64,000 nt of DNA from Candidatus Peribacter sp. (lineage in GTDB: Bacteria > Patescibacteriota > Gracilibacteria > Peribacterales > Peribacteraceae). The notes under the pieces were generated by a model that was not told the origin of the DNA, did not search any database, and was given only the letters and a program-made list of their open reading frames with translations. Of the stretch, positions 1 to 64,000 are shown in pieces. The translations under genes and the position numbers were made by a program. The stretch's first letter is position 1, and each line of letters starts with the position of its first letter. Where the stretch lies: the NCBI GenBank assembly GCA_018652955.1, contig JABIBA010000013.1:290253-354252 (forward strand), given 5' to 3'.

Positions 1-1
1 T

Positions 2-3000
2 CCAGCTCAAGTTTCTCAGCTAAAAGGGGCTAAGTCTGCGACAGAATTTATGAAGAATTTGAAAAATGTTGCGAAGCAAGGAGGAAAAAGTGGAGATGAA
101 GCTACTGCAATAATGCGCGCTGTAATGAAAGGAGATGCAGCCGGTGCAAAGGCTGGACTAAATACAACAAAAGCTGCTGCTAAAAGCAGTTCTCGACTTG
201 GAAAATTTACGGGTCGTGCAGTTCCTTTGCTTATTGCTGCGTACTACCTATACGAGATAACACAGAAATTTGGTGAGGCAACAGAAGAAAATGATCGTGG
301 CAAAGATGTCATGGAAGCTATGGGAAAAGATATGGAAAAGGCCGGATTCGTAAAAGTAGAAGGCTCGGATTATGTCTATAAACACAAGGAAACCAATACA
401 AAGGTAAGCCTAAAAACCATACAAGAAGGTTTTGACCATAATGTGAATACTAAATACCTTGAGGCTGCAGGTCTTGGAGTAGGTCTTGCTATTTTAGGGT
501 TGTCTTTTGCTGTTGGAGGTCCGTTGGGAGTAGTGATTGCTATTGGAGGAGTTATTATTGAGGTAGTTATCGAATGGGCTATTGGTGAGTGGCAAGATGT
601 AGATACCCGTGACCTTCTTGCAGATATTCCACCATGGCTAATCGTCCCCTTTGATGTTCTTGCTTCAGTGAACAAAGATCGCGATGCCTTTGCGGCGTTA
701 CATGAAATATCTTCTGGGATTAATTTAACTGATGGTATTGAACGTGCCACCTTTAGCAAAAGGTCTCCAGAAGAATTTGATAAAATTCGAGATAAGGCAC
801 TCTTTAGTGTCGCGATGAGTGACTTGCGTACACAGGCACCCACTGTATTAAGAGAACTTTTTGCCGCAGGCAAAAAGAATGATGTGGAGTTTGTAAATCA
901 GTTCTTTGAAGCAGACTTCCGCAAAGTCATTGTGCCTGCATTCTACAAAGCACTGCGTCATGAAATGATAGAAACTAATCTTGAGGGATTTAACACAAGC
1001 AATCTGCATAGCAGGATAAAAGCTAGAGACCTCCTAACAAAGAAAACACCAAAAACTCTTATTACACGTTCCATGCGTAATGTTATGGTTCTCTATCTTG
1101 CCAACCTTAAAGAGCAGCGGTTTGTTGGTGCCTACCAAATGAAAAAGGATGCAGAGAGGATCCTTGCTTTGCAAGCAAGGCCCATGGAGCAGTTGAGAAT
1201 AGATCTATATACGAAACAAGATCAAATAGCTGCCTTACATAAGGACGAAGCTTCAAAAGATGATATAGGAAAAGCAAATGCCGAATTAGAGGTTATTTCT
1301 ACGAAGATAAATATATTAGATAGAGAACTTACTACGTATCGTGAAGCTGTAGTAGCTGCGAATAGTCTTCTTACGCGCATGGGAGAAGATAAATTATTTG
1401 GTGTAAAACTTTCTGAACTCGACCCAGAAAAATTGAGCACTCATAATTCAAGAGCAATGACGATACTCTTAAAGCTTGGTGATAATGAACGATCAAAAAT
1501 TCGAACACCTGGTCGAACAAAAAGCATTGCAACGGACTACCTCAGCGATGTTGATAGGGCTCTGTGGAAGAAGATGGATATCGTCAATCCTACAAAAGAT
1601 GGACCAGTAAAAGGATCATTCTCCTTTACCTCCGCTGCTGAGCGTAAAAATGCGTATGGGTATCTAACCGGAGACCCTGTACTTGGATGGGAGGTTGGGA
1701 AGCTGTATGCCATGGATCCTAAAACACCAGGATATAAAAAAGTATCTTCTGGTACAGAGTACGCTGTTGCCAGTTTGGCATTTGCATCTGCTGGTGTTGG
1801 TGAGAAGAAGCATAGGCAAGAGCTCTTCTCTCGTGCGTATGGAAATCTTACGTCAGCTGAAAGGAGCGCAAACCCTACGAGAGCTGAGCAGATTGAAAAG
1901 TGGTACGTGAAGGGTCTTCCTGCGGGGTACTCTAGAGAGCGTGTTACCCAAGCTGCTGAAAACTTCTTCCGTATACGTGGGGATGAATCCTTTAGACGAA
2001 ACACAGACTGGGAGAAAATGCTCTTTGAAGATGGTGAGTATCCTCCAACAGTGATTACTTCTGTAAGTAATTACGGTGCTGATAAGGCGCTTGAACAAGA
2101 AGACCCAGACAAGTACGAAGAGCAACTGCGCATTGCGAAGCATCGCAACAAAAGAGTCAAAGACGCATCTGAAGGATTGTACAAAAGCTTGCCTGCAAAC
2201 CATCCAATCTTTACTAAGAAGAACCTTAAGTCCATCGTTTTCCAAGAAGATCATCATGTACGTGAAAAAATGGTACGAAATGATGGGGAATTATTCGCAA
2301 CGCAGGATTCACAGGAGTTGGACCACGTAGTTGTTGCAACAGCATTCTTTGTTGATGAGCAGGGGCGTTCGTTTGTGTTACGCAATGCAGCGGTGATTTA
2401 CAAGAATCCATATATTGTTAATGCAGATGAACGTAATGCACATACATTGGAGCATATTGAATATGGTAACTGGTTGCTGAATGCAGGAATCGATTATCCA
2501 ACAGATCGCAATAAAGCAGCAGTGCTCAGCTCTGTTGAACGTATCAGTTCTCGTCGCATTACAGAGGAATCTGTAGAGCTTTCTCAGATACATAATGAGC
2601 AAACTCCGGAGAGCGCACTGCCGGGATACGAAAGAGATCCTTCTATAGAAATGGCTCTGTATCATGGCAAAGAACAGTCTCCTCTGTTGTACCTTTCTGT
2701 AATGAAGAACAAGGATGGTTCTCCTGCTTTGAAATTTGAATCAAACTCTCCTGAATTTGAGATGCTACAAGGCCTGGCTATTCCTGCACATCGTGACCCT
2801 GGTATGCCATACGAAAGGAACCCCGATGCAGTATTTGTAGAGTTTGCAACAGCACAAGACGGAAACATTACTGCTATTGCTTCCTACGTCACTACGAGTG
2901 GAGGCAAGACACGTAGACTTTCTACTGTTCGTAGAAATGCATCAGTGGCAACAAGAACAGAGAAGAATGAAGATGGAAGCTGGAAACAGTGGACATATAT

Positions 3001-6000
3001 AACTGGTGAAACAGTGCACGGTGCTCGGCTGAAAGACGTTGCTAGTCTGCGAAAGCAATTTGGTGACCCAGAAAAAATCGGTACAGAAATCTCCACTACA
3101 TTGAAGCAGCGCAACCAAGAAGACATCGCTGATGTCGTGCAGCAGCTTGATCGCAGAGGTAGTTCAAATCAGTTGTCACCATACAAATTTGTAAACGCAG
3201 GTCTTGAATATGATGGTGTCGGAGAGCCAAAGATTGTTCACGCTCTTACACTCAATGATGAAGCGACAGGGAAGAAGGCAACGGTTCTTTACACTGCACG
3301 AAGAAGAGAGAATTTGTTTACGCCACAAACATCGAAGCGCACTATGAACGTTAAAGGAGAGAAAAAGGATGTGCATATGGTGATGCCAAGTGACCGTACC
3401 AATGGTATCGAATCCTATCGTATTCACTTTGATGCGTCTGGTGGAGAAGATGTACCTGCAGATGAGTTTGTTACTTTTGGTAGTGTGCACGAAATATTCC
3501 AAAGTGCTCGATACACCTTTGCACAACGTGAGAGGATATTAGCGATAATGACAACACCACTTGGTAGTCCAGAAGTGTCTATCGAAAGAATACTCCAACT
3601 CTTCCCATACGAAATAAACGCTAAGGGAGAAAGTACTTCTAAGCTTCTTATGGATAAGCTACTACCGTTTTATAATGCAGCAGCTGATAAGCAGGTTTTC
3701 CTAAGAGAGCTACTTGAAAGTCTTATGCAGCGTGGTGGAATCTATGAGTCAGAAATAAATTCCATATTTATGGAAGAGCGCATCACTCTTAATCCTGATG
3801 GAGAGACAGAATACCTAATTTGGGGTGGGCATTTGGTGATTAATATTGATGCAGAAGAACGTGTACATCTTTCGGTAAAACAAAAAGGCAAAATTCTTCA
3901 GCCACCAGAGGGAACAGTATCACTGAGTGGTGTCCCACAAAGAACGGACGGCACGTATAGCCTTGGAGATATTGTCTCTAGACAAAAAGGTGCCAGCAAT
4001 AGCGTTATCCTTCACGTAGAAGTTCCTGGCATGGCAAAGTCTCATCGTCCAGTAAAGCTGCTGACATACGAAAGAGATACAGAGAAGAGAGAGAAGGTTC
4101 TTGGTACTACAGAATTACGGTCTAAGACTGTTCGGGTTGATTACGCTAATAGTATGCGAAAGACCACAATGCACAATGAAAATGGTGTAAAACAAGATGC
4201 GTACATACAAATGACTGAAGGTGCTAATTTTGGAAGTAAAGGTGCCACTGGGTCATATGAACTCCCTGATGGAACCAAGAGGAAATACACTAAGTTTGGC
4301 CCAAGAGCTAACTTTATAAGAGTGACGAATAAGGATGGAGATGAACTCTCTTCAATGTACTTCGCGAATGGAAAAATGCTTCGCTATAGACTCTCAAGCG
4401 CATTTGGCGGTGACAGAAGTAAGTTAGCTGAAGCATGTAATAATGATCCAGAGATCATGCGAATGTACAGTAAGCTTTCTAGGAATCTGCATACTCATCT
4501 TACACAGCCTTCCACAGAAACAGATCCTTCTAATGAAAAAGCATACTTTGCTCCTTTGATGAGCGTATTGAATCTTTATGGTGTAGATACAGAGATGGTA
4601 CATAAGCGTAAGCGATTTATGGGTGCTATTCGATTGCAGTACGAAAAAGCGATTGATAAATCTATGTTCCTTACGCATCTTATTAGAAAACTAGAAGCAC
4701 ACTCAACATATGATGGGCAGCTTACTCTTAAGCAAGGAGAGAAGAAGGGTACATATGGAGCTGGTTCGACGTTTGGTAGCATAGAAAAGTACCTGAGAGA
4801 TGCTGTGATAAGCGATCATCTAGAAGTCGCTGCCATCAGTCCAGAAATGCCACTCGCTGAGTGTCAGAAACTTATAGATCTTCACTTTGATTTGCGTCAA
4901 TACGATGACGCATTTAGACATTCTCCGGTTATAGAGTGTCAGAAAAAGTGCATCGCACTCATGCTTCAAGATCATATAAAAAAGAACAACATTACCTCAT
5001 GGAATAACGCCATACTGCATGACTTCTTTGGGACTATCGACAGCGTCTTAGACAGGGCTCAGGAGATTGGACAAGGACGTATCGCTGGAAGTTATAAAAT
5101 GGAAAGCACTGTGGATCCTTATGCAGACAAAGTTGCTCGAAAGGATTGGAAACGTGCTGAAGGACTGAATACTCGTGCGCTCTATATGGGATCAAACTAT
5201 ACGATGCACTCTGTAATGGATTTGATGATTCACACCTATGGTGTGTCAGATAGTTCTAGGAAACAGTTTGAGTCCTTCCGAGTATCAACAGATAAAGATA
5301 TGGAAAAGAAGGGGATTTACTCATTTGCCAATCTTATGAACAAGAAAGACACGAGCGTAGCTCTCCGTTCTTGGTATGGAGTCACTGATGCTAAAACAGG
5401 GCTATATTACACATTTCACATATCACCCGTGGAATTTAAGAACAAAGAAAATGTCATTACGCAGCATGGGGGAGTTATGCGTCTAATGCGATCGGATGCA
5501 GATCTTTCAGAAGATTGGGATATCGCAGGTCCATCGCTAACTCACGGTATCAATACACCGAAAGAGGATCATCACATTCCATTGCGTGACCTTAAAAAAG
5601 AAAAAGCAAATTCATGGATTTTTAAAGACAATAAGAAATCCATTCAGCATATTCGTGGGTATAAAAGAAGTCTTGATCGAACAGGTTTCCGCAGCCTTAC
5701 TGTCCCTTATGGTAAGGAGGCGGGTAATGCTTATAGCCTTCAGGCTGTAAAAGAGATCTTAGATCTCTGTGATCACGAAGTTAATTTGCAACCAGACGAT
5801 AAAGAAGCAAAGAAAGAATATTGGAAGGTAGAACTCTTCTTGGGGATAAAAGAGCAGTTCTTACAGGCAAAAAATCAGGGAGCTTTCCTAGAAGAACTCG
5901 TGAGTGTTCTCTCTGGTCATAAGAAACTTGATGATGGTACAGACGTTGATGGAAAACTAACGAGTGACACTGTTCCGAAGGTCATGCTTCATTTTTACAA

Positions 6001-6043
6001 TAAAAGAACGACTGGAGTGTGGACAAAAGAGAAGAAGAGGTAG
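2..6043 (+). CDS. Giant protein of unknown function, 5' end outside the window
   Basis: The reading frame is open from base 2. The first ATG, at base 50, has no ribosome binding site and no promoter, and 16 sense codons precede it without a stop. The gene therefore almost certainly starts upstream, and more than 2010 residues are visible here. I recognise no family. Two hydrophobic stretches lie near the visible N-terminus: one around residues 60-70 counted from the ATG, and a long Gly/Val/Ile-rich one around 140-180 that could form one or two membrane helices. The following 1800 residues are hydrophilic and rich in charged residues, with a Lys/Glu-rich probable coiled-coil region around residues 370-440. 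No catalytic motif is obvious. The nuclease gene begins 9 bases after the stop, so the two may be co-transcribed. It could be a large envelope-attached or secreted protein; that is inference. Confidence 0.85.
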   Translation, partial: PAQVSQLKGAKSATEFMKNLKNVAKQGGKSGDEATAIMRAVMKGDAAGAKAGLNTTKAAAKSSSRLGKFTGRAVPLLIAAYYLYEITQKFGEATEENDRGKDVMEAMGKDMEKAGFVKVEGSDYVYKHKETNTKVSLKTIQEGFDHNVNTKYLEAAGLGVGLAILGLSFAVGGPLGVVIAIGGVIIEVVIEWAIGEWQDVDTRDLLADIPPWLIVPFDVLASVNKDRDAFAALHEISSGINLTDGIERATFSKRSPEEFDKIRDKALFSVAMSDLRTQAPTVLRELFAAGKKNDVEFVNQFFEADFRKVIVPAFYKALRHEMIETNLEGFNTSNLHSRIKARDLLTKKTPKTLITRSMRNVMVLYLANLKEQRFVGAYQMKKDAERILALQARPMEQLRIDLYTKQDQIAALHKDEASKDDIGKANAELEVISTKINILDRELTTYREAVVAANSLLTRMGEDKLFGVKLSELDPEKLSTHNSRAMTILLKLGDNERSKIRTPGRTKSIATDYLSDVDRALWKKMDIVNPTKDGPVKGSFSFTSAAERKNAYGYLTGDPVLGWEVGKLYAMDPKTPGYKKVSSGTEYAVASLAFASAGVGEKKHRQELFSRAYGNLTSAERSANPTRAEQIEKWYVKGLPAGYSRERVTQAAENFFRIRGDESFRRNTDWEKMLFEDGEYPPTVITSVSNYGADKALEQEDPDKYEEQLRIAKHRNKRVKDASEGLYKSLPANHPIFTKKNLKSIVFQEDHHVREKMVRNDGELFATQDSQELDHVVVATAFFVDEQGRSFVLRNAAVIYKNPYIVNADERNAHTLEHIEYGNWLLNAGIDYPTDRNKAAVLSSVERISSRRITEESVELSQIHNEQTPESALPGYERDPSIEMALYHGKEQSPLLYLSVMKNKDGSPALKFESNSPEFEMLQGLAIPAHRDPGMPYERNPDAVFVEFATAQDGNITAIASYVTTSGGKTRRLSTVRRNASVATRTEKNEDGSWKQWTYITGETVHGARLKDVASLRKQFGDPEKIGTEISTTLKQRNQEDIADVVQQLDRRGSSNQLSPYKFVNAGLEYDGVGEPKIVHALTLNDEATGKKATVLYTARRRENLFTPQTSKRTMNVKGEKKDVHMVMPSDRTNGIESYRIHFDASGGEDVPADEFVTFGSVHEIFQSARYTFAQRERILAIMTTPLGSPEVSIERILQLFPYEINAKGESTSKLLMDKLLPFYNAAADKQVFLRELLESLMQRGGIYESEINSIFMEERITLNPDGETEYLIWGGHLVINIDAEERVHLSVKQKGKILQPPEGTVSLSGVPQRTDGTYSLGDIVSRQKGASNSVILHVEVPGMAKSHRPVKLLTYERDTEKREKVLGTTELRSKTVRVDYANSMRKTTMHNENGVKQDAYIQMTEGANFGSKGATGSYELPDGTKRKYTKFGPRANFIRVTNKDGDELSSMYFANGKMLRYRLSSAFGGDRSKLAEACNNDPEIMRMYSKLSRNLHTHLTQPSTETDPSNEKAYFAPLMSVLNLYGVDTEMVHKRKRFMGAIRLQYEKAIDKSMFLTHLIRKLEAHSTYDGQLTLKQGEKKGTYGAGSTFGSIEKYLRDAVISDHLEVAAISPEMPLAECQKLIDLHFDLRQYDDAFRHSPVIECQKKCIALMLQDHIKKNNITSWNNAILHDFFGTIDSVLDRAQEIGQGRIAGSYKMESTVDPYADKVARKDWKRAEGLNTRALYMGSNYTMHSVMDLMIHTYGVSDSSRKQFESFRVSTDKDMEKKGIYSFANLMNKKDTSVALRSWYGVTDAKTGLYYTFHISPVEFKNKENVITQHGGVMRLMRSDADLSEDWDIAGPSLTHGINTPKEDHHIPLRDLKKEKANSWIFKDNKKSIQHIRGYKRSLDRTGFRSLTVPYGKEAGNAYSLQAVKEILDLCDHEVNLQPDDKEAKKEYWKVELFLGIKEQFLQAKNQGAFLEELVSVLSGHKKLDDGTDVDGKLTSDTVPKVMLHFYNKRTTGVWTKEKKR

Positions 6044-6052
6044 ACTACCCTC

Positions 6053-6835
6053 GTGCCCTTTTCTTACTCCCAACTCAATACGTATAGCACCTGCCCGAAG
6101 CAGTTTGAGTTTGCGAATGTAAAAAAAATACCGCGGCAGATTAGTGCAGGGGAAAGCTTTGGATCGAGTGTTCATAACACCCTGAGTAAGTGGGGAAAAC
6201 TAGAAGCGGAAAAGGGAAAGAAGAAAGAGGAAAAAGATCAACTGACAATGTTTGAAGAACCAGAAGAAGAAGCTGTACCTCTGACAATAGATCTACTATT
6301 AGATCTTTGGCATCAGTCATTCATTGTGCAGGGATACAGTAGTAAAGTAGATGCAGATAGCGCTCGCACTAAAGGAGAAGTGCTCATGCAAAAGTTTTAT
6401 GAGTGGTGGGAGAAAGAGACACGGGAAGTCATCGCTATTGAGAAAGGTTTTTCTATAGCAGTAGACATCGATACAATAAAAGGTCGGTTTGACCGCATAG
6501 AGAGGACAGCAGGGAAGTTAATTGTGATCGATTATAAAACGGGAGGCATGAGAACACAGGAAGAAGTCGATGAAGATTTGCAGCTTTCTATCTATGCACT
6601 CGCATGCCAAGACCTATTCGGCGAGCCCTGTGATGAGTTGGTATTATTTTTCTTAAGTGAAGAAGGTATTACAGAAGTGGTAACAAAAAGAACACCAAAG
6701 CAGTTATCTAAGGCAGGAGATGTAATCGGGTCACTATCAGAACAGATTGATGATGAAAAGTTTACGGCTACACCTTCTGAGTCTGCTTGTAGAAGATGTC
6801 CTTACCGTAGCATTTGCGAGAATTCAGCTGTATGA
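6053..6835 (+). CDS. PD-(D/E)XK nuclease of the RecB/AddB/Cas4 type with Fe-S cysteines
   Basis: Product of 260 aa. The N-terminal SYSQLNTYSTCPKQF segment is typical of PDDEXK_1 family nucleases. The active site is visible as GRFDR followed by VIDYKTG (about residues 146-168), giving the D...DxK metal-binding pattern. Cys14 and the C-terminal CxxC(x5)C cluster (Cys246, Cys249, Cys255) match the split four-cysteine 4Fe-4S cluster known from AddB and Cas4. Proteins of this kind act in DNA end processing. No helicase domain is fused and no CRISPR array lies nearby, so a Cas4 role is not supported. The start is a GTG, with AGAGG about 12 bases upstream. The stop TGA overlaps the ATG of the next gene. 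Confidence 0.85.
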   Translation: MPFSYSQLNTYSTCPKQFEFANVKKIPRQISAGESFGSSVHNTLSKWGKLEAEKGKKKEEKDQLTMFEEPEEEAVPLTIDLLLDLWHQSFIVQGYSSKVDADSARTKGEVLMQKFYEWWEKETREVIAIEKGFSIAVDIDTIKGRFDRIERTAGKLIVIDYKTGGMRTQEEVDEDLQLSIYALACQDLFGEPCDELVLFFLSEEGITEVVTKRTPKQLSKAGDVIGSLSEQIDDEKFTATPSESACRRCPYRSICENSAV

Positions 6836-7257
6836 TCTTAGTCGTGGATTACATGCAACAACAATTAGCGGCGTATCCTTTTATAATCACCGTAACGGTG
6901 ATGATTTTTGCTGAAATAACTAAACACTTGTTTGAAGGTCTTACAAAGAATATCTGGTTCCAGCATGGAGGAATGCCGAGTAGCCACAGTGCTTTTGTGA
7001 CTTCTCTGATGATGGTAGTTGGGACGTACGATGGAATCGCTTCTACGACGTTTGCTGTTGCCACCGTATTTGCGGGTATCGTTTGGTACGATGCAGCGTT
7101 TGTTCGTAAGCAAGTAGGACAACAGGCGAAGGCTCTTAATATTTTGCAGCAGCTCGAAGACTTCTCAGAACGTGTAGGACATTCCACTGCAGAAGTAGCT
7201 GGTGGAATATTGTTCGGACTCTTTCTTACGCACTTCTTACTGGCGTGGATCGCCTAA
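6832..7257 (+). CDS. DUF212 / divergent PAP2-family membrane protein
   Basis: Product of 141 aa. It has the diagnostic DUF212 motifs: GGMPSSHSA near residue 47, a D...RKQVGQQAKALN stretch near residue 90, and ERVGHSTAEVAGG near residue 115. Three to four hydrophobic segments are visible. The family (YuiD-like) is related to acid phosphatases and vanadium haloperoxidases, and the SSH and GH motifs correspond to the phosphatase signature. The substrate is unknown, but lipid phosphates are plausible because the protein is in the membrane. I chose the ATG at 6832, which overlaps the upstream TGA (ATGA), over the in-frame TTG at 6814. This implies translational coupling to the nuclease gene. Confidence 0.85.
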   Translation: MILVVDYMQQQLAAYPFIITVTVMIFAEITKHLFEGLTKNIWFQHGGMPSSHSAFVTSLMMVVGTYDGIASTTFAVATVFAGIVWYDAAFVRKQVGQQAKALNILQQLEDFSERVGHSTAEVAGGILFGLFLTHFLLAWIA

Positions 7258-7277
7258 GGCGGTACACTAACTGCGTT

Positions 7278-8528
7278 ATGTATCTCTCACAACTCTTCAC
7301 AAAGACTTCTAAAGATTCGCAGTCCGAAGCGAGCTCTATTAATGCAGACCTTTTAACGAGAGCGGGTTTTATTCATAAGACTATGGCTGGTGTGTATTCA
7401 TACCTCCCTTTAGGTCTGGTAGTTCTTCGGAAGATTGAGAACGTTGTTCGTGAAGAAATGAATGCCATCGGAGGACAAGAGATACTCATGTCTAGCTTCT
7501 CTCCTAAGCAAAGCTGGGTGACTACTGGTAGATGGGATGGGTTTGACGCGCTGTTTAAAGTTCCTGCAGCAGGAGATGCAGAGTATGGTCTTAATCCAAC
7601 ACACGAAGAGATTGTGACACCACTTGTTAAGAACTTTGTGCAGTCGTACAAAGACTTGCCGTTTGGTGCGTACCAGATTCAGACAAAGTTTCGTAATGAG
7701 CCACGGGCTAAGTCTGGAGTGATGCGAGGTCGAGAATTTCTTATGAAAGATTTGTATAGCTTTCATGTAGATCAGGAAGATCTCGATGACTATTACGAAG
7801 TAGTACACGGTGCGTATGACAAGATCTTTGAGCGTCTTGGTCTTAGCGATAAGACGTATTACACGTATGCATCTGGTGGGTCATTCTCCGAATTCTCTCA
7901 TGAGTTCCAAGTAGTACTTCCTCAAGGGGAAGATAGTATTTTTGTGAGCACGGAAGCAGAGAAGAAGGGTAAGCGTATCGCTATTAATAAAGAGATCTAC
8001 GAAGCGGGGGCTACGGAGTGTCCTGAGACTGGAGCAAAAGACTTCCGAGAGGAGAGTGCATCAGAAGCTGCGAATATCTTTAAGCTCGGAACCAAGTTCT
8101 CGGAGCCATTTGATTTGCAGTACACCGATGTGGAAGGGAAGCAGTATCCCATTCCAATGGGGTGTTACGGTATTGGTGTTTCTCGTTTGATGGGAATTGT
8201 TGTAGAGGCACTTGCAGATGATGACGGTATGCGATGGCCAGAAAATCTCGCACCTGCCGCTGTGCACATTGTTCCAATTGCAAAAACCGAAGACGATGAT
8301 GCTTACAAGCAAGCAGTTGCTCTGTATAAGAAGCTGATCAATGCAGGAACATCTGCAATAATCGATGATCGCTTTAAGGTATCTGTTGGAGCTAAGCTCG
8401 CTGATGCAGATCTTATTGGTTGCCCTAAGCGAGTAGTTATTTCTCCAAAAACTCTCGATGCAGAAGGTGCAGAGGTAAAAGACCGTATGACCGGTGAAGT
8501 AACGATGCAGGCAATCAGTTCACTCTAA
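7278..8528 (+). CDS. proS: Prolyl-tRNA synthetase, short form
   Basis: Product of 416 aa, a class II aminoacyl-tRNA synthetase charging tRNA-Pro in the cytoplasm. The N-terminus MYLSQLFTKT is the usual bacterial ProS start. Class II motif 2 is seen in the TKFRNEPRAKSGVMRGREF region (split here as FRNEPR and GVMRGREF), and motif 3 in the GCYGIGVSRLMG region. The C-terminal anticodon-binding domain follows (VHIVPIAK to the end). At 416 aa, against about 570 for E. coli ProS, the enzyme lacks the INS editing domain between motifs 2 and 3. Ala-tRNA-Pro editing would have to come from elsewhere. The ATG at 7278 is preferred over the GTG at 7245. A TACACT -10-like box at 7263-7268 lies 9 bases before it, suggesting a leaderless message. 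Confidence 0.95.
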   Translation: MYLSQLFTKTSKDSQSEASSINADLLTRAGFIHKTMAGVYSYLPLGLVVLRKIENVVREEMNAIGGQEILMSSFSPKQSWVTTGRWDGFDALFKVPAAGDAEYGLNPTHEEIVTPLVKNFVQSYKDLPFGAYQIQTKFRNEPRAKSGVMRGREFLMKDLYSFHVDQEDLDDYYEVVHGAYDKIFERLGLSDKTYYTYASGGSFSEFSHEFQVVLPQGEDSIFVSTEAEKKGKRIAINKEIYEAGATECPETGAKDFREESASEAANIFKLGTKFSEPFDLQYTDVEGKQYPIPMGCYGIGVSRLMGIVVEALADDDGMRWPENLAPAAVHIVPIAKTEDDDAYKQAVALYKKLINAGTSAIIDDRFKVSVGAKLADADLIGCPKRVVISPKTLDAEGAEVKDRMTGEVTMQAISSL

Positions 8529-8719
8529 AAGAAATCTCCATCATGTTTTGGAGGAATAATAAGTGGTTTCCAAAAATCCCTGATTGCTTCCCACCACGTC
8601 TCTTCATTATCTAGAGACTCTCTTGTAGCATCAGTAATGCTATTAATAGATGCAAGTTTTGGATCAGTAGCTTCTGAAGCTGCTTCTTGATCATCAGGTT
8701 CACTTGTTTGTTCTACCAT
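8525..8719 (-). CDS. Small acidic protein of unknown function
   Basis: Product of 64 aa, strongly acidic (many Asp and Glu residues), with a Trp-Trp pair and a proline-rich C-terminus (PLIIPPKHDGDFF). No signal peptide or membrane segment is visible. It converges on proS, and the two stop regions overlap by 4 bases. No clear promoter or ribosome binding site precedes the ATG. The compact fit between neighbours and the absence of a competing frame support a real gene, but homology cannot be judged by eye. Confidence 0.55.
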   Translation of the reverse strand: MVEQTSEPDDQEAASEATDPKLASINSITDATRESLDNEETWWEAIRDFWKPLIIPPKHDGDFF

Positions 8720-8786
8720 AGTAATTCAGTGTGCCCTGCTCTTTATGCTTGAGGCAAGACAGGTAGCCTTGTTTTTTTCTCTGATG

Positions 8787-8792
8787 TATAAT
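8787..8792 (+). promoter_or_regulatory. Consensus -10 box, leaderless start
   Basis: TATAAT, six bases before the ATG of the YtxH-like gene. No convincing -35 box is visible at the usual distance. Transcription would begin at about the A of the start codon. Confidence 0.6.
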
Positions 8793-8798
8793 CAGGGC

Positions 8799-9266
8799 AT
8801 GAAAAAACTCTCCCTTCTCCTCGGAACGCTCGGTGGCGCTACAGCTGGTTATTTATTTAGTAATAAGAAGCTTCGAGATCAGCTTACGAATGCTAAAGAC
8901 GCAGAAGAAGCTGCACGAATCTTAGGGAAACACTTACAAAAAGATGGAAAGAAGCTCGGGAAGCAGATCCAAGAGTTTGTAGAGAGTGAAGATGTTCAAC
9001 AGAACTTTACAAAGGCAAAGAAGTACGCAAAAGAGACTTTAGATGAGGCGCAGGCACAACTTGGCGGCGCAGTAGACGAAAAAACTACTAAAGCAAAGAA
9101 AGCCGTAAAAAAAGCTACAAAAACCGCAGGAACTAAAGCGAAGAAAGCAGTAAAGAAGACAAAGACGAAGGCAAAGAAGACTGTGAAGAAAACTGCAAAA
9201 AAGGCTAAGAAATCAGCAAATAGTGCTGCACGTCGAATGAAAACAAAGGTGCGCAAACTTTCCTAA
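8799..9266 (+). CDS. YtxH-like membrane-anchored protein with a histone H1-like Lys/Ala tail
   Basis: Product of 155 aa. The N-terminus (MKKLSLLLGTLGGATAGYLF) is a single glycine-rich membrane segment, as in YtxH-type general stress proteins. An amphipathic region of about 60 residues follows. From about residue 95 the protein becomes a run of KKAVKK/KKATK/KKTVKK repeats, strikingly like the C-terminal tail of histone H1 or bacterial Hc1-like proteins, and ends very basic. This suggests a membrane-tethered nucleic-acid- or polyanion-binding protein (inference). The start at 8799 is preferred over the upstream in-frame TTG/ATG codons. A perfect TATAAT (8787-8792) ends 6 bases before it, so the mRNA is probably leaderless. 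Confidence 0.8.
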   Translation: MKKLSLLLGTLGGATAGYLFSNKKLRDQLTNAKDAEEAARILGKHLQKDGKKLGKQIQEFVESEDVQQNFTKAKKYAKETLDEAQAQLGGAVDEKTTKAKKAVKKATKTAGTKAKKAVKKTKTKAKKTVKKTAKKAKKSANSAARRMKTKVRKLS

Positions 9267-9364
9267 AATTTCTGTATAAAACTTTTAGGCTATTGCCCCT
9301 TGCATATAAAAGGAAAGAGCCGTAAATTACGTCTCCTGACTTTATTTTTTACTAGCTAGAAACC

Positions 9365-9880
9365 ATGAAGATTACGCACTCTCTTATCTCCGCTGCTTCT
9401 GCACTTGCTATCTTTGCAGGAAGCGCATCACCTGCTCTTGCTTACCGTCGTGGCACACCACCAGTACCAACTACTGTATTGCGCCAACGTGAACAGGTTC
9501 GTGATTTGTACGCAGACGCGTACTCTTCAATCCTAGAGCTTTCTAATTCATACCGTAGTGCTGCTGTAAGTGACACTACTGGTCGTTCTATGCTCGCTCG
9601 CGCACAAGTTCGCGCTGCTCAGCGTAACTTCCGTCGTCACGTTCTTGGTTACCTACGTGGAGTAGACTACCGAGTACTTAACGTTTCTGGTGACATGCGT
9701 CGCCGTGATGGTGCCATTAAAACTGCTAACCTTCCATTTAGCCTTGTACAGACAGGTGGAAGCAGCTCAAATCATGGTGCGTGGGGTTGGGACCGCCCAA
9801 CACGTCGCGATATCCGTTCAAACTCATACCACGGATGTGTAGACGCTCGTGACCGTGATATTCTTGGCACAGGCTGCTAA
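9365..9880 (+). CDS. Secreted protein of unknown function
   Basis: Product of 171 aa. A clear Sec signal peptide is present: basic start, hydrophobic core, and cleavage probably after ALA in SPALAYRRG (about residue 26). The mature part is rich in Arg and Ser, with an RxxxRDLYADAYSSILELS helix and two Cys near the C-terminus (CVDARD and GTGC), which could form a disulfide outside the cell. I recognise no family. A candidate promoter TTGCAT-17-TAAATT lies in the 98-base gap upstream, giving a leader of about 36 bases. A strong terminator follows the gene. Confidence 0.8.
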   Translation: MKITHSLISAASALAIFAGSASPALAYRRGTPPVPTTVLRQREQVRDLYADAYSSILELSNSYRSAAVSDTTGRSMLARAQVRAAQRNFRRHVLGYLRGVDYRVLNVSGDMRRRDGAIKTANLPFSLVQTGGSSSNHGAWGWDRPTRRDIRSNSYHGCVDARDRDILGTGC

Positions 9881-9904
9881 GACCGTACTTTGATTAATAA
9901 AGAA

Positions 9905-9928
9905 GCCATCCTCTCGGGTGGCTTTTTT
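9905..9928 (+). terminator. Rho-independent terminator
   Basis: Stem GCCATCC / GGGTGGC (one G-U pair), loop TCTC, then six T. It lies 25 bases after the stop of the secreted protein gene. Confidence 0.9.
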
Positions 9929-10006
9929 AATACAAAATAGCTTTTTTGGCTCTGGTACTGGCAATGGTAGTGCGATACACTATTTCAGAATTTCCCCAAT
10001 AGACCT

Positions 10007-12094
10007 ATGTTTCCCGTATTTGCAGACCCGTTTAGTAATTCTCTCGTAACTGTCCTCAGTTCTGGAGCTCTCGCTCTACTTACTGCGGCTATATTCCGTA
10101 TTCTTATTTCCATGCGTAGTCCTGGTACCGAAAAGATGCAGCATATCGCTAATCAAGTTCGTGCTGGTGCTATGGCATTCTTGCGTCGTGAATACCAAGT
10201 AATTGGTATCTTTGTCGCCGTTGTCGGCGTACTTGTGTACGGCCTCCTTGATACTGGTGTTGCCAATGTGCAAGCTGGAAACTGGGGCAGTCCAACCACA
10301 GCAGGAAGCTTTGTACTTGGAGCATTATGTAGTGTGATTGCCGGATTCATCGGTATGCGTACTGCCACTGTTGCAAACGTACGAACAACACAAGCTGCAC
10401 GAAGCAGTCTTGGACCTGCTCTCCGTGTTGCGTTCCTTTCTGGAGCAACTATGGGACTCTCTGTAGTAGGACTTGGTCTTATCGGACTGACTGCTGCAAT
10501 GCTCTACCTTATGCAGACTATGAGTCTCTCACTTGCAGATACTCTTCAAGCGCTTACAGGATTTTCCTTTGGTGCTTCTGGTGTTGCATTGTTTGCTCGT
10601 GTTGGAGGTGGAATTTTTACCAAGGCTGCAGATGTTGGAGCGGATCTTGTTGGTAAAGTAGAGGCTGGTATCCCAGAAGATGATCCACGTAACCCTGCAG
10701 TTATCGCAGACAACGTTGGAGATAACGTTGGTGATGTTGCTGGAATGGGTGCTGACCTTTTCGAAAGTTATGTTGGTTCTATTCTGGCTGCCATGCTTAT
10801 TGGTATGACAGTTTCTTGGGGAAGCACAGAAGTTGCTGTCCTCTTTCCTCTTTATATCTCTGCACTTGGAATCGTCGCTTCGATCATCGGTACATTCGCT
10901 GTTCGAACCGGGAAGGGGAGTTCTAATGTGCACGGAGCTTTAAAGAATGGATTGTTCCTCTCTTCTGCAATCGTAATTGCAGGAACGTTCTTCCTTGCAA
11001 ATAACATGCTACCAAGCGATGTATGGTTTGGAGTATTTATGGCAATGGTTGGAGGTTTGGTTGTTGGTCTCGTTATTGGACTTCTTACAGAGTACTACAC
11101 ATCAGACCACTACAAGCCTGTTAAAGAATTAGCAGCTAGTGCAAAAACTGGTTCTGCAACAACTATTATTGCAGGGCTTGCACTTGGATACAGCTCAACA
11201 TTCCTCCCAGTACTTTGTATTGCAGCAGCTATCGGACTTTCATTTTCATATGCAGGTCTTTACGGTATTGCAATCGCCGCTGTTGGTATGCTTTCTACTC
11301 TTGGAATCTCCTTGGCTGTAGATGCATACGGACCAGTTGCAGATAACGCTGGTGGACTTGCAGAGATGGCAGGATTACCTAAGGCTGTTCGAAACCGTAC
11401 AGATGCACTCGACTCCGCTGGAAACACAACAGCAGCTATCGGAAAAGGATTCGCTATCGGATCTGCAGCTCTTACTGCACTCGCGCTCTTCTCAGCATTC
11501 TCTGAGCAGGCAAACTTGCAGACTATTAACCTTATGAATCCAAATACTCTTATCGGTCTTCTTATTGGAGGAACACTTCCATATGTTTTCTCTGCACTTA
11601 CTATGAACGCTGTTGGTCGTGCTGCTTTCTCTATGATCGAAGAAGTACGTCGTCAGTTCAAAGAAATCAAAGGCCTCATGGCAGGAAAAGCTGAAGGAGA
11701 CTCAGCGCGTTGCGTAGACATTGCTACTGCTGCAGCTATTAAAGAGATGACAATGCCTGGAATTATCGCAATTACTTCTCCAGTTATTGTTGGGCTACTC
11801 CTTGGTTCAGAAGCTCTTGGAGGAATGCTTGCAGGAGCCCTTGTATCTGGTGTCTTACTTGCGATCTCTATGGCGAACAGTGGTGGTGCTTGGGATAACG
11901 CAAAGAAGTACATCGAAGCTGGAAACCTTGGCGGTAAAGGAAGCGAAACGCACAAGGCAGCTGTTGTAGGAGACACTGTAGGAGATCCATTCAAGGATAC
12001 TTCTGGTCCTTCTATCAACATCCTCGTAAAGCTTATGACTATTGTCTCTGTACTTACCGTTAGTATGTACACAGCAACAGGTCTTATTGGTTAA
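10007..12094 (+). CDS. hppA: Membrane-bound ion-pumping pyrophosphatase
   Basis: Product of 695 aa with about 16 hydrophobic segments. It hydrolyses pyrophosphate and pumps H+ and/or Na+ outward, conserving energy from biosynthetic PPi. The substrate-binding loop [20 protein letters not shown] is intact (around residue 225). The sequence [10 protein letters not shown], with Ala where K+-independent enzymes carry Lys, is the signature of the K+-dependent subfamily, which includes Na+-pumping and dual Na+/H+ members. Ion specificity cannot be decided from sequence reading alone. The family's usual DCAGM is DVAGM here. The gene is monocistronic, with a terminator directly after it. A TACACT -10-like box lies 25 bases before the ATG. 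Confidence 0.97.
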
Positions 12095-12111
12095 GCTAAA
12101 ATTTAATACCG

Positions 12112-12137
12112 AAAGCGCTCGAAAGGGCGCTTTTTGT
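12112..12137 (+). terminator. Rho-independent terminator of hppA
   Basis: Stem AAAGCGCTC / GGGCGCTTT with a GAAA tetraloop and a following T-run. It lies 18 bases after the hppA stop. Confidence 0.9.
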
Positions 12138-12180
12138 ATAGTATTTACAAATAGTTATAATATGGTAGTATGTATCTTCT

Positions 12181-12999
12181 ATGGATTCAGAGTCAACGCT
12201 ATCAGAGGCTCCAGACATCGCTGTTCCTGCAGAGAAGGCACAGGAATTATCTGATGCAATAGCTGAAATTGGAGCACCAAGCAGTATTACTGACGAAGTT
12301 CTTGAGCTAACAAAACATCATGGGCCAGAGATACTTACTGCAGTGGTTGGGTTTATTAGTATTAATATGATCAATGCAGGAAGTGCACGGTATGGAGATT
12401 TGCAACATGCAACTTCTGAAGAGGAGATAGGAGAGATTACAAAAGATGCTTCTGGGAAAATCCTTGGAGGGAATGTTGCATTAACAGCTATGGCATTTGC
12501 AGCTGGAAATCCATTATTTGCTATTCCAGAAATAGGTTTAATTTTGTCTTCTCTTCGGCCCTATCTTGATAGCCGTAATAAAACCATTGCAAAAATTTCT
12601 GCTCGCTTTAGAACAGATATTGCACTGACTACGTCTGCTATTGCCATTGGCTCTTATACAGTTGCGAATCATGCCAGTAATGTCTCTGAGGCATTGCCAC
12701 CAATCGGTCTTACTATGCTTGCTACTGCATTTTCTATGGGAGGAACGAAGGCAAGAGAGTGGATGTATCGCATACTTACTATTGGTGGAGGGTCTACGTT
12801 AACTGTTGGGTCTACGTTTGCTGCAGTAGAAGCTGCACAGCAAAACAATCCTGTAGGAGTAGTGATGAGTTCGGTGTTTTTAGTTCTCAATGGTTTATTT
12901 ACACGCAATGAACTTAAGGCGACTATGCGACTCTTTAGAATGAAGAAAGACACGGTAGAACAAATAGAAGAGGTGTTGGATGAGAAAGAGAAGAAGTAG
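12181..12999 (+). CDS. Membrane protein of unknown function
   Basis: Product of 272 aa. An acidic, alanine-rich N-terminal region of about 45 residues is followed by several moderately hydrophobic helices (roughly residues 50-68, 95-125, 140-160, 170-190 and 198-235), then a charged C-terminus with a predicted helix ending EEVLDEKEKK. No family is recognised. The promoter is clear: TTGTAT, 16 bases, TATAAT (12156-12161), with the ATG 19 bases further on. It converges on the LOG-family gene, with only 2 bases between the stops. Confidence 0.75.
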   Translation: MDSESTLSEAPDIAVPAEKAQELSDAIAEIGAPSSITDEVLELTKHHGPEILTAVVGFISINMINAGSARYGDLQHATSEEEIGEITKDASGKILGGNVALTAMAFAAGNPLFAIPEIGLILSSLRPYLDSRNKTIAKISARFRTDIALTTSAIAIGSYTVANHASNVSEALPPIGLTMLATAFSMGGTKAREWMYRILTIGGGSTLTVGSTFAAVEAAQQNNPVGVVMSSVFLVLNGLFTRNELKATMRLFRMKKDTVEQIEEVLDEKEKK

Positions 13000-13001
13000 T
13001 A

Positions 13002-14237
13002 TTACTCTCTGTATCCATTAGTCTCATCGCCATTATTATTGTTAGCTACTGGTCTGCGGTTTGTGACTTGCGCCTTTGTGAATTCGCTCATTTCTATACC
13101 ATGGAGTGAGTGGTACTTTTCTACGGCGTCAACTTCATCTTTGCACTCGGTAATAATGCCCCAGTCATCAGGGCTGATGGCATTCCATTGCTCCATCTTT
13201 TCTATAGATGCGTGAAACTTGTCTGATACTTCTTTTCCAACAGCTAAAATTGGCATGTTTGGTGATTTTCCGCACTGTATAAGTAGTGCTGCTTCATATG
13301 CTTCATCATCAGTTCCAAATCCTCCTTTATGAACAAAGACTGCAGGGTGATTTGGGCTTTTTGTATGTTCGTCTCCATTATGAGAAACACTTCTTCCCAT
13401 AGCAGCAGAAACCAATCCTCCTTTGCGCGGGGCAAAGTTTTTAATAGTAAGACAGAGCTGCAAGTGTTCATTCCACGACGCCTCAAAAGGAAGTGCAATG
13501 CGAACTCCTATGCTATGCATTTGTGTTCTCGCTTTAAATATTGCTGCATGCACACTACCTTCATCAGGTGCTTCTGCTAATTGATTTTTAAGAATCTTCA
13601 TAATATTCCATCTTCCTTGCATTGCTCCGAGATTGGCAGCCTTCATAATTCCTGGACCTGCCCCTGTTATTACTTGTTCGGAGGTGCCATCTTCTCTGAG
13701 AGATCCTGTAACAATTGTTTCATTAATCCATCGAGCGGCATCGAATACATCAGAACCAGTAGCAGTACGTGCACTACCAAAGGTGACTATTCTTCCACCA
13801 TTTTCATCAGGAAGATGGTGCATAGCAGCAGTCGTATCTTGTAGCAAAAGCATCAGGTCTGGGTAAGGATATGCCTCTGCCATCATCGACCACAGAGCTT
13901 CTTGGGTGTTGATAATATCTTTAATAACGGCAATGTTTTGCAGTGCAGTTCTGCACTCTGCAGACTCTCTTCCTATTGCACTTTCTATTCGTTCAAAATC
14001 AGCGTTATCTGGATAGTAGCCGTCAAACCCAAGACTGCGCATTTGCGTAAGTTCTCCTCGCGCTTTTGGCGAAAGAGCTTGCCAGACTTCTCTGTGACTA
14101 TAAATATCATGAAGTTGTATTAAGGATTGGTGTGCAACAATATTATTCCTCTTCCCAGCATCTGCAAGTCTGCTGATTGTCCTCCCTGAAGCAGGTGGGG
14201 GAGAGGGCCGTAAAAACTGTTTTTTCTCACAGGTCAT
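13002..14237 (-). CDS. LOG-family (lysine decarboxylase-like) protein, long form
   Basis: Product of 411 aa. The Rossmann-like LOG core is visible as VTFGSART, then ITGAGPGIMKAANLGA (nucleotide-binding motif, about residue 190) and VHKGGFGTDDE (about residue 302). The last corresponds to the PGGxGTxxE signature of cytokinin-activating phosphoribohydrolases and nucleotide 5'-monophosphate nucleosidases. The core is embedded in a protein about twice the usual size, with a 140-residue N-terminal extension of unknown role and a C-terminal tail. Function is probably nucleotide N-glycoside cleavage, but the substrate is unknown. The ATG at 14237 is chosen over the TTG at 14240. TTGACT-16-TATAAA ends 8 bases before it, again predicting a leaderless message. 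Confidence 0.8.
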   Translation of the reverse strand: MTCEKKQFLRPSPPPASGRTISRLADAGKRNNIVAHQSLIQLHDIYSHREVWQALSPKARGELTQMRSLGFDGYYPDNADFERIESAIGRESAECRTALQNIAVIKDIINTQEALWSMMAEAYPYPDLMLLLQDTTAAMHHLPDENGGRIVTFGSARTATGSDVFDAARWINETIVTGSLREDGTSEQVITGAGPGIMKAANLGAMQGRWNIMKILKNQLAEAPDEGSVHAAIFKARTQMHSIGVRIALPFEASWNEHLQLCLTIKNFAPRKGGLVSAAMGRSVSHNGDEHTKSPNHPAVFVHKGGFGTDDEAYEAALLIQCGKSPNMPILAVGKEVSDKFHASIEKMEQWNAISPDDWGIITECKDEVDAVEKYHSLHGIEMSEFTKAQVTNRRPVANNNNGDETNGYRE

Positions 14238-14245
14238 CAAAGTTA

Positions 14246-14273
14246 TTTATAGCTTAATTTACAAATAAGTCAA
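14246..14273 (-). promoter_or_regulatory. Promoter of the LOG-family gene, leaderless start
   Basis: On the minus strand TTGACT (14268-14273), 16-base spacer, TATAAA (14246-14251), then 8 bases to the ATG. Confidence 0.75.
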
Positions 14274-14299
14274 TAATTCTCTCGTGAATTGGACTTTGC

Positions 14300-14327
14300 T
14301 TGCAATGCCTTAGAAAACAAGTAATAT
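14300..14327 (+). promoter_or_regulatory. Candidate promoter of pyrG
   Basis: TTGCAA (14300-14305), 16-base spacer, TAATAT (14322-14327). It would give a leader of about 44 bases. A second -10-like box, TATATT (14368-14373), lies 4 bases before the ATG, so a second, leaderless start is possible. Confidence 0.5.
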
Positions 14328-14362
14328 CTGTGGCGGGCGTCTCCCCTGAATCAATCGGATGA

Positions 14363-16057
<1,695 letters not shown>

Positions 16058-16834
16058 TTAGTATTGCGTCCCAAACAATTGTCGTCGCTTATATTTTGCA
16101 AACATCTGTAGCATCTTTAGTCCTCCTTTTGCGAGTACCTGCCTTCCTGTTGCAAGAGATTCACGAAAGCTAGGTTTGCTCACTTGCATCTTATGTCGCT
16201 TACGTTCTTCTCGTAGTGTTTGCAGCATTTGTTGTGGCGTGAGAATTTGATCATGCTTTACTTGGTTATACGATGTTGAGTATTGATCAAATCCTTCAAT
16301 ATGGCTGTCTCCACCTGCAATGAGTTTGAGATTAAGTCGTTTTGCAAACTGTTTAGCTATTCTATTTATTTTCCTCGTCATTCTCCCGTTACTTTCTACA
16401 AGAGGATCATGTCGGGCAAGTTCTTCCTGTGTCTTCACAGAAAGCATGGTTGCACCTTCTGCTGTACCTGGATGTGGCAGAATAACTTCATGTCCCATTT
16501 CTCTGGCAAGACCGACAAGGTCTACTGGGGAGATATCTACTTCTCCAAAAATAGGATTTTCAGGATCTACAAGTGACTGAAGGTGATCATCAAAGAGCGT
16601 GATTATTCCGTCTCTCGATCCGCATACTAAAATATCCACACCGTTTTTTGTTTTCACTTCGATACCTGCTCCGATTCTATCTGAGGAAAAGTTTCGGTGT
16701 GCATCAACAGTATTATGATCTGTAATGATTTGGTGGGTACCCGTTACTCTTGCCGTTTCATCAATCTGCTCAATGGTGAGTGCCCCGTCACTTTCATCGG
16801 AGTGGGCATGAGGATTGATTCTCTGTTTTATCAT
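16058..16834 (-). CDS. PHP-domain metal-dependent phosphoesterase
   Basis: Product of 258 aa. The PHP metal ligands are visible: NPHAHSDESDG near the N-terminus (HxH), IITDHNTV (about residue 37), VILPHPGTAEG (about residue 117) and GGDSH (about residue 175). Stand-alone PHP proteins hydrolyse phosphoester substrates such as 3',5'-nucleotide bisphosphates or histidinol phosphate; the substrate cannot be told here. The C-terminal 60 residues are basic (SKPSFRES to KYKRRQLFG). It abuts the pyrG stop tail to tail. The ATG is 8 bases from a TATAGT -10 box that overlaps the opposing -10 of livG. Confidence 0.85.
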   Translation of the reverse strand: MIKQRINPHAHSDESDGALTIEQIDETARVTGTHQIITDHNTVDAHRNFSSDRIGAGIEVKTKNGVDILVCGSRDGIITLFDDHLQSLVDPENPIFGEVDISPVDLVGLAREMGHEVILPHPGTAEGATMLSVKTQEELARHDPLVESNGRMTRKINRIAKQFAKRLNLKLIAGGDSHIEGFDQYSTSYNQVKHDQILTPQQMLQTLREERKRHKMQVSKPSFRESLATGRQVLAKGGLKMLQMFAKYKRRQLFGTQY

Positions 16835-16842
16835 ACTTTTTC

Positions 16843-16850
16843 ACTATACT
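16843..16850. promoter_or_regulatory. Overlapping divergent -10 elements
   Basis: The sequence ACTATACT gives TATACT on the plus strand (16845-16850, towards livG) and TATAGT on the minus strand (16843-16848, towards the PHP gene, 8 bases from its ATG). The two promoters probably compete for polymerase. A further TATCCT at 16857-16862 lies 9 bases before the livG ATG and is an alternative plus-strand box. Confidence 0.5.
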
Positions 16851-16871
16851 CTTTGGTATCCTGCTTTGCAT

Positions 16872-17606
16872 ATGGCCCTTCTAGAACTCAAAGACCTCTC
16901 TCTCACTATTGATGAGCACAAAATCCTTCAGGGCATAAGTTTCGACGTAGAAGAAGGACAGATTATCGGTCTTATTGGTCCAAATGGATCTGGAAAGACG
17001 ACGCTCTTTAATGTGATCTCTGGATTCCTCAAATCTTCTGGAGGTTCTATTACACTCGGAGGAGAGGACATCAGTAGCTTGAGCCCATCTCTGAGAGCGA
17101 AGAGAGGAATCGGACGTGTGTTCCAAAACTTTGGAATATTCCGCGATATGACATTAGAAGAAAATATTCTAGTTGCACTAGAAGCACTGCCTAAAGATCA
17201 ACAGAAAGAACTCGGTGACTTAAAAGAAGTGGTAGCAGGAACGCTGGATATGGTAGGACTTTCTGATAGTGGTAAGAAGAAAGCAGGATCACTTTCTGGA
17301 GGACAGATGCGTCTTCTTGAAATTGCTCGTACACTTAAGGCAGGGAAAGGCCTCTTCTTACTCGATGAGCCAACAGCAGGAGTAAGCCCGAAGATGACGG
17401 GGCAGGTGGCGGATATTATCAAAGAGCTAAAGCGCAGTGGTAAGACGGTACTGATTATTGAGCACGATCTTCCATTTATCGGATCTATCTGTGATGAAGT
17501 TGTAGTGCTCGATGTTGGAAAAGTGGTATTGCAGGGCACCCCTGCAGAAGTTAAAGAGTCTAAAGAGCTTAAAGAGATCTACTTTGGAGCAGATCCAACT
17601 ACATAG
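16872..17606 (+). CDS. livG: ABC transporter ATPase, branched-chain amino-acid type
   Basis: Product of 244 aa. Walker A GPNGSGKT (residues 36-43), Q-loop VFQNFGIF, signature LSGGQ and Walker B LFLLDEPTAG are all intact, followed by the switch histidine in IIEHDLPF. The extended loop with GGEDISSL and the RVFQN context fit the LivG subfamily. The cytoplasmic ATPase would power uptake through LivH and LivM with the LivK lipoprotein. It is first of a tight cluster livG-livK-livH-livM. The start at ATG 16872 is preferred over an upstream in-frame start that would run into the divergent promoter. Confidence 0.9.
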   Translation: MALLELKDLSLTIDEHKILQGISFDVEEGQIIGLIGPNGSGKTTLFNVISGFLKSSGGSITLGGEDISSLSPSLRAKRGIGRVFQNFGIFRDMTLEENILVALEALPKDQQKELGDLKEVVAGTLDMVGLSDSGKKKAGSLSGGQMRLLEIARTLKAGKGLFLLDEPTAGVSPKMTGQVADIIKELKRSGKTVLIIEHDLPFIGSICDEVVVLDVGKVVLQGTPAEVKESKELKEIYFGADPTT

Positions 17607-17668
17607 TTTATCCTATTGCTTTGCGGACACGATTGCCGCAAAATGGCTTCCTATTCCCATTTAAAATT

Positions 17669-18787
17669 ATGAAAAGACTTCTCGCACCCCTATTCGCACT
17701 TGGAATTCTCCTCAGTGCTTGTACTACTCCTGTCGATGACGGTACAGGACCTATTAAACTTGGTTATATTGGACCTCTAACAGGTGAGGCAGCTTCTTAC
17801 GGTAAAGACACTCTCAATGGTGCTTTGCTTGCTATAAACGAAATTAACGAAGCGGGTGGTGTTAACGGCCGCATGATAGAACTTATTGCAGAAGATGGAC
17901 GTTGCACAGGTACAGACGCAGCAAGTGCTGCTCAGAAACTTGTTAATGTTGATAAGGTTGTGGCAATTATCGGAGGACAGTGCAGTGGTGAAACATTGGC
18001 TGCAGCTCCAATTGCTGAGTCTGCTCAGGTAGTAATGATTTCTCCTATCAGCTCTAGTCCAGATGTCACAGCAGCTGGAGACTTTATCTTCCGTGACTAC
18101 CCAAGTGATGCTCTAAAGACGAAGGCAATGGCTGGATACTTTAAGAAAGAAGGTATCGAAAAAGTTGCAGCAATTACCGAGAACACAGACTTTGCTGTTG
18201 CATTCCGTGATGCTCTAAAAGAGAACATTGGTGATGCACTTGTTTTTGATGAAGTTGTTGAGCCTGGAACAAAAGACTACAGAAGTCTAATGGCTCGTCT
18301 AAAAGATATGGAGTTCGATGCGTTCTTCCCGAACGGACAGACTCCTGCAGCAATGGCTGCAATGGTACAACAGTTGCGTGAGCAAGGACTTACACAAGTA
18401 GCTATCTCTCATGATGTAGCGCAAGACGCTTCTATGTTTGAGATTGCACCAGATGCTGTAGAAGGATTGCTTGCAATTGGTGTTCCAGCTGTTGATAGAG
18501 ATTCTGACTTTGGTACTAAGTTCTTAGCAGAGCATGGAGAAGCACAAGGTGCTTTGTTCTTTGCGGCTCAGGCTTACGATGCTGCACGACTCTTTGCAAA
18601 TGCTATGACAGAAGTAGGAACAGAAGGAGTTGCTATTCGTGATTATCTCTACGCAGTCTCTGATTTTGAAGGTGTTGTTGGAACATTTGGTTTTGATGAC
18701 AACGGTGACGTTACCGGTATGTCTTATGTCTTATGGACAGCAAGTAACGGTGCATTTACACAAGGTGAGGCAGTTCCTGTAAACTAG
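17669..18787 (+). CDS. livK: Substrate-binding lipoprotein of the Liv-type transporter
   Basis: Product of 372 aa. The N-terminus MKRLLAPLFALGILLSAC is a lipoprotein signal with lipobox LSAC, so Cys18 would be lipidated and the protein anchored outside the membrane. The rest is a Peripla_BP_6 / Leu-Ile-Val-binding fold: IKLGYIGPLTGEAASYGKD at the start and VAIIGGQCSGETLA and MISPISSSPD in the ligand cleft. The substrate is probably a branched-chain or other amino acid, but the family also binds amides and urea. The in-frame start at 17621 would bury the signal peptide, so 17669 is chosen. A TAAAAT box sits directly before it. Confidence 0.92.
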   Translation: MKRLLAPLFALGILLSACTTPVDDGTGPIKLGYIGPLTGEAASYGKDTLNGALLAINEINEAGGVNGRMIELIAEDGRCTGTDAASAAQKLVNVDKVVAIIGGQCSGETLAAAPIAESAQVVMISPISSSPDVTAAGDFIFRDYPSDALKTKAMAGYFKKEGIEKVAAITENTDFAVAFRDALKENIGDALVFDEVVEPGTKDYRSLMARLKDMEFDAFFPNGQTPAAMAAMVQQLREQGLTQVAISHDVAQDASMFEIAPDAVEGLLAIGVPAVDRDSDFGTKFLAEHGEAQGALFFAAQAYDAARLFANAMTEVGTEGVAIRDYLYAVSDFEGVVGTFGFDDNGDVTGMSYVLWTASNGAFTQGEAVPVN

Positions 18788-18792
18788 GAGCG

Positions 18793-19674
18793 ATGACTCA
18801 ATTAATTATAAACGGACTTATAGCGGGTTCACTTGCGGCACTGATCGCAGGAGGACTTGCTTTGGTATACGGAGTATTAGGAGTCTTTAATATGGCACTA
18901 GGGCAGATGGCCCTTATTGGAGGGTACTGCACATGGTGGCTACATCAAATAGTAGGCCTGTCGTTACCACTTAGTATTATTGGAGGTTTAACTATTGCAG
19001 CATTTGTCTCTTGGATAGCATTTGAGATATTCATTAATCCATTTTATAAGCGGCACAGATTTCTTCCGCTTGTTACTACTATTGCGTTAAGCATGATCCT
19101 GGATGGTTTGATTCTACTATTTTTTGAAGAGAAGCCACGAGCCATAATGCCAGGTGTGCGCCATAGCATAGAGGTATTCGGTGCTCGTATCAGCATAGAG
19201 CAGATAGTACTCATCTCATTTACGATAATGCTAATGATGGTACTTGCGTATGTACTGCACTCGACAGCGTTTGGTCGCAAAGTCAGAGCAGTGGTTCAAC
19301 ATGATCATGCTGCAATGAGCCTTGGTATTCGTGCGCCTCTATTGCATCGTTTTCTATTTATTATGAGTGGAGTATTGGCAGGCCTTGGAGGTATTTATTT
19401 AGGAATAGACCAAAACCTAACACCGGTGTTTGCATTCCCTATTACGATCAAAGCGTATGCAGCGATTATCGCTGGAGGAAAAGGGAACATTTGGGGAGCA
19501 ATTGTTTGTGCATATCTTATAGCAATTCTGGAGCAGTTGGTTGTTGGCGTACATTGGTTTGGGTCTTTCTATGTGCCAGCAGGATATCAACAAACAGTCG
19601 CATTACTCTTTATCATTCTCTTCTTGCTGTTTAAACCAGCAGGGATGTTTAGTACTAAAACTCGTTCCGCATAA
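18793..19674 (+). CDS. livH: ABC transporter permease, LivH type
   Basis: Product of 293 aa with about eight hydrophobic segments. The start (QLIINGLIAGSLAALIAGG) and the ALAYGVLGVFNMALGQ-like region around residue 25 are characteristic of LivH-type inner-membrane permeases. The conserved cytoplasmic loop around TAFGRKVRAVVQHDHAAMSL matches the coupling region. It follows livK by 5 bases and precedes livM by 3, so the four genes are one operon. Confidence 0.9.
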   Translation: MTQLIINGLIAGSLAALIAGGLALVYGVLGVFNMALGQMALIGGYCTWWLHQIVGLSLPLSIIGGLTIAAFVSWIAFEIFINPFYKRHRFLPLVTTIALSMILDGLILLFFEEKPRAIMPGVRHSIEVFGARISIEQIVLISFTIMLMMVLAYVLHSTAFGRKVRAVVQHDHAAMSLGIRAPLLHRFLFIMSGVLAGLGGIYLGIDQNLTPVFAFPITIKAYAAIIAGGKGNIWGAIVCAYLIAILEQLVVGVHWFGSFYVPAGYQQTVALLFIILFLLFKPAGMFSTKTRSA

Positions 19675-19677
19675 CCT

Positions 19678-20532
19678 ATGGACTTTATTTGGCACATCAT
19701 CGCCATTACCTGCATGACCATTCCACATGCACTTGCCTACAATCTTGTGTTTGGAAAAGGAAAGATCTTACACTTTGGTCCTATTGGCGTCTCGTTGGTT
19801 GCGAGTTATGCAGTGGTCATTATTGCTATATCTACTGGGAGTTTTATTGCGGCAACGCTTGTAGGACTAATATCTGTTGTATTGCTTTCATTGTTTTTAG
19901 CTTGGCTTTCTTTGAGGTTAGATCAAGATGCATTCGGTGTTATGACTATCGCAGTACATCTTTCTATATTGGCAGTTATTCTTAACTGGAATGGTCTTAC
20001 ACGAGGGGCACTCGGAATCCCTGGCGTTCCACGATTTAGCTTTCTTAGTTCTGTACAAAGCTTTGCTATTGCAGCAGCAGTTGTATCACTACTCTTTGTT
20101 ATTGCTTTACGTCTGATTGATAGAAGTTCATTTGGGCGTCAGCTGCAGGCGCTTGCAGAGCACGAATGGCATGCAAAATCTTTGGGTATTAATAGAACAA
20201 AAGTCCATGTCATTGCATTTCTTGTAGCTGGACTTGGGGCATTGGCTACCGCCTTACTTTTTCCACAATATTTAGCATTCTTACATCCTAATGACTACCA
20301 GTACCCGTTCCTCGTATTCTTCATAACGATTATCGTTGCCGGTAACCCCGGTTCGGTTTATGGAGTTTTGCTTTCTACGATATTGCTTACTGTACTTAAA
20401 GAGGCATTACGATTTCTTCCGTTGTCTTCAGCGGTGATGGGTCCTGTTCGTTTAATTCTCTTTGGTATCATAATGCTAGCAGTAGTCTATTGGCGCAGAG
20501 ACACGCTATTCCCTAAACAGAGGAGTATCTAG
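19678..20532 (+). CDS. livM: ABC transporter permease, LivM type
   Basis: Product of 284 aa with about eight hydrophobic segments. The cytoplasmic loop SSFGRQLQALAEHEWHAKSL, the FLVAGLGALATAL segment and the ITIIVAGNPGSVYG stretch are typical of LivM. No second ATPase (LivF) follows; a small unrelated gene and pyrD come next. LivF is encoded elsewhere, or LivG works as a homodimer. Confidence 0.88.
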   Translation: MDFIWHIIAITCMTIPHALAYNLVFGKGKILHFGPIGVSLVASYAVVIIAISTGSFIAATLVGLISVVLLSLFLAWLSLRLDQDAFGVMTIAVHLSILAVILNWNGLTRGALGIPGVPRFSFLSSVQSFAIAAAVVSLLFVIALRLIDRSSFGRQLQALAEHEWHAKSLGINRTKVHVIAFLVAGLGALATALLFPQYLAFLHPNDYQYPFLVFFITIIVAGNPGSVYGVLLSTILLTVLKEALRFLPLSSAVMGPVRLILFGIIMLAVVYWRRDTLFPKQRSI

Positions 20533-20536
20533 ATAA

Positions 20537-20565
20537 TTGACAAATACATAGAAATAAGTTATTTT
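20537..20565 (+). promoter_or_regulatory. Strong promoter, leaderless start
   Basis: TTGACA (20537-20542), 17-base spacer, TATTTT (20560-20565), then 8 bases to the ATG at 20574. A perfect -35 and optimal spacing. Confidence 0.8.
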
Positions 20566-20573
20566 ATCAATTG

Positions 20574-20813
20574 ATGGAACATCATGCCACTCCAAGACTG
20601 TCTCAAAAACAAGTTCTCTCAACAAAACAGGAGCAGGCTCTTCAGTTAGTCCGTGATGCAACAGTATTACGAACGCAACGGTTCAATGAGGGTAATCATA
20701 CAGAAGAAGAAAAAAGAAGCTTTCGTGGCTTAATGATGGCCGCACTTTATCAAGTTTCTTTTGATGTACACCACTCTACGCAAGATGCAGGATCTAGTCG
20801 CGAACGATCATAG
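20574..20813 (+). CDS. Small soluble protein of unknown function
   Basis: Product of 79 aa, rich in Gln, Arg, His and Glu, with no signal or membrane segment. A helical region (STKQEQALQLVRDATVLRTQ) suggests an all-alpha fold. No family is recognised. The ATG at 20574 is chosen over the TTG at 20571 because a TTGACA-17-TATTTT promoter ends 8 bases before it. That promoter is the best evidence that the gene is real. It precedes pyrD by 21 bases. Confidence 0.65.
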   Translation: MEHHATPRLSQKQVLSTKQEQALQLVRDATVLRTQRFNEGNHTEEEKRSFRGLMMAALYQVSFDVHHSTQDAGSSRERS

Positions 20814-20834
20814 TTTGCGGTACGATAACCATCG

Positions 20835-21779
20835 ATGAATCTCTCCCAAACCGTACTCGGCATCACCTTCGAAAACCCGACGGTGTTGGCTTCTGGTATT
20901 TTGGGAATTACTTCTTCTACTTGGAAGGATGTTGCAAAGAAAGGAGCGGGAGGTATTACGACGAAATCTCTCTGGGCGAAAGAGCACAAAGGACATCCAA
21001 ACCCTACAATCATCGAGACAGATCACTGGATGCTTAATGCTGTTGGTCTTCCTGATGCAGGACCTGCAAAAGCAAACGAAGAGATCGCAGACTTTATGAA
21101 AGATCACCCTGTTCCACTTATCGCAAACATTGTGGCAGGACTTATCGACGATTACGCAAAGACTGCAGAGGGGATAGTGCCACTGAAGCCAGATGCATTT
21201 GAGGTAAACATCAGTTGCCCGAATGTAGAAGATGAATTTGGAAAGCCGTTTGCGTGTAGTGCTCCAGATGCCGCTAAGGTAACTGCCGCTGTAAAGAAAG
21301 TGATCGGAGATATTCCAATGTTCGTAAAGCTTTCACCGAATGTCGATCACATCGGAGAGATTGCAAAGGCTTGCCTTGCAGAAGGTGCAGATGGATTCAC
21401 AGTGATCAATACAGTAGGACCGGGAATGGCAATAGACCTTAGGAGTCGCATGCCGATACTTGCAAACAAAGTCGGAGGACTTTCCGGACCTGCAATTAAG
21501 CCAATTGCTGTGAAGTGCATAGCCGATGTATACGCAGCAACAGATGGGAAGTGTCCGATTATAGGAACAGGAGGTGTGTATACCGGAGAAGACGCACTAG
21601 AGATGATACTTGCTGGTGCAACTCTTATCGGGATTGGATCTGCAGTCTCGAGACATGGTGCAGAGGTCTTTGCAGAGGTCTGTGAAGGCATGCAATATTG
21701 GTGCACGAACGAAGGAATCGATGATATCAGCTCTATGGTTGGTGGAATGCACAAAGAACTTGCTTCTCGAAACGCATAA
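20835..21779 (+). CDS. pyrD: Dihydroorotate dehydrogenase, class 1B catalytic subunit
   Basis: Product of 314 aa, an FMN enzyme oxidising dihydroorotate to orotate. The core motifs are FEVNISCPNVED (catalytic Cys of class 1 enzymes, about residue 127), FVKLSPNV and IIGTGGVYTGEDALEMILAGA (phosphate-binding). Class 1B enzymes pass electrons to PyrK and then NAD+, and the adjacent, overlapping pyrK confirms the class. The ATG is 8 bases after TACGAT (20821-20826). The rest of the de novo pathway is not in the window. Confidence 0.95.
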   Translation: MNLSQTVLGITFENPTVLASGILGITSSTWKDVAKKGAGGITTKSLWAKEHKGHPNPTIIETDHWMLNAVGLPDAGPAKANEEIADFMKDHPVPLIANIVAGLIDDYAKTAEGIVPLKPDAFEVNISCPNVEDEFGKPFACSAPDAAKVTAAVKKVIGDIPMFVKLSPNVDHIGEIAKACLAEGADGFTVINTVGPGMAIDLRSRMPILANKVGGLSGPAIKPIAVKCIADVYAATDGKCPIIGTGGVYTGEDALEMILAGATLIGIGSAVSRHGAEVFAEVCEGMQYWCTNEGIDDISSMVGGMHKELASRNA

Positions 21780-22618
21780 TGTCTTCTATCTCTCTTCAGT
21801 CTCGGCTCCCAAAGACATATCGCATTAAGGCGATCACTCAGGAAACGGAAATGGTACGCACGTATACATTCGATGGATCACTTGGAGCCAAGCCTGGTCA
21901 ATTCCTTATGCTCTGGCTTCCGGGAGTAGATGAAAAACCGTTCTCCGTTGCGTTTGATGATGGATCAGAAACAAAGATTACATTCTTTGCAGTAGGACCT
22001 ATGAGTGAAGCACTTGCACAGTCTAAAGTTGGAGACTTGGTTGGGCTACGTGGACCATTCGGTACCTCATACGAATGGGAAGCGGGGGATCATATTGTAC
22101 TTGTGGCAGGTGGATATGGAGCTGCCCCTATGTTCTTTGTTGCATCCGAAGCGGTGAAGCATGGATGTACCTTAGAGGCGATAGTCGGAGCACGCGGAAA
22201 AGAACACTTGTTGTACCTTAAAGAATTAGAGTCATTGCAGCATGTCTCACTTCATGTTTCTACGGATGATGGATCTGTAGGACACAAAGGATATAATACT
22301 GAAGTTCTCGATCAACTTCTCGAGGCTTCTGCAGACCCTGATGCAAAAGACCCGCCTATTGATAGAGTATTCGCCTGTGGACCAGAGATGATGTTGAAAT
22401 CTGTACTAACAGTATCCGAAAAGCACAAAGTTCCTTGTCAGCTTTCTTTGGAGCGTTATATGAAATGTGGATTCGGTATTTGCGGGAACTGTGTAATGGA
22501 TCCGACAGGAATGCGGCTCTGCATAGAAGGACCTGTTGTTTCTGGTGACGTTTGCGCGAAACTCACGGAGTTTGGAAAATACCACCGCGATGACATTGGT
22601 AAGAAGCACGAGTTTTAA
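21779..22618 (+). CDS. pyrK: Dihydroorotate dehydrogenase electron-transfer subunit
   Basis: Product of 279 aa. The ferredoxin-reductase fold has the FAD-binding EKPFSVA motif (about residue 60), the NAD-binding VLVAGGYGAAPMFF (about residue 105), and a C-terminal 2Fe-2S site with four cysteines in KCGFGICGNCV and the following LCIEGPV. It moves electrons from PyrD to NAD+. Its ATG overlaps the pyrD stop (TAATG), indicating translational coupling and a stoichiometric complex. Confidence 0.95.
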   Translation: MSSISLQSRLPKTYRIKAITQETEMVRTYTFDGSLGAKPGQFLMLWLPGVDEKPFSVAFDDGSETKITFFAVGPMSEALAQSKVGDLVGLRGPFGTSYEWEAGDHIVLVAGGYGAAPMFFVASEAVKHGCTLEAIVGARGKEHLLYLKELESLQHVSLHVSTDDGSVGHKGYNTEVLDQLLEASADPDAKDPPIDRVFACGPEMMLKSVLTVSEKHKVPCQLSLERYMKCGFGICGNCVMDPTGMRLCIEGPVVSGDVCAKLTEFGKYHRDDIGKKHEF

Positions 22619-22619
22619 G

Positions 22620-22994
22620 CTACAGACGAATTGTGCGCTCTACCCAAATAACTTCCATCTGCTTTCGGGAGGTTCTTGATATCTTCTTCTTAGAAGCCTG
22701 CTTAACGGGAACCATCTGTTCGTCATTTTTGCGAATAGTCCAGAGAGCATGAAGGCCAAATCCAACGAGCATCATTAGCATTCCAAAGGCGAGTACTCCT
22801 GCTGGATTACTGGATTCTATGGTAGCAGCTGGAAGTAATACCTCTTGGTTGATCCACATTGGTTCACCAGCTTGCTGAGTTCCAAGGTACGTTCCTTGGC
22901 TTGTCATACTAGCCGAAAGAGACATCTGGGAGCCAATAGTGACGACCAGAGCGCCTAATGCAATGAAGGATGTTCCTAGTGTTTTGTGTGTCAT
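22620..22994 (-). CDS. Small two-helix membrane protein of unknown function
   Basis: Product of 124 aa. Two hydrophobic segments (about residues 7-28 and 66-87) flank a probably extracytoplasmic loop; the C-terminus is basic (KQASKKKISRTSRKQ). No family is recognised. The promoter is near-ideal (TTGCAA-17-TATAAT) and ends 9 bases before the ATG, supporting the start and a leaderless mRNA. It converges with pyrK. Confidence 0.75.
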   Translation of the reverse strand: MTHKTLGTSFIALGALVVTIGSQMSLSASMTSQGTYLGTQQAGEPMWINQEVLLPAATIESSNPAGVLAFGMLMMLVGFGLHALWTIRKNDEQMVPVKQASKKKISRTSRKQMEVIWVERTIRL

Positions 22995-23003
22995 GCTATA
23001 TAT

Positions 23004-23032
23004 ATTATAGCATATTTAGCTCTATTTTGCAA
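23004..23032 (-). promoter_or_regulatory. Promoter of the small membrane protein gene
   Basis: Minus strand TTGCAA (23027-23032), 17 bases, TATAAT (23004-23009), 9 bases to the ATG at 22994. The -35 box lies directly after the 3' end of the tRNA-Glu gene. Confidence 0.8.
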
Positions 23033-23033
23033 T

Positions 23034-23108
23034 TGGTAGCCTCAAGGGGAATTGAACCCCTGTTACCAGGATGAAAACCTGGCGTCCTAACCACTAGACG
23101 ATGAGGCC
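23034..23108 (-). tRNA. tRNA-Glu, anticodon TTC
   Basis: Read on the minus strand. Acceptor GGCCTCA pairs with TGAGGCT (a G-U at pair 1-72). The D-arm is of the TCGTCTAGTGGTTAGGAC type, the anticodon stem is CCAGG/CCTGG around loop TTTTCAT (anticodon TTC), and the T-arm is AGGGG/CCCCT with loop TTCAATT. Discriminator A73 is followed by an encoded CCA. A TAGAAT -10 box lies at 23119-23124, ten bases upstream. Confidence 0.95.
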
Positions 23109-23163
23109 ACCGACGCAGATTCTACCATACTCATACCCCTAAAAAAATCGCTATACTGCCAAT

Positions 23164-23406
23164 ATGTCTCATTATTTTTATCTCGCTCGTTGCTCCAATG
23201 GATCCCTCTATTCTGGGTATTGCAAGGATCTCAAGAGTAGAGAGGAGATGCATAATTCAGGCAAGGGGGCCAAATATACGCGTGCGCATCTTCCTGTAAA
23301 AATTATCTATTCGGAGGAGTTTGATACGGTATCTGAGGCTTTAAAGCGTGAAGCACAGGTAAAGAAATTCCCTAAATCTCGAAAGGAGGAATTGATCAAT
23401 ATGTGA
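23164..23406 (+). CDS. GIY-YIG domain protein (UPF0213 type)
   Basis: Product of 80 aa consisting of one GIY-YIG nuclease domain. YFYLARCSNGSLYSGYCKDL carries the two Tyr/Gly motifs, HNSGKGAKYTRAHLPV the conserved centre, and EALKREAQVKKFPKSRKEEL the basic C-terminal helix. Small proteins of this kind are related to UvrC and SLX1 nucleases; their cellular role is mostly unassigned. A TATACT box (23152-23157) ends 6 bases before the ATG, giving a leaderless start. It diverges from the tRNA gene, and the next gene follows after 12 bases. Confidence 0.9.
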   Translation: MSHYFYLARCSNGSLYSGYCKDLKSREEMHNSGKGAKYTRAHLPVKIIYSEEFDTVSEALKREAQVKKFPKSRKEELINM

Positions 23407-23418
23407 TATCGTTTTCCT

Positions 23419-24960
23419 ATGAATATATCTCGACTACTAAAATATAGCGCATATCTTCTTATAGCCCTTGCAGCTCTTAAAGGTTTTTATCATCTTGCGT
23501 CTTTATCATGGTTCTTCTTTGCTGGGGAATATACAGGAGATGCAAAGTACTATTTCACCGTTGGAAGAGGTATTGTAAACGGTCACGTACTCTATACAGA
23601 CATCTTTGATACAAAACCTCCTGGAGTGTATCTGCTGAGCGCTCTATCGATGTCGATATTTAATAGTGCAGTGTTAGGATCTATTCTCAATGGTCTTATC
23701 GTTCTTGCATATCCTATTACGTTTGGACTGGCTGCATATGTCTTGGATAGGAGAGTCTTTACAGTAGTACTATCTGCTCTCTTTGGTTTGCTTCTTGCAT
23801 TGAACTCAGGCTTTCAGGCAGGTGCCTGGCAGGTGGAATGGTTTGGAGCGTTCTTTGGGTCTCTCTATGCCTTGGCGCTGGTACTCACCTCCAGAAGTCG
23901 TACGTCGAAACTATCTATTGGAATACTCAGTATCTGCATGGTACTTACTATTGGTTTTAAGGAACCATTTGCGCTTGTTCTTATTGGCACAGGGCTCGTG
24001 CTTCTTCCAACAAAGAAAGATCTTCTCTACGGGCTACTATTACCACTAATCATTACAGCAATTGTTGGTGTTATTGGGTTACTGGTCTTTGGCTACGCTG
24101 GAGGATATTTCTCAACGTATCTTCCATCACACTTTGGTCATCATCTCGTGCGCTCTGTTCCCCTATGGCAACGAGGGTTTTATGCAAATTTGATGTTGAA
24201 GTATCTCTGGGAGTTCTCGTACGCATTTTCTGCATTAATAGTGATTCTATTTTCTAGCGCACTACTACAGAGTCGACAATTCGTTCGTCCTGTAGCTCGT
24301 ATAGGCCTGATTGTATTAGCACTATATCTTGGTCTTACTGCAGGAAACTTACGAGGATATCCAGTTGCCAGCCATTTTGTAGCACTAATTCCCCTGTATA
24401 CAGCACTGTTTTTACTTCTTCTGAAACGCTTAGATATCACTGCTCGTATTTTTATGGGAGTGATGGTATTTACCTTAATCACTCTTCCTATGAGCGATGG
24501 ATATTCCCAGTATGCTGCAGCTCTTTTAGGCAGAGCAAAAGGAGAGGCAGTGCATAAAGAAACAGCAGACAAGATAGATGCTATTCTCGATGCGTGTGAC
24601 GTCGACCGCTACTTCTTTGTAGAGGAGCGACCATATATGGAATACATGCAGCACTCTCCTCTCAACTTTTTTGTGTATGCAGGTCCATCATCAATTGTCT
24701 ACTATCATCCAAAAATTATCGAGAAACATCTTAAGTCATTCTCTGCTGCGAAGATCGTTATTGCAGCAGGAGACTCATATGAGATACGAGAACAATCAGC
24801 AGAAAAAGCTCTCTCAGAAATGACGTTTCGGTACTTGGCAAATAACTTCACCATACTCCCGTGGGAGTGTGCAGCAGATCTCTCACTGCCCGACGGATAC
24901 TCTGTGCTCTTTAGAAAAGACTTAGATGCTATGAAGCCGTTTCTGTTTAAAATGAAATAA
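23419..24960 (+). CDS. GT-C fold membrane glycosyltransferase-like protein
   Basis: Product of 513 aa with about ten hydrophobic segments. The first extracytoplasmic loop has GEYTGDAKYYFTVGRG followed by DIFDTKPPGVYLL. This is the D...Y..G..LY.D.FD.KPPG pattern of ArnT/PMT-like (GT39/PMT_2) lipid-linked sugar transferases, in which the loop Asp is catalytic. The C-terminal 120 residues are soluble. It probably moves a sugar from a polyprenyl-phosphate donor onto a lipid or protein outside the membrane; the substrate is unknown. A GGAGG-like site near 23384 may serve as ribosome binding site. Confidence 0.8.
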   Translation: MNISRLLKYSAYLLIALAALKGFYHLASLSWFFFAGEYTGDAKYYFTVGRGIVNGHVLYTDIFDTKPPGVYLLSALSMSIFNSAVLGSILNGLIVLAYPITFGLAAYVLDRRVFTVVLSALFGLLLALNSGFQAGAWQVEWFGAFFGSLYALALVLTSRSRTSKLSIGILSICMVLTIGFKEPFALVLIGTGLVLLPTKKDLLYGLLLPLIITAIVGVIGLLVFGYAGGYFSTYLPSHFGHHLVRSVPLWQRGFYANLMLKYLWEFSYAFSALIVILFSSALLQSRQFVRPVARIGLIVLALYLGLTAGNLRGYPVASHFVALIPLYTALFLLLLKRLDITARIFMGVMVFTLITLPMSDGYSQYAAALLGRAKGEAVHKETADKIDAILDACDVDRYFFVEERPYMEYMQHSPLNFFVYAGPSSIVYYHPKIIEKHLKSFSAAKIVIAAGDSYEIREQSAEKALSEMTFRYLANNFTILPWECAADLSLPDGYSVLFRKDLDAMKPFLFKMK

Positions 24961-24991
24961 CAAAAAAGGGGACTTGCGTCTCCCTTTTTGT
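24961..24991. terminator. Bidirectional terminator
   Basis: AAAAAAGGGGAC / GTCTCCCTTTTT hairpin with a TTGC loop. A-run and T-run on both sides serve the plus-strand glycosyltransferase gene and the convergent minus-strand gene. Confidence 0.85.
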
Positions 24992-25030
24992 ATTTGTTTT
25001 GATCCGCTCTAAAGATCTACCCTCTTTTTT

Positions 25031-25498
25031 TTAGTAGTTAGTAGGGAAATAGTTTACTTCGTAGTTTTCACCATTAATGTATGCTTCTAGACAGTGTGTG
25101 TAACGAGTACCTGTGTAGTTAGAACACCCAGGAACACGCTGACGACGCTGTGCAGGAGCACCACGTACAGTCCCAGTTGTAGTAGGGGCTGCAAAGTGAC
25201 GGATATCATCGCTTTCTCTTTGATTGCGACGACGTTCTACGTTTTGTCCGATACTTGAACGACGTGGTGCTGTTAGCCTGAAGCTAACACCATTACGTAT
25301 ATCAAGTGTGTCTCTTTCGCTACGTGAGCGGAAGATTCCGGTTGCACGGTGCAAGTTTGGCATGTTTCGTACAATATCGGAGTTGATGTTATGTCCAGAG
25401 TAGGACACAAGCTCGGCGTTCTGAGCGGATGAAGCGCCGACAACCATCCCGACAAGTACACCAAGTGCACCAATGACGTAAGTTTGGCGATTAGCCAT
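25031..25498 (-). CDS. Secreted or membrane-anchored protein of unknown function
   Basis: Product of 155 aa. The N-terminal hydrophobic stretch (TYVIGALGVLVGMVVGAS) is a signal peptide or anchor. The mature region is Arg- and Asn-rich and polar, with two Cys (PGCSNYTG and HCLEAY) that may pair. It resembles the secreted protein at 9365 in size, Arg-rich body and paired C-terminal cysteines, but I cannot show homology. The promoter is TTGTAC-17-TATAAT (25539-25567), giving a leader of about 40 bases, one of the few genes here with a real 5' leader. Confidence 0.75.
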   Translation of the reverse strand: MANRQTYVIGALGVLVGMVVGASSAQNAELVSYSGHNINSDIVRNMPNLHRATGIFRSRSERDTLDIRNGVSFRLTAPRRSSIGQNVERRRNQRESDDIRHFAAPTTTGTVRGAPAQRRQRVPGCSNYTGTRYTHCLEAYINGENYEVNYFPTNY

Positions 25499-25538
25499 AA
25501 CGGATAGTGTGTAGGAAATAAAATTTGTTTATATATAT

Positions 25539-25567
25539 ATTATAACATAATTACATATATTGTACAA
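25539..25567 (-). promoter_or_regulatory. Promoter with consensus -10
   Basis: Minus strand TTGTAC (25562-25567), 17 bases, TATAAT (25539-25544). Transcription would start about 33-34 bases before the ATG at 25498. Confidence 0.7.
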
Positions 25568-25576
25568 TGCTCATAA

Positions 25577-25606
25577 TTGGCTATAACTAGGCTGATTCAA
25601 TAGAAT
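25577..25606 (+). promoter_or_regulatory. Promoter of the methyltransferase gene, leaderless start
   Basis: TTGGCT (25577-25582), 18 bases, TAGAAT (25601-25606), then 9 bases to the ATG at 25616. Confidence 0.75.
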
Positions 25607-25615
25607 AGCTGCAAT

Positions 25616-26152
25616 ATGCAGCCTCTAGACGTGATCGTCGGCTTTCTGATGGTTTGGGTGTTTGTCATCGTCCTTATGGTCGTGACATCCATCTTCTTGC
25701 GAGCACCATTTGTCCCTACTCCAATGAAGATTACGAAGAAGATGGTGGCGTTTGCTGACCTTAAAGGGGATGAGGTGGTCTATGACCTTGGAGCAGGAGA
25801 TGGAAGACTTCTTATAGAATCAAAGAAGGCGCATCCAGGTATAACGGCAAAGGGCTTTGAGCTTTCGCCTCCTGTGTATGTATGGGGCCTCTTTCTTATT
25901 TGGAAATCGGGCGTGAAGGTAGGCTTGCATATGAGAAATATGTTTCATCAGAATGTTTCCGATGCAGATTGTATCTTCTTGTATCTCATGCCAGGGGCTA
26001 TGAAGACCCTTCAGAAGAAATTTGAAAAAGAGTTAAAACCAGGGACCAAGGTTATCTCCCATGCATTTAAGTTCCCGGGGAGGGAGCCGGTGAAGAGCAT
26101 GCCCGTACCGTGGTTGCAGGGAGAGAAGGACCTGAGGCTCTACATATGGTAA
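25616..26152 (+). CDS. Membrane-anchored SAM methyltransferase, FAM173/ATPSCKMT-like
   Basis: Product of 178 aa. One N-terminal membrane helix (about residues 6-28) is followed by FVPTPMKITKKMVAFADL and the SAM-binding motif I VYDLGAGDGR (residues 55-64). GFELSPPVYVWG then carries the acidic ribose-binding residue. The order (membrane helix, VPTP, DLGxGDGR) matches the FAM173 family, whose eukaryotic members methylate a lysine in the ATP synthase c-ring; whether the bacterial protein does so is not known. The 3' end overlaps the convergent comEC gene by 86 bases. Confidence 0.75.
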   Translation: MQPLDVIVGFLMVWVFVIVLMVVTSIFLRAPFVPTPMKITKKMVAFADLKGDEVVYDLGAGDGRLLIESKKAHPGITAKGFELSPPVYVWGLFLIWKSGVKVGLHMRNMFHQNVSDADCIFLYLMPGAMKTLQKKFEKELKPGTKVISHAFKFPGREPVKSMPVPWLQGEKDLRLYIW

Positions 26153-27524
26153 GTATCAGGAGGTAGTATGGAAGAAGTACCCATGCTGGAATATGCATAT
26201 TTATTGATGCAAAAGGAATGGCATTGCACATATGTGCGACAGTAATAATCCATTCAAGACATGCCCAGCCCAAATACGATACTAATTGACCAAGAGGGAA
26301 TGAAATGAAACTCAGCAATGTTCCCGCAGCGCCAAAGAGCATTGCGAGTGGAATGACTGGAGCTATGAGAATATTTGCCAGTGGTGCTATGAGAGAGAAT
26401 CTCCCAAAGAGCATAATGATCAGTGGCACTGCGGTAATTTGCGCTGCTACAGTCATTTGTAATGATTCTTGTAGAGCAAGAGTTTTGGGTACACGTGCAA
26501 AGAGAGGATCAAGAATAAGTTTAAGTTCTGTAAGTCCTATCACTGCGAGAAACGATAGTTGAAACCCTGCATCGTACCAGAGAATCTTTGGGTTCCACAC
26601 GATCATAAAAAATGCAGCCCAGAGAATAGAGAGCCTGACTGTTGTCGTTCGCCCAGACTGCAGAGCACAAAGCCCTAGTATTCCCATAATTGCAGCGCGT
26701 ACCACTGCGGCACTTGCTCCCACGAATATTGTAAAGAGAACGATAGCAGTGACGGCAGGGAAGAACCGAACTTTAAGAGGAAGCCAGAATAGCAAGCTTG
26801 AGATTACCGCGATAACTATTGTGATGTTATAGCCCGATATCGCAATGATGTGAGTGAGCCCTGTGGCATTAAATGCTTGGAGAAGATCATCAGGGATTCC
26901 TTTTCTAGATCCAGTGAGCAGTCCTGCCATAAAAGAGGCATGAGGTTCTGGATAGAGACGGTTTATCTGAGCTTCGAATCTGGATTTTAGAGAGTAGAGG
27001 GATTTTCTAATAGGACTAGAGCTAGAACTAGTAATAGATTTGATAGATCCCCGATACATGACGCTGTAGATATCGTACCTGCTGAGATAACGGTCGTAGT
27101 GAAAGGTTTCTATCTGCTCAGGTTTCTCCAATATTCCTGTTGCAGTAACTCGATCGCTATATTCGTATTCAGGCCACTGACGTCTATCTGTTACGAGTAC
27201 ATTCCCAGATATTCCATCAATAATGGTTCCAGATCCATCTGTAATTCTCTCAACAGCAATCGTATATTTTGTAAGCATCGGTCTACGGTCTGGTTCTTGC
27301 GAAACCACTCCTGAGATCTTTACTTTTTGTTCAGTTGCATACCAATCAATTGTATTAGGAGTAGGGGTATGTGTTGTACGTATGACACAGACGAGTGCAA
27401 CAAGCATGCCGAGCAAGGATGCGATTACTTTTCTTATGCCCATTGCAGAATAAATGCAGATAGAAGAAAAGATCCTAAGAACCAGTAGGAGTAGATGTGC
27501 ATAGCGACTAATTCTGCGCTGCAA
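26067..27524 (-). CDS. comEC: ComEC/Rec2 DNA-uptake channel, without beta-lactamase domain
   Basis: Product of 485 aa. An N-terminal membrane segment leads to a DUF4131-type OB-like extracytoplasmic region (VKISGVVSQEP to TATGILEKPE). The Competence domain then shows AGLLTGSRKGIPDDLLQAFNATGLTHIIAISGYNI (split around LLTGSRKG and THIIAISG) and seven or more further helices. It would pass single-stranded DNA across the membrane during transformation. The C-terminal metallo-beta-lactamase domain of larger ComEC proteins is absent. The last about 28 residues, read antisense to the methyltransferase gene, look low in conservation. The TTG start overlaps rsmA by 17 bases and is uncertain; ATG codons occur further in. 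Confidence 0.85.
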   Translation of the reverse strand: MQRRISRYAHLLLLVLRIFSSICIYSAMGIRKVIASLLGMLVALVCVIRTTHTPTPNTIDWYATEQKVKISGVVSQEPDRRPMLTKYTIAVERITDGSGTIIDGISGNVLVTDRRQWPEYEYSDRVTATGILEKPEQIETFHYDRYLSRYDIYSVMYRGSIKSITSSSSSPIRKSLYSLKSRFEAQINRLYPEPHASFMAGLLTGSRKGIPDDLLQAFNATGLTHIIAISGYNITIVIAVISSLLFWLPLKVRFFPAVTAIVLFTIFVGASAAVVRAAIMGILGLCALQSGRTTTVRLSILWAAFFMIVWNPKILWYDAGFQLSFLAVIGLTELKLILDPLFARVPKTLALQESLQMTVAAQITAVPLIIMLFGRFSLIAPLANILIAPVIPLAMLFGAAGTLLSFISFPLGQLVSYLGWACLEWIITVAHMCNAIPFASINMHIPAWVLLPYYLLILTICRASGPSLPATTVRACSSPAPSPGT

Positions 27525-28314
27525 TCTTTGCCAGTGCTATCCACTCATCAACAGAGAGAGTTTGTGGGCGGCGTGTTTCGTCTATACCTGCAGCAGAAAG
27601 CAGTTCCAGACCTTCGGGGAACGTACCGAAACTGTTGCGAAGCATTTTGCGTTTTTGTGAGAATCCTATCTTTGTTAGCTTGAGTATTTGTTCGATAGTA
27701 GCTTTATCGGCAAGAGGTTCTTTGTAGCAATCAATGTGAATTACTGCAGAGTCTACTTTGGGTGGCGGAAGAAATGCACTGGGTGGTACGTTAATTACTT
27801 TTGATGCTTTTCCAAAGAGTGCAACGATGACCGTTAGCATGCTGGCGTTTTTTGTATCACAGATTCTATCGGCAACTTCTTTTTGGATAAGCAATGTCAT
27901 CGAAGTAGGAAACGTTTCTGATTCCAAAAATACATGCTGCAAAAGAGGCGAAGTAATGTGATAGGGGATGTTCGCTACCATCTTGTAAGGCTCAGATGGC
28001 ATTGGGACTTTGAGAGCATTTTCATTAATAACCTCAAGCTTGGTGTTAGCTCGTACGTATTCATGAAGCAGTGGAATCATTCGCTCATCAAGCTCTATCG
28101 CAGTGACGTGGCCTGCCCTCTCTAAGAGCTCTTTGGTGAGCACTCCAATACCAGGTCCTATCTCTACGATACGATCTTCATCCGTAATCTGGGCGGCCTC
28201 TACGATCTCATCAAGGATCAATTGATCTACCAAGAAATGTTGCCCTAGGTCTGTATTAAGCCTCAGGAGATAGGTGGAGCAGAACTGCCGGATTTGGGCT
28301 TTGAGATCGGACAT
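27508..28314 (-). CDS. rsmA: 16S rRNA dimethyladenosine transferase
   Basis: Product of 268 aa, dimethylating two adjacent adenines near the 3' end of 16S rRNA. SAM motif I is VEIGPGIGVLTKELL, the acidic motif is AIELDERM, and the catalytic NIPY motif is in MVANIPYHITSP. A C-terminal KsgA domain follows (FSQKRKMLRNSF). The N-terminal GQHFLVDQ matches the family. A TATGAT box ends 8 bases before the ATG. It is followed by comEC with a 17-base overlap. Confidence 0.95.
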   Translation of the reverse strand: MSDLKAQIRQFCSTYLLRLNTDLGQHFLVDQLILDEIVEAAQITDEDRIVEIGPGIGVLTKELLERAGHVTAIELDERMIPLLHEYVRANTKLEVINENALKVPMPSEPYKMVANIPYHITSPLLQHVFLESETFPTSMTLLIQKEVADRICDTKNASMLTVIVALFGKASKVINVPPSAFLPPPKVDSAVIHIDCYKEPLADKATIEQILKLTKIGFSQKRKMLRNSFGTFPEGLELLSAAGIDETRRPQTLSVDEWIALAKIAAQN

Positions 28315-28375
28315 GTGTTCACATCATATCAGTAGATGGGCGGTATTCTTAGTATGTATATTAAGTTAAATATAC

Positions 28376-28404
28376 TTAACATATTTATGGATTCAGTCTA
28401 GAAT
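28376..28404 (+). promoter_or_regulatory. Promoter, leaderless start
   Basis: TTAACA (28376-28381), 17 bases, TAGAAT (28399-28404), then 8 bases to the ATG at 28413. Confidence 0.75.
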
Positions 28405-28412
28405 TATCCACT

Positions 28413-29279
28413 ATGCGTCTTCTCAGCATTCTCACGATTCTCGGGATAAGCAGCCTCAATGCCCCAGCGGCATATGCTTATCCTGAGCATCCTGCATTTG
28501 AACATACGCAATTTGCAGAGGATTTTGGCATGTTCCGTTGGTGGGAGAGTTGTTGGTGGAGAGTGTTTGATCCAAATATCTATGTGCTCTGCCAACCAGA
28601 TGGCGATATTCTTCTTGTCTATCCTGATGGGTCTGTACACCCCGCTTCTGAGGAAGACCTTACTAGGCTGTTTGCGTCTGTAGGAGATGATAGAAGAGGG
28701 AGAAGTGGCGCTAATAGATTGGGCCTTTTTCAGCCTCCTCGTGCTCCTCAGTCTCGGTCTCCTCGATTAAGTCCTGCACAGGGAGATGGCTTTCGATTGA
28801 GCGATGTTTATGGTGGTAGGTTTACTCGATTTGATGGATCAACTTCTCGATTTCCATCAATTAACCTTCCGTCAGGCGGAACAGGTGTTTTTAGTTTTGA
28901 TGGATTTGGTAATCGTTTCTCTGGAGACTTTAGACCAGGAGATGTTAATACTGATTTCGATGGGTTTAATTTCTCTGGTCGCGATAGAGATTCAGACTCT
29001 GGAGGTTTTGATTTCTCGCGAGAAGAGAGAGAGTTTGGTGGATTCGAGATTGGCGAACGTGAAGAAGAAGACCGTTCCAATATCGGACTTATAAATTATC
29101 TTCGGCAGCATGGTACTGCTGATGCGTTTGCAGACCCCGATGGTGGAACACGTATGCATGATATTTTCTATAAGCCAATTATGGGAAGATGCCAGAGTAT
29201 CTACGATTCTATAGATGGTGGCATGTTTGGACCTATTCCGTGTACATCACATCCATGGGGAAATTCCCAACGCCAATAG
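28413..29279 (+). CDS. Secreted protein of unknown function
   Basis: Product of 288 aa. The signal peptide (MRLLSILTILGISSLNAPAA, cleaved near AYA-YPE) is clear. The mature N-terminal part is aromatic and Cys-containing (RWWESCWWRVFDP, YVLCQPDGDIL). The central part, about residues 115-215, is low-complexity, rich in Gly, Phe, Asp, Ser and Arg. The C-terminal part has two Cys (GRCQSIYDS and IPCTSHP). No family is recognised. It is followed directly by the SLH-domain gene, which has its own promoter. Confidence 0.75.
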   Translation: MRLLSILTILGISSLNAPAAYAYPEHPAFEHTQFAEDFGMFRWWESCWWRVFDPNIYVLCQPDGDILLVYPDGSVHPASEEDLTRLFASVGDDRRGRSGANRLGLFQPPRAPQSRSPRLSPAQGDGFRLSDVYGGRFTRFDGSTSRFPSINLPSGGTGVFSFDGFGNRFSGDFRPGDVNTDFDGFNFSGRDRDSDSGGFDFSREEREFGGFEIGEREEEDRSNIGLINYLRQHGTADAFADPDGGTRMHDIFYKPIMGRCQSIYDSIDGGMFGPIPCTSHPWGNSQRQ

Positions 29280-29288
29280 ATGATGATG

Positions 29289-29294
29289 TATAAT
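29289..29294 (+). promoter_or_regulatory. Consensus -10 box, leaderless start
   Basis: TATAAT six bases before the ATG at 29301. It decides between the in-frame ATG codons at 29280 and 29301. Confidence 0.65.
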
Positions 29295-29300
29295 GCTGAC

Positions 29301-30956
29301 ATGAAATTTCTTTCGGTTCTCTTCGGCCTTTTGATTCCAGTTTCTGCGGTTGCACTAACGTATGAATCAAATAATTTACCGTACACCGATGCGCCTACAG
29401 ATCTTTCTACACAAATTGCTATTAGTACGCTGACAGATCTTGAAATTGTACGTGGGAACCCCGATGGAACATTTAAGCCGGGTGTTTCTATTAACCGTGC
29501 AGAGTTTATGAAGATTGTTATGGCACTTCTGCCTCCTGAAACTATGCGTATTCAAACACGATGCTTTCCAGACGTTGATGAAAATATTTGGTTTGCGCAG
29601 CCCGTGTGTAGAGCAAAGGCACTCGGAATTGTTAGTGGTAATGCTTTGGCAGATGTCCCTTCTGAGCAGTGGGAGTTCCAGCCAACACGCTCTGTAAAAT
29701 ATGAAGAGGCTTTAAAAATTCTTTCACGTATATTTGGAACACCCCTACTTACTGTCGAAGGACAGTGGTACGAAAAGTATGTCCGTAGCGCAGAAAATGT
29801 CGGAGTTGATCTGCCAGATTCTGCAGTGGGTTCTGGTTTGACCCGTGGGCAAATGGCAAGACTAGTTGTTGCGTTTTTGGCTCACTCTAAAGGAGAACTC
29901 GAGGTGTTACGTTTGGCGGAGACAGGAGCAAGTAGCAGCACTCGTACGGTGTTCTCTCCTTCATCTGTATCTTCATCATCTTCCTCAGTGGAGTCGTCTT
30001 TTTCTACTTCATCTGCAACCTATGATGAATTAATTCAAGATACTTCTACTGATGATGCAGTCTTGGTTCTTGGGAAGACAACACATATCTTAGGGGCTGC
30101 AGAACTCTTTGCAGATGCAGAGCCTATACAGGTGCAGTACTTTCTCATTGATCTCGTTGCTGCTAACAATTCTTTAGATGCTATCAATGTGTATGACGAT
30201 CATGGAAAACTCATTGGACGTGCAACAGTAGATGGGTCAGTAGCAGGGAGTACTCGCTATCGTCTTGGAGTGAAAAATCAAAACATTGTATTACCGAGAA
30301 GAGATGAGTTTAGTTTTTATGTTCGTGGGTTACTGCGCTCCCAAGATAGCGGAGGAGTAAGTGGAGGAAGTGTTCAGGTAGATGAAATGGGTATAGAAGG
30401 TATAGGGGTCTGGAGTAATCGAGATTACGATGTATTAACAAGTGGAGAGACATTTGCTTCTACTACTGTGGCACGCTCTGCTATTACCTCTATTTCTAAC
30501 GCAGGAGACGATAGATCTTTCTTAATAGAAGGCTCAGACATAGAGATTGGAGCATTTAGGTTTGAAGGTGTGACAGGTCACAGTGCAGCACGGCTACAAA
30601 TTACTGATATAGATTTCCAAGCAAGCTTTGTCGGAGGGTCGAGTATTAGTAATATCACCATCAAAGTGGATGGTAGCTCTCAGAGGCATGACTGTAGTCT
30701 TGGGGGTTCTACGGTTACGTGTGCAAGTTTACCTGCTACGTACGGTCGCATAGATGATAGCCCCAGAACACTTAGGATTTTTGCAGATATCGATGTCCCT
30801 GATGAATCTAAGGGGGCTGGTTTGCAGCTTACTATCAATAGCCCAGGAACAATTGGTTCTGCTGGAGACATAACGTGGACTGATGGAGTAACAAGCTTTA
30901 CGTGGATTGATATCAGCGGTCCTCCTGTTGCGCGCGGTACGTATTACTCCTACTAA
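29301..30956 (+). CDS. SLH-domain surface protein
   Basis: Product of 551 aa. Signal peptide MKFLSVLFGLLIPVSAVA. Two S-layer homology repeats follow: one around residues 30-80 with LEIVRGNPDGTFKPGVSINR, and one around 85-145 with FPDVDENIWF and KALGIVSGN. A Ser-rich linker of about 35 residues (around 210-245) leads to a C-terminal region of beta-rich character with no recognised family. SLH domains bind cell-wall polymers, so it is probably attached to the cell surface. A perfect TATAAT (29289-29294) ends 6 bases before the chosen ATG, so the in-frame ATG at 29280 lies upstream of the transcript. Confidence 0.85.
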   Translation: MKFLSVLFGLLIPVSAVALTYESNNLPYTDAPTDLSTQIAISTLTDLEIVRGNPDGTFKPGVSINRAEFMKIVMALLPPETMRIQTRCFPDVDENIWFAQPVCRAKALGIVSGNALADVPSEQWEFQPTRSVKYEEALKILSRIFGTPLLTVEGQWYEKYVRSAENVGVDLPDSAVGSGLTRGQMARLVVAFLAHSKGELEVLRLAETGASSSTRTVFSPSSVSSSSSSVESSFSTSSATYDELIQDTSTDDAVLVLGKTTHILGAAELFADAEPIQVQYFLIDLVAANNSLDAINVYDDHGKLIGRATVDGSVAGSTRYRLGVKNQNIVLPRRDEFSFYVRGLLRSQDSGGVSGGSVQVDEMGIEGIGVWSNRDYDVLTSGETFASTTVARSAITSISNAGDDRSFLIEGSDIEIGAFRFEGVTGHSAARLQITDIDFQASFVGGSSISNITIKVDGSSQRHDCSLGGSTVTCASLPATYGRIDDSPRTLRIFADIDVPDESKGAGLQLTINSPGTIGSAGDITWTDGVTSFTWIDISGPPVARGTYYSY

Positions 30957-33220
30957 AGAAGTTTTAGTGGTGCGATGCTTAGCGCCAATGTTTTCTTGTG
31001 TCCGATATCAAAGTTGATATCCACAATATCTCCACGTACAGAGGTTACGGTTCCTTTTCCAAATGTAGGGTGCTCGACGCGCGTACCTTCTGCGAGTTCG
31101 TTGTCTTGATTAAACTCTGATGAAAAGTCTGTGTCTTGATCGAATTCAATATTGATATCATCACCCTTTTGTTTAAAGGGCTTAATACCAGAGCTAATGC
31201 TTGCCTCTCCTTGCTTGCTAGCCCATGAGAATGCAGAGAGTAGCTCGTCGCTACGTTTCTCGGTTACTGCATCGGGTAAGTCATCGAGGAACCTGCTTGG
31301 TGCGTTTGCCTGTGTCTGTCCCCAGAGCATACGACTGCGTGCGCACATCAATCGAAGGTGTGTTTTTGCTCTAGTCATACCGACGTACATAATGCGGCGC
31401 TCTTCTTCTAATTGATCTTTATCGAACATAGAATTGGCATGAGGGAAGATACCCTCCTCACACCCTGCCATAATTACATGTTCAAACTCTAAGCCTTTAC
31501 AAAGGTGTAGTGTCATTAGTGTTAATGCATCGGAAGATTGGTCTTCTAATTTATCTACTTCAGATACTAGTGCGACTTCTTCTAGGAAGCTCATCAGACT
31601 CGCTTCAGGGTCTAGGGCATCGTATTTGTGCATCACACTTAAGAGTTCTTGTACGTTACCCCAGCGGTTTTCTCCTTCTTCTGTGTCATCTCTTAGCCAG
31701 TGTTCCATATCGATAGCATGAATCAGGTGTCCACTAAGTTCGGAGACGACTTCTGTCTTTGCCTTTGTCTGGTACTGCAAGATCAGCTCTACAAACTTCT
31801 GTAGACGCTCTTTGGTTGGCTGGTTGATCTCCTGAACTTGATCCACAATGTTCAGTGTATCCCAAAGAGTCATGTCGTTTTCTGAAGCGAATACCTGAAG
31901 TTTTGCGATAGTGGTAAGGCCAATCTTTCGTGAAGGGATATTTACAATACGTAGCAGAGCGATCGTATCGTATGGATTAAGAATGACATGCAAATACGAC
32001 AGGACGTCTTTTACTTCTTTGCGAGCGTAGAACTTTACCCCTCCTAAAATACGGTAGGGGATCCCGCCTTTGAGACATGCTTCTTCAAATATGCGAGACT
32101 GCGCATTTGTTCTATATAAAATAACCTGATCACTGAGTTTGATTCCTTTCTTTCGGTGCATTTCATCTGCAGCTTTTATCGCCTCTAATGCTTCTTTTTT
32201 TTCATCCCCTACTTCTTGTACAACGACATTCGATCCTTCTTTATTTTCTGTCCACATCTTCTTTTCTGGTCGGTTTGGGTTCGCATCTATGACACCATCT
32301 GCAGCATCGAGAATCGGCTGTGTAGATCGGTAGTTCTGCTCAAGCTTTATACGCTTTGCATTAGGATATTCTTTTTCAAACTCCATAATATTTCTAATGT
32401 CTGCTCCGCGGAATGCGTAGATTGATTGGTCTGGATCTCCAATAACACAGAGGTTTCCATGTTTTTTTGCAAGTAGTGTAATCAGAAGATATTGCACGTG
32501 GTTCGTATCTTGATACTCATCGACATGCAGATACTTCCACGTGTTTTGGTAGCGCTCTAGTACCTCTGGCACTTCTGTAAAGAGACGTACTGTCTCGAGG
32601 AGCATATCGTCAAAGTCTAATGCATTGGCTTCAAATAGCGCTTTTTGATAGCGCTTGTATGCAGTAACCACATGCTGCATGCGAGGAGTGGTTGCTTGTG
32701 ATTCCGTTTGCTTTGGGGTGAGCGCCTCACTCTTAAAACGACTGACATACCCGAGGGCAGCTTTGGGTTTGAGTTCCGTTTCATCAATATTCATTTCTCT
32801 GAGCACTTCTTTCATGAGCCTCTTCTGGTCATCGGTGTCGTAGATAACAAATGTCCTGTCGCGACCGATTTTATCGATATCACGACGAAGGATACGCGCG
32901 CAAACAGAGTGAAACGTTCCCATTACTGGTAATTTTCCGGCGTTTGTCTGCCACTGAGACAGATCGGTTCCTTCTGTTATGTGCAGCAAGTTTTCGATAC
33001 GTGCCTTCATTTCTTTTGCAGCTTTATTCGTAAATGTTACGGCAAGAATTTCCCATGGTTGCACACCGTGATCTATAAGATTGGCGATACGATGGGTAAG
33101 TGCACGCGTCTTTCCACTTCCAGCTCCTGCTAAAATAAGAATAGGACCTTCAATCTGTATTACCGCTTGCTGTTGCGGTTCATTGAGGTTTGCAGTGATG
33201 AGTTCTTTAGTAGTTTGCAC
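30953..33220 (-). CDS. pcrA: UvrD/PcrA-type DNA helicase
   Basis: Product of 755 aa, a superfamily 1A 3'-5' helicase for repair and replication-fork maintenance. Q-motif LNEPQQQAV, Walker A AGAGSGKTRALT (about residue 31), motif II DEYQDTN, motif III IGDPDQSIYAFRGA, motif V TLHLCKGLEFEHV and motif VI YVGMTRAKTHL are intact. The C-terminal 45 residues form the PcrA Tudor-like RNA-polymerase-binding domain (VEHPTFGKGTVTSV). The start is GTG at 33220, with TACAAT ending 6 bases before it. It converges with the SLH gene (4-base overlap). Confidence 0.93.
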   Translation of the reverse strand: MQTTKELITANLNEPQQQAVIQIEGPILILAGAGSGKTRALTHRIANLIDHGVQPWEILAVTFTNKAAKEMKARIENLLHITEGTDLSQWQTNAGKLPVMGTFHSVCARILRRDIDKIGRDRTFVIYDTDDQKRLMKEVLREMNIDETELKPKAALGYVSRFKSEALTPKQTESQATTPRMQHVVTAYKRYQKALFEANALDFDDMLLETVRLFTEVPEVLERYQNTWKYLHVDEYQDTNHVQYLLITLLAKKHGNLCVIGDPDQSIYAFRGADIRNIMEFEKEYPNAKRIKLEQNYRSTQPILDAADGVIDANPNRPEKKMWTENKEGSNVVVQEVGDEKKEALEAIKAADEMHRKKGIKLSDQVILYRTNAQSRIFEEACLKGGIPYRILGGVKFYARKEVKDVLSYLHVILNPYDTIALLRIVNIPSRKIGLTTIAKLQVFASENDMTLWDTLNIVDQVQEINQPTKERLQKFVELILQYQTKAKTEVVSELSGHLIHAIDMEHWLRDDTEEGENRWGNVQELLSVMHKYDALDPEASLMSFLEEVALVSEVDKLEDQSSDALTLMTLHLCKGLEFEHVIMAGCEEGIFPHANSMFDKDQLEEERRIMYVGMTRAKTHLRLMCARSRMLWGQTQANAPSRFLDDLPDAVTEKRSDELLSAFSWASKQGEASISSGIKPFKQKGDDINIEFDQDTDFSSEFNQDNELAEGTRVEHPTFGKGTVTSVRGDIVDINFDIGHKKTLALSIAPLKLL

Positions 33221-33237
33221 GTTTGAATTGTACCGTG

Positions 33238-34401
33238 TTACGAAACTTTTCCTAGATCTTCCTTCGTGATTTTTGCTTTAGGCTCCACAAGTTCTAGGAG
33301 TTGCTGTGCAACCTCTTTAGGATTTGCAACAAGCTCCTTTGTTTCTGCAGTAGAGAGATTTAGGTTACGCATCTTTGCCTTTTTTATCATGGCTTCTGCC
33401 ATAAGTTCTGGATTTGCATTCTGTGCTTTGTGCATTGTCTCTAGTCCGTGGTAAATCATCTGCAGTTCGTGTGCATTTCTTGTAGAAACGTGGAAATCAA
33501 ATGCAGCAACGAGGTCGACAATGTTCTCTCGTTCTTGCGGGTCGATCCCTTCAGTAAATTCATAGGACTCCATGCGCTTGAGGCTCGCAAGGATTGGTTC
33601 GAGTGCTTCTGGTGATACGACGTAGAAGGTAAATCCTTCTTCGTAGAAAGAAATCTGTTTAAGTGTTGCTACTGCATCAGTAGGGACTACTAGGAACACT
33701 GTGGAGTAGATCTTTTGATTTCCTTTTATCTTCAGAGCAGTTTTCTTCACAGATTCTTTCATATAGTTTTGTAAATCTTGTGACCGAGATACCTTTGCAT
33801 CAAAGATGATGTACTGCTCTAAGAAACTAATCATAAAGTCAGGCTTAAGGCTTCCACTAAATCCTTCTGGAAGATTGGTATTACTATAGGAAGTAAACTG
33901 ACAGTGATCTTTCTTCGTAAGACCATCGAGTACCGCTACGACGTCTTGTTCGTGGTCGTTCCACATGCGGTCGCGATCTTCTATTAGTTGTTGCTGGCGC
34001 TCTTCATCCTCTCTCCTTATACGTACTTTCTCATCTTCGAGTGCAGCCTTTGCTTCTTCGAGCTTTGTAGCCATGTCTTCGTGGCGCTTTTGTCGCTGCT
34101 CACTCTCTGCTTCGAATTTAGAGACACGGGCAGAAAGCCCATCACGTTCTTTGGTCGTTGATTTATATTCTGCTTCTAGGCTCTTGTACCGATCGTATAA
34201 TTCTTTGCCTTGGCCTGAGAGCTTATCTTTTTCGGACTTCATCTCGATCATCTGGTTCTTTAGCTCTCCTATATCCTGGTTCTTCTTTTCAATCTCTGCT
34301 TTAAGACGAGGGTCGCCATCTGTCTGTGATTTATGGAGTTGCATAGCAATAAAGCCGATTCCTGCAATTGCTAGACATGTGAGTATGTAGAGGGGAGTCA
34401 T
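33238..34401 (-). CDS. rmuC: RmuC-family DNA recombination protein
   Basis: Product of 387 aa. An N-terminal membrane helix (PLYILTCLAIAGIGFIAM) is followed by a long coiled coil (about residues 30-140, Lys/Glu/Gln-rich). The RmuC nuclease-like domain then has FTSYSNTNLPEGFSGSLKPDF, with acidic residues in IIFDAKVSRSQDL. RmuC limits inversions at short inverted repeats in E. coli; the mechanism is unclear. The ATG at 34401 is chosen over the upstream start at 34455. An extended -10 (TG-A-TACAAT) ends 8 bases before it. It lies 17 bases upstream of pcrA, a likely repair operon. Confidence 0.85.
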   Translation of the reverse strand: MTPLYILTCLAIAGIGFIAMQLHKSQTDGDPRLKAEIEKKNQDIGELKNQMIEMKSEKDKLSGQGKELYDRYKSLEAEYKSTTKERDGLSARVSKFEAESEQRQKRHEDMATKLEEAKAALEDEKVRIRREDEERQQQLIEDRDRMWNDHEQDVVAVLDGLTKKDHCQFTSYSNTNLPEGFSGSLKPDFMISFLEQYIIFDAKVSRSQDLQNYMKESVKKTALKIKGNQKIYSTVFLVVPTDAVATLKQISFYEEGFTFYVVSPEALEPILASLKRMESYEFTEGIDPQERENIVDLVAAFDFHVSTRNAHELQMIYHGLETMHKAQNANPELMAEAMIKKAKMRNLNLSTAETKELVANPKEVAQQLLELVEPKAKITKEDLGKVS

Positions 34402-34497
34402 AGGAGCGCATTGTATCACGTGGTAGACACTCGTCCACCCAGATGAGATTGCCAAAAGCCTGAGATATCGTGATATCTGTATTCCTTAGCTAAATAC

Positions 34498-34525
34498 TTG
34501 CATTCAGAGTTACCTTTACTATACT
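34498..34525 (+). promoter_or_regulatory. Promoter and leader of rpsO
   Basis: TTGCAT (34498-34503), 16 bases, TATACT (34520-34525). The start would give a leader of about 78 bases with a small hairpin (GGGT 34545-34548 / ACCC 34558-34561). Leaders of S15 genes are often sites of autoregulation, which is a possibility only here. Confidence 0.55.
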
Positions 34526-34609
34526 ACTCCCGTCCTCGCTGATTGGGTGGCTTTGAGACCCCCTTCCTGGCGCGGCATAAATCTTATTTATCTGTGTACA
34601 CCCTCTACT

Positions 34610-34879
34610 ATGTCCATTAAGCGAAAGTCTAAGAAAACACTTATTACAAAGCACCAGACTCACAAGAAAGATACTGGTTCCCCTCAGGTTCAAGTAGCTA
34701 TTCTCTCTAAAGAGATTATTTTGCTTACAAAGCACCTTCAGGACCACAAAGGTGATAACTCAGCTCGTAAAGGTCTTCTTGGTAAGGTTGCGCGTCGTCG
34801 TACTCTTCTCAACTACCTTAAAATGCACACTCCTGATGAGTATCAGAAGGTGTTGGATGCAAACAAGTTGAAGAAATAG
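34610..34879 (+). CDS. rpsO: 30S ribosomal protein S15
   Basis: Product of 89 aa. The family signature is visible in THKKDTGSPQVQVAILSKEI (18 residues from the start) and HKGDNSARKGLLGKVARRR. It binds the central domain of 16S rRNA early in small-subunit assembly. The ATG at 34610 gives the normal S15 length; the longer in-frame start at 34547 adds an implausible 21 residues. The TrpR-like gene begins 14 bases after the stop and has its own -10 box. Confidence 0.97.
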   Translation: MSIKRKSKKTLITKHQTHKKDTGSPQVQVAILSKEIILLTKHLQDHKGDNSARKGLLGKVARRRTLLNYLKMHTPDEYQKVLDANKLKK

Positions 34880-34893
34880 GCTATACTCATTGT

Positions 34894-35175
34894 ATGCCTG
34901 TACCGCCACAACAGCTCCGAGAGCTTTATCAGCTATTTTCATCTATTAAAGATGATAAAGAGGCAAAGCTTCTTATCGAAGATTTACTAACTCCTCAAGA
35001 GGTTGCTTCGCTCGCAGAGCGCTGGCAGCTTATTCAGGAACTTAATAAAGGAACGCCACAAAGAGATATCGCCAAGAAGCTGGGTGTGAGTATTAGTAAG
35101 ATCACAAGGGGATCTCGCATGTTGCAGTACGGATCTGGTGGGTTTAAGCACTTTTTAAAGAGACTCAAGAAATAG
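34894..35175 (+). CDS. TrpR/YerC-family DNA-binding regulator
   Basis: Product of 93 aa. LLTPQEVASLAERWQLIQEL (residues 31-50) followed by the helix-turn-helix QRDIAKKLGVSISKITRGS (56-74) matches the TrpR fold. The ITRGS motif is shared with E. coli TrpR, where the neighbouring residues bind L-tryptophan. The C-terminal LQYGSGGFKHFLKRL resembles the YerC/YecD branch of the family, whose ligand is not established. Tryptophan sensing is therefore likely but not proven. It lies directly upstream of a Trp attenuator and its operon. TATACT (34882-34887) ends 6 bases before the ATG. Confidence 0.85.
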   Translation: MPVPPQQLRELYQLFSSIKDDKEAKLLIEDLLTPQEVASLAERWQLIQELNKGTPQRDIAKKLGVSISKITRGSRMLQYGSGGFKHFLKRLKK

Positions 35176-35195
35176 AGACTTTTCTGAGATGAGGC

Positions 35196-35225
35196 TTGAC
35201 TTCACTGTGTCGTGTGTGTAATGAT
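35196..35225 (+). promoter_or_regulatory. Promoter of the Trp-attenuated operon
   Basis: TTGACT (35196-35201), 18 bases, AATGAT (35220-35225), preceded by TG one base upstream (extended -10). A start near 35232 would place the leader-peptide ATG within about 4 bases of the 5' end. Confidence 0.65.
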
Positions 35226-35247
35226 GTATCGGTACATGAATACATCA
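35222..35247. promoter_or_regulatory. Dyad overlapping the -10 and start site, candidate TrpR-like operator
   Basis: Perfect 8-base inverted repeat TGATGTAT / ATACATCA with a 10-base spacer containing GTAC. It covers the -10 box and the transcription start, so the left arm is not in the RNA and the element must act as DNA. The adjacent TrpR-like gene is the obvious candidate regulator (inference). Confidence 0.5.
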
Positions 35248-35289
35248 CTCACTATCAAAGGGCAGAACTGGTGGAGCGCTAATAACTAG
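35236..35289 (+). CDS. Tryptophan leader peptide, 17 aa
   Basis: ATG to TAG, encoding MNTSLTIKGQNWWSANN. Two adjacent Trp codons (35269-35274) sit four codons before the stop. A transcript from the promoter upstream would be nearly leaderless on this ORF. The stop codon lies inside the second arm of the first hairpin, the arrangement of classical trp attenuators: a ribosome stalled at Trp codons covers arm 1, and one at the stop covers arm 2. Confidence 0.85.
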   Translation: MNTSLTIKGQNWWSANN

Positions 35290-35346
35290 CGCTGCACAGT
35301 CGACTTTATTTTTTATCCCCAAGACTTTGCAGCAGGGGATTTTTTT
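35275..35346 (+). promoter_or_regulatory. Ribosome-mediated Trp attenuator (pause hairpin, antiterminator, terminator)
   Basis: Pause hairpin 1:2: AGCGCT 35275-35280 with AGCGCT 35288-35293, loop of 7. Antiterminator 2:3: GCTGCA 35291-35296 with TGCAGC 35328-35333, plus AGTC 35298-35301 with GACT 35323-35326, ten pairs with a single C-T mismatch. Terminator 3:4: ATCCCC 35315-35320 with GGGGAT 35335-35340, then six T (35341-35346), ending 3 bases before the next ATG. The antiterminator uses the terminator loop, so the two cannot form together. Stalling on the Trp codons would block arm 1 and free arm 2; normal translation to the stop would block arm 2 and allow termination. Confidence 0.85.
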
Positions 35347-35349
35347 ATT

Positions 35350-36231
35350 ATGACAATTTCTACAACACCATCGGCAAATGATATTCAGTCAACATTCCGC
35401 CTTAAGGGAATTGATCCTCGTATTGGTCCACTAAAACCTTTCGATGGATCCCAGTCTGCTATTTTGCAGAAGCTTTCTCGGGATATCCACCTTGGTCAAG
35501 CCCAGTGTACAGATGTGCTTCTAACCACGGGTCTGGGACTTAGTGATAACCATGAGGTTCCATTGCGCTTGCCAGCCCTGCTTGTTCCAGGTTTTCAGGC
35601 GATGGAACGACAAAAGGCACTCGGATTTACTCCGTCGCAGTATCGTGTGTATCAGGCGACAGAGTTTATTGCAGATGCAAATGGTATCGAACTACAGAAG
35701 GCTCGTGAAGTCAGCAGTCGCATGGAGCATTTTCTACGTCGATATGTAGAAGAGCTGCATCCAGACCTAGTAGAACACGTAGAGTTTTGTTTTGAGCGTG
35801 ATCAAAATGAAACGGCATCTGATTCTATTGCTCAACTTGTAACAGAAATTTCTGATAGCACATCGCATGAGATTTTTGATCGGCTTTCTCGATGTGAATC
35901 GAGCCATAGTAATCGTAATGGACAAGCTATTCGTTATGGAGCAGCAAATGTTTTGTATAACGGTGCAGATCCAGAGAAGTACCCCTTCAAGCGCTCTACA
36001 GAGATACTCCTTCCTATTGGAGGTAAAGCAGAGCGACCATTCTTTGCACTTACAAATCAGATTGCAGCTAAGCGTGGTGCTGATGTTATTCCTATGGTTA
36101 CGCAACTTGGTTCGACACCAACGTATTATCCCGCACCTGCATCGCATGCAACGCGCAAAGACTTTGAAGCACTAGAAGCAGATGGTGCATCAGAAGAGCT
36201 ATTACAAAAGCTTAACCCCGTCACATTATGA
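35350..36231 (+). CDS. Trp-attenuated protein of unknown function, first gene of the operon
   Basis: Product of 293 aa, soluble, with no signal or membrane segment and no recognised family. Visible landmarks are TDVLLTTGLGLSDNHE (about residues 54-69), a helical region ANGIELQKAREVSSRMEHFLRRYVEEL (split about 110-136) and a conserved-looking C-terminal part (RYGAANVLYNG, then TEILLPIGGKAERPFFALTN, about 195-236). No aminoacyl-tRNA synthetase HIGH or KMSKS motif and no trp-biosynthesis signature is present. It contains no Trp residue, expected if it must be made during Trp starvation. The attenuator terminator ends 3 bases before its ATG, so its transcription depends directly on readthrough. 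Its TGA overlaps the racemase ATG (ATGA). Confidence 0.85.
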   Translation: MTISTTPSANDIQSTFRLKGIDPRIGPLKPFDGSQSAILQKLSRDIHLGQAQCTDVLLTTGLGLSDNHEVPLRLPALLVPGFQAMERQKALGFTPSQYRVYQATEFIADANGIELQKAREVSSRMEHFLRRYVEELHPDLVEHVEFCFERDQNETASDSIAQLVTEISDSTSHEIFDRLSRCESSHSNRNGQAIRYGAANVLYNGADPEKYPFKRSTEILLPIGGKAERPFFALTNQIAAKRGADVIPMVTQLGSTPTYYPAPASHATRKDFEALEADGASEELLQKLNPVTL

Positions 36232-36893
36232 AAACTCTCGGCGTCCTTGGCGGCATGGGCCCTTCTGCTTCGCTTGATTTCTACAGTCAGATGATTGATT
36301 TAAGTGGTAAGGCGAATAACGAAGGCTACCCGCATATTCTACTCAGCAATCTCCCTGTACCTGATTACATTTCTGATCGTTCTCGAGAAGAGGAGGCAGT
36401 GCTGATGGTAGAAGAAGAGTCGCGTAAGTTAGAGCTTGCCGGTGCAGATTTTCTTGTGATGACCTGCAATACCATGCATCTACATCTGCCACGCTTTCGT
36501 GAAGCGGTATCTATTCCGTTTCTTTCGATGATCGACCTAGTATGTGATGCAGTAGATGTATCTTGCATCGGAGTTCTCGGTTCACCAACGACGATCGAGA
36601 CCAACCTCTATCAAGATCCTCTTGCTCGCAGGGGAGTTACAACACTTGTTCCAGAAGCAGAGGATCAAAATCTGCTTACACAGGTCATCTTTCGGATAAT
36701 TACAGGAGAGGCAGGTGACGCAGATCGCGCTACCGTTCTTTCGATCTGTGATCATCTGGTATCCAAAGGAGCGGAGTCGATAGTACTTGGATGTACGGAA
36801 CTTCCGGTACTTCTTAGGGAAGTGGAAACTTCAGTGCCGTTTATTAGAAGTACAGACATTCTCGCAAAAGAATCCTGGAGGCTTTGCTCTTGA
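36228..36893 (+). CDS. Aspartate/glutamate/hydantoin racemase superfamily enzyme
   Basis: Product of 221 aa. The N-terminal GVLGGMGPSASLDFY, the first catalytic Cys in VMTCNTMHLH (Cys80) and the second in IVLGCTELPVLL (Cys189) are the complete two-cysteine racemase site. The family includes broad-specificity amino-acid racemases (YgeA type), aspartate racemase and hydantoin racemase; the substrate cannot be read from sequence. Its position behind a Trp attenuator raises the possibility that Trp or a Trp derivative is the substrate, but this is speculation. Translationally coupled to the preceding gene. It has the only Trp residue in the four-protein operon, near its C-terminus. Confidence 0.9.
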   Translation: MKTLGVLGGMGPSASLDFYSQMIDLSGKANNEGYPHILLSNLPVPDYISDRSREEEAVLMVEEESRKLELAGADFLVMTCNTMHLHLPRFREAVSIPFLSMIDLVCDAVDVSCIGVLGSPTTIETNLYQDPLARRGVTTLVPEAEDQNLLTQVIFRIITGEAGDADRATVLSICDHLVSKGAESIVLGCTELPVLLREVETSVPFIRSTDILAKESWRLCS

Positions 36894-36990
36894 GCACAGC
36901 CGTCTGTGGACTTTTGTCAGTAGCCGGGTTTGCTCTTGTTGAGTCAGACCATTTTGTTGCAGATCTTTTACACCATCGAAAGGAAGAATT

Positions 36991-37638
36991 ATGAACTTTG
37001 AGTTCCCCACAATGTTGAATGTGTTTCTTGGTACTCAAGAGGGCAATTTTCGTCGCCTTCTCAGCAATAAGAATGCCAATGCACTATTTGAAACTTCAGA
37101 AGAAAGGAGCGCACCGTATTGTATGGTACGTCAGTACCTCAAGATGACGAATGACAAAGGTTTTTGTCCGTTTACTAAAATGCTTGAGCTTGTTAACGCA
37201 TACTTCATTCAGATCATTAACACACTCCCAACAGAGTACGAGCTGTATGCCATAGCACAATATCAAGAAGAGATGACAGAACGCCTTGTTCAATTGCATG
37301 ATTTGAAGGAGATGATGTCTATTCCACCTATTACAACAGTAGTGGCCTTTGCTCATCCAGAGGCGCGCAAAAGATCATTCTTAGAGCTGTTGGAAAAGGT
37401 GCGAATAAACATTCGTACTTCAATGATCCCGCGAAAGCGCGCAGTTGCCATTGCGCATCCTGAGCATCCGCTTGGTGGTAATGCTCACGGTACTGACAAA
37501 AGCGAAAGAAAGGATGAACCACTCTTTATATCCCCAATTCCTCTTATGGATATGCGATATTTGCATCCTATGGATAGGAAATTTGGATACGAAGGATATG
37601 ATTTATTTCTTTTCAATCAGCTTTATCCTCCTCGATAG
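36991..37638 (+). CDS. Protein of unknown function in the Trp-attenuated cluster
   Basis: Product of 215 aa, soluble, with no Trp. A Cys-containing motif DKGFCPFTKMLELVNAYF (about residues 57-74) is reminiscent of the VCPF motif in DUF6875-type proteins found near natural-product genes; I offer this as a weak resemblance only. Two HPEH/HPEA motifs (FAHPEARKR about 124 and IAHPEHPLGG about 153) could bind a metal or phosphate. A proper Shine-Dalgarno (AAAGGAAG) precedes the ATG, unlike most genes in the window. It follows the racemase by 97 bases containing a weak CACAG/CTGTG hairpin. Confidence 0.75.
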   Translation: MNFEFPTMLNVFLGTQEGNFRRLLSNKNANALFETSEERSAPYCMVRQYLKMTNDKGFCPFTKMLELVNAYFIQIINTLPTEYELYAIAQYQEEMTERLVQLHDLKEMMSIPPITTVVAFAHPEARKRSFLELLEKVRINIRTSMIPRKRAVAIAHPEHPLGGNAHGTDKSERKDEPLFISPIPLMDMRYLHPMDRKFGYEGYDLFLFNQLYPPR

Positions 37639-37679
37639 GAGGATACTTTTTCTTTCCGATATGTTTCGGAAAGGTTTTC
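37625..37679 (+). terminator. Tandem terminator-like hairpins between operon genes
   Basis: Hairpin 1: ATCCTCC 37625-37631 with GGAGGAT 37638-37644 and a T-run at 37647-37651; it overlaps the stop codon. Hairpin 2: CTTTCCGA 37652-37659 with TCGGAAAG 37666-37673, followed by GTTTTC. The two would reduce or regulate readthrough into the cupin-like gene. Confidence 0.75.
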
Positions 37680-37684
37680 TGACT

Positions 37685-37707
37685 GTTCGTTTTATGAAAG
37701 GACGAAC
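37685..37707 (+). promoter_or_regulatory. Hairpin presenting the ribosome binding site of the cupin-like gene
   Basis: GTTCGT (37685-37690) pairs with ACGAAC (37702-37707). The AAAGG part of the Shine-Dalgarno lies in the 11-base loop, and the ATG follows 2 bases after the stem. Confidence 0.5.
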
Positions 37708-37709
37708 CA

Positions 37710-38264
37710 ATGAGTGTTATTGATTTTCTGAGGGATGCTCAACGTAAGGTATCCCGCCTTCCTTCTAATAAGAAGGACTTAGGTCTGAACCCCGTGTTTA
37801 ATAGCGAGGTTCAGGAGCTTGATGGCTTCCGAGTTGGGTTTATGTTACCACTTCTTTTTGACTCTCTATGCAAAAAGTATGGTCTCGATCCCGATTCTTC
37901 GGAAGCGATCTTGATGCAGGCAGATTGTCACACAACACCGCATGTTCATGCGGTGGGAAAAAGTGTCTTTTTGCCACTTGGAATCCAGGATGGATTCACG
38001 GAAGGGGGCGGTACCTATATGGGACCGTATACTCCTGGTAATAGTCGTTTCGATCTTGCATTCGAACCCGCTACGCCAGGGACTCCCTTTTCCATTGATC
38101 CAGGAGTGATCCATTTTTTCACTCCCGGCAGTGGATCAAGATTATCTGCTCTTGCCTTTGTTTCTCCTAGAATTAGAAAGGATGACGGTAATTTCGACAT
38201 TACCCATTTCAGCCAAGCTACTATCAGTTCTGATAGTAGTACGGCTACCATCGAAGTGGTGTAA
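37710..38264 (+). CDS. Cupin-like protein
   Basis: Product of 184 aa. The central motif CHTTPHVHAVGKSVFLPLG (about residues 73-91) followed by PFSIDPGVIHFFTPG (about 130-144) fits the two conserved cupin motifs, with three His that could bind a metal. Such single-domain cupins act as isomerases, dioxygenases or binding proteins; nothing identifies the substrate. No Trp residue. It has a Shine-Dalgarno in a hairpin loop and is preceded by two terminator-like hairpins, so its expression may be set separately from the three upstream genes. It ends the cluster before a strong terminator. Confidence 0.75.
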   Translation: MSVIDFLRDAQRKVSRLPSNKKDLGLNPVFNSEVQELDGFRVGFMLPLLFDSLCKKYGLDPDSSEAILMQADCHTTPHVHAVGKSVFLPLGIQDGFTEGGGTYMGPYTPGNSRFDLAFEPATPGTPFSIDPGVIHFFTPGSGSRLSALAFVSPRIRKDDGNFDITHFSQATISSDSSTATIEVV

Positions 38265-38290
38265 TAATTCTCTGCAACAAAACTCTTATG

Positions 38291-38329
38291 GCCCTGGACT
38301 CACGAATTTTCGTGAGAAAGGGGCTTTTT
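38291..38329 (+). terminator. Terminator of the Trp-attenuated operon
   Basis: Outer stem GCCC / GGGC and inner 8-base stem CTCACGAA / TTCGTGAG, followed by TTTTT. Confidence 0.85.
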
Positions 38330-38346
38330 AAATACCAATTAATGGG

Positions 38347-38500
38347 TATACTACGTCCAGATCTTTCCTTCCACCGCCGCTTTTACCCCTTGCTGGGTTT
38401 ACGTAAGAACCCTCTAAATAGAGGTTTGCTATGTGAATCCACATCAGTAAAGGATAAGCGTTGGAGGAAAGAGATTTTATCTCTCTTTCTATTTATTATT
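38347..38500 (+). promoter_or_regulatory. Structured leader of pnp
   Basis: TATACT (38347-38352) is the probable -10. The leader of about 140 bases contains CCTCTAAATAGAGG and a GAAAGAGAT...ATCTC-type hairpin just before the ATG at 38501. Structured leaders cleaved by RNase III underlie pnp autoregulation in E. coli; the same may happen here (inference). Confidence 0.5.
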
Positions 38501-40732
38501 ATGTTTGGAAACAAGAAAGGAGGCGATACAGCTATCGCCCCTAATAAGGAATACACCGTAGATGTCGGTGGTCAAAAGCTCGTCTTCAAGACGGGAATGC
38601 TTGCAGCACAAGCAAACGCAACGGTTATCGCCCAATTGGGTGACACTGTTTGTATGAGTAACTGTACGACTAGCCGTAGCGCTCGTCCTGGAGTTTCTTT
38701 CTTACCTCTTCAGGTTGTATACCAGGAGAAGTTTTACGCTGCCGGTAAGGTAGCAGGTTCTCGCTTCCGTAAGCGTGAAGGTCGTCCGGCAGATCTTTTC
38801 GTGCTTACAGCACGTATTATCGACCGTGGTCTTCGCCCTATGTTTGCAAAGACTATCCATAACGATATCCAAGTATTCTGTACCGTTCTTAGTTACGACT
38901 TTATCTCTGAGCACGATATGCTTTCTGCAAACGCTGCATCTCTTGCAGTAGCCCTTAGTGACTGTCCTGCAGATGGACCTGTTGGAACAGTACGTGTTGG
39001 TCTCCTCGATGGAAGTCTTGTACTCAACCCAACACACGAAGACCGTACAAAATGTGAGTTGGATATGGTTGTTACTGCTACGCAAGATCGTGTGATCATG
39101 ATCGATGCTGCAGCGAATCAAGTTCCAGAAGAAAAGATGCTTGAAGCTATTCAGTTTGGTCAGGAGGCAGCGCAAAAGATTGCAAAAGCATTCGCAGACA
39201 TCCAGAAAGAAATTGGTTCTGAGAAGTGGGAAGCACCAGCTGCTTTCGAGCACCCTGAGGCTCTCGAAGTTCTTAAGGCAAGTGCACTTCCAGAAATCAA
39301 TAAGGCAATCCTTAGTCCTATGGATAAGCTAGCACGTCGTGCGTTCTTTGGTGAACTTGCAGACGGAGCTGCGGCAGTCCTTGAAGAGAAGTATGGATCT
39401 GCAGACGATAACGAAGAGCTTACAGAACTCTATGCAAATGCAGGTGACATGATGAACAAAGTGGTAACCGGAGAGGTTCGTCGACTTGTTCTTGAAGAAG
39501 GAAAGCGTATGAGTGGACGTACTCCAGACGAGATCCGTCCTGTTGGATGTATGGTTGATATTCTTCCTGCTCGTGTTCACGGGTCTGCTCTCTTCCAGAG
39601 AGGAGAAACACAGGGGCTTACAACATGTACTCTTGGTTCACCTGGAGACAAGCTTCTTACAGAAGGAATGATGGGAGAAAAGGAAGACCGATACTTCCAC
39701 CACTACAACTTCCCACCGTTCTCTGTTGGAGAAACTTCTAACCGTCTCTTCACGGGTAACCGTGAAATCGGACACGGATACTTGGCACAAAAGGCTTTGG
39801 AGCCTGTGCTTCCATCTGAAGAAGTATTCCCTTACACCATTCGAACAGTTACAGAGATCCTCGAAAGTAACGGATCATCTTCTATGGCTGCTACATGTGG
39901 TTCAACACTTTCATTGATGGCTGCAGGAGTACCTATTAGCTCACCTGTTTCTGGTATTGCTATGGGACTTATGTCAGATCCTTCTGGTAAGTTTGTAGTT
40001 CTTTCAGATCTTCAAGACGAAGAAGACTTTGGAGGAGATATGGACTTTAAGGTAACAGGAACAGCTGCAGGAGTTACTGCTATCCAAATGGATATCAAAG
40101 TAAAAGGACTTCCAGATGATGTCTTTAAAGAGGCACTAGAGAAAGCCAAGATCGGACGTGCATCTATCCTTGCAGACATGCTTAGCGCTATTCCTGAGGT
40201 ACGTTCAGACCTCAGTAAGTACGCTCCACGTATCGAAACTATTAATATCGATCCAGATGATATCCGCCTTGTTATTGGTAAGGGTGGAGAGACTATCCAA
40301 GGAATCACCAAAGAGTTTGGTGTAGATATCGATATCGAAGATAGCGGAATGGTCTTCGTAACTGCTCCTGATGGAGAGTCTATGGAGAAGGCATCTGCTC
40401 GTATTCAAAACATCGTTGCTAAGCCTGAGGTCGGTACAACTTACGATTGTAAGATTGTACGTGTTATCGATGGTATTGGTGGAATCGCTGAGTTCCTTGG
40501 AGGCAAAGACGGTATGATTCATATCTCTGAACTTGCATGGACTCGCACAGAAAACGTTGAAGATGTCATCAAGGTTGGTGATGAAGTCAAAGCTCTCTGT
40601 GTTGAATACAACAAGATGGACGGAAAGACTCGTCTTTCACTCAAGCAGCTTACAGACAAGCCAGAAGGCTACGTCGAAAGAGCTCCTCGTCCTCGTTCAG
40701 GTGGAGACCGAAGAGGTCCACCACGACGATAA
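38501..40732 (+). CDS. pnp: Polynucleotide phosphorylase
   Basis: Product of 743 aa, a trimeric 3'-5' phosphorolytic RNase. Two RNase PH domains (GAMLAQ-like region near residue 30; MSGRTPDEIRPV about 330; AATCGSTLSLMAAGVPI about 465) flank the alpha-helical domain. They are followed by a KH domain (RLVIGKGGETIQGITKEFG) and an S1 domain (YDCKIVRVIDGIGGIAEFLG). The C-terminal tail is basic (PRPRSGGDRRGPPRR). The ATG at 38501 matches the family start; the in-frame start at 38288 lies within the upstream terminator. Monocistronic with its own terminator. Confidence 0.95.
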   Translation: MFGNKKGGDTAIAPNKEYTVDVGGQKLVFKTGMLAAQANATVIAQLGDTVCMSNCTTSRSARPGVSFLPLQVVYQEKFYAAGKVAGSRFRKREGRPADLFVLTARIIDRGLRPMFAKTIHNDIQVFCTVLSYDFISEHDMLSANAASLAVALSDCPADGPVGTVRVGLLDGSLVLNPTHEDRTKCELDMVVTATQDRVIMIDAAANQVPEEKMLEAIQFGQEAAQKIAKAFADIQKEIGSEKWEAPAAFEHPEALEVLKASALPEINKAILSPMDKLARRAFFGELADGAAAVLEEKYGSADDNEELTELYANAGDMMNKVVTGEVRRLVLEEGKRMSGRTPDEIRPVGCMVDILPARVHGSALFQRGETQGLTTCTLGSPGDKLLTEGMMGEKEDRYFHHYNFPPFSVGETSNRLFTGNREIGHGYLAQKALEPVLPSEEVFPYTIRTVTEILESNGSSSMAATCGSTLSLMAAGVPISSPVSGIAMGLMSDPSGKFVVLSDLQDEEDFGGDMDFKVTGTAAGVTAIQMDIKVKGLPDDVFKEALEKAKIGRASILADMLSAIPEVRSDLSKYAPRIETINIDPDDIRLVIGKGGETIQGITKEFGVDIDIEDSGMVFVTAPDGESMEKASARIQNIVAKPEVGTTYDCKIVRVIDGIGGIAEFLGGKDGMIHISELAWTRTENVEDVIKVGDEVKALCVEYNKMDGKTRLSLKQLTDKPEGYVERAPRPRSGGDRRGPPRR

Positions 40733-40754
40733 ATAGTAGATAAGACTAAAAAGG

Positions 40755-40782
40755 CGGCGCCCACATGGGTGCCGTTTTTTTT
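40755..40782 (+). terminator. Terminator of pnp
   Basis: CGGCGCCC / GGGTGCCG with loop ACAT and eight T. The T-run reaches the stop codon of the convergent channel gene. Confidence 0.9.
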
Positions 40783-41656
40783 AGGAAATAGTCTTTAAGA
40801 TCTTGAGGTGCATGCGCTCCTTCATTTGAATGATATCTTCAAATGCTTCGTGTGCTTCGTATGGGCTGCGCTCTTTCCAGAGTGGTGTAATATCTGACAC
40901 GATAGCTACAACCTCTTTTACCTCTTTTATGACGTCTTCTCTGCCTACCCAGTCGATATTATGTGCACTGAGCGAATCGAACATTTGGTTTACACGGTGC
41001 AACGTTCGGTGCACTGCTTCTAGAAGAAGCTGTTCACGTTTTTCGTCGAGGTTGTAGTGGTGAATTTCATTTTCGTAGAAGTCAGGGATCTCCTCGAGAA
41101 GAGTTTGTAGCTGCCTAAAGGCGATGATCATATTCTCCCAGTGTTCTGCATCAACTTTTCCGTGTTCATCAACTTGGCGCACGATGTGATCGAGGTCTTT
41201 TCGAGCGATGTACATTCCTTCGCGGGTGTTGTGGAAGACATCTTCAAACGTAAGACGGTGTACTTCTGTAAGTGTCATTTCCTGTTGGTGCGATACAAGT
41301 TTTGTCACGAAAATAGCAAACACGAGGAGCGCTGAGATACTCTGGATACTCGCAAGTGCCTTAGAGAAACCTACAGGTGTTATATCTCCGTATCCTGTAG
41401 AAGTTGCAGTGATGATGCTGTAGTACAGAGCGTTCGCAAACCGCATGAGAGGATCTGTAATGTTCGCTAGATCTGTTGGTGCATGAGTAATCCCTCCTTC
41501 CATATAACTAAGCCCCCAATATGCAGTAGCAAATACAACTGCCATTGCAGACCAGATCATAAAGAGCGTTGTATATGAGAGGCCTGTAAGCAGCTCAATG
41601 ATAATAAATGCTCTAGGAGTCTTGTTGCCGTTAGGTGGTGGTACTCGTGGGCTCAT
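40781..41656 (-). CDS. Two-TM potassium channel with cytoplasmic helical domain
   Basis: Product of 291 aa. Membrane helix 1 at about residues 28-50, pore helix and selectivity filter TGYGD at residues 87-91, and helix 2 at about 100-122: a KcsA-like Ion_trans_2 pore. The 165-residue C-terminal region is helical and charged with no RCK/TrkA_N nucleotide motif, so gating is probably not by the usual RCK ligands. A TATACT box ends 7 bases before the ATG. Confidence 0.88.
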   Translation of the reverse strand: MSPRVPPPNGNKTPRAFIIIELLTGLSYTTLFMIWSAMAVVFATAYWGLSYMEGGITHAPTDLANITDPLMRFANALYYSIITATSTGYGDITPVGFSKALASIQSISALLVFAIFVTKLVSHQQEMTLTEVHRLTFEDVFHNTREGMYIARKDLDHIVRQVDEHGKVDAEHWENMIIAFRQLQTLLEEIPDFYENEIHHYNLDEKREQLLLEAVHRTLHRVNQMFDSLSAHNIDWVGREDVIKEVKEVVAIVSDITPLWKERSPYEAHEAFEDIIQMKERMHLKILKTIS

Positions 41657-41677
41657 GGAGAAAAGTATAGCGTATGG

Positions 41678-41923
41678 TTACACAGTTTTTCTGAAGGGGT
41701 TTTTACCAGTAACTGTTGCCTGAACACCTTTGGCTACGAGGAACACTCCTCCAATCAAAAATGCAGTACTGGCAATTGTTCCAATAACAGCAGGTGCCAC
41801 AGCGCCTATCGTTGTTGCCTCTGCAGCAGCCCCTGCAATAGGGACAGATGCCTTTAATGTGCTCAGCTCTGCAGCTGTAGACATACCTTCTGCGCCTGCG
41901 CCTAATGTTTCTATTGGTGTCAT
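41678..41923 (-). CDS. Small hydrophobic protein with basic tail
   Basis: Product of 81 aa. Ala/Gly/Thr-rich, with a membrane-compatible segment at about residues 38-65 and a basic end (GKNPFRKTV). The ATG at 41923 is chosen over 41944 because TTGCTC-17-TATAAT ends 12 bases before it. It resembles the neighbouring 72-aa protein in layout (hydrophobic Gly/Ala core, short basic tail). No family is recognised. Confidence 0.65.
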   Translation of the reverse strand: MTPIETLGAGAEGMSTAAELSTLKASVPIAGAAAEATTIGAVAPAVIGTIASTAFLIGGVFLVAKGVQATVTGKNPFRKTV

Positions 41924-41935
41924 ATTTACTCTTAT

Positions 41936-41964
41936 ATTATACAATAAATAGCAAATTTGAGCAA
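41936..41964 (-). promoter_or_regulatory. Promoter of the small hydrophobic protein gene
   Basis: Minus strand TTGCTC (41959-41964), 17 bases, TATAAT (41936-41941), 12 bases to the ATG. Confidence 0.7.
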
Positions 41965-41980
41965 TATGCCAATACTCTCT

Positions 41981-42199
41981 CTAATTGGTGCTTTTCCCAC
42001 CAAAAATCTTACGTATACCAGCTCCAATAGCATAGATACCTACTCCTATAACTGCTGTAGCACCAAGGATATAGGCAACTGAGTGCCCTGCAATTTCTGT
42101 ACCAAGTACTGCTTTTATCCCTGCCCCAAACTCTGTGGCAAGTGTAGGAACAGTTGCAGAAGAACCCATAACCTCTGGAGATAGTGCGAGTGCTTCCAT
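41981..42199 (-). CDS. Small hydrophobic protein with basic tail
   Basis: Product of 72 aa. One membrane segment (AYILGATAVIGVGIYAIGAG, about residues 42-61) ends in IRKIFGGKSTN. It follows the 133-aa gene by 4 bases, so the two are co-transcribed. No family is recognised. Layout matches the product of the 41678-41923 gene. Confidence 0.65.
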   Translation of the reverse strand: MEALALSPEVMGSSATVPTLATEFGAGIKAVLGTEIAGHSVAYILGATAVIGVGIYAIGAGIRKIFGGKSTN

Positions 42200-42203
42200 A
42201 AAT

Positions 42204-42605
42204 CTAGGCTGCGATATCGTAGTTTCTGATGATCTTTGTATCTTTTCCAGTCAGTGCGTCCGTTGCATCTTTTCCTAGTCCACCAAAGGCACCGAATACT
42301 GCATCTCCAGCTGCTCGGACTACTTTTCCTTGATTGAGAGAGTCCACAGTATCACCAACTCCAGCAAAAGTGGCGTGAAGCATATGACGTCTTTTTTGTA
42401 TATCTACAGGTGCATTAGGGGAGAGGACTGCACGAGGACCTTGATCAGAAAGAAACTCCCATGCATTGAGAGGTACTTCTACAAGTGGTCCACCTAAGCG
42501 GTCTTGCTTGAGTGTTTCGCCAGCTGCTTGTAATCGGTTTGGCATAACAACCATAGTATACATATTTCGCATTTTTTGTCCTCTATTTATCACAAGTACT
42601 TGCAT
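42204..42605 (-). CDS. Protein of unknown function, start uncertain
   Basis: Up to 133 aa. The body is soluble, with a Gly-rich segment (AGDAVFGAFGGLGKDATDALTG) near the C-terminus. Several in-frame ATG codons exist. The one at 42572 has GAGGAC 5-6 bases upstream, while one at about 42545 lies 9 bases after a TATACT, so the true start is undecided. First gene of a two-gene unit with the 72-aa protein. No family is recognised. Confidence 0.55.
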   Translation of the reverse strand: MQVLVINRGQKMRNMYTMVVMPNRLQAAGETLKQDRLGGPLVEVPLNAWEFLSDQGPRAVLSPNAPVDIQKRRHMLHATFAGVGDTVDSLNQGKVVRAAGDAVFGAFGGLGKDATDALTGKDTKIIRNYDIAA

Positions 42606-42704
42606 TGATTAAGGCAGATGTGTAATCTCTCTCGGCTCCGAAATACTGCGAGCATTCGTTCTTTTCATCACTTGAAACCGCCACTACCGGCGGTTTTTTT
42701 AATT
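42600..42704 (+). ncRNA. Candidate small RNA or valS leader with its own promoter and terminator
   Basis: TTGCAT (42600-42605), 17 bases, TAATCT (42623-42628) predicts a start near 42635. A strong terminator ACCGCC / GGCGGT with a 6-base loop and seven T lies at about 42679-42704. No plus-strand gene precedes it, so the terminator must serve a short transcript of about 70 bases starting here, or antisense RNA from the three small minus-strand genes. A CTCG/CGAG hairpin precedes the terminator. No T-box sequence is seen. Confidence 0.45.
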
Positions 42705-42752
42705 CGTGAGTGAAAACCTGCGGTTTCCTCGTTATCTTGCTACAATTTGCGC

Positions 42753-45413
42753 ATGCTTCCAAAAGCTTACGACCCAAATGGCACAGAAGACCGCATTTAT
42801 AAGATGTGGGAGGAGAGTGGGGCGTTTATTGCAGATAACACGACAGATAAAGAGGCGTTTACTATCAGTATGCCACCGCCAAATGCGACAGGGCAGCTGC
42901 ACTTAGGACACGCGGTAATGCTTGCTCTTGAGGATATCTTTGTTCGCTATGCACGTATGCAGGGTAAAGAAGCTCTTTGGGTACCAGGGACAGATCACGC
43001 GGCTATTGCTACGGAGAATGTGGTGATTAAGAATCTAAAAGATGGAGGAATGAAAGATCCTCGTGAAGAAATGGGTCGCGAGAAGCTTGTAGAAGAGATC
43101 AAATCTTTTGTTGCAGGAAGCCAAGACACGATTCGAGGCCAAATGCGCAAGATGGGTAGCTCATGTGACTGGTCGCGTGAGGCGTACACCATGGACGAGC
43201 CAAGGCATCGCCTTGTAAACGAAGTGTTTGCCAAGATGTTTGCAGATGATCTTATTTATAGAGGTCATCGCATTGTAAACTGGGATCCTAAACTGCAGAC
43301 GAATGTTTCTGATGAAGAAGTAGATCATCAAGACCGTACAGATCCATTTTTTACATTCCAATATGGTCCATTTGAAATTGGTACGGTAAGGCCAGAGACA
43401 AAGTTTGGGGATAAGTATGTGGTAATGCATCCTGATGACGAGCGTTACAAAGAATATAAGCACGGAGATACATTTGAGTGCGAATGGATCAATGGGCCGA
43501 TCACGGCAACGATCATTAAAGATGAAGCCGCAGACCCAGAAATGGGTACAGGAGTGATGACCATCACGCCGTGGCACTCAGGAGTAGACTTCGAGATTGC
43601 GCAGCGTCACGGACTGGATAAAGAACAAGTCATCGACTTTGATGGAAAGCTTTTGCCTATAGCAGGGGAGTTTGAAGGCATGAAGATTACAGATGCCAGA
43701 GAGAAGATTGTTGAGAAGCTGGATAAGAAAGGATTGCTTGTAAAAACTGATGAGAAGTACGCTCATTCCGTAGCATTGAATAGTCGTGGTGCAGGAGTGA
43801 TAGAGCCGCAAGTTAAGTTACAGTGGTTTATCGATGTTAATCGCGAGGCAGTTAACTGGAAAGGAAAGAAGATGAGCCTTAAGCAGGTGATGCAAGATTG
43901 CGTAAAAAGTGGAGACATCAAGATTATCCCAGAGCGCTTTGAGAAGACGTACTTTCACTGGATTGATAACCTTCGTGACTGGTGTATCAGCCGTCAGATC
44001 TGGTGGGGCCACAGGATTCCTGTGTGGTATAGAGGAGCTGAAGAATTTGCAGGTGTTCAGCCGCCGGAAGGAGATGGATGGACCCAAGACCCAGACACAC
44101 TTGATACGTGGTTCTCTGCTGCTCTGTGGACATGGAGCACGCTCGTAGACCCAAAGCTTACCGAGGACTTCTCTCTTACTCTTAAGGAGATCATCGAGAA
44201 GAGTCCGGACTTTCAGAAGTTTCACCCTACACAAGTAATGGAGACAGGGTACGACATCATCTTCTTCTGGGTTGCTCGTATGGTTCTTATGACAACGTAT
44301 GCAATCGGAGAGGTTCCATTTGAGACTGTGTATCTTCATGGAATGATTCGCGACCGTAATGGTCAGAAGATGAGTAAGTCTAAGCCCGAGACAATGATCG
44401 ATCCTCTCGATATCATTCCAAACTACGGTGCAGATGCTCTGCGCATGGCAATGATCGTTGGGCAAAGCCCAGGTAACGATCAAAAACTCTACGAAGAGAA
44501 GATCGCAGGGTACAGAAACTTTATTAATAAGCTGTGGAATGCCTCGAGGTTTGTATTGATGCAATGTGAGGAGGCTGGAGTAGATCCTCATACAGTGACA
44601 GAGTTCAAAGCAGTGTCTGCGGCAGACAAGGCAGTACTCAGTCAGCTACAAGACTTAATCGATGATGTTTCAGGAGGCTTAGATAAATACAGTCTCAGTG
44701 AAACTGGTGAGAGACTCTATGGATTTACATGGGATTACTTCTGTGACTGGTACTTAGAACTTTCTAAGGGAGAGGCAAACCCTGCCGTGCTGATTCATGT
44801 ACTCAGAACTATCGTTACATTACTTCATCCGTATTGCCCGTTTGTCACAGAGGAATTGTGGGAGCAGATTAAACCGCAAGAAGCAGGATTGCTGATCAAA
44901 GAATCTTGGCCACAGTCTGATACATCTCTTAAAGATAGTGCAGATAAAGATCTTCAGGTTATTATCGATGTAATTTCTGCCATTCGCAGCTTACGATCTG
45001 ACCAAGGAATAGAGCCAGGTAAGAATATTACAGTTACATTGCATACACAGTCACAGGGAATGCTACTCGAAGCGCAAAACGAACACATCAAGAGGCTCGC
45101 GAAGATCGAGAGCCTTACAATTGATACAAACCCTGATGCTGCAAAGCCTGAGAATGCTGCAGCTGCAGTGCTCAAAGATATCGAAATCTTTGTCTCTCTT
45201 GATGGTCTTATCGACAAAGATAAAGAGATCGAGAAGTTAACTGATGAGAAGCAGAAACTTGAAGGATTCATCAAGGGTATCAATGCGAAACTTGGCAACG
45301 AAAAGTTTGTAGAGAATGCTAAAGAGGAGGTAGTTGCTCTGGAGCGCGAGAAGCTAGAAAGTGCACAGTCTAAACTAGAGAAAGTGCAGGAGCGACTAGA
45401 GTCTCTTTCTTAG
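42753..45413 (+). CDS. valS: Valyl-tRNA synthetase
   Basis: Product of 886 aa, class I. HIGH-type motif HLGHA at residues 50-54 after PPPNATGQL, CP1 editing domain in the middle, KMSKSK near residue 540, then the anticodon-binding domain and a C-terminal coiled coil (EKLTDEKQKLEGFIKGINA onward) typical of ValS. It charges tRNA-Val. The ATG at 42753 is preferred over TTG 42747; TACAAT (42741-42746) ends 6 bases before it. Confidence 0.96.
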   Translation: MLPKAYDPNGTEDRIYKMWEESGAFIADNTTDKEAFTISMPPPNATGQLHLGHAVMLALEDIFVRYARMQGKEALWVPGTDHAAIATENVVIKNLKDGGMKDPREEMGREKLVEEIKSFVAGSQDTIRGQMRKMGSSCDWSREAYTMDEPRHRLVNEVFAKMFADDLIYRGHRIVNWDPKLQTNVSDEEVDHQDRTDPFFTFQYGPFEIGTVRPETKFGDKYVVMHPDDERYKEYKHGDTFECEWINGPITATIIKDEAADPEMGTGVMTITPWHSGVDFEIAQRHGLDKEQVIDFDGKLLPIAGEFEGMKITDAREKIVEKLDKKGLLVKTDEKYAHSVALNSRGAGVIEPQVKLQWFIDVNREAVNWKGKKMSLKQVMQDCVKSGDIKIIPERFEKTYFHWIDNLRDWCISRQIWWGHRIPVWYRGAEEFAGVQPPEGDGWTQDPDTLDTWFSAALWTWSTLVDPKLTEDFSLTLKEIIEKSPDFQKFHPTQVMETGYDIIFFWVARMVLMTTYAIGEVPFETVYLHGMIRDRNGQKMSKSKPETMIDPLDIIPNYGADALRMAMIVGQSPGNDQKLYEEKIAGYRNFINKLWNASRFVLMQCEEAGVDPHTVTEFKAVSAADKAVLSQLQDLIDDVSGGLDKYSLSETGERLYGFTWDYFCDWYLELSKGEANPAVLIHVLRTIVTLLHPYCPFVTEELWEQIKPQEAGLLIKESWPQSDTSLKDSADKDLQVIIDVISAIRSLRSDQGIEPGKNITVTLHTQSQGMLLEAQNEHIKRLAKIESLTIDTNPDAAKPENAAAAVLKDIEIFVSLDGLIDKDKEIEKLTDEKQKLEGFIKGINAKLGNEKFVENAKEEVVALEREKLESAQSKLEKVQERLESLS

Positions 45414-46597
45414 ATTGTTCCAAGATGCGGCTTTTTTGCGCTTGTTACAGCCATAGCAGCACCGCGTTTTACTGACTCTCGACCATATTTTTTATGAAGA
45501 TTATCCATCGCTTCTTGAATATTCTCTGCCTCTTTTGTGTGCTTAGGACTTTCAAACAAAGAGAACTGTGTGCCACCCTTCGGGTTTAATCCATGCAAGC
45601 CAAGCCCGACTTGTGTGTATGAATTTCCTTGTTCGTAGAGTCTCTCGAAGCACTGATGTATGTATGGCAGTACTTGCTCTTCGGTATCTGCGGCTTGTGG
45701 CAACTTACTTTCTTTCTGGTCGAAGGTGTACGACGCACTTCGCAGCCATACACTGACTACGCCGCAGGCAAGACCTGCACGTCGCATTTTTAGCATGGTG
45801 TAGGTCAAATGATGCAGGAGATGTGCGTACACCATATCGAGATCGCGGGTGGGCAGGAAGCTTCTTGTTCGAGAAATAGATTTAGGTGGCGCAATTTCTG
45901 TTTCTACTTTTTCGACCATTTCTCCGAGGAGTTCTCGTTGCATTGCAAGACCTAGGCGGCCTAATAGTTTTTGTACAGTCTCTTTATCTGCATGTGCAAT
46001 GTCAAAGGCAGTCTTCCAACCTTGGGCTGCGGTATGCAGCTCTCTGCGTTTACCAATACCAGGGATAGCAGCGCACTGCCTATCGCTTAAGAATGTATCA
46101 ACAGTCGTTGGCCAAACAATCGTTACTCCTTCGGGTTTTACATATTCACTCGCCATCTTTGCTAACAACTTACTGGTTCCTATTCCTATAGACACTGTTA
46201 GTCCGACAGATTTTTTTACAGTCTCTTGTAGTTCTAGTGCCCAGTACTTTACGTTATCCGGTAAACCTCCTGGTAGACTTTTTAGATCTAAGAACCATTC
46301 ATCAACACTGTATCTCTGGATAATCGGGCAGCGGTTTTTGAGGATCTGTTCTATCTGCCTGGAGGCGAGTAGTGCTTCGTCGAAGTCCGAAGGAAGCGCG
46401 ATGGCTCCTCTACAGAGTTTGCGTGCTTCCGATAGGCGCATCCCTGTCTTTACTCCTTTTGCTTTCGCCTCGTAGCTTGCAGCAATCACACAACCTCCAC
46501 CCATACCAAGGGCTAGGAGAGGTTTTCCGACGAGGTCGGGCCGTTTACGTTGGAGTGCGGACGCGAAAAACGCATCGGCATCAATATGAGCAATCAT
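45410..46597 (-). CDS. dinB: Y-family DNA polymerase (DinB/Pol IV type)
   Basis: Product of 395 aa, an error-prone translesion polymerase. MIAHIDADAFFAS carries the first catalytic Asp pair, and the YSVDEWFLDL motif (about residues 96-105) the second acidic pair. The fingers (ASYEAKAKGVKTGMRLSEA), the thumb helix-hairpin-helix (AAIPGIGKRRE) and the little finger follow. It lies 19 bases after lexA in one operon, so it is probably induced by DNA damage. Its 3' end overlaps valS by 4 bases. Confidence 0.9.
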   Translation of the reverse strand: MIAHIDADAFFASALQRKRPDLVGKPLLALGMGGGCVIAASYEAKAKGVKTGMRLSEARKLCRGAIALPSDFDEALLASRQIEQILKNRCPIIQRYSVDEWFLDLKSLPGGLPDNVKYWALELQETVKKSVGLTVSIGIGTSKLLAKMASEYVKPEGVTIVWPTTVDTFLSDRQCAAIPGIGKRRELHTAAQGWKTAFDIAHADKETVQKLLGRLGLAMQRELLGEMVEKVETEIAPPKSISRTRSFLPTRDLDMVYAHLLHHLTYTMLKMRRAGLACGVVSVWLRSASYTFDQKESKLPQAADTEEQVLPYIHQCFERLYEQGNSYTQVGLGLHGLNPKGGTQFSLFESPKHTKEAENIQEAMDNLHKKYGRESVKRGAAMAVTSAKKPHLGTI

Positions 46598-46616
46598 TGA
46601 AGAGAGTGAAGGGGAG

Positions 46617-47225
46617 TTACATCTTGCGGATCATGCCTTCCATGACTCCTGCAACCTGCAGTTCGTCTACGGCATACATATCCGGATAGCTGGCATTCTC
46701 TGCCTGAAGGTAATATTTACCTTTATCACGCTTTAGGCGTTTGAGTGTAAATTCACCATCTATGGAGCCTACAACAATATCATTAAGCTTTGGTGTTTTC
46801 TTACGATTGACGACTACGACGTCCTCTTCGAAGATCCCTGCATCTATCATACTGTCTCCTTTTACACGGAGGAGGAAGGTCGAAGCTCTATCACCAATAA
46901 GATAGGTATCCAGAGAGATCATTTCTTCTGCCTGCTCTTCTACAGGGGCTGCGAACCCTGCAGAAATAGGACCGAAGAGTGGAAGCATCATAGGCTGTGC
47001 CATTCCTTCACCTTCTTCACCTATTTCCATAATTTTAATGCGTCCCTTCGGGTCTTTTTCGAGTTGTCCTTCGCGCACCAACACGTTTACTACTTTTGCG
47101 ACGGCGTTTTTACTGCTGACACCAAATGCCAAAGCAAGGTCTGCAAGAGAGGGGGAGTAACCGCGTTTGCGTTGGAACTCTCCGATGTAATTGAGCACTG
47201 TGCGCTGGTGTGGTGTAAGACTCAT
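46617..47225 (-). CDS. lexA: LexA SOS repressor
   Basis: Product of 202 aa. The winged helix (LTPHQRTVLNYIGEFQRKRG, then DLALAFGVSSKNAVAKVVN) binds DNA. The self-cleavage site is Ala-Gly in PISAGFAAP (about residue 90), with Ser in VKGDSMIDAGI and Lys in FTLKRLKRDK as the catalytic dyad. RecA filaments trigger cleavage. The operon is lexA-dinB. The promoter has a perfect -35 and optimal spacing, with palindromic elements in it that may be its own operator. Confidence 0.95.
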   Translation of the reverse strand: MSLTPHQRTVLNYIGEFQRKRGYSPSLADLALAFGVSSKNAVAKVVNVLVREGQLEKDPKGRIKIMEIGEEGEGMAQPMMLPLFGPISAGFAAPVEEQAEEMISLDTYLIGDRASTFLLRVKGDSMIDAGIFEEDVVVVNRKKTPKLNDIVVGSIDGEFTLKRLKRDKGKYYLQAENASYPDMYAVDELQVAGVMEGMIRKM

Positions 47226-47240
47226 AAAGTTGTTGGGGAC

Positions 47241-47280
47241 GAACGTTCACCATAGTAGGTGTACGAGTGTGCACTGTCAA
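47241..47280 (-). promoter_or_regulatory. lexA promoter with candidate LexA operators
   Basis: Minus strand TTGACA (47275-47280), 17 bases, TACTAT (47252-47257). The spacer holds GTGCACACTCGTACAC, an imperfect dyad GTGnAC-N4-GTnCAC. At the start site lies the perfect palindrome GAACGTTC (47241-47248), which resembles a Gram-positive SOS box with its 4-base spacer missing. Either could be the LexA site. Confidence 0.6.
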
Positions 47281-47295
47281 CAATCACAAGTTGCA

Positions 47296-48489
47296 TTATT
47301 TTGGAATTTTGTTCCAAACTACACTCATGCTAAAAAATGTTATAACGAGTAGTACTGCTCCTATACAACCCGAAATAAGTATCGCTTGATTCAAAGAGAG
47401 AACGTCTGCGGTGTACCCAAGAAATGGTGAAACAATGGCAAAGAGTAGCCGAAATCCGAATGCTTGAAATGAAAGTACGGTTGCACGTGTTTCAGAGGAT
47501 GTCATGCGGTTGAGAATGTCACTGGTGAGCGGTGTAGTAAATCCCCACATGATGCGTGCAACAAAGAAGAAGGCAATCGCCCAGATAGATGAGGTGAGAC
47601 CTAGTACTAAGAAGCTTACAATCATGCATATCGATATACTTATAAGCAACAGGCGGTCATCAAACCATTTTTCTAATGAATGCACGTAACGAGAGGCGAA
47701 AGCATGGCAGAGGACAATAATAGAGTGCGTTACTCCAAAGAGGACGAGTGGCAGTCCTACCATCTCTTGATAAGGTTGGGTAAACCAGTACAGAGAGAAC
47801 GCCATGGTAATCAAAATGCTATTAAGAAGAATAACACCTCTAATAGCTGGGTTATGGACGACGGATGTTACAAAGATATTCCACATAGCAGCAAAGTGTC
47901 TGGTCTCCTGTAATTTATGCCTCTTCGGTTCCTTAAGAGTAATGGCAATAATCGGTGCTATCAGAAAGAATCCGAATGTAGTCCAGAGTGTGGCGCGCAG
48001 ACTATACAAAGCAATGAGACCGCCAAGTATCCCCGCAACTGCCTCTACGCAGAATCTAAAAAATGCCTGTTTGCCTGCAATTTTGCGGTATTGATCTTCT
48101 TCGCCTAGTTCAAGGAGTGTGTCATACGCTATGGCTGAATCAGTGCCTGAGAAGAGGCTGGAGCCTGTTGAGAGAAATACTACAGCTAGTAAGAATCCTG
48201 AAAAATTAAAGCTTAAGCAGTAGATAAGCATCCCAATACTTTTAAGGATAGCCCCTAGTACTAGAGTAGGTTTTCTTCCCCATCGATCGGAAAGATATCC
48301 TGAAGGAATTTCAAATCCCATTTGTAGTACAGACCAGAGAGCTTCCAATATAAATACTTGCTGTAGATCTAATCCATTGGATGCAAGAAAAATAACCAAT
48401 ACAGCTACATGAACAAGTGATCCGCGTACCGCATGGAGCACATATAATTTCCAAATATTAGCCTGCATTTTTTGTAAGTAACCCTCCAT
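47296..48489 (-). CDS. MFS transporter
   Basis: Product of 397 aa with about twelve membrane segments. The loop 2-3 motif GYLSDRWGRKPTLVLG (about residues 63-78) is the MFS A-motif. The second half has a weaker copy. This is most like drug/metabolite efflux MFS proteins; the substrate is unknown. The start at ATG 48489 is not certain: an ATG seven codons later has GGAGG about 13 bases before it. Confidence 0.85.
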   Translation of the reverse strand: MEGYLQKMQANIWKLYVLHAVRGSLVHVAVLVIFLASNGLDLQQVFILEALWSVLQMGFEIPSGYLSDRWGRKPTLVLGAILKSIGMLIYCLSFNFSGFLLAVVFLSTGSSLFSGTDSAIAYDTLLELGEEDQYRKIAGKQAFFRFCVEAVAGILGGLIALYSLRATLWTTFGFFLIAPIIAITLKEPKRHKLQETRHFAAMWNIFVTSVVHNPAIRGVILLNSILITMAFSLYWFTQPYQEMVGLPLVLFGVTHSIIVLCHAFASRYVHSLEKWFDDRLLLISISICMIVSFLVLGLTSSIWAIAFFFVARIMWGFTTPLTSDILNRMTSSETRATVLSFQAFGFRLLFAIVSPFLGYTADVLSLNQAILISGCIGAVLLVITFFSMSVVWNKIPK

Positions 48490-48514
48490 GTATGAAGTCT
48501 ACACTACTTGGGTC

Positions 48515-49441
48515 TTATACGTTTTCTGCAGAATCATCGATGACATCCAAGTCTTTAAGCTGACTGAGCTCGAGGTAGGTAATGGTCCAGACAGTCTGTT
48601 TAAATACCGTGATGTAGGCAAAGAAGTAACTGGCGACAATCGTCATACCAAGCCCCAAAATACTTCCGATGGTGTAGCTGACAGTTGGGGAGAGGAACTT
48701 TGTTAGGAGTAGCCCTGTTCCTATGACAATACCTGGTACGAGGAGAATCATTACAATATTAATAATGATACGAAGACTAATAACAAACAATAGAATAAAC
48801 AAGAAGACGATGTGTCCTAAGTGGCTAATGATCAACTTCATACTCTTACCGATAGCAGCAAACGGTCCGTGTTTGTGAATCACAATAGCTTCTTCGGCGA
48901 ATGCAGCAAAGAACTGCAGGATATTACTAAACACCCAGAAGAATCCGAGTAGTCCTAGAGGTAACATAAGAAAGTCTCCACCTGGGCCGTAGCGAATCAT
49001 AAGAGATCCAATCGTGATTACCGTAGAGATACCACCAAGTACGAAGAGCTCGTGCACGATGAAAATCGGAACACAATTATAGAGGGCTAAGATCAATCCT
49101 CCTTTTACTTCTTGTTTGGTGTGCGACTTTGCTGCGAGTCCAATAATGGCTCCTTTTGCAAAGTGCGGGAAGACAAGTTCTATGGCTACCATCGAGAAGA
49201 TAATAATAATCAGCGTCCATGCAGCGGTGGCTGGCATGTATTCTAAAAACAACTCTTCCATTGCAAAGAAACTAATGGTCTCTCCTCTAATGACATACAA
49301 ATAGAAGAACCATGATTGGTAGATGAGAAGTTTAATGTTGAGCAACGTTTCGAGAAGAGCAGAAGAGAACCCCCATCGGCGTAGCTGCTTTTCTTTTTTT
49401 GTCATGGCCCATGCTTTGGCGATAATTTCTCTAGGAGTCAT
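48515..49441 (-). CDS. Polytopic membrane protein of unknown function
   Basis: Product of 308 aa with about six hydrophobic segments and a charged N-terminus (TPREIIAKAWAMTKKEKQLRR). The arrangement resembles the DUF975-like / glycerophosphodiesterase membrane-domain type, but I cannot assign it. Its ATG overlaps the LCP gene by 11 bases, so the two are translationally coupled and it may work in the same envelope process. Confidence 0.75.
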   Translation of the reverse strand: MTPREIIAKAWAMTKKEKQLRRWGFSSALLETLLNIKLLIYQSWFFYLYVIRGETISFFAMEELFLEYMPATAAWTLIIIIFSMVAIELVFPHFAKGAIIGLAAKSHTKQEVKGGLILALYNCVPIFIVHELFVLGGISTVITIGSLMIRYGPGGDFLMLPLGLLGFFWVFSNILQFFAAFAEEAIVIHKHGPFAAIGKSMKLIISHLGHIVFLFILLFVISLRIIINIVMILLVPGIVIGTGLLLTKFLSPTVSYTIGSILGLGMTIVASYFFAYITVFKQTVWTITYLELSQLKDLDVIDDSAENV

Positions 49442-50975
49442 CTTCGACTAGGTTAGGGACTAGGTTTTGTAGAGGGGTAAATCGGTAGTCTTTTCCGAGG
49501 ATTATTGTAGCACGTTCTCGTTGCTCTGTGGGCAAGTCTAGAGGCGCAGAAGTGGCTTCTATGCCAAGTAGGGTGCTAAAGAAGGTGATAACAGGGTCTG
49601 GCTCTGGAGGGGTGATAATCATAGAAGATTCGCGCTTTTCCGTGTCTCCATTTTCGACATTTACGACAGTAAATCCAAAGCGCGTCAGCTCTGTGGCAAG
49701 CTTTCTGGCAGAGCCTGGCTTAGCACCTGCATTGAGCACTGCGACGTTCGGTTTATCAAGATAGATACTGCGATTTCGGAACAGAAGTTCTGCAAAAGAC
49801 TTTGGTTGCTTCCATGTCACAGGGAACTCTGGAAGTGAAACCGGGAGTAAGACAGATGCACCTTCAAACAAATTTCGTGGAGGTGTGTAGAGCATTCCAC
49901 CTGGTTCGATGATGTAATCGTAGAGTGCATTGCGATCGTTGAGCTGCATGCTGATGATATTTTCTCGGTTAAGTTTCTGCCCAAGCTCAGCAGCACCGAT
50001 TAGTTCACGAAGTGTCATTGTAGTTTCTACATTCTCACTCATGATCTTCATAAACGAAGTGATGGTGGCAGCGTCACTTAAGACACCTTCCTCTTTTGCC
50101 TTGTGTGTCATAGCACCAAGGAGTTGTTGCTGCCTTGCAGAGCGTCCGAAGTCACTTGAAGTGTGGCGACTCCGTGCGTACTTTAGAGCGGTAGCACCAT
50201 CTAAGTGTCTTGGTCCTGCACGAATAACAAACGGATCGAATCCGAAGTTTTCATCAGGGTATTCATTATCCTCAATATCGTATGGCACATCGATGTCGAC
50301 TCCTCCTAAGATATCGACAGCTCTAGTAAAGGCAATAAAGTCTACTTTGACTGTGTGGTGAATTTCTATACCGAGCTTGTTACCGATTTCTTGCGCTAGG
50401 TGTTCCAGTGTTTCTTTTGATGCTATCTCTGGTTCGACTCCCTTTTGGAAGATGAGGTAACTTCTAAAGTCTCTGTACATTGTGTTGAGCCTTCCCTTGC
50501 CCATCTTTTCAGTTTTTAAGAAGTAGGTATCACGAGGAAGAGAGAGGAGGACTGCGCTCTGCGTATCGGTTGGGTCGATACTGGCGATCATAATAGTGTC
50601 AGTTAGGTTTTTCCCATCATGGTCTGCGTGCCCTTGTCCCATTAGTAAGAAGTTTGTAAATCCTCGTTCGTCTTTCGGCAAACTCGCTCCAGCAATGTTA
50701 ATAATGTTGCTGACACCCAGACTTCGTACAGACATCATTGCCTTACCGATACCCGCAAGGAGAAGTAGGGCAACAAATACGGCAATCAATATAGTAAGTG
50801 TGCGCTTTAAAACTCCGAGCCGGTGCTCTTTCTTCATTTCTTTGTTATGACGTCTTTTCCAGTGATGGTAGAGACCCATCACAGGTTGTGCGACTGTAAG
50901 AAGTGCTGCTGCACGACCAGCCCACACAGTTGTAGCGCTGGGTTTGTCACGAAGTTTACGGACACTAAAAGACAT
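49431..50975 (-). CDS. LytR-CpsA-Psr (LCP) family cell-wall ligase
   Basis: Product of 514 aa. The cytoplasmic N-terminus of about 55 residues is basic and is followed by one membrane helix (LTILIAVFVALLLLAGIG). The LCP domain has DTIMIASIDP, LLSLPRDTYF and the Arg/Asp-rich ALKYARSRHTSSDFGRSARQQ (split) that binds pyrophosphate of the polyprenyl donor. A LytR_C domain (PNVAVLNAGAKPGSARKLA) follows. LCP enzymes transfer glycopolymers from a lipid carrier to the cell wall. A TAAGCT box lies 6 bases before the ATG. Confidence 0.9.
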   Translation of the reverse strand: MSFSVRKLRDKPSATTVWAGRAAALLTVAQPVMGLYHHWKRRHNKEMKKEHRLGVLKRTLTILIAVFVALLLLAGIGKAMMSVRSLGVSNIINIAGASLPKDERGFTNFLLMGQGHADHDGKNLTDTIMIASIDPTDTQSAVLLSLPRDTYFLKTEKMGKGRLNTMYRDFRSYLIFQKGVEPEIASKETLEHLAQEIGNKLGIEIHHTVKVDFIAFTRAVDILGGVDIDVPYDIEDNEYPDENFGFDPFVIRAGPRHLDGATALKYARSRHTSSDFGRSARQQQLLGAMTHKAKEEGVLSDAATITSFMKIMSENVETTMTLRELIGAAELGQKLNRENIISMQLNDRNALYDYIIEPGGMLYTPPRNLFEGASVLLPVSLPEFPVTWKQPKSFAELLFRNRSIYLDKPNVAVLNAGAKPGSARKLATELTRFGFTVVNVENGDTEKRESSMIITPPEPDPVITFFSTLLGIEATSAPLDLPTEQRERATIILGKDYRFTPLQNLVPNLVEDDS

Positions 50976-51019
50976 GGGCGTAGCTTACCGTAAACGATCT
51001 TTTCGCAATAGTGTTTTTA

Positions 51020-51040
51020 CGTACACCTTTAAGGTGTACG
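51020..51040. promoter_or_regulatory. Perfect palindrome between divergent LCP and dehydrogenase genes
   Basis: CGTACACCTT / AAGGTGTACG, ten-base arms around a single T. It lies in the 108-base divergent intergenic region. GGTGTACGAGT (starting at 51033) is also present in the lexA promoter (47258-47268). It could be an operator; on the plus strand it is followed by a T-rich stretch but no gene lies upstream to be terminated. Confidence 0.5.
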
Positions 51041-51083
51041 AGTAGTTTTTTGCGTTTTTTACGTGTTCCTGTAGCATTTGAGC

Positions 51084-52064
51084 ATGACGAAGATCGTATT
51101 TCTACAGGTTGATTCAGAAGACCAGGAACTTACTAAAAAGCGGTTCCCAGAGGCCGAGGTGATCGAAGGTATTCCTGAGGATATCGCAGCAGCTTGCGCA
51201 GATGCAGAAGTGGTATCCACATTTATTGGTATAGATTTAAACGCAGATCTTCTTTCAAAACTGCCTGATCTTAAGCTTTTATGCACACGCAGTGTTGGGT
51301 TTAACCATATAGACCTCGAATATTGTGCAAAGAATGGCATCACTGTTTGCCATGTGCCCGATTATGGGTCTCATGTGATCGCAGAGCATGTCTTTGCATT
51401 GCTTCTTTCTACATTGCGTCATATTTCGGAGGCAGATAAGAAGGTGGAGAGTGGAGACTTTGATTATCACGGACTACGGGGAGTCTCTTTGAGAGGAAAG
51501 ACTTTGGGAATAGTTGGAACAGGAAAGATTGGACGCAAGGCAGCTCAAATTGCTGCTGGTTTTGGTATGCGCATTCTTGCAACTGACCGTTGTCGTACTA
51601 TTGAGCTCGAAGATCTCTTGCAGGTGAAGTACACTGAGCTCGATCAGCTTCTTTCTGAGAGCGATATCATTACATTGCACCTTCCGGCAGTAGAAGAGAC
51701 GCATCACATGATTGATGCAGAAGCGTTTACGAAGATGAAAGATGGCGTGTGCTTGGTAAATACTGCACGCGGAGAGTTAATAGATTCTGATGCCCTTCTT
51801 GATGCTCTTAATTCTGGCAAAGTGAAGCATGCACTCCTCGATGTACTAGAGCACGAGCATAACTTTGAAGAAAACAAGGAGTTAATACACCATTCATCTG
51901 TTGTTACTACTCCGCACATCGCTTTTTATGCAGAAGAGAGTATGCACAATATGTACGAAGATGCCTTTACGTCTATCGATGAATATCTTCGTGGAGAAAA
52001 GCCTGAGCACACAGTAAAACCACCGACAGTGATTTGTGACTTACCGGGGGTAAAGAAGGCTTAG
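51084..52064 (+). CDS. D-isomer-specific 2-hydroxyacid dehydrogenase (D-lactate dehydrogenase-like)
   Basis: Product of 326 aa. The NAD-binding motif GTGKIGRKAAQIAAGFG (about residue 142) is followed by catalytic Arg in NTARGELIDSDAL, Glu in the VLEHEHNF region and His in TTPHIAFYAEE. The pattern fits D-lactate dehydrogenase, reducing pyruvate and regenerating NAD+ in fermentation. The ATG at 51084 is chosen over TTG 51078; TAGCAT (51072-51077) ends 6 bases before it. It is divergent from the LCP gene across a palindrome. Confidence 0.9.
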   Translation: MTKIVFLQVDSEDQELTKKRFPEAEVIEGIPEDIAAACADAEVVSTFIGIDLNADLLSKLPDLKLLCTRSVGFNHIDLEYCAKNGITVCHVPDYGSHVIAEHVFALLLSTLRHISEADKKVESGDFDYHGLRGVSLRGKTLGIVGTGKIGRKAAQIAAGFGMRILATDRCRTIELEDLLQVKYTELDQLLSESDIITLHLPAVEETHHMIDAEAFTKMKDGVCLVNTARGELIDSDALLDALNSGKVKHALLDVLEHEHNFEENKELIHHSSVVTTPHIAFYAEESMHNMYEDAFTSIDEYLRGEKPEHTVKPPTVICDLPGVKKA

Positions 52065-52489
52065 CTCTTCTTTGGCCATAACATCAGTGTGCTTACAACA
52101 AGTAAGAACATGACGATTACTCTTAGGAGTGGCAGGAACGGCGCGAGGAATGTCAGACTTAAGCTAATTCCAAAGAGCGAGATAGGAATCAGAAGACATG
52201 CAGGGCAGAGGAGTGTAACTACGCCAAGACTTCCTGCAATAGTAGAGGCACGCTTAGCTCCAACTGGGCATGTGCCAAGTTTAAGACGAAAGAAGACGAG
52301 CCCTGCATCAAGAGACAGTATAAGAATCAACACACAGGTATAGATCAGTTCAAATTGTGTAGGAGAAGGCCGCGAAAGCCTTGGGAGCAAGTCACCCATG
52401 TACCCAAGTTCCCATGCAAAAAATGTACTAAGGAGTACTGCGGATATACTGAATGGGCGCCAGAAGTTTTTAGATTGCAGAAACGTCAT
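52061..52489 (-). CDS. Membrane protein with a CPxC motif in a helix
   Basis: Product of 142 aa with four hydrophobic segments. LGVVTLLCPACLLIPISLFG (about residues 87-106) places a CPxC pair inside or at the edge of a helix, and a further Cys lies in LGTCPVGAK. Such intramembrane cysteine pairs occur in metal (MerT/MerF-like) and thiol-disulfide transporters; which applies is unknown. It follows the Cys-rich gene by 5 bases and probably works with it. Confidence 0.75.
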   Translation of the reverse strand: MTFLQSKNFWRPFSISAVLLSTFFAWELGYMGDLLPRLSRPSPTQFELIYTCVLILILSLDAGLVFFRLKLGTCPVGAKRASTIAGSLGVVTLLCPACLLIPISLFGISLSLTFLAPFLPLLRVIVMFLLVVSTLMLWPKKS

Positions 52490-52494
52490 GATAG

Positions 52495-52719
52495 TTACGA
52501 TGCGTTATTTAAACAGTATGGACAGCCGTTACATTTTTCCATTGAACATCCTTCCATGTTGTCACATCCAATTTTTTTACAGGTGTCTTCAACAGGACAG
52601 TGATAATTACTTGCTGAAGCAAGTTCACCGTTTTTATTGAGGTATACGGTGTAGCCGATTGTCATGACAGTAATGGCCAAGACAACACTAAACCACGGTG
52701 ATTGAAGAGCTTTGTTCAC
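52495..52719 (-). CDS. Small membrane-anchored Cys-rich protein
   Basis: Product of 74 aa from a GTG start. One membrane helix (SVVLAITVMTIGYTVYL) is followed by an external tail with eight Cys in about 30 residues (CPVEDTCKKIGC, then GCSMEKCNGCPYC). The pattern suggests metal binding or a disulfide-rich module. The GTG is chosen over the upstream ATG (52758) because TTCACA-17-TATAAT with an extended TGC ends exactly 6 bases before it; the longer ORF would start inside the promoter. First gene of a two-gene operon with the CPxC membrane protein. Confidence 0.75.
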   Translation of the reverse strand: MNKALQSPWFSVVLAITVMTIGYTVYLNKNGELASASNYHCPVEDTCKKIGCDNMEGCSMEKCNGCPYCLNNAS

Positions 52720-52725
52720 GTAACT

Positions 52726-52754
52726 ATTATAGCATGATTTTTTTATCGTGTGAA
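52726..52754 (-). promoter_or_regulatory. Promoter of the Cys-rich gene pair, leaderless GTG start
   Basis: Minus strand TTCACA (52749-52754), 17 bases, TATAAT (52726-52731) with TG-C before it, and 6 bases to the GTG. Confidence 0.8.
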
Positions 52755-52790
52755 ACACGCTTACATCTTGAATTGTGGCTTAGAATACGC

Positions 52791-55700
52791 TTATTTTCTC
52801 TTTCTACGTATCCAGCTAAATCCTGCAGCTGCTCCTGCTCCAATTACTGCCACTGCTGCAGGTCCTGTGTCTCCTACAGGCCCTTGGGTTGCTATGAGCG
52901 GTTGCAGTTGTGCCAGTGGAAGCTGGAACGGAAGCTGGTTGTATGTCGGACGCTGAGGGAAGTTGTACTGCTGATACCCTTGGAACTGAGAGGCGACTGC
53001 TGCTTGTGGGGTAACGGATTCTTGGGCTTCCTCCTCTTCGGTATCAGATGCGATGAGAGTGTCTTCTTCTTCTATTCTGCAGAATCGGTCACAACCATCA
53101 TTACTTATACGGTTTCCATCATCACAGGTTTCTACAGAGTCGGTGATACCATCTCCGCATCGGCCACCACTACAATCTGGTCGGCAGTTGGCATCTGGAG
53201 AGGCAGAGTTACGGTTTCCATCATCACACTCTTCGCCTGCATCTATTACCTCATCGCCACAGGTCAGAGAAAGGAAGCGACACTGTTGGCATTGATAGGG
53301 AAGATCAGAATCGTGCAAAGAGCTTTCACATTGTTCGCCGAGTAAGCTCTGCACAATACCGTCTCCGCAGATACCAAGTTCAAGAAGGCACACGGAGTTA
53401 CATCCGTCATTGTCTCTTCGGTTTCTGTCGTCACATTCTTCTGGAGGCTCGAGTGTTCCATTTCCACATATCACGGCGGATGCTACGAGTGATTCTTCTG
53501 TAAGGGTTAGTGTTTCTTCTGGAGCACTATTCTTATTCTGTAGAGCTGTGATTATTTGAAGGGAATTATCTGAAGAAGATGAGAATGCAATGATCGTGCT
53601 CTTTTGTGAGGAAGAGAAAATATTACTAGTACTGCTACTACTAATGCTTGATGACTTTGGCTTTAGTGGACAGGTGCATGTTTGAATGTCACAAGTGCGC
53701 AATGGGCTTACACAATCGATTGCAGCTTCACATTCTTCATCTCCTTCGAGTATTCCATCTCGGCAGACAGACTCGACGTGTTCGCAATCGGTATCATTGG
53801 TGCAATTGAATGGACCAGGTCCTTTGATAGTGACACAGGCATTATTAATACAAGCAGTGTGTGTGCCACAGCCAAGTTGAGGGTGGCATTTGTGTGGACC
53901 AGCACCTCCTATTTGCAGACAGGCATTATTACTACATTCCAGATGAGACTCCTCTCCACATCCAAGAGAGAGCACACATTCATTTCTTCCTGCACCTGCT
54001 ACGAGTTTACAGCTGCTGCCATCACATACAGCATGAGAAGGACCGGGAGTGCTAGTCGATGAGCTACTACTAGAGGAAGAGCTTGTATTGCCATCGTCAT
54101 TATCATCCTGATCATCTTCATCTTCCTCATCATCGTCATCGTTATCATCATCTCCACCGTCATCTCCTCCTCCGGTGTCAGCGAGGCTACTACTTGAAGA
54201 ACTGGATTGCGACAGGTCTTTTCCTTGGCAATCTTTATCACAACCACTTGTCTCTACAGCCTTACAAGAGCCTTGATTGCTCGGGAAAGCGGGGTTCCAG
54301 ATACACGTATCTATCCAACGAGTGACAACTGGATCCAGTACATCACAGAGGGATCCATCTGCGCATCGCATCTCTCCGCTGTCGCATTGTTCTCCGCTAT
54401 CAACGATTCCATCACCACATCGAGCAGGCTTACAATCTGTTCGGCATGCTGCATTTGGCTCGTCGGAGTTACTATCTCCTGCATCGCAAACTTCGTCATC
54501 CATTGTCCTATGCTTGTCATCCATTCCCTTGGAATAGACTTTGTTGTCTCCACAATAGTCTCCAGTACAACTTAATTTGCAGAGTATGCCTATACCTTCT
54601 GCATTTTGCGTAATGCAGTTTGTCGTAACTATCGGTCCACAATCACATTCTTCACCATGATTAGTTTCGATTTGACCATTTCCACAAGTGCCAGACGTGC
54701 AATCTTTTCGGCAAGCAGCTTCTGTGTCATCAGAATTTCTGTCTCCTTCATCACACTGCTCATTGCCTTCACGTATTCCGTTTCCGCATTCTGGCCCTGT
54801 TCCATCATCTTCATCATCTACGTCTTCAATACTGCTCGTACTACTTGATGCACTTGATAGTACTTGCCCTTCGCTCTTACATTGGCTGTCACAACCGTCA
54901 CCGTCTTGCGGTTCACAGGTTCCTCCGAATGCTTCACATAGGTAATCCGAGACCTTGTCTAGACCCCCTCCTCCAACCCATAAATGGTAGCAATCCATTC
55001 CCTCAAACTTTTCTCCATCCGGTTTACTAATACCGACACATTTTGAGCCATTATCACATTCTTCTTCATGCCCCTCTAGTCTCTGGTATCCGTTTTGAGA
55101 TCCTTCTGAATTATCGACAACGCCATCTCCACAGAGAGGAAGGTAACATCCTTCCCTGCATTGAGCTGAGCCTTTACCAAGTTGATTTGCCCCTGGGTCA
55201 CACTCTTCATCTGCAGAGTGTTCGACTCCAGTATCAACTCTGCCATTACCACAGAGAATTTCTCCGTATGTACAAGAAGAGGTGCAAAACACATCGCCCC
55301 AAGTCTTTCCTTCTTGTCCACCTTGGATGACACACCAGTCTCCTTTTCCGCAGCATGTGTTCCTCTTGGATGCGTGACAGTCATTGCAAGATGCTCCACT
55401 TACCGCGCATTTTGCCCCAAGGTCACATTCTTCATCCTGGTCTATGTTTCCGTTTCCACAGCCCATGTTTACGAGTTTGCATGATGCAGAACATCCATCT
55501 CCATCATCACGGTTTCCATCGTCACATTCTTCATCATCTTCTGTGTAACGCTGTCCGTCGAGGCCATCTCTTTCTTCTACTCCATTTCCACAGTAATGGG
55601 AGAGGTTGCAACTACTCGACCAGCAGCGAACCTGTGTCCCATTTCCGTATGGAGTTTTTGCGTTTGTGGTGCTGCAGTATTGCGGAGTTACACCTTCACC

Positions 55701-56591
55701 TAGTCCACACTCACAGAGTTCATCACTATCGAGAATGCCATCCCCACACCCTGCCGGAGTGCAATCTGTTCTACAGGCGTCGGGTTCGGTGTCAGAATTA
55801 TCTTCACCGTCATCACACCATTCTCCATGTTGCTTAAAGCCGTCACCACAAGAGGAGGATTTGCAGTCGTTCGTACATCCATCGGTGTTACTGGTATTGC
55901 CATCGTCACATTCTTCACCTTCTTCTGTATCTCCATTTCCGCATTCAGGCTGATTGCCGCCGTCATCTCCACCGTCATCTCCTCCATTACCTCCTTGTGA
56001 TCCACAGCAGAAATCCCAGCCGGAACGAGGAGTTGAAAAACAGTCAGTGACTGTGCTTCCCCCTTCTTCACGAGCATAACAACCTTGGTTTTTAGCTCCA
56101 CATCGACTGCAGAGACTTTCTGTACATGAGGAACATGCATTTCCTCCACCATCAGATCCATTATCACCATTATCTCCACCATCTACTCCACCATTCAATC
56201 CACCATCTATCCCTCCATCTAGTCCTCCGTCAGTTCCTCCGATAGGACCGGGTAGTGGCGGTGGACCAGGGGCTGTACCGATTGCTCCACCATCTCCTGT
56301 GCCATTTCCACCACCAGTGGAACAGCCGGGCAATTGAGTGTTCTTGCATTCACCGTCGAGACCGTTTACAACACATAAGTCATCTGTACAAGCATCTCCA
56401 TCATTGCAATTAACAATGCTCATTGGGTCTCCAGGGCAGCATTCTCCCGTAATAAATTCACAACCTGGAGTATTTACCCACGCATTATTTTGCTCAGGCA
56501 CAATCACTTGTCCCAACTGAGAAATGCTCATAGCAGATATGATCCCTACAAGAATTATGAGAACGCCGACTTTACCAATATTATTGTGCAT
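52791..56591 (-). CDS. Large DUF4215 Cys-rich repeat surface protein
   Basis: Product of 1266 aa. An N-terminal signal/anchor helix (VGVLIILVGIISAMSISQL) precedes more than ten repeats of the DUF4215 type, each with the CGNGxxExGEECDDGN...DGC...C pattern. Low-complexity linkers break up the repeats: Gly/Asp-rich near residue 110-170 and two Ser-rich stretches. The C-terminus has VGDTGP, then a hydrophobic Ala/Gly helix and RRKRK, a layout like a sortase signal although no strict LPxTG is present. Probably a long, disulfide-rich cell-surface protein for adhesion. The ATG at 56591 is preferred over TTG 56603; TAGAAT lies 12 bases before it. Confidence 0.88.
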   Translation of the reverse strand: MHNNIGKVGVLIILVGIISAMSISQLGQVIVPEQNNAWVNTPGCEFITGECCPGDPMSIVNCNDGDACTDDLCVVNGLDGECKNTQLPGCSTGGGNGTGDGGAIGTAPGPPPLPGPIGGTDGGLDGGIDGGLNGGVDGGDNGDNGSDGGGNACSSCTESLCSRCGAKNQGCYAREEGGSTVTDCFSTPRSGWDFCCGSQGGNGGDDGGDDGGNQPECGNGDTEEGEECDDGNTSNTDGCTNDCKSSSCGDGFKQHGEWCDDGEDNSDTEPDACRTDCTPAGCGDGILDSDELCECGLGEGVTPQYCSTTNAKTPYGNGTQVRCWSSSCNLSHYCGNGVEERDGLDGQRYTEDDEECDDGNRDDGDGCSASCKLVNMGCGNGNIDQDEECDLGAKCAVSGASCNDCHASKRNTCCGKGDWCVIQGGQEGKTWGDVFCTSSCTYGEILCGNGRVDTGVEHSADEECDPGANQLGKGSAQCREGCYLPLCGDGVVDNSEGSQNGYQRLEGHEEECDNGSKCVGISKPDGEKFEGMDCYHLWVGGGGLDKVSDYLCEAFGGTCEPQDGDGCDSQCKSEGQVLSSASSSTSSIEDVDDEDDGTGPECGNGIREGNEQCDEGDRNSDDTEAACRKDCTSGTCGNGQIETNHGEECDCGPIVTTNCITQNAEGIGILCKLSCTGDYCGDNKVYSKGMDDKHRTMDDEVCDAGDSNSDEPNAACRTDCKPARCGDGIVDSGEQCDSGEMRCADGSLCDVLDPVVTRWIDTCIWNPAFPSNQGSCKAVETSGCDKDCQGKDLSQSSSSSSSLADTGGGDDGGDDDNDDDDEEDEDDQDDNDDGNTSSSSSSSSSTSTPGPSHAVCDGSSCKLVAGAGRNECVLSLGCGEESHLECSNNACLQIGGAGPHKCHPQLGCGTHTACINNACVTIKGPGPFNCTNDTDCEHVESVCRDGILEGDEECEAAIDCVSPLRTCDIQTCTCPLKPKSSSISSSSTSNIFSSSQKSTIIAFSSSSDNSLQIITALQNKNSAPEETLTLTEESLVASAVICGNGTLEPPEECDDRNRRDNDGCNSVCLLELGICGDGIVQSLLGEQCESSLHDSDLPYQCQQCRFLSLTCGDEVIDAGEECDDGNRNSASPDANCRPDCSGGRCGDGITDSVETCDDGNRISNDGCDRFCRIEEEDTLIASDTEEEEAQESVTPQAAVASQFQGYQQYNFPQRPTYNQLPFQLPLAQLQPLIATQGPVGDTGPAAVAVIGAGAAAGFSWIRRKRK

Positions 56592-56643
56592 ACAATTGAT
56601 CAAATTCTATCAAATCTCTTTCGATAATTAGCTTGCCAATACT

Positions 56644-56667
56644 AAAAAACCCCGCATGCACGGGGTT
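56644..56667 (-). terminator. Terminator of rplJL
   Basis: Minus strand ACCCCG / CGGGGT with a 6-base loop, followed by six T. It lies about 20 bases after the rplL stop. Confidence 0.9.
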
Positions 56668-56687
56668 CGATAGTAATCAGTAAATGA

Positions 56688-57098
56688 TTATTTAAGCGTT
56701 ACTGTTGCTCCAGCTTCTTCAAGCTTCTTCTTCATCTCTTCAGCTTCGTCTTTTGGAACACCTTCCTTGATTACTTTAGGTGCGCCATCAACTGCTGCCT
56801 TGGCTTCGCCAAGAGGGAGACCTGTGATCTCTCGAACTGCTTTGATAGCAGCGATCTTCTGATCACCGGCACCAGTGAGCTCGACGTCGTAGTTACTCTT
56901 TTCTTCAGCTCCGCCTGCGTCACCGCCAGCGGCTGCCCCTGCTGCCACCGCGACTGGTGCAGCTGCAGAAATGCCGTACTCTTCCTCCATGAATTTTACG
57001 ACGTTGTTCAACTGTACAACGTTAAGCTTCTCGACTGCGTCAATTACTGTCTTCTCTTCTTTAGAGAGTTCTACTGTAGTTGTTGTGTCATCAGCCAT
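56688..57098 (-). CDS. rplL: 50S ribosomal protein L7/L12
   Basis: Product of 136 aa. N-terminal dimerisation helices, an Ala/Gly-rich hinge ([15 protein letters not shown], about residues 54-68) and the factor-binding C-terminal domain ([20 protein letters not shown], then [20 protein letters not shown]). It recruits translation GTPases to the ribosome stalk. Second gene of rplJ-rplL, 30 bases after rplJ. Confidence 0.97.
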
Positions 57099-57128
57099 GA
57101 TGGATAAGGGGAAATAAAATAAAGCAAA

Positions 57129-57842
57129 TTAAGATTCGGATCCTTCTGATGCAGCAGGTGCTTCATCAGTCTTTGGTGGTTCTTGCGTTGGGGCTGCCTC
57201 CTCGGCAGCAGGTGTTTCCTCTGCAGCTGGAGCTGCTTCTTCCTCAGGTGCTGCAGCAGGCTCTGCTTCTTCCGCTGGCTCTGGTGCAACTTCTGGTGTT
57301 TGTACTTCATCTTTTACGAAACCTCCTTTGTCTGCCATCTGATCCAAAGCACGTGCGAATCCTCCAAGTGGAGAAGTACAAAGGCTTGCAAAGCTCACAA
57401 GTGGAGAGCGAAGCATTCCAACAAACATACCAAGGAGTTCTTCACGACCAGGCATTTGTGCAAGAGTCATAGACTCTTGCGGCGTGAGAAGTTTTCCATC
57501 GTATACACCACCAACAAGAGTTACCTTGTCGTGATCTTTGCTGAATTTGAATGCTGTCTGTGCTCCTGATAGGGGATCTTCGTAACTCATGATGCATCCA
57601 ATAGGACCATCGATTTCTTTAGGAGTAATATCTGGAAGGCCAGCTTCTTTAAAAGCGAGCTTGATAAGAGTCTTCTTAGCTACCTTCATCTCTGCACCGT
57701 TTTCTCGTAGCTGAGAACGCAAGTCACTAACGTCTCCTACATTTAGTCCAATGAAGTGACTAAACATTACAGACTGTGAGTCTTTAAGTTTTGTAGCTAG
57801 TTCTGTAACTTGTGCGGTCTTTTGATCTTTAGTGAGAGCCAT
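57129..57842 (-). CDS. rplJ: 50S ribosomal protein L10 with long acidic C-terminal tail
   Basis: Product of 237 aa. The first 170 residues are a normal L10 (MALTKDQKTAQVTELATKL start, VAKKTLIKLAFKEAG, VGGVYDGKLLTPQE), forming the stalk base. About 65 extra residues follow, almost only Ala, Glu, Pro and Thr (PEPAEEAEPAAAPEEEAAPA type), absent from usual L10 (about 165-175 aa). No Shine-Dalgarno is visible. Preceded by an L10-type leader that ends in a terminator, implying autoregulated attenuation. Confidence 0.95.
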   Translation of the reverse strand: MALTKDQKTAQVTELATKLKDSQSVMFSHFIGLNVGDVSDLRSQLRENGAEMKVAKKTLIKLAFKEAGLPDITPKEIDGPIGCIMSYEDPLSGAQTAFKFSKDHDKVTLVGGVYDGKLLTPQESMTLAQMPGREELLGMFVGMLRSPLVSFASLCTSPLGGFARALDQMADKGGFVKDEVQTPEVAPEPAEEAEPAAAPEEEAAPAAEETPAAEEAAPTQEPPKTDEAPAASEGSES

Positions 57843-57870
57843 GATAGTAAGAGTTTAGGAGTGTGGAGTT

Positions 57871-58011
57871 AAAAAAAGTCTCCAGGATGACCGGGAGACC
57901 AGCGAGGTAGACGACACGACTCAGCAAGCCTAAGCCGACTGAACGATGCTGTATACCTCGGAGGGTCTAATTTGGGGCCATCAGCCTTGCGCCCTCGGTC
58001 TTCGGTCGTTT
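57871..58011 (-). ncRNA. L10 leader RNA with terminal attenuator
   Basis: Minus-strand leader from a TATAAA box (58018-58023, with TTCTTG 17 bases upstream) to rplJ. The 5' part (CGAAGACCGAGGGCGC and following) resembles the L10-binding element upstream of rplJL in other bacteria. The 3' end is a terminator: GTCTCC / GGAGAC (57894-57899 with 57878-57883), an inner GG/CC pair, then seven T (57871-57877), 29 bases before the ATG. Binding of the L10-L12 complex would set readthrough, as known for this leader class. Confidence 0.75.
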
Positions 58012-58031
58012 GGGGATTTTATACGATAGCT

Positions 58032-58059
58032 TTGTTTTAGCAAGAAAATACGTTATATT
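58032..58059 (+). promoter_or_regulatory. Promoter of dtd, leaderless start
   Basis: TTGTTT (58032-58037), 16 bases, TATATT (58054-58059), then 9 bases to the ATG. It diverges from the rplJ promoter; the two overlap. Confidence 0.65.
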
Positions 58060-58068
58060 TTTCTGACT

Positions 58069-58512
58069 ATGCGCCTTATCCTCCAAAAAGTCACCGAAGC
58101 CTCTGTCTCTGTGGACGGGGAAATCGTCGGCCAGATAGATGCGGGATATCTGTTATTTCTAGGCATACTCCATGGAGATACAGCAGCACAGGCAGAGCTG
58201 ATTGCTGAGAAGATCGTAAAGACGAGGTTATTTGATTCCGCAGATGGAAAAATTAATGATCAGTCTATCCTCGATACAGGTGGCTCAATCTTGGTTGTAT
58301 CGCAGTTTACGTTGGCAGGAAGGCTCGAGAAGGGGAATCGCCCGGACTACAGCCAGGCGGAGTCTCCGGATGCGGCGAAGGTTTTGTATGAATACTTCAT
58401 CAGAAAGTTAGAACAGCTTGGGGTTGCCAAAGTGGAATCTGGTGAATTTGGAGCGTATATGGACGTAACGCTAAAAAATGATGGACCTGTCACGCTAATA
58501 TTAGAACGCTAG
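58069..58512 (+). CDS. dtd: D-aminoacyl-tRNA deacylase
   Basis: Product of 147 aa, hydrolysing D-aminoacyl-tRNA (and Gly-tRNA-Ala) to keep translation homochiral. The conserved VVSQFTLAG (about residue 79) and NDGPVTLIL near the C-terminus (family NxGPVT) are both present, and length is normal. An operon with the downstream Rel gene is unlikely, as 74 bases separate them. Confidence 0.95.
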   Translation: MRLILQKVTEASVSVDGEIVGQIDAGYLLFLGILHGDTAAQAELIAEKIVKTRLFDSADGKINDQSILDTGGSILVVSQFTLAGRLEKGNRPDYSQAESPDAAKVLYEYFIRKLEQLGVAKVESGEFGAYMDVTLKNDGPVTLILER

Positions 58513-58586
58513 ACTTTCGCTAAAACTACCGTTATTTGGCTTACTATGGCCAAAAAATGTGAACGATAACCCTATGCAGAGGTTGA

Positions 58587-60536
58587 ATGCCTCCTTACTA
58601 TGGTTCTCCAATGACAAGCGTCGCGAGCATTCAGTTGGCCCCTGTTCTCGACCGACTCGGAGAGTCCGGTGCATCGTATGATACCAGTAGACTTGCTCGA
58701 GCGTTTACAATCGCTCAGTCCAGTTTTGGTGATGAGCCACATTGGACTGGCGAAACAGTTCTTAGTCATACATTGGGAGTCTTGGAGCAACTTTCTCCTT
58801 TTGAGCCCGATGAAGACACGGTAGTTGCCTGCTTACTGCATCATGTACTAGAGCAGCAGCAGATGACGCTTACAGAACTAGAGGAGCAATTTGGTTCTAA
58901 GGTACGCTCTCTTGTTTCTGGTATTCATCTTCTTTCGCATATAACTCTAGAAGGCCGACGCAGATCTATAGAGGATCTTCGTATCATGTTGCTGTCCGTA
59001 TCAGATGATATTCGTGTGTTGCTGGTATGTTTTTGCGACCGAGCACACTGCTTTAAGTCTATTGAAAAAATAGATCCTGCACGCGCCAAGCGTCTTGCTC
59101 AGGATGTATTGCAACTTTTTGCACCTGTAGCAGCACGTCTTGGAATCTATTCGATAAAGCATGAGCTAGAAAGCTTTGCGTTTCCAGTACTCTACAAGCA
59201 TGACAGTGAGCACATTGCGCAGCAGTTAGACCGTATACATATAGAACGTCCAGACTTCCTCCAGAAGTCCTGCACAGCCTTAGAGCATTTTTTGGATGAG
59301 CAAGGTATAGAAGCAAAGGTCAGCTCTCGCCAAAAATATTCCTACAGTATTTTTCAGAAAATGCGCAGGAAGTCTCTTACAAGCATTGAGGATATTTACG
59401 ATTTGTTTGCACTGCGCGTTATCGTAGAATCAGAAGAAGATTGCTACCGTGTTTTAGGACTATTACATCGACTTGGTCGCCCACTTCCCAATCGCTTTAA
59501 GGACTACATTGCATTTCCTAAGCCCAACGGATATCAGAGTTTGCATACAACGCTTGCAGGGTTTGCAGACCTCCCTGATAACCACTTTATGGAGGTGCAG
59601 ATTCGTACGACAACAATGCATCGTGAAGCACAGTACGGTATAGCCGCTCACTGGAGCTATAAAGAGGATGGTGCCACTGCGCGTGCTATCGAAAATGTGC
59701 AGCTGCACTCCATGCTTATCAACCAAGAATCTGTAGAAGAAGATGGAGGATCAGATGATAGTCAGTCGTTTGCTGATCACATCTTTGTACTTACTCCACG
59801 TGGTGAGGTTATTGAGCTTCCAGAAGGAGCGACTCCTTTGGACTTTGCATTTCAAGTGCACACAGATCTTGGGCTTTCATTTAGAGGGGCTCACGTAAAT
59901 GGATCGATTGTTTCTATGGATTATCAATTAGAAAATGGTGACGTGGTTGAAATCCAAAAACACTCTTCACCAAAACCTTCTACTCAGTGGATGCAGATGT
60001 TACGTATGGCGAGTAGCCGTAGTAAATTGCGAAGATATCTGTATGCACAGGAGCGTCCACAGCTTATATCTACAGGAAAAGAAATGGTTGCTGCGGAGTT
60101 TAAAAAGAGGGGAATTGCACCACTGACGACTGACCTCTCTATATTACGTTTGTGCGATGGAGAATCCCTTAACTTCTCTCAGAGAGAAGATGTGTTAATG
60201 AAAATTGGCCAAGGATCTGAGCGTGCTGCAGCACTCTTTCCTCGTTTAGGACTTCTTACAGAGCAAGAGCGAGGAGGGCACGAGGATGTTCCCGCTAAAA
60301 AAGCTATAGAGAAAAAGCCTGGGAGAATGCAACGTAAGGATTCTCTGATTGGAATCGAAGGAGGAATATCTATGCCAATGCGCTATGCCAAATGTTGTGG
60401 ACCGCAGGAGTTACCTAAAGAAAGCATTGCAGGAAATATTGCTCGTGAAGGAATAGTTATGGTGCACAGAGACCAATGTCGGATGTACGCAAATACTAAC
60501 CCCGAACGAAGAGTGAAGGTCTGGTGGAAGAAATAG
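58587..60536 (+). CDS. rel: RelA/SpoT-family (p)ppGpp synthetase with degenerate hydrolase site
   Basis: Product of 649 aa. The N-terminal HD domain keeps His61 (LSHTLGVLE) but reads CLLHHVLEQQ at residues 82-91 where active enzymes have LLHD(V)(V)ED, so the metal-binding Asp and following acidic pair are lost. The synthetase domain is intact (KYSYSIFQKMRRK, DLFALRVIV, FKDYIAFPKPNGYQSLHTT, EVQIRTTTMH). A TGS domain (FVLTPRGEVIELPEGATPLD) and a short zinc-finger-like C-terminus (YAKCCGPQ, HRDQC) follow; no full ACT domain is seen. It is probably a synthetase-only enzyme. The start at 58587 is uncertain, with a second ATG at 58611. Confidence 0.9.
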   Translation: MPPYYGSPMTSVASIQLAPVLDRLGESGASYDTSRLARAFTIAQSSFGDEPHWTGETVLSHTLGVLEQLSPFEPDEDTVVACLLHHVLEQQQMTLTELEEQFGSKVRSLVSGIHLLSHITLEGRRRSIEDLRIMLLSVSDDIRVLLVCFCDRAHCFKSIEKIDPARAKRLAQDVLQLFAPVAARLGIYSIKHELESFAFPVLYKHDSEHIAQQLDRIHIERPDFLQKSCTALEHFLDEQGIEAKVSSRQKYSYSIFQKMRRKSLTSIEDIYDLFALRVIVESEEDCYRVLGLLHRLGRPLPNRFKDYIAFPKPNGYQSLHTTLAGFADLPDNHFMEVQIRTTTMHREAQYGIAAHWSYKEDGATARAIENVQLHSMLINQESVEEDGGSDDSQSFADHIFVLTPRGEVIELPEGATPLDFAFQVHTDLGLSFRGAHVNGSIVSMDYQLENGDVVEIQKHSSPKPSTQWMQMLRMASSRSKLRRYLYAQERPQLISTGKEMVAAEFKKRGIAPLTTDLSILRLCDGESLNFSQREDVLMKIGQGSERAAALFPRLGLLTEQERGGHEDVPAKKAIEKKPGRMQRKDSLIGIEGGISMPMRYAKCCGPQELPKESIAGNIAREGIVMVHRDQCRMYANTNPERRVKVWWKK

Positions 60537-60541
60537 CGTGA

Positions 60542-61819
60542 TTATTCCAGTAGTCCTGCGAGTGCTTTTTCTACTTTCTTCTGCCACTTGAGTTGCTCGT
60601 ATGCCTGAGCTCCTTTTTCGTAGGCAGCTCCTACTTCTTTACGCTGCTCAGGAGTCGCTTGTCCTAGGAACCCTTCTACGATCTGGTCCATTTCTTCGTC
60701 TGTGATATCAATGTTCTTTTCTTCAACAAGCTGCTGCATTCCAAGACGCAATACTAGGCGGTCTTCTGCTTGCTTCTTCATCTCTTCGACGACTTCTTCT
60801 GGCTTTTTTCCTGATGCCTGCATCCACTGTTCCATGTTCATTCCTTGTTGTGAAAGCTGCTGCTCGAACTCTCCAACCATCTGACGAGTCTCTTCGTCTA
60901 TTAGCTCTGGAGCAAGTTCTACCTTGGTACACTTTGTAAGCTCCTCCATAAGAACACGCTCACGACGCTGGGTTTCCATTGTCATTTCTTGGCCCTGCAT
61001 AGACTCTCGCATTTGCTTCTCGAAGTCTGCTACAGATTCGGACTGGAGTTCTTTTTTTGCAAACTCATCTGTAAGTTCTGGCTTACTAATTTCCTCGATC
61101 TTGACGACAGTTACGTGGAACGTTACAGGCTTGTTCTGCAACTGCTCTGCGTGATACTTTTCTGGGAAGGTCAGAGTAAATGACTTCTCTTCTCCTTTCT
61201 TCATTCCCTTTAGATTATCTTCGAATCCAGGGATAAGAACCTTAGATCCGATTTCTACTTGGTGTCCTTCTGTTCGGATACCTTCGATCTCTGCATTTGC
61301 TTCATCTGTTCCGTGGAAGTTCATGGTAATAAGGTCACCTTCTTTTGCTTCTCGGTCTACTTCTGTTGTGACTTTGTGCTTATCGAGCATGAAGTCCACC
61401 ATCTTCTGGAACTCTTTGTCGTCTACTTCTGGTGTCTTCTTTTCAATTTTGATCTTGTCTACTCCCTTGAGTTTTACTTCTGGCCTTTCGATGAAGACGA
61501 TCTTAATGATCAGTGGTTCACGAGATACAGCTTCGACTCTAGGGTGAATAATCGGTTTGATATCGTGATCTTTGATAAGTCTCTCAAATGCAGGAGGCAG
61601 AATGTGGTGCACTGTTGCCTCAAAGAGTTTTTGTGGGTCGATCTTTTCTTTCGCTTGGTCCATAGGAACATTTCCTTTGCGGTAACCCGGAAGTTCAATA
61701 TCACGGCTAAGCTCATGAAGAGCTTTTTCCTCTGCAGGAGTAATTTCTGCTTCTGTAAAGGTTACGGAGCATTCGACGCGTCCACCTTTAAGCCGTTTGA
61801 TATCTGGAGTGTCTGACAT
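60542..61819 (-). CDS. tig: Trigger factor
   Basis: Product of 425 aa, the ribosome-bound chaperone. The N-terminal ribosome-binding loop reads GYRKGNVP (family GFRxGxxP). The central FKBP-type domain is visible (EGDLITMNFHGTDE to KYHAEQLQNKPVTFHV), and the long helical C-terminal chaperone domain follows. It is preceded by secF at 18 bases, an apparent protein-export and folding operon. Tail to tail with rel. Confidence 0.93.
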   Translation of the reverse strand: MSDTPDIKRLKGGRVECSVTFTEAEITPAEEKALHELSRDIELPGYRKGNVPMDQAKEKIDPQKLFEATVHHILPPAFERLIKDHDIKPIIHPRVEAVSREPLIIKIVFIERPEVKLKGVDKIKIEKKTPEVDDKEFQKMVDFMLDKHKVTTEVDREAKEGDLITMNFHGTDEANAEIEGIRTEGHQVEIGSKVLIPGFEDNLKGMKKGEEKSFTLTFPEKYHAEQLQNKPVTFHVTVVKIEEISKPELTDEFAKKELQSESVADFEKQMRESMQGQEMTMETQRRERVLMEELTKCTKVELAPELIDEETRQMVGEFEQQLSQQGMNMEQWMQASGKKPEEVVEEMKKQAEDRLVLRLGMQQLVEEKNIDITDEEMDQIVEGFLGQATPEQRKEVGAAYEKGAQAYEQLKWQKKVEKALAGLLE

Positions 61820-61837
61820 TGCGTAGGAGGGGAATTT

Positions 61838-62731
61838 TTATGCTTTTTTCTTCCAGTACACCAGTAGTGGCGTTGCAAGGAAGAGTGAGGAGTATGTACC
61901 AATTATAGCTCCTACAATCAATGCGAGGACGAACCAGCGTACACTCTCGGATCCGAGGATGAAGAGGCAGCTAAGCATGATTAGCGTAGAGACTGATGTA
62001 TTTATAGATCGCATAATACTCTGACTTAGACTTCTGTCTGCTACTTGGGCAAAGTCCTCCTTGCGACCTTGCTCAGAGAGGTTGTCGCGAATACGGTCGA
62101 AGATAACGATCGTATCGTTTACAGAGTAACCAATAATCGTTAGTAGGGCTGTAATGAAGAGGGTATCAAATTCAAATGAGGTTACTTGGCTGATGAGAAT
62201 GAAGATTCCCACAGTAATAAGAACATCGTGAACAAGAGTAATAACAGCGATAATTCCAAACCTCCAAGGAGAGAGTTTGCGAGGAACTTTACGGAAGGCA
62301 AATGCGATGTAGAGAACGATAGCAATAGCTGCGATCGTAAGAGCCCAGAATGAGCGCTGCTTAAGAGAAGAGCCAACAGTTGGCCCAATAGTGGTGAACT
62401 GAAGCTCACGAACCTGACCGAGCTCACTGCGCAAATGCTGCTGCAGGGCGATGTGCTCGTCATTGCTGATATCACGCATTCTCATAAGGATAGAGCTATC
62501 CTTTGTCTTTGAAAGGGCAACATTGCCTAATGGGGTCTCGCTTTCGAATGTACTGAGTACTCCTTCCACAGCTTCTCTCTCTGTTCCTTCTGGAAGGCTA
62601 ATTTCCATCATTGTTCCTCCAGTGAAGTCGATGCTGAGTTTTGGTCCTGGAATAAAGAGAAGAACCACACTAGTGAGCATTAGAGCGCTAGAAAGGCCGA
62701 GGAAGAACTTGGCGGGTTTGAGGAGTGACAT
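61838..62731 (-). CDS. secF: Protein-export membrane protein SecF
   Basis: Product of 297 aa. N-terminal helix, the periplasmic KLSIDFTGGTMMEISLP segment, then five helices with the conserved VGYSVNDTIVIFDRIRDN-type motif (here IIGYSVNDTIVIFDRI). SecF works with SecD to pull exported proteins using the ion gradient. No secD flanks it; the gene immediately upstream is an unrelated unknown. Confidence 0.93.
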   Translation of the reverse strand: MSLLKPAKFFLGLSSALMLTSVVLLFIPGPKLSIDFTGGTMMEISLPEGTEREAVEGVLSTFESETPLGNVALSKTKDSSILMRMRDISNDEHIALQQHLRSELGQVRELQFTTIGPTVGSSLKQRSFWALTIAAIAIVLYIAFAFRKVPRKLSPWRFGIIAVITLVHDVLITVGIFILISQVTSFEFDTLFITALLTIIGYSVNDTIVIFDRIRDNLSEQGRKEDFAQVADRSLSQSIMRSINTSVSTLIMLSCLFILGSESVRWFVLALIVGAIIGTYSSLFLATPLLVYWKKKA

Positions 62732-62754
62732 ATCGGAAGGGGAGAGTAACGGTT

Positions 62755-64000
62755 TTACTGGAGGAGATCCAGTAGTTGCAATGGATTTCTAGAAGATCCT
62801 ATAGAGATATTTCGCAGATTTCCATTGTGATTGGTGATTATCTGTAGTGTACCAGTGCCAAATTTATTTGTGACCTCTTTTTGGATACTTGTGAGATCTG
62901 GCAATAGACGGCTAACTTGTGGAAGGTCTAGTGTGAGCTTTGCAGCATATTGCTCATTAGTGTTTTGTAGGTGATCTATACCATGGGAAATTGCTTTCAG
63001 TGTAGTGCTAAGTAAAAAAGCATTTCCCTGCGTTGCGGTTACTAGTCCTTTAGTTTTTCCTTTCAGTTTGGTATCGCGTATTACCCATTCATTCTTTGTA
63101 AATTGGTTTTGATCCAAAACGTTTTCATTGTGACGAATATCAATAGAGCTAAACCTCTTATCGAGAACCCGTTTAGTGATAACAGATGTGGGTAGAGAGT
63201 TTTCATACGCTGTATGTAGTCGGTCTAGCGTTTTTTGTAGCGCCACGTCATCATCCATCGATCCACTGATGAGAAAATTTAAAGAAGCTCCAGTACTACT
63301 TATCTGAATACTCGAAGGTTGTGTGAGAAGAGGAAGAATGTCGTAGCGGAAACTTATCCCTTCTCCGATAGAAGAAAGTGAAGAGCTCAGTAGTCCTTCT
63401 ATAACTACTTGGTCTTCTTTGGAAAGATGATCTTGTAGCTCCACGTAAGATGTATTGGCATTGCTTAAAGCTAGTGCTAAAAAGACATCAGGCATATCGG
63501 GTATGAACTTCGGGGCTTTATCAAAAGAAATAGAAGCACTGGGATGTTCTATCATCAATCCATCTTCTCTATATGATAATGCAATGCCGTCACTACCTCC
63601 TGTTAGTGCTGCCTTCAGGATTCTACTTACAATATTGTCGCTGTGTGGTAGTGAGGAGAAGGGGAGGTATGTCCACTGCGTTCCTGGTTGTTGCTTCGCC
63701 TGTAATCTTTCGAATGTTTGCTGTGCATCGAGAGAGAGTTCTTGGTGTTCTTTTATAGAGGATAATTTCTCTGGGCTTGTTTCTATAAGGTATGGACCAA
63801 GTGCATCCACACTTCCTTCGGTATCCTTGCGGAAAAGCGCAGTATCAAAATCTTGGAAAATCGCTATAGCCTCTGCTCCTTCATAGTCTTCCTCAAAGAA
63901 TGGGAATTCCTGCATAGCTCTTTGATTAGGATAAAACACGACAGCTCGGGTTTCGCTTGTAGGCAAGAACTGCGCCACCTCTTTTCCATAGAGATTAACG
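62755..64000 (-). CDS. Protein of unknown function, 5' end outside the window
   Basis: The frame is open to the right edge (codons reading VNLYGKE precede the GTG at 63978), so the N-terminus is missing. At least 414 residues are visible. Mostly soluble, with alternating beta and alpha character and no catalytic motif I recognise. The C-terminal part (LTLDLPQVSRLLPDLTSIQ onward) may be an amphipathic domain. It lies 23 bases before secF, in one probable operon with secF and tig, so it may have an envelope or export role (inference). Confidence 0.75.
   Translation of the reverse strand, partial: VNLYGKEVAQFLPTSETRAVVFYPNQRAMQEFPFFEEDYEGAEAIAIFQDFDTALFRKDTEGSVDALGPYLIETSPEKLSSIKEHQELSLDAQQTFERLQAKQQPGTQWTYLPFSSLPHSDNIVSRILKAALTGGSDGIALSYREDGLMIEHPSASISFDKAPKFIPDMPDVFLALALSNANTSYVELQDHLSKEDQVVIEGLLSSSLSSIGEGISFRYDILPLLTQPSSIQISSTGASLNFLISGSMDDDVALQKTLDRLHTAYENSLPTSVITKRVLDKRFSSIDIRHNENVLDQNQFTKNEWVIRDTKLKGKTKGLVTATQGNAFLLSTTLKAISHGIDHLQNTNEQYAAKLTLDLPQVSRLLPDLTSIQKEVTNKFGTGTLQIITNHNGNLRNISIGSSRNPLQLLDLLQ

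What the first reader, a model, noticed from the sequence alone, without database searches (positions are those of the whole stretch)
35236..35346. Complete tryptophan attenuator in front of a non-trp operon
A 17-codon leader ORF with tandem Trp codons is followed by mutually exclusive RNA structures: 1:2 hairpin (35275-35293), a ten-pair 2:3 antiterminator (35291-35301 with 35323-35333) and a terminator with six T (35315-35346). The stop codon lies in arm 2, exactly as in enterobacterial trp leaders. Known trp attenuators control trp biosynthesis or transport genes; here the next genes have no such signature. I know of no such system described in this lineage. It implies that this organism senses charged tRNA-Trp by ribosome position.
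Basis: partly seen in the sequence, partly recalled or inferred. Interest (0 to 1): 0.95.

Follow-up and report, generated by a model that had tools for sequence, protein, structure and literature searches.

The report
Tryptophan attenuator before synthetase-like gene pair
Just ahead of an uncharacterised pair of enzyme genes, a tiny uncultured bacterium whose genome shows neither of two key tryptophan-making genes carries the full anatomy of a tryptophan-sensing RNA switch, which is predicted to turn the pair on when tryptophan runs short; Trp-codon leaders of the same kind recur upstream of the same pair in distant relatives, so these genes likely have an unrecognised role in tryptophan supply or use.

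Summary
Confirmed, and stronger than claimed. The leader (35236-35289, MNTSLTIKGQNWWSANN*), 1:2 hairpin, 10-pair antiterminator and terminator with U-run are all present. Folding predicts a clean switch: terminator probability 0.96 free, 0.00 with the ribosome stalled on the Trp codons, 0.96 at the stop codon; 0 of 500 shuffles match it. (1) A TrpR-family gene lies directly upstream, and two overlapping TrpR-like operators cover the leader start: predicted dual control, as in E. coli. (2) The lineage (Candidatus Peribacter and relatives, Patescibacteria) has such leaders before trpE (8 genomes). (3) The controlled gene (orfA) has a class Ic tRNA-synthetase fold (TyrRS/TrpRS-like) without HIGH or KMSKS, followed by an Asp/Glu-type racemase in 8 of 8 genomes. 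Trp leaders precede orfA in 6 of those 8, including two TGA-recoding genomes with tandem leaders. Neither trpE nor trpA was found in this genome. The mechanism is a known kind; the lineage, target operon and geometry (antiterminator arm inside the terminator loop) are new. orfA's chemistry is unknown: Trp salvage and a cyclodipeptide-synthase-like role are the main candidates. No experiment backs any of this yet.

The parts
34894..35175 (+). TrpR-family protein (93 aa), directly upstream of the leader; rpsO lies before it
   Evidence: Pfam Trp_repressor 83.9 bits, cut-off 27; NCBIfam TrpR 65.6 bits, just under its 67.25 cut-off, while the YerC/YecD TrpR-related model passes (44.7, cut-off 42.2)
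35196..35225 (+). predicted promoter: TTGACT, 18 nt, AATGAT with upstream TG; implies a start point about 4 nt before the leader ATG
   Evidence: consensus match only; 1 found, 0.9 expected in shuffles; TTGACT conserved in G002
35218..35235 (.). TrpR-like operator site A, GTAATGATGTATCGGTAC
   Evidence: best score in the 64 kb window for a matrix built from 10 sites of other genomes
35226..35243 (.). TrpR-like operator site B, GTATCGGTACATGAATAC, offset 8 bp from A, overlapping the leader start codon
   Evidence: sequence; exact pattern match; fourth-best matrix score, 6.8
35236..35289 (+). leader ORF MNTSLTIKGQNWWSANN*
   Evidence: orthologous MSTLLLINRLNWWSANI* in G002
35269..35274 (+). tandem Trp codons TGG TGG
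   Evidence: sequence; identical in G002
35275..35293 (+). 1:2 hairpin, 7 pairs, 5-nt loop
35291..35301 (+). 5' strand of antiterminator 2:3
35323..35333 (+). 3' strand of antiterminator 2:3, all inside the terminator loop
   Evidence: same geometry in G002
35315..35346 (+). terminator: ATCCCC / GGGGAT, then U-run
35350..36231 (+). orfA, 293 aa, class Ic synthetase fold without HIGH/KMSKS
36228..36893 (+). Asp/Glu-type racemase, overlaps the end of orfA by 4 nt; both motif cysteines present (TCNT, GCTE)
   Evidence: Pfam Asp_Glu_race 2.1e-40; NCBIfam amino acid racemase over its cut-off, CuyB below its cut-off; sequence
36991..37638 (+). orfC, uncharacterised; possible operon member, absent after the racemase in G002
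37710..38264 (+). orfD, uncharacterised; possible operon member, absent after the racemase in G002

Best explanation
The stretch 35196-35349 carries the complete anatomy of a tryptophan attenuator (a 17-codon leader with two Trp codons, a 1:2 hairpin, an antiterminator and a terminator) under two overlapping TrpR-like operators, and it is predicted to raise transcription of the orfA-racemase genes when charged tRNA-Trp, and likely free Trp, runs low. Shown by sequence and computation: all elements, the predicted structural switch, the trpR-family gene next door, leaders of the same kind before trpE in eight relatives and upstream of orfA in six genomes. Inferred: a ribosome stalled on the Trp codons covers arm 1, arm 2 then captures arm 3 (the terminator loop) before the terminator closes, and RNA polymerase reads on; a ribosome that reaches the stop codon covers arm 2 and termination follows; TrpR with bound Trp blocks the promoter. 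Also inferred: because the genome shows neither trpE nor trpA, the operon most likely serves Trp acquisition or a Trp-starvation response, with orfA (a synthetase-fold protein that has lost both catalytic signatures) and the racemase acting on Trp or a Trp derivative.
For: Switch folding 0.96/0.00/0.96 and shuffle controls. Antiterminator better than shuffles (p 0.000 to 0.034, not corrected for eight tests) in all 8 orfA leaders of 6 genomes. In transcripts ending before the terminator's 3' arm, the 5' arm plus loop is 0.46-0.98 sequestered when stalled on Trp and 0.00-0.26 at the stop codon in 17 of 17 leaders (no shuffle control, and the stop-codon state leaves less upstream sequence to pair with). 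W leader plus terminator before 7 of 30 fetched trpE loci, 0 of 30 trpS loci, and G058 besides. TrpR-family gene next to the leader and operator scores. orfA followed by the racemase in 8 of 8 genomes (Pfam run on 4 of the 8). No trpA in 7 of those 8 genomes and no trpE-family match in 6 of 8. G253 and G255 have tandem leaders with Trp codons but no TrpR match, so attenuation can stand alone.
Against: No expression data. At equilibrium the folding predicts no real switch in G059, G253, G255 and G274 (terminator 0.85-0.98 even when stalled) and a weak one in G002 (0.75 against 0.92); only the duplex and truncated-transcript tests support them. Two of eight orfA genomes (G049, G272) show no Trp leader to my eye. 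G059 has trpA, so the gene pair is not confined to genomes without it. The promoter match is no better than chance. The operator scores below its ten training sites (19.7 against 25-29), and the NCBIfam TrpR model narrowly misses its cut-off while the YerC/YecD model passes. Covariation rests on two alignable sequences, with one two-sided change. The f14 leaders were found by eye, and leader 1 of G255 has a single Trp codon. orfA shows no sequence similarity to TrpRS.
Confidence: 0.85

Rival explanations
1. orfA works like a cyclodipeptide synthase: a synthetase-fold protein that uses charged tRNAs to make a Trp-containing cyclic dipeptide, which the racemase homologue then inverts. The attenuator would be the same; only the product differs.
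For: Class Ic fold without HIGH and KMSKS; two viral cyclodipeptide synthases among weaker fold matches, best E 0.038, target TM 0.54. In the nocardioazine pathway a cyclodipeptide synthase makes cyclo-Trp-Trp and an Asp/Glu racemase homologue with two cysteines inverts it (PMC10156859, passages).
Against: The GxSxx serine of cyclodipeptide synthases (PMC2922099, section 5) sits at the matching place in only 10 of 19 rows (read by eye). TyrRS/TrpRS match better. Pfam finds no such family in 16 members. A Trp-consuming pathway switched on by Trp shortage is odd logic.
Confidence: 0.2
2. Trp salvage: the racemase and orfA convert D-Trp or a derivatised Trp taken from the host or surroundings into L-Trp.
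For: Induction on Trp shortage fits supply. No trpA in 7 of 8 orfA genomes. In G272 an AstE/AspA-type deacylase precedes orfA. In G059 a cyclase-family hydrolase follows the pair.
Against: The best solved relatives of the racemase are aspartate racemases; neighbours other than the racemase vary; I recognised no transporter directly next to the pair (an MFS-like protein, by eye, lies three genes upstream in G274).
Confidence: 0.35
3. TrpR alone regulates the operon and the leader is a relic or merely translated; the hairpin is a partial terminator.
For: Operator tops the window; G049 has an operator-like site before orfA without a recognisable leader.
Against: Antiterminator complementarity is kept with a two-sided change between G000 and G002. 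G253 and G255 have leaders and no TrpR match.
Confidence: 0.07
4. A chance short ORF in front of an ordinary terminator.
For: Short ORFs are common; with the same finder, leaders with doublets of common residues also precede trpE (Leu 7, Arg 6, Ser 5, Val 5 of 30).
Against: Trp, a rare residue, scores 7 of 30 there against 0-3 for Cys, His, Met, Phe and Tyr. The shuffle controls and the orthologous leader speak against chance.
Confidence: 0.02

Closest known systems
E. coli trp operon leader plus TrpR operator (geometry recalled, not fetched)
   Same: Short leader with tandem Trp codons, stop codon at the 1:2 hairpin, competing 2:3 and terminator, TrpR operator at the promoter with GTAC-N10-GTAC half-site spacing.
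   Different: Not before trp genes; arm 3 is the terminator loop, not its 5' stem; the operator covers the leader start codon, so the leader is predicted to be nearly leaderless; different phylum.
Actinobacterial trp and trpS attenuators (PMC1262725, abstract and passages)
   Same: Predicted classical attenuators with doubled or tripled UGG codons, including one before a tryptophanyl-tRNA synthetase gene (trpS2).
   Different: There the target is a TrpRS gene or a trp operon; here it is a synthetase-fold protein without HIGH/KMSKS, and 0 of 30 fetched trpS loci of relatives have such a leader.
Chlamydia trachomatis trpRBA (PMC7755916, listing and start of abstract)
   Same: trpR at the head of a small Trp-related operon in a genome-reduced bacterium.
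   Different: Its title names a second repressor, YtgR, as the Trp-dependent attenuator; no leader peptide with a terminator is mentioned in the text I saw; the target there is trpBA.
NozA/NozR pair, cyclodipeptide synthase plus Asp/Glu racemase homologue (PMC10156859, passages)
   Same: Class I synthetase-derived fold (for the synthase class, PMC2922099) with an Asp/Glu racemase homologue, acting on a Trp dipeptide.
   Different: No sequence similarity shown here; the serine signature is not conserved in orfA; the two Noz genes lie in separate loci.

Membership tests
ribosome-mediated trp transcription attenuator | short leader ORF with regulatory Trp codons just before the RNA switch | tested here: met
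   WW conserved in G002
ribosome-mediated trp transcription attenuator | alternative antiterminator and terminator, switched by ribosome position | tested here: met
   predicted only: 0.96/0.00/0.96, shuffles
ribosome-mediated trp transcription attenuator | readthrough rises when tRNA-Trp charging falls | not testable with these tools
   needs a reporter assay
E. coli-type trp leader geometry | arm 3 is the 5' strand of the terminator stem | tested here: not met
   arm 3 is 35323-35333, between stem strands 35315-35320 and 35335-35340
trp leader families held in Rfam | match at gathering score | tested here: not met
   only a tRNA reaches gathering in the window
TrpR regulon | TrpR-family gene and operator-like site at the promoter | tested here: met
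   Pfam passes; NCBIfam TrpR model narrowly missed, YerC/YecD passed; operator score; binding itself untested
class Ic aminoacyl-tRNA synthetase (TrpRS/TyrRS) | fold | tested here: met
class Ic aminoacyl-tRNA synthetase (TrpRS/TyrRS) | HIGH and KMSKS motifs | tested here: not met
   0 of 19 orfA rows have HxGH or KMSKS; 11 of 11 TrpRS rows have HxG[HN] and KMSKS; one orfA row has HxGN near its C-terminus
cyclodipeptide synthase | conserved GxSxx serine after strand 1 | tested here: not met
   Ser in 10 of 19 rows, read by eye
cyclodipeptide synthase | fold and charged-tRNA use | tested here: inconclusive
   weak fold matches; tRNA use untested
Asp/Glu racemase family | family profile and two motif cysteines | tested here: met
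   Pfam on 4 of 8; cysteines read in the translations (8 of 8)

The most novel reading that the evidence does not exclude
orfA founds a new family of synthetase-derived enzymes dedicated to tryptophan. It partners with a racemase, is wired to tRNA-Trp sensing in Patescibacteria across two genetic codes (with doubled attenuators in one branch), and supplies or remodels Trp by a route not yet known.
Probability: 0.45. Interest if true: 0.9.

Novelty: new variant of a known kind. Interest (0 to 1): 0.75.

Why it matters
Regulation in Patescibacteria is little mapped and most cannot be cultured (general knowledge). A switch that reads Trp supply tells from sequence alone that an unknown gene pair is tied to Trp, which is a rare functional handle. 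In searches no listed title or abstract start concerns trp attenuation or TrpR regulation in this phylum; lists were capped (20 of 173, 15 of 17, 12 of 286), and of the listed papers only PMC1262725 was opened. The near-leaderless leader ORF inside the TrpR operator and the loop-targeting antiterminator are testable variants of a textbook device. The tandem leaders in TGA-recoding genomes suggest either deep retention or repeated invention of the same control.

Tried and rejected
Rfam scan: no trp leader family at gathering. Sequence routes to orfA's function (Pfam, NCBIfam, PDB phmmer, profile against PDB, profile-profile with TrpRS) gave nothing significant; only the fold spoke. No cyclodipeptide synthase stands among the 50 PDB rows shown, which does not exclude it. 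A viral-contig scan for orfA found no relative. A phylum draw with the wider profile found, apart from G000, only 4 weak matches in 379 genomes. A genome-wide operator pattern with one mismatch is uninformative (151 hits against 157 control hits), so I make no regulon claim from it. An operator-like site followed by TGGTGG was scanned in 74 family genomes, 33 with a hit; I used only the seven trpE hits, the G002 and G059 orfA hits and the G040 hit, whose leader and next gene I looked at, and did not examine the others. For orfC and orfD, family and homologue searches gave no informative name. One DNA alignment of trpE leaders (A6) had wrong minus-strand coordinates and was dropped; the counts come. 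In one search five trpE leaders gave mixed support: terminator 21 same, 8 one-sided, 1 two-sided, 10 broken, 4 gaps; antiterminator 44, 11, 1, 11, 5. I took the protein before the distant orfA relative in G017 for an epimerase by eye; Pfam did not support it, so it is not claimed. The G051 antiterminator does not beat shuffles (p 0.196); G024, G040 and G058 were not in that shuffle test.

Full report
Setting. The window is G000:C9:290253-354252. It shares a genus with G002, whose contig matches one named Candidatus Peribacter sp. UBA6535 by length and position. Gene order is rpsO, trpR-family gene, leader, orfA, racemase, orfC, orfD, pnp (the names rpsO and pnp are my reading of the translations).

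Leader 35236-35289 encodes MNTSLTIKGQNWWSANN*. The whole leader folds with the 1:2 hairpin and the terminator (z -2.31, 6 of 200 shuffles as good); without arm 1 the antiterminator forms (z -2.52, 5 of 200). With the ribosome modelled as hiding everything up to the A-site codon plus 11 nt, the terminator probability is 0.96 free, 0.00 when stalled on the second Trp codon and 0.96 at the stop codon. Shuffling the stretch between the Trp codons and the terminator reached this amplitude in 0 of 500 cases. No shuffle of 1000 gave as good a 2:3 duplex.

Geometry. Arm 3 (35323-35333) lies between the two strands of the terminator stem, so the antiterminator captures the terminator loop. The two helices share no base; together they would form a pseudoknot whose last connector is one nucleotide across 11 pairs, which I judge impossible. 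G002 keeps this geometry. The six trpE leaders and the other orfA leaders tested instead pair with the terminator's 5' strand or with strand and loop together.

Promoter and operator. TTGACT at 35196 and AATGAT ending at 35225 are a weak promoter match. A matrix from ten sites of other genomes puts its best window score at 35218-35235 (19.7; training sites 25-29), with a second, weaker site 8 bp on at 35226-35243 (6.8, fourth). Half-sites GTAC-N10-GTAC match the E. coli trp operator spacing, and the 8-bp tandem offset is also known there (both recalled). In the nine f1 leaders printed (G000, G002, G059 and six trpE), the leader start codon lies within or at the edge of the operator, and in eight of nine (not G051) a TTG that could open a -35 box sits 36-40 nt before it, which predicts a nearly leaderless leader ORF.

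The regulator. The upstream gene passes Pfam Trp_repressor. Against NCBIfam it scores 65.6 on the TrpR model (cut-off 67.25) and 44.7 on the YerC/YecD TrpR-related model (cut-off 42.2), so I call it TrpR-family. The genome has a second copy, and 69 of the 96 genomes searched (this one included) have at least one.

Relatives, trpE. Of 96 genomes, 37 have a match to the anthranilate synthase N-terminal family, of which some may be related enzymes; 30 loci were fetched. A W(x)W leader with terminator precedes 7 of 30, all among the 15 loci of the window's own family, and 0 of 30 trpS loci. An eighth, G058, came from the pattern scan. Common residues score similarly in the same finder (Leu 7, Arg 6, Ser 5, Val 5), rare ones do not (Cys 1, His 0, Met 1, Phe 0, Tyr 3), so the count alone is not the proof. 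Seven of the eight sit behind an exact KTAC-N10-RTAC site; G024 has a site with one half degenerate (seen). When folded they switch: stalled 0.00-0.01 against 0.71-0.97 at the stop codon in seven, and 0.54 against 0.96 in G053.

Relatives, orfA. Full-length orfA occurs in 8 of 353 class genomes (15 have any match). Leaders with Trp codons and a terminator lie upstream in six: G000, G002, G059, G253 (two in tandem), G255 (two in tandem, before an extra gene that precedes orfA) and G274. Adjacent Trp codons occur in five of these eight leaders; G255 leader 1 has one Trp codon, and G255 leader 2 and G274 have two apart. G049 has an operator-like site but no leader that I can see. G272 has none that I can see, although a TrpR-family gene lies two genes upstream. 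G253, G255, G272 and G274 read TGA as a sense codon (8-16 in-frame TGA). All eight orfA leaders have an antiterminator better than shuffles (p 0.000-0.034, uncorrected). At equilibrium only G000 switches fully, G002 weakly and the other six hardly at all; in transcripts cut before the terminator's 3' arm, sequestration is high when stalled and low at the stop codon in 17 of 17 leaders (8 orfA, 8 trpE, 1 radical SAM). That test had no shuffle control, and the kinetic reading behind it is the usual one for attenuators but an inference here.

How it likely works. High Trp: TrpR closes the promoter, and transcripts that escape end at the terminator because the ribosome runs to the stop codon. Low charged tRNA-Trp: the ribosome stalls, 2:3 forms, and orfA and the racemase are made. 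Every arrow in this paragraph is inferred from anatomy. What orfA does is open. Supply or salvage of Trp fits the logic; a cyclodipeptide-like role fits the fold and the partner (NozR precedent, PMC10156859, passages) but not the serine signature (PMC2922099, section 5).

Novelty. Classical trp attenuators, even one before trpS, are known (PMC1262725, passages). I found none reported for this phylum in the searches named under why it matters, whose lists were capped. Predicted dual TrpR plus attenuator control in Patescibacteria, the orfA-racemase target and the loop-capturing geometry are new as far as these searches reach.

Noticed in passing
L118:4896-5168 (G253) and L121:3944-4222 (G255): Two tandem leaders with Trp codons, each with its own terminator, upstream of orfA (in G255 before an extra gene that precedes orfA) in TGA-recoding genomes that have no TrpR match.
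   Followed up: partly
L159:3250-3540 minus strand (G040): A Trp leader (VQRYILTQAQNRTWWLAARNPLYSWRW*) behind a TrpR-like site in front of a radical SAM/SPASM gene, in a genome without a trpE or trpA match: another unexplained target of the same control.
   Followed up: partly
L027:1209-1421 minus strand (G047), L051 (G016), L036 about 1826-2006 (G003): Longer ORFs ending in ...GTGWWGCGG* or ...TARGWS*, behind TrpR-like sites in G047 and G003; possibly long leader peptides or small Trp-regulated proteins.
   Followed up: no
L124:6692-8296 (G017): A distant, longer orfA relative (534 aa) sits among a HisRS gene, a pyruvoyl arginine decarboxylase and his genes (the last by eye), so the wider family may be tied to other amino acids.
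   Followed up: partly
L011:1523-5898 (G049): A group II decarboxylase-like gene directly before orfA, and trpS-like and chorismate-mutase/methyltransferase-like genes nearby (all my reading of the translations).
   Followed up: no
L012 (record titled uncultured proteobacterium): An orfA relative in a bin labelled proteobacterium, without a Trp leader that I could see; possible transfer or mis-binned contig.
   Followed up: no
window 36991-38264: orfC and orfD lie between the racemase and pnp here; G002 goes from the racemase straight to pnp and G003 has neither orfA nor the racemase at this spot, so it may take up cargo genes.
   Followed up: partly
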